The notes under the pieces are model-generated. The model was not told the origin of the DNA, did no database searches, and saw nothing but the letters and a program-made list of their open reading frames with translations. A program made the translations under genes and the position numbers. A stretch of 22,676 nt of DNA from a virus: IMG/VR virus record IMGVR_UViG_3300017751_000260, positions 1 through 22,676 of that record; one strand, written 5' to 3'. Shown in pieces: positions 1-22,676 of this stretch. Positions within the stretch are counted from its first letter, which is position 1, and every line of letters begins with the position of its first letter.

Positions 1-401
1 ACGTGATTGTCTTTGTCTTTAGGTATCTTAACTAAAACCTTTAGTCCATTTCCAGATGGAGAAATAAAAACTGCAAATACGTAAGGGTTTTTACTGATAG
101 CAGCTTTATCATCAAGCATTGTTTTTACTTTAGGGTAACCATCAAAATCTAAACATATTAGTCCAGAATGTTCAGTTAAACTTGTATCTACTCTTTTATT
201 AAAAGTTCCAGAAAAACAAATAGCTGGTAACATCTTTTTTAATTCATTACGTTTACTCTTATCTTTTTCTTTTCTTATTCTTTTTACAAGTTCTTTAGAT
301 GCTCCTGTAGTTTTAATCCTGTCTAAACTGACTGATACATCTACGTGGTAAGGAGTTGTAGTTTCTTTTATGTTCTGGAAGATGGTTATTGGGTATGTCA
401 T
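1..401 (-). CDS. Primase-like protein, BT4734/VirE-N-type N-terminal domain (partial)
   Basis: The first 133 codons are present and the gene runs off the left edge. The ATG is at 399-401; upstream in the same frame a TAA (435-437) comes before any other ATG. The pattern LICLDFDG (81-88), followed about 25 residues later by FISPSGNGLK (112-121) and VLVKI, matches the acidic-pair and S-x-S-G-x-G-x-K signature of the BT4734-like/VirE-N domain. That domain is a primase-polymerase relative usually fused to a helicase or primase C-terminal region in Bacteroidota phages and mobile elements. I infer it primes phage DNA replication. It has its own leader with ATGTCG repeats (395-575) and is cut off from the upstream operon by the terminator at 587-610. 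The missing C-terminus prevents deciding whether a helicase is attached. Confidence 0.7.
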   Translation of the reverse strand, partial: MTYPITIFQNIKETTTPYHVDVSVSLDRIKTTGASKELVKRIRKEKDKSKRNELKKMLPAICFSGTFNKRVDTSLTEHSGLICLDFDGYPKVKTMLDDKAAISKNPYVFAVFISPSGNGLKVLVKIPKDKDNH

Positions 402-575
402 ATTATGTCGTTTGTATGTCGTTTTTGTGTCGATTTAATTTTTGTAAGTATTTGATTATCAGTTGTTATGTCGATTATGTCATATAATTACTCTTTTTAG
501 TATAAAATAAGTTCATAAATATAATTATTATTTTCTATATAAAGTATAAAAATAGTTTTTTTGTCATAACGACAT
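395..575. repeat. ATGTCG repeat array upstream of the primase gene
   Basis: ATGTCG or a one-base variant occurs at 395, 405, 416, 427 (GTGTCG), 468 and 477, with one inverted copy (CGACAT) at 570-575. The first copy overlaps the primase start codon. The 16-mer TTATGTCGATTATGTC at 466-481 recurs exactly at 10019-10034 upstream of groEL. Spacing is irregular (about 10-11 bp for the first four). Between the copies the DNA is extremely AT-rich (485-560). Likely protein-binding sites (regulator or replication initiator); the role is inferred. Confidence 0.6.
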
Positions 576-586
576 AAAAAAAACCA

Positions 587-610
587 TAAAAAAAGAGCCT
601 ATTAGACTCT
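587..610 (-). terminator. Rho-independent terminator of the recombination operon
   Basis: Read on the minus strand, a 6-bp stem (AGAGTC/GGCTCT, one G-T pair) with a 5-nt loop is followed by seven T. It lies 22 bp past the stop of the SSB-tailed gene and separates that operon from the primase gene. Confidence 0.75.
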
Positions 611-632
611 CTCTTTATAGTCATTCTCTAGA

Positions 633-875
633 TTAAAAAGGTAAATCTTCATCTACTTTAACTTCTTGCTTTGCCTCCTCTTTAACATAAGGGTCGCTTA
701 ACTTAAGAGAAAAGAATTTACCTTTCTGACCTTCTTTTACCCAACCAGCAATCTGTTGCATTTTTCCGTCTTGCAACATAATTTGTCCAGAATAATCTGG
801 CTGATTGTTTTCTGGAGTTTTATTAGAATTTCTAAATAAACTTCCGTTACCTGCTTTGTGTTCGTAATCTGACAT
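633..875 (-). CDS. Small ssDNA-associated protein with SSB-like acidic C-terminal tail
   Basis: 80 aa from the ATG at 873-875 (MSDYEHKAGNG). A longer in-frame start at 932 would overlap the preceding gene and is not preferred. The protein has a short beta-rich core (YSGQIMLQDGKMQQIAGW, then GKFFSLKLSD) and ends in DEDLPF, which resembles the acidic D-D-x-P-F tip of bacterial SSB that recruits repair and replication proteins. It is the last gene of the recombination operon, starting one base after the stop of the previous small gene and followed by a terminator. I infer a single-strand-binding or accessory role in phage replication or annealing. The length is much below a full SSB OB-fold (about 110 aa), so it may be a distinct family. 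Confidence 0.55.
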   Translation of the reverse strand: MSDYEHKAGNGSLFRNSNKTPENNQPDYSGQIMLQDGKMQQIAGWVKEGQKGKFFSLKLSDPYVKEEAKQEVKVDEDLPF

Positions 876-876
876 A

Positions 877-1029
877 TTATTTAATTTTAATTGTTTGTTC
901 CAAATGATTAATTGTTGAGATAATGATATCATCCTTATCTTGCCTATTTATGCAGGTCATTGGAACACGTACCCACATAATAGTACCTTTTGGAGTCCTA
1001 CTAGGAAATTTATTCCTTATAGACTGCAT
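877..1029 (-). CDS. Hypothetical 50-aa protein
   Basis: Starts at the ATG at 1027-1029 (MQSIRNKFPSRTPKGT) and stops at 877-879, one base before the ATG of the SSB-tailed gene. It overlaps the end of the preceding small gene by 20 bases. The tight packing and uninterrupted frame support a real gene. There is no recognisable domain: a basic N-terminus, a central MWVRVPMTC segment and an Asp/Ile-rich C-terminal half. No function is assigned. Confidence 0.5.
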   Translation of the reverse strand: MQSIRNKFPSRTPKGTIMWVRVPMTCINRQDKDDIIISTINHLEQTIKIK

Positions 1030-1162
1030 AAATTTTAGCACCTTTTGTTTCATTGATTAGTATTTTTGTTTGTTTTTGTTTTTCACTTTCATCTTCTTTA
1101 TCACTGTAACCTCTTCCAGATTTATATTTTGGATTCTTGCTGTTTAATTTATTTTTTTTCAT
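1010..1162 (-). CDS. Hypothetical 50-aa charged protein
   Basis: The ATG (1160-1162) directly abuts the TAA of the RecE-like gene (1163-1165), so translation is probably coupled. The protein begins MKKNKLNSKNPKYKSGRGYS and continues with a Lys/Glu-rich stretch. Low complexity and high charge suggest a small nucleic-acid-associated or disordered protein, but nothing specific is recognised. Confidence 0.5.
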   Translation of the reverse strand: MKKNKLNSKNPKYKSGRGYSDKEDESEKQKQTKILINETKGAKIYAVYKE

Positions 1163-1909
1163 TTATAAAGTTTTTTTAATATAATAAGTATCTATGTTAT
1201 TAGTAGGATTATCTCCAAAATATGTATTGTATACATCAATAGCCTCTTCCACAAAATTCTTACCAAGTTCTAAAAATTCTTGACCGCAATCAAACCATCC
1301 TAGCTGACCAGTTGTTTTTTCTATAACTAAAAATATAAGAGGTTTACCAAATAGTTGCTGATATATATATGCTTGTGAGCAATAGTAATATTTCCATTTA
1401 GCATTATATCCAAATGCATCTAAGTTACTTGTAGTTTTAATGTCTATAACATTAGTTGGTGTTACAACATCGGCTTTCCCTTTCCATAACACACCTCCTA
1501 TTTCCTTTATCATTGGTGTTTCGTAGGTATTACCTCTCTGTAATATCTCCATACAGAAATCCATATTATTAACCAAAACATTTTTTAGTCCTACTACTTC
1601 TTCTGCCTCTTTTTTTAATAGCGCTACTTCTAAGTTGTGTTCTGTTATAAATTCTTTATAAATTTTCGTACTTCTAGATGCAGCATCACAAATAGGAAAG
1701 CTATCAGATTTTTCTGGCTCCAATACAAGTTGATGAAAGTATCTACCATAGACAAAGTTCTTGTTGTCTGGACGAGGAGTTCTAAATTGTTTAGGATTAT
1801 TCAACAGAGTACTTATGTCGGAGTTAGATAAATAATTTTTACCTATCCCATTATAATATTCCTTATCATCTTTAAGTTTGCTTACAATTGCCTTTTCAAA
1901 TTCATTCAT
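1163..1909 (-). CDS. RecE-like PD-(D/E)XK exonuclease
   Basis: 248 aa. The N-terminal YLSNSDISTLLNNPKQF (26-42) and GRYFHQLVLEPEK (55-67) are typical of the RecE/exodeoxyribonuclease VIII C-terminal nuclease family. The catalytic core is visible: Glu in the YETP region (~130), Asp147 in GKADVV, Asp156 and Lys158 in DIKTT, then QAYIYQ (179-184). Such enzymes degrade one strand of duplex ends to expose ssDNA for an annealing partner. That partner is the adjacent upstream gene; the two overlap by one base (TAATG), as in RecE/RecT or Exo/Bet pairs. Probably used in phage recombination, repair of ends or concatemer formation. Confidence 0.75.
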   Translation of the reverse strand: MNEFEKAIVSKLKDDKEYYNGIGKNYLSNSDISTLLNNPKQFRTPRPDNKNFVYGRYFHQLVLEPEKSDSFPICDAASRSTKIYKEFITEHNLEVALLKKEAEEVVGLKNVLVNNMDFCMEILQRGNTYETPMIKEIGGVLWKGKADVVTPTNVIDIKTTSNLDAFGYNAKWKYYYCSQAYIYQQLFGKPLIFLVIEKTTGQLGWFDCGQEFLELGKNFVEEAIDVYNTYFGDNPTNNIDTYYIKKTL

Positions 1910-2508
1910 TACTTCTTAGTTTTAAAAAGGTTAGAAACATTTTTCTCTACTTCATTAGTAATGATGTAATCATTATCGGCTAGCATTTTTAAAGCACCTT
2001 TTAAACTTTTGATTTTTTGTGCAGCAATATAATTTAGCATTTTTTCTATATCTACAACTTCTTTAGTACCCTTTTGGTCTAAGTCTACTTTAAGTTTAGT
2101 ATATGGTTTCATTGTTATACCATCCTTTTCATATTGTTGTACTGGTTGTACTGGTACATCGTTTAGTTTCCAGTTAGCGCTCTCTTCATAAGAGGATACC
2201 GAAGAATCTAATCCAATCCCAAAGTTTCCTAATGCTCTACCCCAAGCAGATGTCTGACAGTTTTCTACATAATTACCTTTATTTATAAAAGATGATGCCG
2301 CCTCTTCAAAAGCTATTCCATCAGCTACAATAAAGCCATTGCTTTTGTCTATAATTTCTGCCTTTATTAGTATACTGTCTGCATTGTGATTCAATACGTT
2401 TGTTATTAATCCGTATTCGTGTTGATAGGTTTTTCTAAAGTGCTTAAGTCTTTCTTTAACTTCAACGTAAGCCTTTCCCTTAATATTAATTGTTTTTAAT
2501 TTAGTCAT
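1909..2508 (-). CDS. Single-strand annealing protein, ERF/Rad52-like
   Basis: 199 aa. The conserved part is residues 1-115: GKAYVEVKERLKHFR, an ILIKAEII strand, VADGIAFEEA, and the hallmark NCQTSAWGRALGNFGIG (83-99), matching the E-x-C-E-T-S-A-x-G-R-A-L pattern of ERF/Rad52-type phage annealing proteins. The C-terminal 85 residues are variable and Lys-rich. It overlaps the nuclease gene downstream (TAATG) and the upstream gene (ATGA). It should coat and anneal the ssDNA made by the RecE-like nuclease. The broad class is clear, the exact subfamily less so. Confidence 0.75.
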   Translation of the reverse strand: MTKLKTINIKGKAYVEVKERLKHFRKTYQHEYGLITNVLNHNADSILIKAEIIDKSNGFIVADGIAFEEAASSFINKGNYVENCQTSAWGRALGNFGIGLDSSVSSYEESANWKLNDVPVQPVQQYEKDGITMKPYTKLKVDLDQKGTKEVVDIEKMLNYIAAQKIKSLKGALKMLADNDYIITNEVEKNVSNLFKTKK

Positions 2509-2924
2509 TGGTTTGTTTGTTTGATTATTAAATTTATTTTCTTTGTTATCTTAGTGAAAGACTTCATTAATCTCTCCCTTGATTTTTTTAATGTTTGTAT
2601 GTGCTTAGCATTCTTTCTGGAGTTTACCTCTTTCTTTATGCTTGTCTCTACCATACTTAATTTTCTACGATAGTTAGACAAACATAAGACAAATACTCCT
2701 AATCTCCAACCTTTTTTATAAAAAGTTTCGTATTCTTCTGGTGTTATTTCCTTGTAGAAATCTCCTCCTAGTGTTGTGTTGTGTATAATAATGCTCTGAG
2801 TTTCTGAATCTTTTTCAATTCGAATGCCGTAAAGTAATCTAGCCTCAAAATTTTTTCCGTCTAGAACCGCAGAAAATTCGTCCTGCTTAGCCTCTTCAAA
2901 AATTTTTTTTAAAGTGCGCTGCAT
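2505..2924 (-). CDS. Hypothetical protein, recombination operon
   Basis: 139 aa, no recognised domain. The N-terminal half is mixed alpha/beta (FEARLLYGIRIEKD, then TPEEYETFYKKGW). Residues from about 85 on form a strongly basic, helix-prone tail (RRKLSMVETSIKKEVNSRKN and onward), compatible with nucleic-acid contact. It overlaps the DnaA-like gene upstream by 16 bases and the annealing protein downstream by the ATGA motif, so TGA is a genuine stop here. Position suggests a replication or recombination accessory. Confidence 0.6.
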   Translation of the reverse strand: MQRTLKKIFEEAKQDEFSAVLDGKNFEARLLYGIRIEKDSETQSIIIHNTTLGGDFYKEITPEEYETFYKKGWRLGVFVLCLSNYRRKLSMVETSIKKEVNSRKNAKHIQTLKKSRERLMKSFTKITKKINLIIKQTNQ

Positions 2925-3211
2925 TCTTGAATCTGATTTGTGATGGTAATGTAATCAGAGTCGTGGCTGATGTTTTCTTCCACAACATTTATTCCGTGAA
3001 TAATAGAAGAATGATTTATGGTGTAACCATTATCGTTCATATAACCTTGAATTGTAACCAGTTTCATATTTCGCTGCTTACAAGTATGATATAACAAGTG
3101 CCTCGCATCTACACTCTTTCTTATTTTAGATTTAGAAAACAATTGCTCTTTAGTTATCTCACATATTTTACATATGTTTTCTACTAGTTTATTGAATACT
3201 TCTCTTTTCAT
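2909..3211 (-). CDS. DnaA domain IV-like DNA-binding protein
   Basis: 100 aa, no AAA+ part. Residues 12-80 follow the DnaA C-terminal (domain IV) pattern: ICEITKEQLFSKSKIRKSVD, ARHLLYHTCKQRNMKLVTIQ, then NGYTINHSSIIHGINVVEE, where the last block corresponds to the H-T-T-V-x-x-A DnaA-box-reading helix. First gene of the recombination operon, 171-202 bp downstream of the promoter at 3382-3413. Stand-alone domain IV proteins in phages may bind origin-like sites or compete with host DnaA; which applies here is unknown. Confidence 0.65.
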   Translation of the reverse strand: MKREVFNKLVENICKICEITKEQLFSKSKIRKSVDARHLLYHTCKQRNMKLVTIQGYMNDNGYTINHSSIIHGINVVEENISHDSDYITITNQIQECSAL

Positions 3212-3250
3212 TTTATTTTATTTTATTATTAAGTTTTTAGAAACAAAAGA

Positions 3251-3331
3251 GGAGCAAATCTACAAAACATTTAAAATTAAGGATTCTTAGTCCTATAAGT
3301 TATTGGTTATTATTAACCGCAGTTTTGCTCC
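3251..3331 (-). promoter_or_regulatory. Structured 81-nt leader element (three-way-junction-like)
   Basis: An 8-bp closing stem (GGAGCAAA at 3251-3258 with TTTGCTCC at 3324-3331) encloses two hairpins: GGTTA-TTAT-TAACC, and AGGA/TCCT with a 7-nt loop. It lies in the 5' leader between the minus-strand promoter (3382-3413) and the DnaA-like start (3211). A third inverted repeat, CGAATG/CATTCG, lies at about 3343-3366. Could be a regulatory RNA, attenuator or DNA-level element. Confidence 0.4.
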
Positions 3332-3381
3332 CCCTTTATTACGAATGAATATGACTGAACATTCGTTTTGAAAACAACACA

Positions 3382-3413
3382 CAAATATAAATAATGTTTA
3401 TTTATTGTGCAAA
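3382..3413 (-). promoter_or_regulatory. Bacteroidota-type promoter for the replication/recombination operon
   Basis: On the minus strand, TTTG (3413-3410), a 20-nt spacer, then TATATTTG (3389-3382) match the TTTG / TAnnTTTG consensus. It overlaps the last codons of the DUF3310-like gene and points at the DnaA-like gene. Confidence 0.6.
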
Positions 3414-3688
3414 TTTTTTAGACGTTCAATTTCAAATTCTAGGTGTGCTTTTGCCTTTGTTAAACACTCTAATCCTCCATCTTTGTGCTTGAATTTTGAA
3501 CGTAAGCAGTAGGTAACAGCGGTACCTACGTTGTACGAACAATCAAAGTCCTCTACTACATAACGTGCTTGATAGTATCCAGTTCTTGGTGTCCTGCCTA
3601 TGTAATACGTTGGTACTCTGTTGTCTGTTTCTTGGGTTGTAGACCTATTTCTTGTAGTGTCCCAGTAATATTTGTTTTTTTCCCCCAT
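3398..3688 (-). CDS. DUF3310-like protein (T7 gp1.7-related)
   Basis: 96 aa. The C-terminal half, Y-Q-A-R-Y-V-V-E-D-F-D-C-S-Y-N-V-G-T-A-V then TYCLRSKFKHKDG and LECLTKAKAHLEFEIERL, fits the DUF3310 pattern (G-N-x-x-K-Y-x-x-R ... K-D ... D-L-x-K-A-x-x-Y-L). T7 gp1.7, a nucleotide kinase, belongs to that group. Here the usual Asn is replaced by Gly-Thr-Ala, and the Tyr/Arg-rich N-terminal 40 residues are variable. It overlaps the preceding gene by one base (TAATG). Nucleotide metabolism is plausible, but activity cannot be inferred from this alone. Confidence 0.55.
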   Translation of the reverse strand: MGEKNKYYWDTTRNRSTTQETDNRVPTYYIGRTPRTGYYQARYVVEDFDCSYNVGTAVTYCLRSKFKHKDGGLECLTKAKAHLEFEIERLKNLHNK

Positions 3689-4080
3689 TATTTTATGTCT
3701 TTGTAGTTAACAATAAAGTCCTCTACCTTTGTCTTGTACAACATTTTCTCAAGTGCTTTCAAGTCTAGTGATACCTCCAAAGTTCTATCGTAGTAATATG
3801 CATAGTTTTTCTCCTCCAGTATAAATAAAACATAACCTCCTACATACCTTATAACACTATGTGCATTAGGCAAAACTCTTAATCCCATATCTATATTAGA
3901 TGCATCAAATGGTCTGTACTCCTCCATATAATGTTGCATTTTCATTACCTCTCCAGTTTTTCTAAAAGCAGTATAAGATATTTTTTTTCTGTTAGCCAGT
4001 TGTTGTAGTTTTTGTATTCTTTTTTTATTAGGAGTTTTTAAAGATTTTCTCCAGACAATTTCATCTAGTATTAATTTCAT
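3688..4080 (-). CDS. Hypothetical protein
   Basis: 130 aa, unrecognised. The first 35 residues are basic and helical (WRKSLKTPNKKRIQKLQQLA). The remainder is beta-rich (VIRYVGGYVLFILEEKNYAY), followed by a helix and DFIVNYKDIK. It shares a TAATG overlap with the DUF3310-like gene, so the two are probably translated together. Confidence 0.6.
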   Translation of the reverse strand: MKLILDEIVWRKSLKTPNKKRIQKLQQLANRKKISYTAFRKTGEVMKMQHYMEEYRPFDASNIDMGLRVLPNAHSVIRYVGGYVLFILEEKNYAYYYDRTLEVSLDLKALEKMLYKTKVEDFIVNYKDIK

Positions 4081-4113
4081 ATCAGTTTATTTTTAGTGTA
4101 AATATAGTTTAAT

Positions 4114-4287
4114 TTAGTCTCTCATCAAAATATCTGAGCCTTTAATGTACCAGTGTCCATCAATAAGTTTTTTATTGCAAGTAGTCCAGTTGACGGCAGA
4201 TTTTGATTTTTCTTTTTTTAATTCAGACTCTATTTTTTTAAGTCTTCTTTTCAATATTAGTTTGTCTGCGATTAGTTTTGCGTACAT
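4114..4287 (-). CDS. Hypothetical 57-aa protein
   Basis: ATG at 4285-4287, stop at 4114-4116. A helical basic N-terminus (LILKRRLKKIESELKKEKSK) is followed by SAVNWTTCNKKLIDGHWYIK. Its start overlaps the end of the 88-aa gene by 50 bases. It fills an otherwise empty gap in a gene-dense operon with an uninterrupted frame. No function recognised. Confidence 0.5.
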   Translation of the reverse strand: MYAKLIADKLILKRRLKKIESELKKEKSKSAVNWTTCNKKLIDGHWYIKGSDILMRD

Positions 4288-4504
4288 ATCTTTGAGTTAG
4301 TTTATATTCCGACATATCGGTTTTTTCCCAGCTATACATTTTTTCTTTATAACGTTTTTCTTTTTCTATTAAGTAAGCTATTTTAGGGTTGAGTTTTTCT
4401 TCTTTACCGCTATATCTGAAGTAGTTATTAAATTCGATTACATTTCTTTTATACTCTTCCTTGAGACATTTCTCGTGCAGGAGTTCTAGTGTTACGTGAT
4501 GCAT
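4238..4504 (-). CDS. Hypothetical charged protein
   Basis: 88 aa, rich in Lys/Glu/Tyr with predicted long helices. The ending (RYVRKTNRRQTNIEKKT) is strongly basic. It starts two bases after the stop of the 77-aa gene. No domain recognised; the operon position suggests an early accessory protein. Confidence 0.5.
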   Translation of the reverse strand: MHHVTLELLHEKCLKEEYKRNVIEFNNYFRYSGKEEKLNPKIAYLIEKEKRYKEKMYSWEKTDMSEYKLTQRYVRKTNRRQTNIEKKT

Positions 4505-4505
4505 T

Positions 4506-4739
4506 CTAACCGAAGGGTATTGATTTTAGCTGCTCTTTAGTTGATTCTATAATATCAGAATACATATCGTATGCTTGGTTGAAGACCGCTTGACCTTCAT
4601 CAGAATACTTGGTCTCATACACTTGACCTTTATCGTTTACCACATCTACAATAAAGTTAGTACCATCTAGTATAGCCTCAGTTTCCATTCTTGCTAACTT
4701 GGTTGCAAGTTCTACTTTGTTAATTTTTATATATTGCAT
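4506..4739 (-). CDS. Hypothetical protein
   Basis: 77 aa, acidic. After an MQYIKINKVEL strand it has alternating strand and helix segments (GTNFIVDVVNDKGQVYETKY, then a helix to SIPFG). No recognised motif. Lies between the 39-aa membrane protein and the 88-aa gene in the unit driven by the promoter at 4899-4930. Confidence 0.55.
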   Translation of the reverse strand: MQYIKINKVELATKLARMETEAILDGTNFIVDVVNDKGQVYETKYSDEGQAVFNQAYDMYSDIIESTKEQLKSIPFG

Positions 4740-4757
4740 AATAATTTAATTTAAGGA

Positions 4758-4877
4758 TTAATAAAATATCCACATAGCCACGTAAAACACTAGTCCTAAG
4801 GTAATTAGAACAATTATGTCAAGGGTGAATTCAGTAGGATTTTTTTTGATTTCGTTAATAAAGTTTTTTAAGTTCAT
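4758..4877 (-). CDS. Small single-span membrane protein (39 aa)
   Basis: ATG at 4875-4877, stop at 4758-4760. A polar N-terminus (MNLKNFINEIKKNPTEF) is followed by one hydrophobic segment (DIIVLITLGLVFYVAMWIFY) that runs to the C-terminus. It starts about 20 bp below a near-consensus promoter. First gene of its unit, and probably an inner-membrane peptide. Function unknown; early phage membrane peptides sometimes act in superinfection exclusion or host modulation, but nothing here proves it. Confidence 0.55.
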   Translation of the reverse strand: MNLKNFINEIKKNPTEFTLDIIVLITLGLVFYVAMWIFY

Positions 4878-4898
4878 AATTATAAGTTTTATAATAGA

Positions 4899-4930
4899 CA
4901 AAGGTACAACATTATTTAGACATCTCCAAA
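4899..4930 (-). promoter_or_regulatory. Bacteroidota-type promoter, copy A
   Basis: On the minus strand, TTTG (4930-4927), a 20-nt spacer containing ATGTCTAA and TAATGT, then TACCTTTG (4906-4899). It is identical at 26 of 32 positions to the promoter at 6936-6967. A GTCGTATACGAC palindrome lies just upstream of it (centre about 4960). Confidence 0.65.
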
Positions 4931-4951
4931 TATTATTGTACCTTTTATTAG

Positions 4952-4970
4952 TTGGTCGTATACGACTATT
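4952..4970. promoter_or_regulatory. Palindrome TTGGTCGTATACGACTATT, copy 1
   Basis: This 19-mer is repeated exactly at 7547-7565, and its first 15 bases recur at 9271-9285. The core GTCGTATACGAC is a perfect palindrome. It overlaps the stop codon of the Cys-rich gene (4966-4968) and sits about 25 bp upstream of the promoter at 4899-4930, a position suited to an operator or activator site. Confidence 0.6.
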
Positions 4971-5181
4971 TTTCTAACCTCTTGTCATCTGCTAGCATTT
5001 CATCCCAATCATCTTTCCTGCTTTGTCTGTATTCTCTCTCATCAATCTCCTCACATTCATCTCCACAATCAAGACAAGTATTTCCATCATCATCTTCTTC
5101 ATACTCTGCTCCGCAGCAGCTACTTACTAGGTATCCAGATTCAGATTCTGGTGTTGCTAATTTCCAATTATCGTAGGTCAT
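4966..5181 (-). CDS. Small acidic zinc-ribbon-like protein
   Basis: 71 aa. SSCCGAEYEEDDDGNTCLDC places Cys-Cys and Cys-x2-Cys pairs about 13 residues apart, as in a minimal zinc ribbon. The rest is very acidic and ends in a charged helix (QSRKDDWDEMLADDKRLEK). It overlaps the upstream gene by 14 bases. It may bind zinc and act as a small adaptor or DNA mimic; function unknown. Confidence 0.6.
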   Translation of the reverse strand: MTYDNWKLATPESESGYLVSSCCGAEYEEDDDGNTCLDCGDECEEIDEREYRQSRKDDWDEMLADDKRLEK

Positions 5182-5479
5182 ATCTTAAAAATTTTAAATC
5201 ATAACCTCTGCGCTTTAATTCTTTTTTAAGTTCATTAGTAGAATAATTAGTAGTGCAGTCTAGTTCTCTTACTTCTATATCATAATCACTTTTAAACATT
5301 GCGCCATAGCAAGTTACCATATACTTGTTGGGCGCTACTTTGTCTAAGAGTTTTTCGATTTGTTCAACATCGTCTTCAGCTACCCAATCTTTGCCGAAGA
5401 GTTCTTCAGCTTTTTCTTGGAGTTTGTTTTCGTGGACAAAATCATTTGTCGACATATAGTTTGTTGTTTCTATTTCCAT
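5168..5479 (-). CDS. Hypothetical protein
   Basis: 103 aa. Acidic helical N-terminal half (EEDVEQ-like segments around residues 20-50), a central KYMVTCYGAMFKSDYDIEV strand region, and a basic C-terminal helix (ELKKELKRRGYDLKFLRYDL). No domain recognised. It overlaps the Cys-rich gene and lies two bases after the 62-aa gene, consistent with one transcript. Confidence 0.55.
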   Translation of the reverse strand: MEIETTNYMSTNDFVHENKLQEKAEELFGKDWVAEDDVEQIEKLLDKVAPNKYMVTCYGAMFKSDYDIEVRELDCTTNYSTNELKKELKRRGYDLKFLRYDLR

Positions 5480-5481
5480 AA

Positions 5482-5670
5482 TTATACTTTTTGTAGTTTA
5501 GTTAATCTATTTAATTTTACTTCATCACTTAGTTCTTCCCAATTACTTGGCTTTATGATACCTTGGGTTGCAAATATAATACGTTCTTTATATGCAATTT
5601 TTTCTTTAAGTGTTTGTTGTGTTGTGTCTCCCATAACAAGAAACATTTTCATTAGAGTTAAGTTATCCAT
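5482..5670 (-). CDS. Hypothetical 62-aa protein
   Basis: Begins MDNLTLMKMFLVMGDTTQQT, then a helical segment with KIAYKERIIFATQGIIKP and WEELSDEVKLNRLTKL. No recognised domain. It lies after a 124-bp gap with two hairpins (5722-5774) downstream of the cyclotransferase-like gene, in the same direction and probably on the same transcript. Confidence 0.5.
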   Translation of the reverse strand: MDNLTLMKMFLVMGDTTQQTLKEKIAYKERIIFATQGIIKPSNWEELSDEVKLNRLTKLQKV

Positions 5671-5721
5671 ATTATTTGTTTTTAAGTTTGTGTATCTGTT
5701 TCATCGTTTTCGAATCATCAG

Positions 5722-5774
5722 CGGTAGTACACACTACCGAACAGAAGGGGAAGAAAATGTCAATAAACTTCCCC
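5722..5774. other. Two intercistronic hairpins
   Basis: CGGTAGT-ACAC-ACTACCG (5722-5739) is a perfect 7-bp stem with a 4-nt loop. GGGGAAG/CTTCCCC (5747-5753 with 5768-5774) is a 7-bp stem with a 14-nt loop. Neither has a T-tract on the minus strand, so they look more like RNA-processing or stability elements, or protein sites, than terminators. Confidence 0.45.
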
Positions 5775-5794
5775 ACAAAGTAACGTTTAGTCAA

Positions 5795-6403
5795 TTATTT
5801 CATTACTTCGCTTTCTGTGAAATGGTTGCAACAAATCTCACAATAATATTTTGAATCACTAATCTCGTGTACATCTGTTTTGACCTCTACCATACAAGTG
5901 CTGCAATATCTTTCTTCTTGGTCTGCCTCTACAGAAGAATAAAAATCAGTTATACGTTTAGTATAGCTTGGTTTATAGTATTCGTTACGAAAGAAATTAT
6001 AAGGATAAGAGGAGCCTCTATAGTTCGTGCTTGGTCTCTCTTGCTTGTAACTTTGTATGCAGTTCATATGGTTTGAATATGGTCTTGTCTGTATAAAGTA
6101 TACCCAACATTTAATCTGACCTTTCTTGCGCTTAATCATTATCTCTTTACGTTTGTAGTGATAAGGGTGTCCTTCAAGTGAATCAAGATTTTTAAGTACG
6201 TTGTCGCTTACCTTATATATATGTACATCGACATTGTAGCCGCTACCTTTTACATCGTGTAGATAAGGAAGACCGCTTACCTCTAAAGGGTATTTATCAA
6301 GAGTAGTTCCCTTACCTACGTATCGTGAGCCGCTTAACATACTATTGTTAGAGTAACCTTTTTTAAGAGTACCATACACCGCTACAATATTGTCTTGTAA
6401 CAC
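5795..6403 (-). CDS. Gamma-glutamylcyclotransferase-like domain with C-terminal zinc-binding module
   Basis: Counted from the GTG at 6401-6403. The GGCT/AIG2 fold signature is clear: VAVYGTLKKG (7-16), YPL...GLPYL (39-48), and VDVHIYKVSDNVLKNLDSLEG with Glu77 as the expected acid/base, followed by HPYHYKRKE. These enzymes cleave gamma-glutamyl amides to release 5-oxoproline. Residues 110-160 are a Tyr/Asn/Ser-rich linker. Residues 166-195 carry Cys-x2-Cys (167, 170) and Cys-x2-Cys-Cys (188, 191-192), a likely zinc ribbon or treble clef. The frame is continuous with the class II amidotransferase upstream apart from one TGA at 6527-6529, so the native protein is probably a fusion of about 360 aa. 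A GTG restart is the alternative. Confidence 0.7.
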   Translation of the reverse strand: MLQDNIVAVYGTLKKGYSNNSMLSGSRYVGKGTTLDKYPLEVSGLPYLHDVKGSGYNVDVHIYKVSDNVLKNLDSLEGHPYHYKRKEIMIKRKKGQIKCWVYFIQTRPYSNHMNCIQSYKQERPSTNYRGSSYPYNFFRNEYYKPSYTKRITDFYSSVEADQEERYCSTCMVEVKTDVHEISDSKYYCEICCNHFTESEVMK

Positions 6404-6529
6404 ATTAGTCTTTGAATACCATACACCATCTTTTTGTGTCCAAAGATTTTTGTTATAGATTTGATATTGTCTATTGCGCTTGTTATAAGATACGAATCTA
6501 GAATCGTGCTGACCTAGAATTTCTCTTCA
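6404..6529 (-). pseudogene. In-frame bridge with TGA between the amidotransferase and cyclotransferase domains
   Basis: The TGA at 6529-6527 is the only stop between the class II amidotransferase start (6880) and the stop at 5795. The 41 codons after it read REILGQHDSRFVSYNK, a basic linker, then NLWTQKDGVWYSKTN. This is the typical last part of a class II amidotransferase-like Ntn fold (S-R-F strand and d-G-x-x-Y-S near the end), so the stop truncates a domain and does not separate two genes. TGA is a normal stop elsewhere (2505-2507, 13069-13071). It may be a nonsense mutation, assembly error, population variant or read-through site. The plus-one frame stops 12 codons after leaving the main frame, so simple frameshifting does not rescue it. 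Confidence 0.6.
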
Positions 6530-6880
6530 TTGGTGTCGTGGTCTGTGTCCTAGTTCATTAGCTAGCTGCTTACTATCACATAAATCTTTTGAGCCATAGC
6601 CTAGCAAAGTTCCATTATGCATTAGTAGTTCATTAGAGTTATTACCGCATTCAAATGGATGGGTGTTCTCTCTGTTAATCTTACCTTTAGTAGCATATCT
6701 GAAATGAGCGATGTATGGTCTGTCTGTATCTAGTACCGACCACTCTTTTGATTTATGATAGTTAACCTCGTTAGTATCTAGCCATATTACACCTAGTCCG
6801 TGAGGGTTTATTAAGGATGATGTTCGCAAAACTGATTGCGATACTTTCTTGTCTTTCGACTTTACAATTATTATACACAT
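6527..6880 (-). CDS. Class II glutamine amidotransferase-like domain (N-terminal part)
   Basis: Start chosen at ATG 6878-6880 so that Cys2 becomes the N-terminal nucleophile after Met removal (MCIIIVKSKD). A longer in-frame start at 6949 would lie inside the promoter at 6936-6967. Class II signatures: HFRYAT (59-64), NTHPF (72-75 and on), MHNGTL with the oxyanion Asn-Gly (87-92), and DSKQLANEL (102-110). The enzyme class hydrolyses glutamine, or a related amide, by an Ntn mechanism and passes ammonia to a partner. The frame stops at 117 aa by TGA, but the fold clearly continues beyond it into the cyclotransferase domain. The amidoligase gene lies just upstream, separated by a terminator and a repeat-rich promoter region. 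Confidence 0.7.
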   Translation of the reverse strand: MCIIIVKSKDKKVSQSVLRTSSLINPHGLGVIWLDTNEVNYHKSKEWSVLDTDRPYIAHFRYATKGKINRENTHPFECGNNSNELLMHNGTLLGYGSKDLCDSKQLANELGHRPRHQ

Positions 6881-6935
6881 AGTTTTTTTGTTTGTGAGGA
6901 GTAGATATTGTATCCGCTGACCTCTGATTATTACA

Positions 6936-6967
6936 CAAAGATAAGACATTAATTAGACATAGCCAAA
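6936..6967 (-). promoter_or_regulatory. Bacteroidota-type promoter, copy B
   Basis: On the minus strand, TTTG (6967-6964), a 20-nt spacer with ATGTCTAA and TAATGT, then TATCTTTG (6943-6936), a full consensus match. It lies 56 bp upstream of the amidotransferase ATG. Its close match to copy A at 4899-4930 suggests common control. Confidence 0.7.
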
Positions 6968-6994
6968 TGATATACACATTATTTTAGATATACT

Positions 6995-7027
6995 ATCGTA
7001 CCCAAAAAGATACGACATCGTACCCAA
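6995..7027. repeat. Direct repeat ATCGTACCCAA x2
   Basis: Exact 11-bp copies at 6995-7005 and 7017-7027, start to start 22 bp (about two helical turns), separated by AAAGATACGAC. They include TCGTA/TACGA half-sites like those of the GTCGTATACGAC palindromes. They begin about 30 bp upstream of the TTTG box of the promoter at 6936-6967. Confidence 0.6.
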
Positions 7028-7043
7028 CCTTGATTTTTCAAAA

Positions 7044-7070
7044 CATCAAACATCAAACATCAACATCAAA
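7044..7070. repeat. CATCAAA microrepeat, about 3.9 copies
   Basis: CATCAAA at 7044, 7051 and 7064, with a 6-nt copy CATCAA at 7058. Non-coding in all likelihood. Confidence 0.7.
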
Positions 7071-7117
7071 CAATTACCCGCATTGGGTATTGATTACCCC
7101 AAATGGGCATTCCTGCT

Positions 7118-7141
7118 TACCTGTTATTTTTGTTACAGGTA
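7118..7141. repeat. Inverted repeat TACCTGT/ACAGGTA
   Basis: 7-bp arms at 7118-7124 and 7135-7141 with a 10-nt T-rich loop. It can form a hairpin, or serve as a dimeric protein-binding site. Confidence 0.5.
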
Positions 7142-7174
7142 GTCAACTTTTCTGACTAGTCAACTTTTCTGACT
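7141..7174. repeat. Tandem 17-mer AGTCAACTTTTCTGACT x2
   Basis: Two exact adjacent copies (7141-7157, 7158-7174). Each unit is itself an inverted repeat (AGTCA/TGACT arms, 7-nt centre), giving four evenly phased half-sites. Confidence 0.75.
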
Positions 7175-7207
7175 GGCTGTCTGCTGGTGTCTGCTGGCTG
7201 TCTGCTG
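7175..7207. repeat. GGCTGTCTGCTG repeat, 21-bp period
   Basis: Exact 12-mers at 7175-7186 and 7196-7207, with a partial copy GTGTCTGCT between them. The GT/CT-rich composition differs sharply from the AT-rich surroundings. Confidence 0.6.
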
Positions 7208-7265
7208 TCGCTGTTAAATCTACCTAAGATTATGCAGCATAACTGCACAAAACTTTAATTTAGGG

Positions 7266-7292
7266 CAAAAAAAAAGAGCGCATAAGCGCTCC
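7266..7292 (-). terminator. Rho-independent terminator after the amidoligase gene
   Basis: On the minus strand, GAGCGC-TTAT-GCGCTC is followed by nine T. It lies 25 bp beyond the amidoligase stop. On the plus strand a shorter T-run (CCTTTT) follows the same stem, so it could also work weakly in reverse. Confidence 0.85.
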
Positions 7293-7316
7293 TTTTAATA
7301 TTAGTTTGCTGATAAA

Positions 7317-8408
7317 TCAACCAACCATTTCGCTGAATTTAACTTCACTTCTTTTCCACATTCTGTATGCTTTCTGAGTGAATAGTCTTTGTGCTATACC
7401 ATTCGATTCGTTATTATAATAAGAGTATATGAAAGGTATTACATTCTCATCCATTAAATTTTTAGTTAACATCTTATCAAATGATTTAGCTAGTTTAAAA
7501 AGCATATCTACTTTTGCAGCATCATTGTTATACATTCGCATTACAATTGGTCGTATACGACTATTAAAAGCATTTTTAGATATTAACGTTTTACTAGCTT
7601 GCGCGATTTCGTGCATTAAAGCGTATCGGTTTTTTAATTGATTTACGCTAGTTACTCTGCTCCATAATCTAAACTCTACTACTCCATGAGATTTCAACTG
7701 AATTGCATTATACTTGTTATCTCTCCTAGTGATAGCATCGGTAGGGTTAATTGGACAATTTATATTTCCTAGACAATATCTGTTAGCTAATCTCTTTCTG
7801 TTCATTGCATATACGATACCTAGATATGGTCTCATTGCATTTAAAAAATGTTTTGAGTCACCATAATCATTGCTAGAGATAGAAACGTGACCACCGCATT
7901 TGAATGCATTATTGTAAAAAGCATTACTACTAGAGAATTCTTCTTCAATAAAATATCTACTTTCGTGCATTAAATTAAAGATTTTGTTTCTCCATTTGCT
8001 AGATGGTATTAGCGGCAATATGTTTGTTATTGCTTCATATCCATCTGAGCCATTGTGAGCAACCGAACCATCATTTTCGATAGCGCTGAATAGTGTTGGG
8101 AATAAACCTATTAACGTTCTGTTACCGCTCAAAACCTCTCTAGATAGTGTGTTTTTCTCTATCTCAAAACCGATAGCAAATTTACTAGTATACACATTTT
8201 CTCCGCTTTCTAAAGTTCTAGTTATGTTTGTCTGAATTTGTTTTTTGTTCAGACCTTTTAAATCAATTTTGTATCTAGTAAAGTTTAACTTTGTACCGAT
8301 ACATCCTTGATGATAATGAGCTACTATATTTCTGCGCACTGTATCCCCTCTTTGATTAAGAGCGCTTGCGCTTTGCTGCTCATATTTTATACCGTTTAAT
8401 TTTGACAT
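7317..8408 (-). CDS. COOH-NH2 amidoligase-like enzyme (glutamine synthetase-like fold)
   Basis: 363 aa. Motifs in order match the putative amidoligase (Amidoligase_2) family: FAIGFEIEKN (77-86), ENDGS (111-115) followed by GYEAITNILPL (123-133), CGGHVSIS (171-178), R-L-A-N-R-Y-C-L-G-N (206-215) and VVEFRLWSR (243-251), the last carrying the conserved E-F-R. The family is related to glutamine synthetase/gamma-glutamylcysteine ligase and is predicted to join an amino group to a carboxylate using ATP. The N-terminal 75 and C-terminal 90 residues are extra. The gene follows the 215-aa hypothetical gene after a 27-bp gap and precedes a terminator. Across a control region lie amidotransferase and cyclotransferase domains, a combination fitting synthesis and trimming of gamma-glutamyl or peptide amides. 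Substrate unknown. The coding sequence contains one GTCGTATACGAC palindrome. Confidence 0.7.
   Translation of the reverse strand: MSKLNGIKYEQQSASALNQRGDTVRRNIVAHYHQGCIGTKLNFTRYKIDLKGLNKKQIQTNITRTLESGENVYTSKFAIGFEIEKNTLSREVLSGNRTLIGLFPTLFSAIENDGSVAHNGSDGYEAITNILPLIPSSKWRNKIFNLMHESRYFIEEEFSSSNAFYNNAFKCGGHVSISSNDYGDSKHFLNAMRPYLGIVYAMNRKRLANRYCLGNINCPINPTDAITRRDNKYNAIQLKSHGVVEFRLWSRVTSVNQLKNRYALMHEIAQASKTLISKNAFNSRIRPIVMRMYNNDAAKVDMLFKLAKSFDKMLTKNLMDENVIPFIYSYYNNESNGIAQRLFTQKAYRMWKRSEVKFSEMVG
7547..7565. promoter_or_regulatory. Palindrome TTGGTCGTATACGACTATT, copy 2 (inside the amidoligase gene)
   Basis: Exact 19-mer match to 4952-4970, although it encodes residues N-S-R-I-R-P-I (282-288) of the amidoligase. 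Conservation of a non-coding motif inside a coding region suggests a functional DNA site rather than protein constraint. Confidence 0.5.
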
Positions 8409-8435
8409 TTTTTTATTTGTTTTATTAGTTAATTA

Positions 8436-9083
8436 TTATGATTCTATATCTAGTGCAGTGAATGTTTCACTAGCTATTGGATTTTCAAGTTTTGCGCTTA
8501 AAAAATCGATAGCTTTTTGGATTTCCTCAACTGAGTTTTTTGTGATTAACTCCATATTTTCGTTAATTCTAACCGAAATATTGCGCTCCGCATTCGCTCC
8601 AAAATCAAATTCTTTAATCTTAAAAGCTAGAGTAAAAACTGTTGGTATTGTTGCTTCCGCTTCCGCTTCTTCAGTTACCTCTAGTGACTTAACAAATTTG
8701 TTAAAGTTATCTACTGAACGAATAACATTTTTACCATTAGCTTCAGATTCTTCGCAGCTAGTTAAATATAAATCTAGTTTTGATTCTGATTTGCTAGCTT
8801 TAATCATTCGATTTAATTGGCTTTGCTTTACCGAAAATATCTTTAAACTCATTTCATCGATGGACCATTTTTCGAGCATATTATCTTCAAATAAGTTTGT
8901 AGCTTCATCAGATTTCAACCATTTTTTGAATAAAATTGCTTTTTTACCTAGTTCAATTTTTGTAGTTAATTTTGATTTATAAGCATTTTCCAAAAGATTT
9001 GTTATGTTTTGTACTTCTGAAAATAGTGTTGAAATACTACTACTTTGTAGCATTTCGTTTTCATTGTTTAATAAATTTCTCAT
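8436..9083 (-). CDS. Hypothetical protein upstream of the amidoligase
   Basis: 215 aa, unrecognised. Helical first 120 residues (LFSEVQNITNLLENAYKSKL, then FKKWLKSDEA and KIFSVKQSQLNRMIKASK) include a possible DNA-binding-like segment around 75-95. Then comes an acidic linker (VTEEAEAEATIP) and a C-terminal beta/alpha part (FTLAFKIKEFDFGANAERNI and FLSAKLENP). First gene of the amidoligase unit, starting next to the divergent control region with a GGTCAATATTGACC palindrome 29 bp upstream. It may be a partner, substrate or regulator of the amidoligase; this is inference from position only. Confidence 0.6.
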   Translation of the reverse strand: MRNLLNNENEMLQSSSISTLFSEVQNITNLLENAYKSKLTTKIELGKKAILFKKWLKSDEATNLFEDNMLEKWSIDEMSLKIFSVKQSQLNRMIKASKSESKLDLYLTSCEESEANGKNVIRSVDNFNKFVKSLEVTEEAEAEATIPTVFTLAFKIKEFDFGANAERNISVRINENMELITKNSVEEIQKAIDFLSAKLENPIASETFTALDIES

Positions 9084-9111
9084 TTTTTTAGTTTTTTTTA
9101 TGAGATTATGC

Positions 9112-9125
9112 GGTCAATATTGACC
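9112..9125. promoter_or_regulatory. Palindrome GGTCAATATTGACC
   Basis: Perfect 14-bp palindrome 29-42 bp upstream of the ATG at 9083. It shares the outer GGTC...GACC with the GGTCGTATACGACC family, suggesting a related dimeric repressor or activator site at the promoter of the amidoligase unit. Confidence 0.55.
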
Positions 9126-9270
9126 TAAGATTTAGCGAAAATTTACAATTTACTAGATAAAAATCTAGATTTGTGTATGCTTTGTATATTCTTCGTTTAA
9201 TCATAGTCTAATATAAGTAATTATATTTGATTAATCAGCATAAAAAAAAGATATTATTTGCTTTGTGTTA

Positions 9271-9285
9271 TTGGTCGTATACGAC
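9271..9285. promoter_or_regulatory. Palindrome GGTCGTATACGACC, copy 3
   Basis: The 15-mer TTGGTCGTATACGAC is shared with copies 1 and 2. This copy is the fully symmetrical 14-bp version (9272-9285), located in the divergent region about 160 bp from the GGTCAATATTGACC palindrome. Confidence 0.6.
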
Positions 9286-9590
9286 CATTGATTTCTAGAT
9301 GTATATCTGTTTGTTATTCTATTAGTTTTGTTTAGGGCTATTTATTGCGGTTATATGTTACCTCTTATCTACGTATAAGAGCGCTAATAGTTACTATTAA
9401 CTTCAATTTATATTAGTTATATCCCCTATATTAGTTCTTATCTAGTGTAAATACGTGAAATAATTATCGTAAAATTTAGAGATGATTTAATATTAAGCGG
9501 TTAAGATATCCCCATAAAAAAACCTAAAAAAGTCTGATACAAATTGCAAAAAAACAGACCCCACCCCTCAAAAAAAAAATCGTTTTCTGT

Positions 9591-9628
9591 GCGGAGCAGT
9601 GCGCGCGTGGCGGTAGGGAGCCTCCTAC
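9591..9628. other. GC-rich leader segment
   Basis: A short block of high GC (GCGGAGCAGTGCGCGCGTGG and onward), preceded by a C-rich stretch and a run of about 10 A (9560-9579). It ends in a small hairpin GTAGG/CCTAC (9613-9628). It sits just upstream of the promoter at 9634-9660. Purpose unknown. Confidence 0.45.
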
Positions 9629-9633
9629 TTCTA

Positions 9634-9660
9634 TTTGTCTCAAAAAATTTTGTATCTTTA
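9634..9660 (+). promoter_or_regulatory. Near-consensus plus-strand promoter
   Basis: TTTG (9634-9637), a 15-nt spacer, then TATCTTTA (9653-9660), one base off TAnnTTTG. It lies 12 bp before the ATG at 9673. The same TATCTTT core is found at 12468 and 13723. Confidence 0.5.
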
Positions 9661-9672
9661 CAAAAAAAAGAA

Positions 9673-9882
9673 ATGGCAAAAGTAAATCTTAATAGAGTGT
9701 TAGACGATATGGCTGGACTCGATATGTATAAAGGCAGATTGATTAACAACAGACCAGATGGTATGATGGGAATTGAAAGAGCTGCTAATATGAAAAGAAT
9801 AATTGATGAAGACAGAAAGATTAAAATGATAGCTGACGGAATTGAAAGAGCAGAGATGCGAAAGAAATATAGAAGTATGTAA
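9673..9882 (+). CDS. Hypothetical 69-aa protein
   Basis: Start at ATG 9673 (MAKVNLNRVLDDMAGLDMYK). An in-frame extension to 9544 would cross the GC-rich leader and promoter and is rejected. Charged and helical: RAANMKRIIDEDRKIKMIAD, then RAEMRKKYRSM at the end. It has its own promoter and terminator (9911-9938), so it is a single-gene transcript at the border of the early and late halves. Function unknown. Confidence 0.6.
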   Translation: MAKVNLNRVLDDMAGLDMYKGRLINNRPDGMMGIERAANMKRIIDEDRKIKMIADGIERAEMRKKYRSM

Positions 9883-9910
9883 AAGTGTTTGTTTGTTTGT
9901 TTGTGAAATT

Positions 9911-9938
9911 AGGAGAGCTTAGGTTCTCCTTTTTTTTA
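9911..9938 (+). terminator. Rho-independent terminator
   Basis: AGGAGA/TCTCCT stem (9911-9916 with 9925-9930), 8-nt loop and an 8-9 nt T-tract, 28 bp after the stop of the 69-aa gene. The T-tract runs into the first ATGTCG repeat. Confidence 0.8.
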
Positions 9939-10043
9939 TGTCGGTTTTTAAATATTTATGTCAAGACTATGTTAATATTATGTCGATTATAAAAAGCTAA
10001 CTAATTGATTTTAAATACTTATGTCGATTATGTCGATTTTGTC
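9938..10043. repeat. ATGTCG repeat array upstream of groEL
   Basis: ATGTCG or ATGTCA at 9938, 9958, 9980, 10021 and 10030, with a weaker TTGTCA near 10039. TTATGTCGATTATGTC at 10019-10034 is an exact copy of 466-481. It is followed by an alternating TA run (about 10084-10099) and the groEL promoter. Confidence 0.6.
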
Positions 10044-10112
10044 ACCAAACTGTAGTGAAATATTTTTTATAAGTGTATTAATAAATATATATATATAATA
10101 GAGAAACAAAAA

Positions 10113-10142
10113 TTTGACATTAAGTTTAATATTGTATATTTG
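10113..10142 (+). promoter_or_regulatory. groEL-groES promoter (Bacteroidota consensus)
   Basis: TTTG (10113-10116), an 18-nt spacer, then TATATTTG (10135-10142) fully match the consensus. The groEL ATG follows 24 bp later. ATGTCG repeats lie 70-175 bp upstream. Confidence 0.7.
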
Positions 10143-10166
10143 TTTTCAAATTAAATTTAATATAAT

Positions 10167-11816
10167 ATGAATCCACCAGTTGGAGGTTACTCTCCCAAAG
10201 ACCTTAAGTTTGGAACTCAAGGCAGAAACTCATTAATAAATGGAATAAGTAAAATTGCTGATGCTGTAAAAAGTACATTGGGTCCAAGAGGACATACTGT
10301 TCTTATTGAATCACCAAATCACACACAAGGAATTACTATAACGAAAGATGGAGTTACGGTTGCAAAAGCTGTAGACCTAATGCATCCTGTAGAAAATTTA
10401 GCAGTACGTATGATGAAAGAGGCTGCAGACAAAACAGCTACATCGGCTGGAGATGGAACCACAACAGCAATTGTATTGACAGAAGCTTTAGTTAAGTCTG
10501 GAAATTATTTAATTAAAGATACAGACAATAGAACAGAAATATTAAAGATTATTAATAATGAAGTAAATCCAATTATTACTCAACTTAAGAGTATGTCAAA
10601 GCCAATATCTAAAAGAAGGCTTAAGGATGTTGCTATAATTTCTGCTAACGGAGACAAAGAGATTGGTAATACTATTGCTAAAACATACAACACAGTTGGT
10701 AAAACAGGAATAGTAACTGTAGAACGTTCACAGACTAGCGAGACGTATAGTGATATTACTAACGGTATTAAAGTTGAAAGAGGATACAATTCTCCATTAT
10801 TTATTAATGACCAGAAAAAAGATGAGTGTGTTCTTGAAGATACTTATATATTAGTGTCTGACGCATCGGTTGATAATATATTAAACATTGAGAATATTTT
10901 AAAACCAATAATTCAAGAAAGAAAAAAACTATTACTTATTTGTCCTTGTAGTGATAATGTAATTAATACATTAGCTGCTAACGTAGTTAAGAACGGACTT
11001 AAGTTATGTAATATTAATCCCCCACAGTTTGGATATAAGCAGCACGAGTTAATGCAAGATATTGCAATATCAGTTGGCGCTACATACTTTTCAGAAAAGA
11101 CTGGTGATGATTTAAGTTTAATAAACTTTAATGATTTGGGTCACGCAGCCAAGGTGATAGTTGGACGTGACTCAACAGTCATAATAAAAGATAAAGATGT
11201 GGATGAAGATGTGGTTAATAAAAGAGTAGAGGAGCTATGGGATGCTCATAAAAATGCTACTTCTAAAACAGATAAAGACTTTATATCTACACGAATCGCA
11301 TCTTTGACAGGTGGAATAGGTGTTATTAATGTAGGGGGTCAAACTGAAATTGAACAAAAAGAACTTTATGATAGAGTAGACGATGCTGTATGTGCTGTTC
11401 GCTCTGCTTTATTAGAGGGGATACTGCCTGGGGGTGGAACTGCCTTAAACAATATCGCTAAAGCATATAGGGCTATAGCTGAAAATAATAAAGACGAGGA
11501 TTATAAACCACTTGAAAATTCAAAAAAAATTGCTTACGCAATTTTAGGACAAGCATTAACAGCTCCTATAAATCAAATCTTAAGAAACGCAGGTCTACAA
11601 TATGATGAAATATATAAAGATATTGTAAATCCTGCACACGGTTATGATGTGAAAAATGAATTGTATGGTGACTTATTAGATATGGGGGTTATTGACCCTA
11701 TGAAAGTTACAAAGCACGCATTACAAAACGCAGTATCTGTGGCTACAACTATACTAAGTACTAATGCTATAATCACTATGGCAAGAACATTTGAATCTGA
11801 TGAAGCCAATAAATAA
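10167..11816 (+). CDS. groEL: Phage-encoded chaperonin GroEL
   Basis: 549 aa, near the bacterial length (about 545). Nucleotide-site motifs are intact: STLGPRG (36-42), TKDGVTVAK with Asp61 (E. coli Asp52), GDGTTTA with Asp96 (E. coli Asp87), and VDDAV followed by LEGILPGGGTAL (the E. coli Asp398 region). The ending SVATTILSTNAIITM matches the equatorial C-terminal helix, but the usual Gly-Gly-Met tail is missing (ends FESDEANK), and an N-terminal extension of about 9 residues is present. It likely folds virion proteins in the host cytoplasm, with the small co-chaperonin encoded next. It overlaps groES by 17 bases. The order groEL-groES is opposite to the usual bacterial operon. It is quite diverged from bacterial sequences, suggesting long residence in phages. 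Confidence 0.93.
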   Translation: MNPPVGGYSPKDLKFGTQGRNSLINGISKIADAVKSTLGPRGHTVLIESPNHTQGITITKDGVTVAKAVDLMHPVENLAVRMMKEAADKTATSAGDGTTTAIVLTEALVKSGNYLIKDTDNRTEILKIINNEVNPIITQLKSMSKPISKRRLKDVAIISANGDKEIGNTIAKTYNTVGKTGIVTVERSQTSETYSDITNGIKVERGYNSPLFINDQKKDECVLEDTYILVSDASVDNILNIENILKPIIQERKKLLLICPCSDNVINTLAANVVKNGLKLCNINPPQFGYKQHELMQDIAISVGATYFSEKTGDDLSLINFNDLGHAAKVIVGRDSTVIIKDKDVDEDVVNKRVEELWDAHKNATSKTDKDFISTRIASLTGGIGVINVGGQTEIEQKELYDRVDDAVCAVRSALLEGILPGGGTALNNIAKAYRAIAENNKDEDYKPLENSKKIAYAILGQALTAPINQILRNAGLQYDEIYKDIVNPAHGYDVKNELYGDLLDMGVIDPMKVTKHALQNAVSVATTILSTNAIITMARTFESDEANK

Positions 11817-12057
11817 ATATATAGCAATAAATATTGTTGAGGAAGAAATAGTAACAGACTCTGGATTAATTTTATCTGATAAAGATGTTGATGAACTAAG
11901 ATATAGAAAAGCAATAGTTATTGCACCAGGCACTGAGGTTAAAAATATAAACAAAGGAGATACTATATATTTTGATTCACGAACTGGCTATACAATGTTA
12001 ATTGACAACAAGCCTTGCACCATTATTTCTGAGAGAGACGTTGTTGTAGTTTTATAG
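11800..12057 (+). CDS. groES: Phage-encoded co-chaperonin GroES
   Basis: 85 aa from ATG 11800; a TTG three codons upstream is less likely. The mobile loop is recognisable as EEEIVTDSGLILSD (residues 14-27), with GLIL in place of the usual G-I-V-L that contacts GroEL. It is followed by the beta-barrel segments KAIVIAPG, INKGDTIYFD and TIISERDVVVVL. It is slightly shorter than E. coli GroES (97 aa). It overlaps groEL, so translational coupling is likely. Its 3' end overlaps the convergent winged-helix-like gene by 35 bases. It caps the phage, or possibly the host, GroEL ring. Confidence 0.88.
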   Translation: MKPINKYIAINIVEEEIVTDSGLILSDKDVDELRYRKAIVIAPGTEVKNINKGDTIYFDSRTGYTMLIDNKPCTIISERDVVVVL

Positions 12058-12454
12058 TTTTATTCATTTCTTTTATAAAGTTTCTATAAACCTTATCGGT
12101 GTATTTTACATTTCTATGAAAAATAGGGTTGTGTTCTGAACTAGGTATTTCTTCTCCATTTAATTTTTTATAAATAGAGTTAATCATTCTTTTAGATTTG
12201 TATGATAATTCGTATAGTCCTTTTGTTTTGCCAGCACGTTTACGAAACACTTCTATCCATCCATCTCTTAAAAGCTTATCAAATCTATTCACGTTCCAAC
12301 TTAGTAGCTCATCAAACTCGTTAAATTTATCTTTACTAAAATAATCTTCTGAGTAAAGAAATAACAACATATCTAACTCTCCAGTGCTTATATTGTACTT
12401 AGCCTTAACGTAATAGCGTATTACTCGCCAGTATTTTAAATAGTCTGTTTGCAT
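12023..12454 (-). CDS. Winged-helix (MarR-like) putative DNA-binding protein
   Basis: 143 aa. Residues 1-90 have the spacing of a small winged helix: YLKYWRVIRYYVKAKYNIST, then ELDMLLFLYSEDYFSKDKF, a helix with LLSWNVNRFDKLLRDGW as likely recognition helix, and a wing IEVFRKRAGKTKGLYELS. The basic C-terminal tail includes KSKRMINSIYKKLNGEEIP. It is the only minus-strand gene in the right-hand half, convergent with groES and divergent from the small basic genes, a typical place for a regulator. It may bind the palindromes or repeats seen here, but that link is not shown by the sequence. Confidence 0.55.
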   Translation of the reverse strand: MQTDYLKYWRVIRYYVKAKYNISTGELDMLLFLYSEDYFSKDKFNEFDELLSWNVNRFDKLLRDGWIEVFRKRAGKTKGLYELSYKSKRMINSIYKKLNGEEIPSSEHNPIFHRNVKYTDKVYRNFIKEMNKTIKLQQRLSQK

Positions 12455-12475
12455 TTTATTTAATTTGTATCTTTG
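12448..12475 (+). promoter_or_regulatory. Promoter for the small basic gene cluster
   Basis: TTTG (12448-12451), a 16-nt spacer, then TATCTTTG (12468-12475), with the ATG 15 bp further on. It overlaps the 5' end of the divergent winged-helix-like gene (12454), so that protein could sense its own promoter region. Confidence 0.6.
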
Positions 12476-12490
12476 TAAAAATAATAAAAA

Positions 12491-12685
12491 ATGGCGACAG
12501 AAAATAATTCATTAAACTATTTAGAAACTTACAAGGCTCAAGTAGCTAAAAAAAAGAAAAGTACTAAACAAAAAACTAAACCAAAGAAAAATATTATTCA
12601 CGGTTTAGGAAAGTTGAAAGGATTAAATTCTTTTGCTCAGAAATATAAAAAGAAACCCATAACTAAAAAACCAAATTATGCCTAA
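12491..12685 (+). CDS. Small lysine-rich protein 1 (64 aa)
   Basis: An acidic/neutral N-terminal 18 residues (MATENNSLNYLETYKAQVA) are followed by a strongly basic tail (KKKKSTKQKTKPKK, later QKYKKKPITKKPNYA). First gene of a run of tiny basic proteins, directly after a consensus promoter. It overlaps the next ATG by 8 bases. No fold recognised; DNA or capsid-interior association is plausible from charge. Confidence 0.6.
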   Translation: MATENNSLNYLETYKAQVAKKKKSTKQKTKPKKNIIHGLGKLKGLNSFAQKYKKKPITKKPNYA

Positions 12686-12788
12686 AGTAGGAAAAAAAAC
12701 ATACGCTTATACTAAAAAAGGAAAAGCAGCAGCTAAAAAAGCAGCAAAGAAAAAAGGATTAAAAGTAAGAAAAAGTAAAAAATACTAA
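12678..12788 (+). CDS. Small lysine/alanine-rich protein 2 (36 aa)
   Basis: Begins MPKVGKKTYAYTKKGKAAAK and then repeats K-K-A-A-K-K-K before ending VRKSKKY. About half of the residues are Lys or Arg. The Ala/Lys repeats resemble the tails of histone H1-like proteins. Its TAA overlaps the next ATG (TAATG). Confidence 0.6.
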   Translation: MPKVGKKTYAYTKKGKAAAKKAAKKKGLKVRKSKKY

Positions 12789-12946
12789 TGGCTAAAGGTA
12801 GAACTAAAAAAAGTAATAAAATTTGTCCAGCAGGAATTGCTTGGGCGAAAAGAACTTTTGATAAATACCCTTCTGCATACGCAAATATGGCTGCCAGTAA
12901 ATATTGTAAAGACCCTAACTACGCCAAAGGCTCAAAAAAGAAATAG
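12788..12946 (+). CDS. Small basic protein 3 with Y-P-S-A-Y-A-N motif (52 aa)
   Basis: Core ICPAGIAWAKRTFDKYPSAY followed by ANMAASKYCKDP, then AKGSKKK. The F-D-x-Y-P-S-A-Y-A-N-x-x-A-S-K pattern is, from memory, a recurring motif of small basic proteins in marine phages and some algal viruses. Two Cys (13, 40) could pair or bind metal. Function not established. Confidence 0.65.
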   Translation: MAKGRTKKSNKICPAGIAWAKRTFDKYPSAYANMAASKYCKDPNYAKGSKKK

Positions 12947-12948
12947 AT

Positions 12949-13071
12949 ATGAATGTAATGAAAATGAAAGAAATTGTAAAACAGCTTAAAGGTGCTTCTA
13001 AAATGCACGCTGCACAAGCTGCAAAAATTGAAAAGATGATTAAGTCTATGCCTAAAAAGAAAAAGAAATGA
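12949..13071 (+). CDS. Small basic protein 4 (40 aa)
   Basis: One predicted amphipathic helix (MKEIVKQLKGASKMHAAQAA) with a C-terminal run of five Lys. It ends in TGA and overlaps the next ATG by four bases (ATGA), showing that TGA is a normal stop codon in this genome. Confidence 0.55.
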   Translation: MNVMKMKEIVKQLKGASKMHAAQAAKIEKMIKSMPKKKKK

Positions 13072-13190
13072 GTAAATTAAGTAAAGGACAAAGAAAGATT
13101 GCACGAATGGCTATGCCTTTTGATAAAATTACAGGAGCTGATTTTAAAGTTCTAAAAATGAAAAAACAAAAGAAAGGCAAAAAGAAGTAA
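13068..13190 (+). CDS. Small basic protein 5 (40 aa)
   Basis: MSKLSKGQRKIARMAMPFDK, then ITGADFKVLKMKKQ and a Lys-rich tail. The pattern K-G-Q-x-K-I-A-x-x-x-x-P-x-D-x-I-T-G-x-D-F is typical of small phage proteins of unknown role. Coupled on both sides by overlapping stop/start codons. Confidence 0.6.
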   Translation: MSKLSKGQRKIARMAMPFDKITGADFKVLKMKKQKKGKKK

Positions 13191-13420
13191 TGGGTGAGTT
13201 AAAAAAATGGCGAGACCAGAAATGGGTACGTATTGGAACTGATGGTAAAATCAAAGGTCCTTGTGGTACAAGTAAAAATAAAAAAAACCCAGACAGATGT
13301 CTACCATTAGCTAAAGCTAGAAGACTATCGAAAAGTAAGTTAGCCTCTACGGCAAAGAAAAAGAAAAGAGAAGGAGCTAAAGGAAAACAATTTGTTAGAA
13401 ATGTTAAAGGTGTAAGGTAA
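13190..13420 (+). CDS. Small basic protein 6 (DUF6321-like, 76 aa)
   Basis: GELKKWRDQKWVRIGTDGKI, GPCGTSKNKKNPDRCLPLAK and SKSKLASTAKKKKREGAKGK are in the order I recall for a conserved phage family (tentatively DUF6321-type). Two Cys (C25, C37) flank an N-K-K-N-P-D-R turn, suggesting a small metal- or disulfide-stabilised knot with basic arms. Starts by TAATG overlap with the previous gene. Confidence 0.6.
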   Translation: MGELKKWRDQKWVRIGTDGKIKGPCGTSKNKKNPDRCLPLAKARRLSKSKLASTAKKKKREGAKGKQFVRNVKGVR

Positions 13421-13701
13421 TGGCTATAAGAAAAACTACTAAAGGAAAAAACGCAAACTATCGTCCTACAAAAAAAGGCGCTGGTATGACTAAGAAAGGT
13501 GTAGCTGCTTATAGAAAAGCTAATCCTGGTAGTAAATTAAAAACTGCTGTTACTGGAAAAGTTAAGCCTGGCAGTAAAGCTGCTAAAAGAAGAAAGTCTT
13601 ATTGCGCTAGAAGTTTAGGTCAACTTAAAAGAAGTAGTGCTGCTACAAGAAACGACCCTAACTCTAGAATTAGGCAAGCAAGGAGACGTTGGAAGTGTTA
13701 A
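13420..13701 (+). CDS. Small basic protein 7 (93 aa)
   Basis: TKKGVAAYRKANPGSKLKTA, then VTGKVKPGSKAAKRRKSYCA, and a C-terminal SRIRQARRRWKC. This is a recurrent motif set in phage small basic proteins, usually found near structural genes. Very high Lys/Arg/Ala/Gly content and two Cys, one at the extreme C-terminus. Possibly a DNA-condensing or internal virion protein; that is inference. Confidence 0.65.
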   Translation: MAIRKTTKGKNANYRPTKKGAGMTKKGVAAYRKANPGSKLKTAVTGKVKPGSKAAKRRKSYCARSLGQLKRSSAATRNDPNSRIRQARRRWKC

Positions 13702-13703
13702 AA

Positions 13704-13730
13704 TTGCAAAATAAAATATTACTATCTTTG
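13704..13730 (+). promoter_or_regulatory. Promoter inside the small basic gene cluster
   Basis: TTG (13704-13706), 16-nt spacer, TATCTTTG (13723-13730). ATG of the next gene is 24 bp downstream. Same class as 12448-12475. Confidence 0.55.
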
Positions 13731-13753
13731 TCAAATAAATAATTTAGATATTT

Positions 13754-13918
13754 ATGGCGAAAGATAAAAAATTTATTCAAAAAGTTTTTGCAAATGCAAA
13801 GCGAAAAGGAACTTTAGGTGACTGCACAGGTAAAAAATTTGGTAGCAAGTCTTGTCCTAAAGGGTCGAAGAAATATAATTTCGCCAAGAATATGAGAAAA
13901 ATAAATAAAAAAAAATAA
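13754..13918 (+). CDS. Small basic protein 8 (54 aa)
   Basis: MAKDKKFIQKVFANAKRKGT, GDCTGKKFGSKSCPKGSKKY, then FAKNMRKINKKK. Two Cys nine to eleven residues apart sit in a Gly/Lys loop like protein 6. Preceded by its own promoter. No assigned function. Confidence 0.6.
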   Translation: MAKDKKFIQKVFANAKRKGTLGDCTGKKFGSKSCPKGSKKYNFAKNMRKINKKK

Positions 13919-13924
13919 ATAGTT

Positions 13925-14125
13925 ATGAAAAAGCAAGGATATAATTCACGTTTAGATGAGTCTTTAGGTGCTAAGCACGGAAAAAAATCTCAATCAATGA
14001 AAGCACGTAGAGATGAAAGTAAGGGTATGGCAAAGAAAATGACTGGTCGTGCTTATAGTGGAAACCACGGAATGGAGTATCACAAAAACGTACACGCTCA
14101 CTTAGGTTCTTTAATAAGAAAATAA
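13925..14125 (+). CDS. Small basic protein 9 (66 aa)
   Basis: MKKQGYNSRLDESLGAKHGK, then a KARRDESKGMAKKM segment and SGNHGMEYHKNVHAHLGSLI. Gly/His-rich C-terminal half. The arrangement D-E-S-L-G-x-x-x-G and R-R-D-E-S-x-G-M is familiar from many phage small proteins. Its TAA is followed directly by the ATG of the next gene. Confidence 0.6.
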   Translation: MKKQGYNSRLDESLGAKHGKKSQSMKARRDESKGMAKKMTGRAYSGNHGMEYHKNVHAHLGSLIRK

Positions 14126-14281
14126 ATGGGAAAGTTTTTAGTAAATTTAGGAATGATAATTCAAAAGTATTGGTCTAAACTTATGTGCGCTTGGAACTGG
14201 TTAATGTCAAAACTAATGTTTGAGGTTTCTAGTTGCCCATATAAAGTATGTGAGTGTTATAAAATCGATGAAGCTAAATAG
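14126..14281 (+). CDS. Hypothetical 51-aa protein
   Basis: The ATG directly abuts the preceding TAA. Hydrophobic/aromatic N-terminus (FLVNLGMIIQKYWSKLMCAW, NWLMSKLMF) and a Cys cluster C-P-Y-K-V-C-E-C near the C-terminus. Amphipathic and possibly membrane- or coat-associated. It overlaps the next gene by 14 bases. Unlike its neighbours it is not Lys-rich. Confidence 0.5.
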   Translation: MGKFLVNLGMIIQKYWSKLMCAWNWLMSKLMFEVSSCPYKVCECYKIDEAK

Positions 14282-14444
14282 AAAAAATATTCAGTCTAGA
14301 GGATTGGGAGATTCAATCCACAAAATAACTCAAGCTACTGGAATAAAAGCCGTAGTTGATAAAGTAAATAAAGTAACTGGAAAAGACTGTGGGTGTTCAG
14401 AACGAAGAGACACACTTAATAGATTGTTTCCATATAATAAATAA
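14268..14444 (+). CDS. Small phage protein with C-G-C-x-x-R-R motif (58 aa)
   Basis: ATG at 14268; an in-frame TTG extension to 14220 lies inside the previous gene and is rejected. Pattern RGLGDSIHKITQATGIKAVV, then KDCGCSERRDTLNRLFPYNK, a conserved ending (D-C-G-C-x-x-R-x-x-x-L-N-x-x-F-P-Y) seen in small proteins of many tailed phages close to structural genes. Possibly a small virion or adaptor protein. Confidence 0.65.
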   Translation: MKLNRKNIQSRGLGDSIHKITQATGIKAVVDKVNKVTGKDCGCSERRDTLNRLFPYNK

Positions 14445-14449
14445 ATAAT

Positions 14450-15265
14450 ATGTATTCAAAAATTCAAGTAAATACACCGTCTGCAATACCAGTTGTAAAA
14501 TCAGACACATATAATATCCCTAATCCAGGAAGATTAGTTTTTCAAGGAACAGATTCTTCAGCTGCAACTGGAGTTATAGTAGACACATCTGCTTGTTCTA
14601 ACTCTTTTACAAGTCAAACAACCTCTGCAGGAGGTGGGAATCTTTTAGTAGACTCAAGAACTGGACTAGACTTTCAAAAAAACAGTTACATTTTAGATGC
14701 CGATTCTCAAACAGGGGTAGCTCAACAAGTATTTGCTATTCAAGTAGGTAATCAAGTAGAAGAAACATCTGGTAATACTACAGGTCACGTAGTTACAGTT
14801 GATAGCGCAACCACTCTTACTTTAGATAATACTGTTGGTGCTGGTAATAATGTGCCTTATATATTAAGACAAAACGGATTTATAAACAGATTAGATATTA
14901 ATGTTGGTTATTTAGTTTATAACTTAACTGATTTAACGCAAAATTTTGTTACAGCAGTAACTAATGATGCTCAGTTAAGTGTTGGAGGAAGTATAATGGC
15001 GGCAAATGATGTTTATCAAATATATTCACAAGATGCAGCAGCATTAAGTGTTAATAGTGCTAATAGTGCAGCTTTAATATATGTAGGTGGGGGTGGTACT
15101 ATATCTTCATTTGGAGAACAGTTTGTAAATATTAAAGTAACCACTGCAAACAATCAAGACATTACATTTGAAAATTTTCCAGTAGGACAGTATTTGCCAG
15201 TACAGTGTGTTAAAGTGTGGGCAACTGGAACAGATGCTGATGTTAAACCTATTGCAATCTTTTAA
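14450..15265 (+). CDS. Putative virion structural protein
   Basis: 271 aa. No signal peptide and rich in Ser/Thr/Asn/Gly/Val with strand-like repeats, as in beta-structured virion proteins. A central GHVVTVDSATTLTLDNTVGA motif resembles phage surface beta-domains. The C-terminal 60 residues (FVNIKVTTANNQDITFENFP, YLPVQCVKVWATGTDADVK) match the compact beta domain that often ends head-decoration or fibre-associated proteins. It sits between the small basic genes and the lysis cassette. The exact role (decoration, tail or adaptor) cannot be fixed. Confidence 0.55.
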   Translation: MYSKIQVNTPSAIPVVKSDTYNIPNPGRLVFQGTDSSAATGVIVDTSACSNSFTSQTTSAGGGNLLVDSRTGLDFQKNSYILDADSQTGVAQQVFAIQVGNQVEETSGNTTGHVVTVDSATTLTLDNTVGAGNNVPYILRQNGFINRLDINVGYLVYNLTDLTQNFVTAVTNDAQLSVGGSIMAANDVYQIYSQDAAALSVNSANSAALIYVGGGGTISSFGEQFVNIKVTTANNQDITFENFPVGQYLPVQCVKVWATGTDADVKPIAIF

Positions 15266-15271
15266 TTGAAA

Positions 15272-15436
15272 ATGGATAGCGACATAAAAGACACACTCGA
15301 GGTAATAATACCTAATGCTGGAGCTATAGGCTTATCCATAACTGATTGTAATGAGTATCTTACTTTTATATCTTTAGTCCTTGCAATATCGATTTCACTT
15401 TTCAAACTTTACAATTGGAAAAGTAAAAACAAGTAA
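15272..15436 (+). CDS. Small membrane protein (54 aa), possible holin-like
   Basis: Soluble N-terminal 28 residues (MDSDIKDTLEVIIPNAGAIG), then one transmembrane segment (YLTFISLVLAISISLFKLY, 29-47) and a basic tail YNWKSKNK. First gene of the lysis block. The size and topology fit small phage membrane proteins (holin, antiholin or accessory). No family assigned. Confidence 0.55.
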   Translation: MDSDIKDTLEVIIPNAGAIGLSITDCNEYLTFISLVLAISISLFKLYNWKSKNK

Positions 15437-15450
15437 CATCAATATAGTTG

Positions 15451-15669
15451 ATGAAATCACCAATAGATTTTAAAGATTTTGCTGCAAACCCAGTTACTGG
15501 ATTGCTGTTTTTTTGTTTAATTGCTATTGGTTATTTATATATAGATAATAAAACTACTTTAACAAATCAAATTAAAACTTTACAAGAAGAAGTTATTGTT
15601 TTAAAAAGTGATTATAAAAAGTTGAATGATAAATTTATAGAAACTTTACAAGGAATTAATGAAAATTAA
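15451..15669 (+). CDS. Membrane-anchored coiled-coil protein, i-spanin-like
   Basis: 72 aa from ATG 15451 (the preceding TTG is ignored). One N-terminal membrane segment (NPVTGLLFFCLIAIGYLYI, about 14-32) is followed by a coiled-coil (TNQIKTLQEEVIVLKSDYKK and onward). Its 3' end overlaps the lipoprotein gene by 11 bases. An inner-membrane coiled-coil protein paired with an overlapping lipoprotein gene is the classical i-spanin/o-spanin arrangement of Gram-negative phages. Assignment rests on topology and order. Confidence 0.55.
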   Translation: MKSPIDFKDFAANPVTGLLFFCLIAIGYLYIDNKTTLTNQIKTLQEEVIVLKSDYKKLNDKFIETLQGINEN

Positions 15670-16102
15670 ATGGTATATATTGTTATTTATGTTCTCCTCT
15701 TGTTTTCACTCAGAAGATTCTACGGAAAAGATAGAATCTTTTAACGTTAATACCGATAGTTTATTTAATGCAGCAGATAGTGCTGTACAATTAGTCAATA
15801 ATAATAGAAAACAAAAAGTATTATTAGAGCAAGACTTATGGAGAAAAAAAAGAGATATTAAAGTTATAGAACAAAAATATACTGATAGCATTTGGAATCT
15901 TAGCAATATGTATGAATTAAATACTATAAAATTAGATAGTGATAGTGTACAGTATAATTATAAAATTATATTAAGAGAAATAGTTGATACTGTAAGAGTG
16001 ACTGTTACTGATTCTATTTGTGATGTTTGTAAAACAAGACAAAACAAAAAAGATAATAGATGGTACAAGAAAACATTTAGATGGATTAAAAAAACATTAT
16101 AA
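15659..16102 (+). CDS. Lipoprotein, o-spanin-like
   Basis: 147 aa. MKIKWYILLFMFSSC is a type II signal peptide with lipobox F-S-S-C (lipidated Cys15), followed by Ser/Asp/Glu-rich sequence and a helical region. It ends in a basic CKTRQNKKDNRWYKKTFRWI segment. It is longer than typical Rz1-type o-spanins. It overlaps the i-spanin-like gene upstream and shares a one-base overlap (TAATG) with the amidase gene. A virion or periplasmic lipoprotein with another role is possible. Confidence 0.5.
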   Translation: MKIKWYILLFMFSSCFHSEDSTEKIESFNVNTDSLFNAADSAVQLVNNNRKQKVLLEQDLWRKKRDIKVIEQKYTDSIWNLSNMYELNTIKLDSDSVQYNYKIILREIVDTVRVTVTDSICDVCKTRQNKKDNRWYKKTFRWIKKTL

Positions 16103-16515
16103 TGAGACAAATTAAAAAAATAGTTATTCACTGTTCTGCAACGCCTAGAAATAAAAATTTTAATGCAGAAGATATAAGAGATTGGCACGTTAAAGGAAAT
16201 GGATGGGATGATATTGGTTATCATTATGTTGTTCTTTTAGATGGTTCTATGCAATATGGAAGAATGGTAGATAAGTATGGCGCTCACGTTAGTGGTCATA
16301 ATTATGATAGTATAGGTATTTGTTACATAGGAGGAATGGACAAAGAAATGGAAGAATGGGAAGACACAAGAACTGACAAGCAAAAAGAGTCTTTACTCTT
16401 ATTAATAAAAACATTAAAAAAGTTTCATCCAAAAGCTAAAGTAGTAGGACACAGGGATTTATCAAAAAAAGCTTGTCCAAGTTATGATGCTTTAGATGAA
16501 TATAAAAATATATAA
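16102..16515 (+). CDS. Endolysin: N-acetylmuramoyl-L-alanine amidase (T7 lysozyme type)
   Basis: 137 aa Amidase_2/PGRP domain with all zinc ligands in place: His10 in IVIHCSATP, His117 in VVGHRDL and Cys125 in KKACPSYD. GYHYVV (39-44) supplies the catalytic Tyr and K123 the T7-like Lys. Cleaves the amide between muramic acid and L-Ala in peptidoglycan at lysis. No signal peptide, so a holin is needed for release; one follows three bases later. T7 lysozyme also inhibits its RNA polymerase, but no such polymerase is seen here. Confidence 0.9.
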   Translation: MRQIKKIVIHCSATPRNKNFNAEDIRDWHVKGNGWDDIGYHYVVLLDGSMQYGRMVDKYGAHVSGHNYDSIGICYIGGMDKEMEEWEDTRTDKQKESLLLLIKTLKKFHPKAKVVGHRDLSKKACPSYDALDEYKNI

Positions 16516-16517
16516 CT

Positions 16518-16916
16518 ATGGGTATTTGGAAAAAAATTTTTGGAGGAGCAGCTAATGATGTAATTGGTAATGTAGGTAATTTAGTTGATAAATTTGTACA
16601 AACTCCAGACGAACGGTCGTTGTTTAAAAAACAAATGACTAATATACTAATTGATGCTGAAGCTGAAATAGAAAAAAATATTACAGAAAGATGGAAAGCT
16701 GATATGACTAGTGATAACAAGCTTTCAAAATCAGTACGCCCTTTAGTTTTAATTTTCTTAATAGTGTCTACAATTATATTAATTTTTATTGATTCTGGTT
16801 TTATTATCTTTGCAGTAGATAATGAGTGGAAAGATTTACTAAAAATGTTGTTAATGACAACAGTAGCAGCATATTTTGGTGGACGCTCATATGAGAAGGG
16901 TAAAAGAATAAAATAA
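16518..16916 (+). CDS. Putative holin (3TM type)
   Basis: 132 aa. The amphipathic N-terminal half ends in ITERWKADMTSDNKLSKSVR, the usual lead-in of GTA/3TM-type phage holins (W-x-A-D-M-x-S-D-x-x-L-S-K-x-x-R-P). Membrane segments follow: PLVLIFLIVSTIILIFIDSG (75-94), FIIFAV (95-100) and LLKMLLMTTVAAYFGG (107-122), then a basic C-terminus (RSYEKGKRIK). It should form inner-membrane holes that release the amidase. Confidence 0.75.
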   Translation: MGIWKKIFGGAANDVIGNVGNLVDKFVQTPDERSLFKKQMTNILIDAEAEIEKNITERWKADMTSDNKLSKSVRPLVLIFLIVSTIILIFIDSGFIIFAVDNEWKDLLKMLLMTTVAAYFGGRSYEKGKRIK

Positions 16917-16922
16917 AAATCA

Positions 16923-17645
16923 ATGGCTAAGATAAGTACATATCCTATTACATCACCTGTAGTAGACGCAGATAAGTGGATTGGAACAGATTCAAAAAGT
17001 TTAAATCAAACTAAAAACTTTACTGCGAAAGATGTAGCTATTTATCTTAATAGTAAATCTAAAATAGAATCAGATTCTTTAAGGTATAAGTTTCAAAACT
17101 GGGTGACTGGGGATGTTAGAGAAAACGGAACTATTTCTTTTGCTACTAGTAATATTGGTAATTCAGTTAATTTTAGTTCACTAAGTACTTTTATGTTAAG
17201 TAAGTTTAGTAAAGCTTTAGTTGATGTTCAGTCATTTTATACAAATCCATTAATAGGTTCTCAAGTAATGATTTCTGAAGCAGCTAATGTTTCACAATTT
17301 GGGATATATTCCTGGAACTCTGCGGCATTAAATGCTGGAGATGCTAACTTTAGTGACATTGGAGTTACATATATTAACGGTAATGGTACCTTAAAAGCAA
17401 ATCAAGATTATTTTATATCTTTGCTGCAATATGATACTGCGGCTGCGTCTGGTGATAAAAACTTTACAGAAACCGTTTCCTTATCACAAACGTGGACAGT
17501 AAATCATAATTTAAATAAATATCCTGCAGTTTCAGTTTTAGATACAGCAGGTACAGAAATATACGGTCAGATTGACTATGTTAGTTTGACACAAGTAGTA
17601 ATAACATTTGTACTACCAGTCGCAGGAAGAGTGACTTGTAATTAA
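16923..17645 (+). CDS. Putative tail fibre or receptor-binding protein
   Basis: 240 aa. N-terminal MAKISTYPITSPVVDADKWI is a conserved phage fibre start. The middle domain (80-175) is mixed beta. The C-terminal part QTWTVNHNLNKYPAVSVLDT, then GQIDYVSLTQVVITF resembles the compact tip domain that follows fibre repeats in many phages. Followed by two longer fibre-like genes, so this may be a short adaptor or alternative tip. Confidence 0.6.
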   Translation: MAKISTYPITSPVVDADKWIGTDSKSLNQTKNFTAKDVAIYLNSKSKIESDSLRYKFQNWVTGDVRENGTISFATSNIGNSVNFSSLSTFMLSKFSKALVDVQSFYTNPLIGSQVMISEAANVSQFGIYSWNSAALNAGDANFSDIGVTYINGNGTLKANQDYFISLLQYDTAAASGDKNFTETVSLSQTWTVNHNLNKYPAVSVLDTAGTEIYGQIDYVSLTQVVITFVLPVAGRVTCN

Positions 17646-17663
17646 TTAATAAAGAAAAAAACA

Positions 17664-19835
17664 ATGGCAATAAAATTTTTAAGTAATGTAGACATACAAG
17701 GGAGTTTAACATTAAACGATAATCAATTAACAAACTTTGTAGTTGAAAACTTATCATCTGACCCTTCATTTGCAAATTCATTTGTTGGTCGACTATATTA
17801 CAATAACTCAACAACACCTGGTACATTAAAAGTCTGCGTTGAAGTAAATAGTGGTACAAATACTGCAACATATGTAAGTCTAGATAGTACAGATGGAGTA
17901 AATACATTTACAAATTCTAATGGAACTTATGTTTCGGCTGGAACAGAAAACTCAAGTGCAACAGGTGATGTAACGATGGGTACTATAGATTTATCAGCGG
18001 CTGATGGTAATACTGCTACAAATGCAACAAGATTTTTATCTAAAGATAACAAATGGGAAGTTCCAATATATACTACTGATTCTGGAGGAACAGTTACAGG
18101 AGTAAGCGGTACCGCTCCAATAGTATCAGATGGTTCTTCAACAACTCCCACAATTTCTATTTCAAATATGGGCGCAGCATCAGCTGGTTCTGGTGGTAGT
18201 GCTGGAGCTGTTCCTGCACCAGTTGCTGGAGACCAAGTTAAGTTCTTAAGAGGTGATGGTACATTTGCTACTCCTTCTGGTTCATATACATCTTGGACAA
18301 TTGCAAGTGATGGTGTATCTGGTACTAATACGGTATCTGACGGACAAACAGCAACATTTACTGGAGGAACTTACATTACTACTGCAACATCTACTAGAAC
18401 AACAACTTTTAATCACGATACAACATCAAGAACTGACACTACGTCTACAGACACAGTGGGTTCTGGAGCATCATTTACTAAAGTAGACTCTATAACTACA
18501 AACGGAACTGGTCACGTTACAGCAATAAATGTAGAGACTATAACAATGGATGCTTTTGATAATTATGATTCTTGGACATTAGCAGGTGACGGTGGTACTT
18601 CACAAACAATATCAAGTAGTAATACCGCAACTATTGCAGGTGGTACAAACATTAGTACTACAGCAAGCGCTACAGACACATTAACAGTAAACCTAGATGA
18701 TAGTATTACTTTATCTGGTGATATAACAATACAAGGTGGGGACATAACTACATCTGCAGCAACAACAACATTTACTATAAAAGATGATGAATCTTCAGCT
18801 TTAACTTTCTCTTCTTCTGGCTCAGCAAACTTATTAAAATTAGATACTACTGCAAGTGAAGGAGTTAGTGTTACAGGATTATTTAGTGTTTCTGGAGCTG
18901 CTACTTTAACTGGTGGGTTTACTGCTGGTGCAGATTCAGCAATGGGTACTAATAAAATTACTGGACTTAAGACTGCTACTAACACTGATGAAGCTACTAA
19001 CTTAGGTCAAGTACAAGCTTTAGTAGCTGGAGTTGGAGTTTTTCAAGGAGCATACGATGCAACTAATAACAATCCAGCATTATCTGGAGGTAGTAACGTT
19101 GCTCTTACAACTGGAGATTACTTTGTTGTATCAGTAGATGGTACTAATGCAGTATTGGGAGTACTTGAAGTTGGTGATTTAATATTTGCTAATAATGATA
19201 TTACAGCAGGTTCTTCTCCAAATATTTCTAATTATACTGTAGTACGTCAAGATGCAAACATTGCAGGAAGCGGTTCAACTGATGCTGGAACAGAAAAAGG
19301 AGTTTCTGGATTTGATTCAGCTTTCTTTGATGTTTCAGTTAATGGTTGGGTTCAAATAAAAGATGACAGTATAGCTTTAGGAACAAAAACAACTGGTAAT
19401 TATACTGAATCTGTAGCTGCAAGTTCTACTAACAATAGATTAGGTATTGCAGTTAGTGGAGCAGCTGGTGAAGGACAAGATGCGGTAGTTGGTTTAAACA
19501 TTACTGGACAAACTGATTTAGGTTCTAGTGTAGCAGATGCTGATGAGTTCTTAGTTTATGATGCATCAGCAACGACTAATAAAAAAGTAGCTTATTCTGC
19601 AATTGCTGATAGTGTAGTTTCTTCTAATAGTTTCACTGATACATTCCCTAGTACTAACGCTTCTACTTGGACAGTAACTCACGCTTTAGGAACAAATGTA
19701 ATGGTTCAAACGTGGTTAGAAGCAACTGGTCAAGCTGTTTATATTGATTTTGCTAGAACTAGCTCTACTGTAATTACCTTTACAGCATCGTCTACTGTAG
19801 CTGCTGATACTATTAGAGTACTTGTTACTAAGTAA
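17664..19835 (+). CDS. Long tail fibre-like protein 1
   Basis: 723 aa, starting MAIKFLSN, the same first eight residues as the next gene. Highly Ser/Thr/Gly/Asn-rich with repeated beta motifs (for example GSGASFTKVDSITTNGTGHV, LSGDITIQGGD, MGTNKITGLKTATNTDEATN). The C-terminus TWTVTHALGTNVMVQTWLEA...FARTSSTVITFTASS resembles the tip domain at the end of the 240-aa gene. Likely an elongated trimeric receptor-binding fibre. No chaperone peptidase (S74) domain was seen. Confidence 0.7.
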   Translation: MAIKFLSNVDIQGSLTLNDNQLTNFVVENLSSDPSFANSFVGRLYYNNSTTPGTLKVCVEVNSGTNTATYVSLDSTDGVNTFTNSNGTYVSAGTENSSATGDVTMGTIDLSAADGNTATNATRFLSKDNKWEVPIYTTDSGGTVTGVSGTAPIVSDGSSTTPTISISNMGAASAGSGGSAGAVPAPVAGDQVKFLRGDGTFATPSGSYTSWTIASDGVSGTNTVSDGQTATFTGGTYITTATSTRTTTFNHDTTSRTDTTSTDTVGSGASFTKVDSITTNGTGHVTAINVETITMDAFDNYDSWTLAGDGGTSQTISSSNTATIAGGTNISTTASATDTLTVNLDDSITLSGDITIQGGDITTSAATTTFTIKDDESSALTFSSSGSANLLKLDTTASEGVSVTGLFSVSGAATLTGGFTAGADSAMGTNKITGLKTATNTDEATNLGQVQALVAGVGVFQGAYDATNNNPALSGGSNVALTTGDYFVVSVDGTNAVLGVLEVGDLIFANNDITAGSSPNISNYTVVRQDANIAGSGSTDAGTEKGVSGFDSAFFDVSVNGWVQIKDDSIALGTKTTGNYTESVAASSTNNRLGIAVSGAAGEGQDAVVGLNITGQTDLGSSVADADEFLVYDASATTNKKVAYSAIADSVVSSNSFTDTFPSTNASTWTVTHALGTNVMVQTWLEATGQAVYIDFARTSSTVITFTASSTVAADTIRVLVTK

Positions 19836-19866
19836 AAAAATATTACCTTTATAGAAAAATTAAACA

Positions 19867-22605
19867 ATGGCGATTAAATTCCTTAGTAACGTAGTAGGTA
19901 GTGGGGAGATTGAAGGTAATACATTAGACGTAGTAGGAGCAGCAACTTTTCAAGGTGTAGGAGACACCGCATTAATTTTATCTTCTGGTGATGTTATTGT
20001 CGGAGGTTCACACGGTAACTCTGGTCAAGTACTTACTTCCAACGGAGAAAATAATTCTTTAAGCTGGACAGATAAAACTACCAATTCAAATGATTTTTTA
20101 ACTGGATTATCTTTTAATACTGGTAGTGGTGTTTTAACTGCAACAGTAGCAAATCAAAATAATCCAACGGTAGATTTAGATGGTAGATATTTACAATTAG
20201 GTGGGGGAACAATGACAGGAAATATTGTTATTGCAAGTTTATCAACTACTTCTGCTACTAGTTTTATAGGTTCTGTATCTAATCCAATAGTAAATATTTA
20301 TGCTACAAGTGTAAGTGGTCAATTAAAAGGAACTATCGCTTCAACTGTGACTGGTACTACTCAATCACAAGATGATAATTCAACTAAAATTGCAACTACT
20401 GCTTATGTAGATACTGCAGTGTCTGAAATTCCTGCTGGAGACGATACAACATATGACTTAACCACATTACCTAGTGGCACTGGCTTAAGATTAGACCCTT
20501 CGAGTGGTAGTAATGATGATATAACATTTACTGGAACTGGTGGTTTGACTATTACACGAAACAGTCCAACACAATTAACTTTTAATGCTCCAGCGGCTTC
20601 ATCAACACCTACTTTAGCTCAAGTAACTACTGCTGGTTCTACAACTACAAATGCAATTTCAGTAGGAACAATTACAAATAATGGAAGTATAACTACAACA
20701 ACTTCAGCAAGTGTTGGAACAAATCTTACTGTATTAGGTAACTCATCATTAGTAAGTCTAGATGTAGGTGGTGGTTTTGGCTCTACTGGAGTTACAATTA
20801 GTTCTACTGGAAATATATCAGCTAATGGGACAATTACAGGAAACTTAACTGGAAATGTTACTGGTAATGTAACAGGAGATGTAACTGGAGATGTTACTGG
20901 AAATGTTACTGGTAATGTAACTGGAAATTTAACTGGTGATGTTTCTGGAGATTTAAATGGTACGATAAACACATCAACAACAGCAGCAACACAATCACAA
21001 GGAAATAACTCTACTAAAGTAGCAACAACAGCTTATGTGGATACAGCAGTAGGAAATATTCCATCTGGACTTTCATTTGAAGGGAATTGGAATGCTAGTA
21101 CTGACTCACCATCTTTATCTGGTACTACTCCAGCTAATGGAGTTTTTTATATTGTGTCCGTTGCTGGTAGTACAAGTTTAAGTGGGATAACAGATTGGGT
21201 AGTAGGTGATTGGGCGGTATATGTATCTGACGGTGCTGGAACAGATGCTTGGCAAAAAATTGACAACACTTCTACTTTAGGAGGCGCTGGAACATCTACT
21301 AAGATTGCTAAATGGAGTGGAACTACTACTCTTGCAGATAGTACTATTACTGATGACGGTACAGATGTTAGTTTAACTGGTGACTTAACTATTGGTACCG
21401 ATTTAACATTGACTGGAGCTATGGCTAGTGACATAGATATGGGTACTAATAATATTACCAACTTAACAACTGTAAATAATAATAGTACTAGTTATCACTT
21501 CTTAGTTATGAATGGTACTAACGATTACAATGGTCCTGTAAAAGCAAGGACTAAGTCACAAGTTCTAAGTGATATAGGTGCAGGAACAGGTGATGGTACA
21601 GTTACAAGTGTAGCGGCTTTAACATTAGGAACTACTGGAACAGATTTATCAAGTACAGTTAGTGGTGGTTCTGGAGCGGCTGTTATTACTTTAAATGTTC
21701 CTACAGCTTCAGCAGCGAATAGAGGTGCTTTATCTTCAGCAGATTGGTCGACATTTAATAGTAAAACATCTAACACAGGTACTATAACAAGTGTAAGTTC
21801 GACTTCTCCTATTAATGGAAGTGCAAATTCTGGTGGAGTAACTATAAGTATTGATACAGCAGATACTAATACAACAGGTGCTTTAACATCTACAGACTGG
21901 AACACCTTTAATGGTAAGATGCCGCTGACTAATATTAGTTCTAATTATGACGCCACTGGTTCAAAAGCATTTCTTGCAGTAGGTCTTAATGGAAATAGTA
22001 ATGCACTAACATATTCTACGGATATGTATTATGTAGCTGGTTCACCATCAGAATTAGTTGCTCCAAAACTTGGAGTTACAAATGGAATAACTGGAGCTTC
22101 ATTAACTATTTCTGGAACTTCAGCTTTAGACACTATAACTTCTGATAAAGACATAACTTTTACTTCTGGTACAAGTGGCGGTACAGGTTTAGTATATGAC
22201 GCTACTTTAGGTACTGATGGAACATATAGTGGGGAGGTTGCTTATTTTGGAAATTCAACATCTACAAACCAAGGACGTTTATATCAATTGCAAAGTACTG
22301 GAGGATGGGCATATGCTGATGCCGATTCAGCAGCTGGCTCTTCTGGATTATTAGCAGTCGCATTGGGTACAAATTCAGATGATGGAATGTTACTGAGAGG
22401 ATTTATTAGAGATTCAGATTATTCATCTATAGACGGAACAGCAGGTGCTAAACTTTACGTAAATACTCAAACTACTAATAATAGTTTTACTGCAGATATA
22501 CCTACAGGTAGTGGTGATATTGTTCGTATTGTAGGGTATATTACAACTTCTAACTCCAAAACTATTTATTTCTGTCCAGATAATACATTTATAGAACTCG
22601 CTTAA
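19867..22605 (+). CDS. Long tail fibre-like protein 2
   Basis: 912 aa, also starting MAIKFLSN but with different codons. Contains NSTKIATTAYVD and NSTKVATTAYVD, a common phage fibre repeat; a 10-unit GNVT-type 4-aa repeat (about 325-365); and paired GALSSADWSTFNSK and GALTSTDWNTFNGK modules. The C-terminal about 120 residues (LLAVALGTNSDDGMLLRGFI, then GAKLYVNTQTTNNSFTADIP, SGDIVRIVGY, TIYFCPDNTFIEL) form a distinct tip domain known from marine phage fibres. Probably receptor-binding; relation to fibre 1 may be alternative or assembled at another site. Confidence 0.7.
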   Translation: MAIKFLSNVVGSGEIEGNTLDVVGAATFQGVGDTALILSSGDVIVGGSHGNSGQVLTSNGENNSLSWTDKTTNSNDFLTGLSFNTGSGVLTATVANQNNPTVDLDGRYLQLGGGTMTGNIVIASLSTTSATSFIGSVSNPIVNIYATSVSGQLKGTIASTVTGTTQSQDDNSTKIATTAYVDTAVSEIPAGDDTTYDLTTLPSGTGLRLDPSSGSNDDITFTGTGGLTITRNSPTQLTFNAPAASSTPTLAQVTTAGSTTTNAISVGTITNNGSITTTTSASVGTNLTVLGNSSLVSLDVGGGFGSTGVTISSTGNISANGTITGNLTGNVTGNVTGDVTGDVTGNVTGNVTGNLTGDVSGDLNGTINTSTTAATQSQGNNSTKVATTAYVDTAVGNIPSGLSFEGNWNASTDSPSLSGTTPANGVFYIVSVAGSTSLSGITDWVVGDWAVYVSDGAGTDAWQKIDNTSTLGGAGTSTKIAKWSGTTTLADSTITDDGTDVSLTGDLTIGTDLTLTGAMASDIDMGTNNITNLTTVNNNSTSYHFLVMNGTNDYNGPVKARTKSQVLSDIGAGTGDGTVTSVAALTLGTTGTDLSSTVSGGSGAAVITLNVPTASAANRGALSSADWSTFNSKTSNTGTITSVSSTSPINGSANSGGVTISIDTADTNTTGALTSTDWNTFNGKMPLTNISSNYDATGSKAFLAVGLNGNSNALTYSTDMYYVAGSPSELVAPKLGVTNGITGASLTISGTSALDTITSDKDITFTSGTSGGTGLVYDATLGTDGTYSGEVAYFGNSTSTNQGRLYQLQSTGGWAYADADSAAGSSGLLAVALGTNSDDGMLLRGFIRDSDYSSIDGTAGAKLYVNTQTTNNSFTADIPTGSGDIVRIVGYITTSNSKTIYFCPDNTFIELA
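20839..20961 (+). repeat. 12-bp period repeat coding for (Gly-Asn/Asp-Val/Leu-Thr)n
   Basis: About 10 units of GGA-AAT-GTT-ACT type codons with silent variation between units. Encodes a regular GN(V/L)TGDVT run, likely a beta-helical spacer in the fibre shaft. Slippage at such repeats can change fibre length. Confidence 0.85.
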
Positions 22606-22614
22606 TTTTTAATA

Positions 22615-22676
22615 ATGAGCTATAACCAACAAGAACTAATTTTTACTGATAGTAAAATTTATTACATCGAAAAAAA
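22615..22676 (+). CDS. Start of an unidentified gene (partial)
   Basis: ATG 9 bases after the stop of fibre 2, followed by 19 further codons (SYNQQELIFTDSKIYYIEKK) to the window edge. Too short to identify; likely continues the structural module. Confidence 0.5.
   Translation, partial: MSYNQQELIFTDSKIYYIEK

Follow-up and report, generated by a model that had tools for sequence, protein, structure and literature searches.

A conserved in-frame UGA and the almost frozen 33 nt that follow it suggest programmed readthrough in the amidotransferase-cyclotransferase gene of a phage amidoligase module

Results and Discussion

The locus is best explained as a two-protein phage module, consisting of a putative amidoligase and a fused class II glutamine amidotransferase (GATase)-gamma-glutamylcyclotransferase (GGCT)-zinc-ribbon protein, in which the second gene is expressed by programmed UGA readthrough aided by a 3' element, probably with tryptophan inserted, and this explanation is considered probable. 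Retention of the UGA and of a fixed stretch 3' of it through long evolution, in one branch of a family of tailed phages, suggests that translation is steered past this stop. As judged from aligned sequences, the features expected of a readthrough gene are in place, namely a frame split by one stop, a stop kept across divergence, use of the same stop to end other genes, and nucleotide-level constraint 3' of it, together with selection on the downstream protein. What sets the locus apart is the fused gene, its in-frame stop and the frozen sequence behind that stop.

Gene layout and domain content

The DNA analyzed was viral record IMGVR_UViG_3300017751_000260, positions 1-22,676 (22,676 nt, hereafter the window), and the segment under study spans 5,795-8,408. 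The features are as follows.

5795..6880, minus strand: GATase-GGCT-zinc-ribbon frame broken by one TGA, 361 aa if codon 118 is read
6401..6880, minus strand: class II glutamine amidotransferase domain, residues 1-160, with the UGA inside it
6071..6385, minus strand: gamma-glutamyl(amine) cyclotransferase domain, residues 166-270, candidate catalytic Glu236 in DSLEGHP
5831..5905, minus strand: C-terminal zinc-ribbon-like CxxC...CxxC, residues 326-350
6527..6529, minus strand: in-frame UGA, codon 118
6494..6529, minus strand: candidate readthrough element, UGA plus 33 nt of nearly invariant 3' sequence
6498..6517, minus strand: weak hairpin CUAGGUC-AGCAC-GA(U)UCUAG inside the candidate element, suggestive only
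6986..7027, minus strand: two direct repeats in the GATase gene leader, spaced 22 nt apart, possibly operators
7267..7296, minus strand: terminator-like hairpin and U-run 3' of the amidoligase gene, read from the sequence
7317..8408, minus strand: GS-fold amidoligase-like protein, 363 aa
8436..9083, minus strand: conserved gene directly upstream of the amidoligase (cluster found in 62 of 76 loci)

The three enzyme domains of the original prediction are present on the minus strand where it had placed them. Its division of amidotransferase and cyclotransferase into separate units did not hold, as both belong to one frame of 361 otherwise open codons with a single TGA, and stop-free homologues are single proteins (e.g. 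UOF82491.1 of MW202828, 405 aa). The GATase ORF described there therefore ends inside the GATase domain. The class II GATase part matched Pfam PF13230 (E 1.3e-06), with GFAT among its structure matches, and the GGCT part matched Pfam GGACT PF06094 (E 3.5e-20 to 1.1e-19). Cys2, R61, N89-G90 and D102, which we take to be the N-terminal Cys and glutamine-pocket residues of a class II GATase, were invariant among aligned homologues, as was E236, presumably the catalytic Glu from what is known of the GGACT family. Among solved structures, those nearest to the cyclotransferase part were gamma-glutamylamine cyclotransferases (3jud, 1vkb and 3jub), which fits gamma-glutamyl amides as substrates. The Cys pairs of the zinc-ribbon-like segment, nearly invariant and missing from loci L025 and L026, may bind metal.

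Cellular homologues were compared across 80 genome-contig loci. The whole fusion was matched by one, a contig in a Cytophagales MAG (L238), where the frame is uninterrupted and Trp occupies the position of codon 118. A Desulfogranum locus (L243) contained a longer stretch matching parts of both fusion domains, and in the remaining 78 the match covered the GGCT part and at most a little of the GATase.

The amidoligase-like protein was without a Pfam match, and a search with 20 aligned members of its family gave no PF12224 (Amidoligase_2) match at E<=1; the domain-by-domain profile search originally proposed was thus positive for GGCT and class II GATase and negative for PF12224. A PHROG named 'amidoligase enzyme' was matched by one of the 20 (E 0.00082). 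The ligase motifs on which the original prediction relied are kept throughout these homologues, with E111, D113, G123, E125, CGGH171-174, E245 and R247 invariant and E82/E84 nearly so. An AlphaFold2 model (pLDDT 76.9, pTM 0.83) gave, among the structure matches listed, 50 of 50 with glutamine-synthetase (GS) or GCS-type folds, the best being YbdK (1r8g, Z 8.7) and only three chains reaching Z of at least 8; the top Foldseek rows were likewise GS/GCS-type, two of them with E<=0.001. Alignment of the family profile with hhalign to RIO-1_13 (E 0.057), RIO-1_10 (E 0.61) and phiEco32 gp86 (E 0.0044) was weak at best, and BLASTP against the ligase of phage C75C1 returned no match. From fold, motifs and synteny the gene is assigned as a putative GS-fold amidoligase.

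Absence of co-occurrence in related phages had been named beforehand as evidence against such a gene set. Of the best 80 among 378 related phage loci, 71 have the amidoligase upstream of the amidotransferase/cyclotransferase, and each of the other nine has less than 2 kb of upstream sequence. The idea that the set could build and trim amide-linked groups is supported by domains, fold and synteny, though it took account of neither the fusion nor the in-frame stop with the frozen stretch behind it. Nothing observed here pointed to DNA as the target.

Distribution and history of the internal UGA

Codon 118 is TGA in 17 of the 80 loci (11 distinct genes) and TGG, encoding Trp, in 63, with no further in-frame stop across the aligned region; in the distant homologue L025 the position is Ile. 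An extra in-frame TAA in one record (G017) was set aside as the end of a shorter protein (L021) rather than an internal stop. A single branch (support 93/91) separates the UGA forms from the rest, and the two halves of the UGA clade share about 52-60% protein identity. The UGA apparently has a single origin on this tree, which leaves no repeated origin as a test.

Constraint on the 33 nt after the UGA

Within the UGA clade, synonymous sites hardly change over the 33 nt that follow the stop; TGG relatives show no such freezing. Over codons +1 to +12, identity was 0.95 for 24 UGA pairs (50-68% protein identity), compared with 0.484 over the remainder of the gene; all of these pairs straddle one deep split and are not independent. 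For 1061 TGG pairs the corresponding values were 0.47 and 0.443, and 22 of these pairs had the same excess. Permutation within the gene reached this constraint in 131 of 100,000 trials, and constraint over the first codons of the GATase-GGCT gene equals that of the element. The exact pattern occurs in 20 viral contigs, all with TGA, even when the search pattern leaves the TGA free. Folding gave an identical consensus hairpin in 11 of 11 aligned sequences, with no covariation and, in five sequences folded, z-scores near 0 relative to shuffles (-1.56 to +0.82), i.e. no greater stability. Rfam had nothing matching at the UGA site; two sub-threshold matches at the terminator were taken as chance. 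Comparison of the genes of one UGA-clade record (G021) with seven other UGA-clade and five TGG-clade records flagged eight UGA-clade-only ORFs without a known name as candidates for a clade-specific gene acting in trans.

The element may stimulate readthrough. Alternatively, the 33 nt could be an unrelated DNA element such as an operator or homing site, the UGA being passed by leaky background readthrough only. The CTAG-N12-CTAG arrangement within the block and the lack of a visible stable RNA fold would suit such an element, but the block begins exactly at the UGA, its exact pattern always comes with TGA, and TGG relatives of this gene do not preserve it as a block, so this is judged unlikely. 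It overlaps with the favored explanation in that readthrough would still occur.

Coding constraint downstream of the UGA

In three pairs from the window clade, the 41 codons from the TGA to a GTG at 6403 had 4:1, 4:2 and 6:1 synonymous:nonsynonymous differences, and omega beyond this GTG was 0.12-0.19. Just after the element, three pairs from the other half of the UGA clade had dS of 0.59-1.18 and dN of 0.04-0.07. Frame-0 start codons after the UGA share no common position, the first ones lying at +42, +42, +35, +43, +28, +42, +3 and +28. As read from these substitutions, purifying selection on the protein continues past the UGA, also ahead of any shared start codon.

These data bear on a split gene, in which translation does end at the UGA, the GGCT protein is initiated on its own and may reassemble with the 117-aa GATase fragment, and the block serves re-initiation or an internal promoter. 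A 202-aa ORF does begin at the GTG at 6403, and several sequences carry TAGATTTG at the block end, resembling the Bacteroidota -7 box (TAnnTTTG). The missing shared start, the constraint on protein between the UGA and any start, and a break inside the GATase domain all count against this arrangement, which is quite unlikely. Its internal promoter was rejected, since the window clade has TTCG and L142 has TTCT in place of TTTG.

Decoding of UGA elsewhere in the genomes

UGA ends other called genes in five UGA-clade records, where run-on frames are 0-53 codons compared with 244-279 at the GATase-GGCT gene. Counted over called ORFs, genes of the window clade seldom end in TGA (4 of 30, 3 of 40 and 4 of 31), and in G021 7 of 58 do so, the GATase gene included. 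Rare use as a stop would be expected if UGA were an ordinary Trp codon in host or phage (code 4 or ambiguous), and one record (G001) has a second long frame broken by TGA, a 309-aa structural gene with 224 open codons past it. A general reassignment is nonetheless very improbable: TGA does end other genes, Trp is encoded by TGG 56-192 times per UGA-clade record, and the frozen synonymous sites would be left unexplained. UGA was not found to be both common in genes and absent as a stop, the pattern of genome-wide code 4, and neither a suppressor tRNA nor a UCA tRNA was found in the records scanned, which are mostly fragments. The tRNA scan yielded one tRNA-Met (L211) and one unassigned call (L047). 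The structural-gene TGA was rejected as a second readthrough case and is treated as private variation or error because it occurs in one of 81 records compared and the nearest relatives (97%) have TTA.

Specialized in-frame decoding, by selenocysteine insertion or by A-to-I editing of UGA to UGG, scarcely enters into consideration. The element does occupy the place of a bacterial SECIS, directly 3' of the UGA, and editing would restore exactly the Trp of the family; against this, homologues carry Trp rather than Cys, no SelB-type hairpin pairing was seen in the element under bacterial SECIS rules, Rfam had no match at the site, and the UGA lacks the UACG motif of bacterial A-to-I editing. A likeness of AGGUCAGCAC to what we take to be the SelB-binding loop of E. 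coli fdhF was dropped because homologues have Trp and no matching stem was seen. A decaying pseudogene or assembly error, to which the stop within a domain might point, is practically dismissed by its occurrence in many contigs and samples, without frameshift and with purifying selection past the stop.

Proposed mechanism and implications

For readthrough itself, the chemistry and the reason for readthrough, we infer the following scheme. The GS-fold amidoligase would make amide bonds with ATP, while the fused GATase-GGACT-zinc-ribbon protein would supply or remove amide nitrogen from glutamine and release gamma-glutamyl amides as 5-oxoproline. In the window clade the full fusion protein would form only if the ribosome decodes the internal UGA, most likely as Trp via host tRNA-Trp, and the 33 nt 3' of it would work in cis, either lowering termination or favoring decoding at that site. 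Termination would leave a 117-residue GATase-domain fragment and readthrough would give the full enzyme, so that the dose of the bond-cutting enzyme could be set apart from that of the bond-making one. More tentatively, and with rather less than even confidence, the 36-nt block (UGA plus 33 nt) may represent a new type of bacterial recoding signal, compact and mostly sequence-specific, with Trp inserted at the UGA; the dose of the amide-bond eraser would be coupled to conditions in the infected cell (RF2, tRNA-Trp or tryptophan level), and the writer would be made freely from the preceding gene.

If true, this dsDNA phage enzyme would offer a conserved site at which stop-codon readthrough can be tested, with the TGG forms as natural controls and the 33 nt as a defined candidate signal. 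It would open the question of how bacterial ribosomes are steered past UGA without a special tRNA, and warn that gene callers split such proteins, as in the window. Furthermore, a bond-cutting enzyme whose dose is under its own control would provide a handle on what the amidoligase cassette does.

Comparison with known systems

Iyer et al. 2009 is reportedly a source on amidoligase/GATase/GGCT cassettes. In phiEco32-like podoviruses such genes are already in print as a 'peptidoglycan modification cassette' (in parts of PMC5498523). Like the window, phiEco32 (EU330206) and RIO-1 (KC751414) have a GS-like ligase, a class II GATase and an AIG2-type cyclotransferase close together; in those cassettes GATase and GGCT are separate genes accompanied by further ligases, whereas in the window family they are fused with a zinc ribbon. 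RimK-type ATP-grasp or PF14395 matches were absent from all five window-family records, though PF14395 also missed RIO-1 and RimK was below cut-off in phiEco32 and RIO-1. In bacteria, GCS2-sized ligases adjoin a GATase-like or Aig2-family cyclotransferase gene (PMC2588565), a similar pairing of carboxylate-amine ligase and cyclotransferase, and the passages of that paper on these pairs do not tell of a fusion or internal stop. Phage C75C1 (OQ984151), whose ligase matches PF12224 (E 3.5e-30), and MW202828 share the GATase-GGCT fusion downstream of an amidoligase and differ in that the key codon is TGG in both.

Genome-wide reading of TAG as Gln, with suppressor tRNAs, occurs in crAss-like phages, whereas the window clade has one UGA site, with no suppressor tRNA found in the scanned records. 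Stop-codon reassignment in these phages (described in parts of PMC9523058) likewise has a stop read as sense. No like readthrough case was found among the matches listed from open-licence PubMed Central literature. Viral readthrough with a 3' stimulator is reportedly treated by Firth et al. 2011. In murine leukaemia virus, a stimulator lies 3' of the stop (as given in parts of PMC5009743), similarly a cis element directly after it; that system operates on eukaryotic ribosomes, and the predicted fold of the window element is not more stable than shuffles. In the RNA phage Qbeta, readthrough of an in-frame UGA in the coat gene yields a longer product (as outlined in PMC8310308); there the product is a coat extension, whereas the window concerns a dsDNA phage enzyme with Trp in its homologues and a frozen block 3' of the stop.

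Organization of the locus

The window record of 22,676 bases is a complete virus record, perhaps itself a fragment. The features of the amidoligase operon are as follows, in reading order.

9083-8436, minus strand: conserved gene, function not assigned (first in reading order)
8408-7317, minus strand: putative amidoligase (second in reading order)
7296-7267, minus strand: terminator-like hairpin, after the putative amidoligase
6980-7210: repeat-rich leader of the amidotransferase gene, with two repeats of 20 nt lying 22 nt apart, a tandem repeat of 17 nt and CTGGCTGTCTGCTG repeats
6880-5795, minus strand: GATase-GGCT-zinc-ribbon frame, after the repeat-bearing leader

The frame at 6880-5795 encodes class II glutamine amidotransferase (GATase) and gamma-glutamyl(amine) cyclotransferase (GGCT) domains followed by a CxxC...CxxC zinc-ribbon-like tail. 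The original prediction had treated the GATase and GGCT halves as separate units; they lie in one single frame, its sole break being a TGA at codon 118. The operon genes adjoin a divergent phage-encoded pair at 10167-12057, comprising GroEL (PF00118, E 9.2e-60) and GroES (PF00166, E 1.7e-10). The right end (14450-22605) carries large repetitive tail-fibre-like genes, including a PHROG tail-fibre match at 14450-15265 (E 9.5e-07).

A conserved UGA followed by a frozen block

Alignment of the fusion against IMG/VR was restricted to the best 80 of 378 relatives, some of them near copies. Of these 80 loci, 17 have TGA at codon 118 and 63 have TGG, and the aligned region is otherwise free of in-frame stops; Ile occupies the position in L025, a distant homologue that is not among the 80. 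The TGA loci range from near copies of the window phage to contigs 52-57% identical by local alignment, or 57-60% by another alignment. In a tree of 74 distinct proteins, all 10 distinct TGA proteins fell on one side of one branch (support 93/91). Exact pattern scans of IMG/VR, which would miss members with an altered block, matched the TGA plus block in 20 viral contigs, namely the 17 TGA loci and three further TGA fusion genes, and the same 20 were recovered when the TGA was not required.

Across 11 distinct UGA-clade coding sequences, a single codon was used in six of the eight invariant-residue, degenerate columns at codons +1 to +11 (counted from the UGA), compared with 0 to 30% in other bins. 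Comparison of one half of the clade with the other gave a mean codon identity of 0.80 per column over +1 to +11 vs 0.404 expected from codon use, an excess matched by 131 of 100,000 random column sets. For codons +1 to +12, UGA pairs at 50-68% protein identity gave 0.95 in the block vs 0.484 in the rest (n=24, all straddling one split and so not independent), and TGG pairs gave 0.47 vs 0.443 (n=1061), with 22 of the 1061 matching the UGA mean excess. The first codons of the fusion gene are under constraint equal to that of the block. A hairpin of seven pairs and one bulged U, starting 9 nt after the UGA, was predicted in all 11 aligned sequences; its sequence is invariant, and in the five sequences folded its stability was no better than that of shuffles. 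The block may act through sequence, not structure.

Selection downstream of the stop

Over the 41 codons from the TGA to a GTG at 6403, three pairs from the half of the clade holding the window phage showed synonymous to nonsynonymous ratios of 4:1, 4:2 and 6:1, and the remainder of the downstream frame had an omega of 0.12-0.19 in that half. Three pairs from the other half gave dS of 0.59-1.18 and dN of 0.04-0.07 over codons +13 to +45. The first frame-0 start codons after the UGA lie at differing positions in eight UGA-clade sequences (+42, +42, +35, +43, +28, +42, +3 and +28), so translation of the constrained stretch could not begin at a start common to these eight.

Use of UGA elsewhere in the genomes

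UGA terminates other genes in UGA-clade genomes, and it ends the upstream amidoligase in seven records (the window, G001, G021, G023, G026, G027 and G028), the gene in the last five being named from position and length. In those five, run-on frames past other TGA ends span 0 to 53 codons, and that of the GATase frame spans 244 to 279 (243 in the window). The exception to short run-ons, at 224 codons, is private to contig G001, where a 309-aa structural protein (L037:13815-14744, minus strand) is interrupted in frame by a TGA at codon 85, seen in one of 81 records compared. A genome-wide changed code is thus very unlikely. The phage records scanned yielded neither a Trp tRNA nor a suppressor tRNA. 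Taken at the sequence level, the conserved UGA and its frozen downstream block are strong comparative evidence for site-specific recoding.

Enzyme domains and synteny

The GGCT domain of the read-through protein matched PF06094 (E 1.1e-19), its closest solved structures being gamma-glutamylamine cyclotransferases and AIG2-like proteins. The GATase domain scored above cut-off for PF13230 and gave GFAT matches in a fold search. By HMM, none of 20 amidoligase family members matched PF12224, and hhalign of the family against known phage amidoligases gave weak matches. The predicted structure of the putative amidoligase (pLDDT 76.9, pTM 0.83) matched nothing but glutamine synthetase or GCS-type folds among the 50 matches listed, with three chains at Z of at least 8; the best Foldseek E was 7.2e-4. 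Because the independent relative phage C75C1 pairs the same fusion with a true PF12224 amidoligase, the analogy supports placing the modelled GS-fold protein in the amidoligase position of the module. Amidoligase homologues with long N-terminal extensions, often acidic and aromatic, lie near the GATase-GGCT gene at L020, L021, L023, L025 and L026, and in phage MW202828 (L035:11245-13009) the amidoligase is the C-terminal end of a far longer open frame (574 aa).

The predicted co-occurrence of ligase, amidotransferase and cyclotransferase was borne out: a ligase profile located the amidoligase ahead of the fusion gene, in the same orientation, in 71 of the 80 best loci out of 378, and at the nine without a match the record extends just 121 to 1,929 nt upstream. 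In 76 loci, where gene clusters were named after similar genes in the window, the cluster of the gene preceding the ligase recurred in 62, that of a DnaA-C-like gene (its match below the Pfam cut-off) in 69 and that of an exonuclease in 62; the GroEL cluster was seen in 32, many flanks being too short to include it. We infer an early, replication-linked operon. Given this conserved wider gene block and the ligase synteny, the module is part of the core gene content of the phage family, not a stray gene.

Proposed mechanism and comparison with known systems

The main finding is the conserved UGA and the frozen block that follows it, rather than the enzyme set. Ribosomes would decode this UGA as Trp at a fixed frequency, with the block assisting, and so produce the full GATase-GGCT enzyme; in the predicted model the terminated product is without the last GATase-domain strands (128-133, 138-142, 148-150 and 153-155). 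The ligase would write amide bonds, and the fused enzyme would remove them or feed nitrogen. The UGA would presumably keep the fused enzyme low or tie its level to host state.

Among the matches listed, titles and abstract openings of open-licence papers yielded no comparable stop readthrough in dsDNA phages, which is weak as a sign of absence. Stop readthrough is reported to have been discovered in Qbeta (PMC8310308), 'stop codon readthrough' in one phage paper denotes a -1 frameshift (PMC3091744), and same-frame UGA readthrough is stated to control no RF2 gene (PMC5009743). A cassette of this kind is already known, and the enzyme set itself represents a variant of it. By analogy with a suggestion printed for podoviruses (PMC5498523) and repeated for phiEco32 (PMC11318856 and PMC10580990), the host cell wall would be its likely target, perhaps as protection from superinfection.
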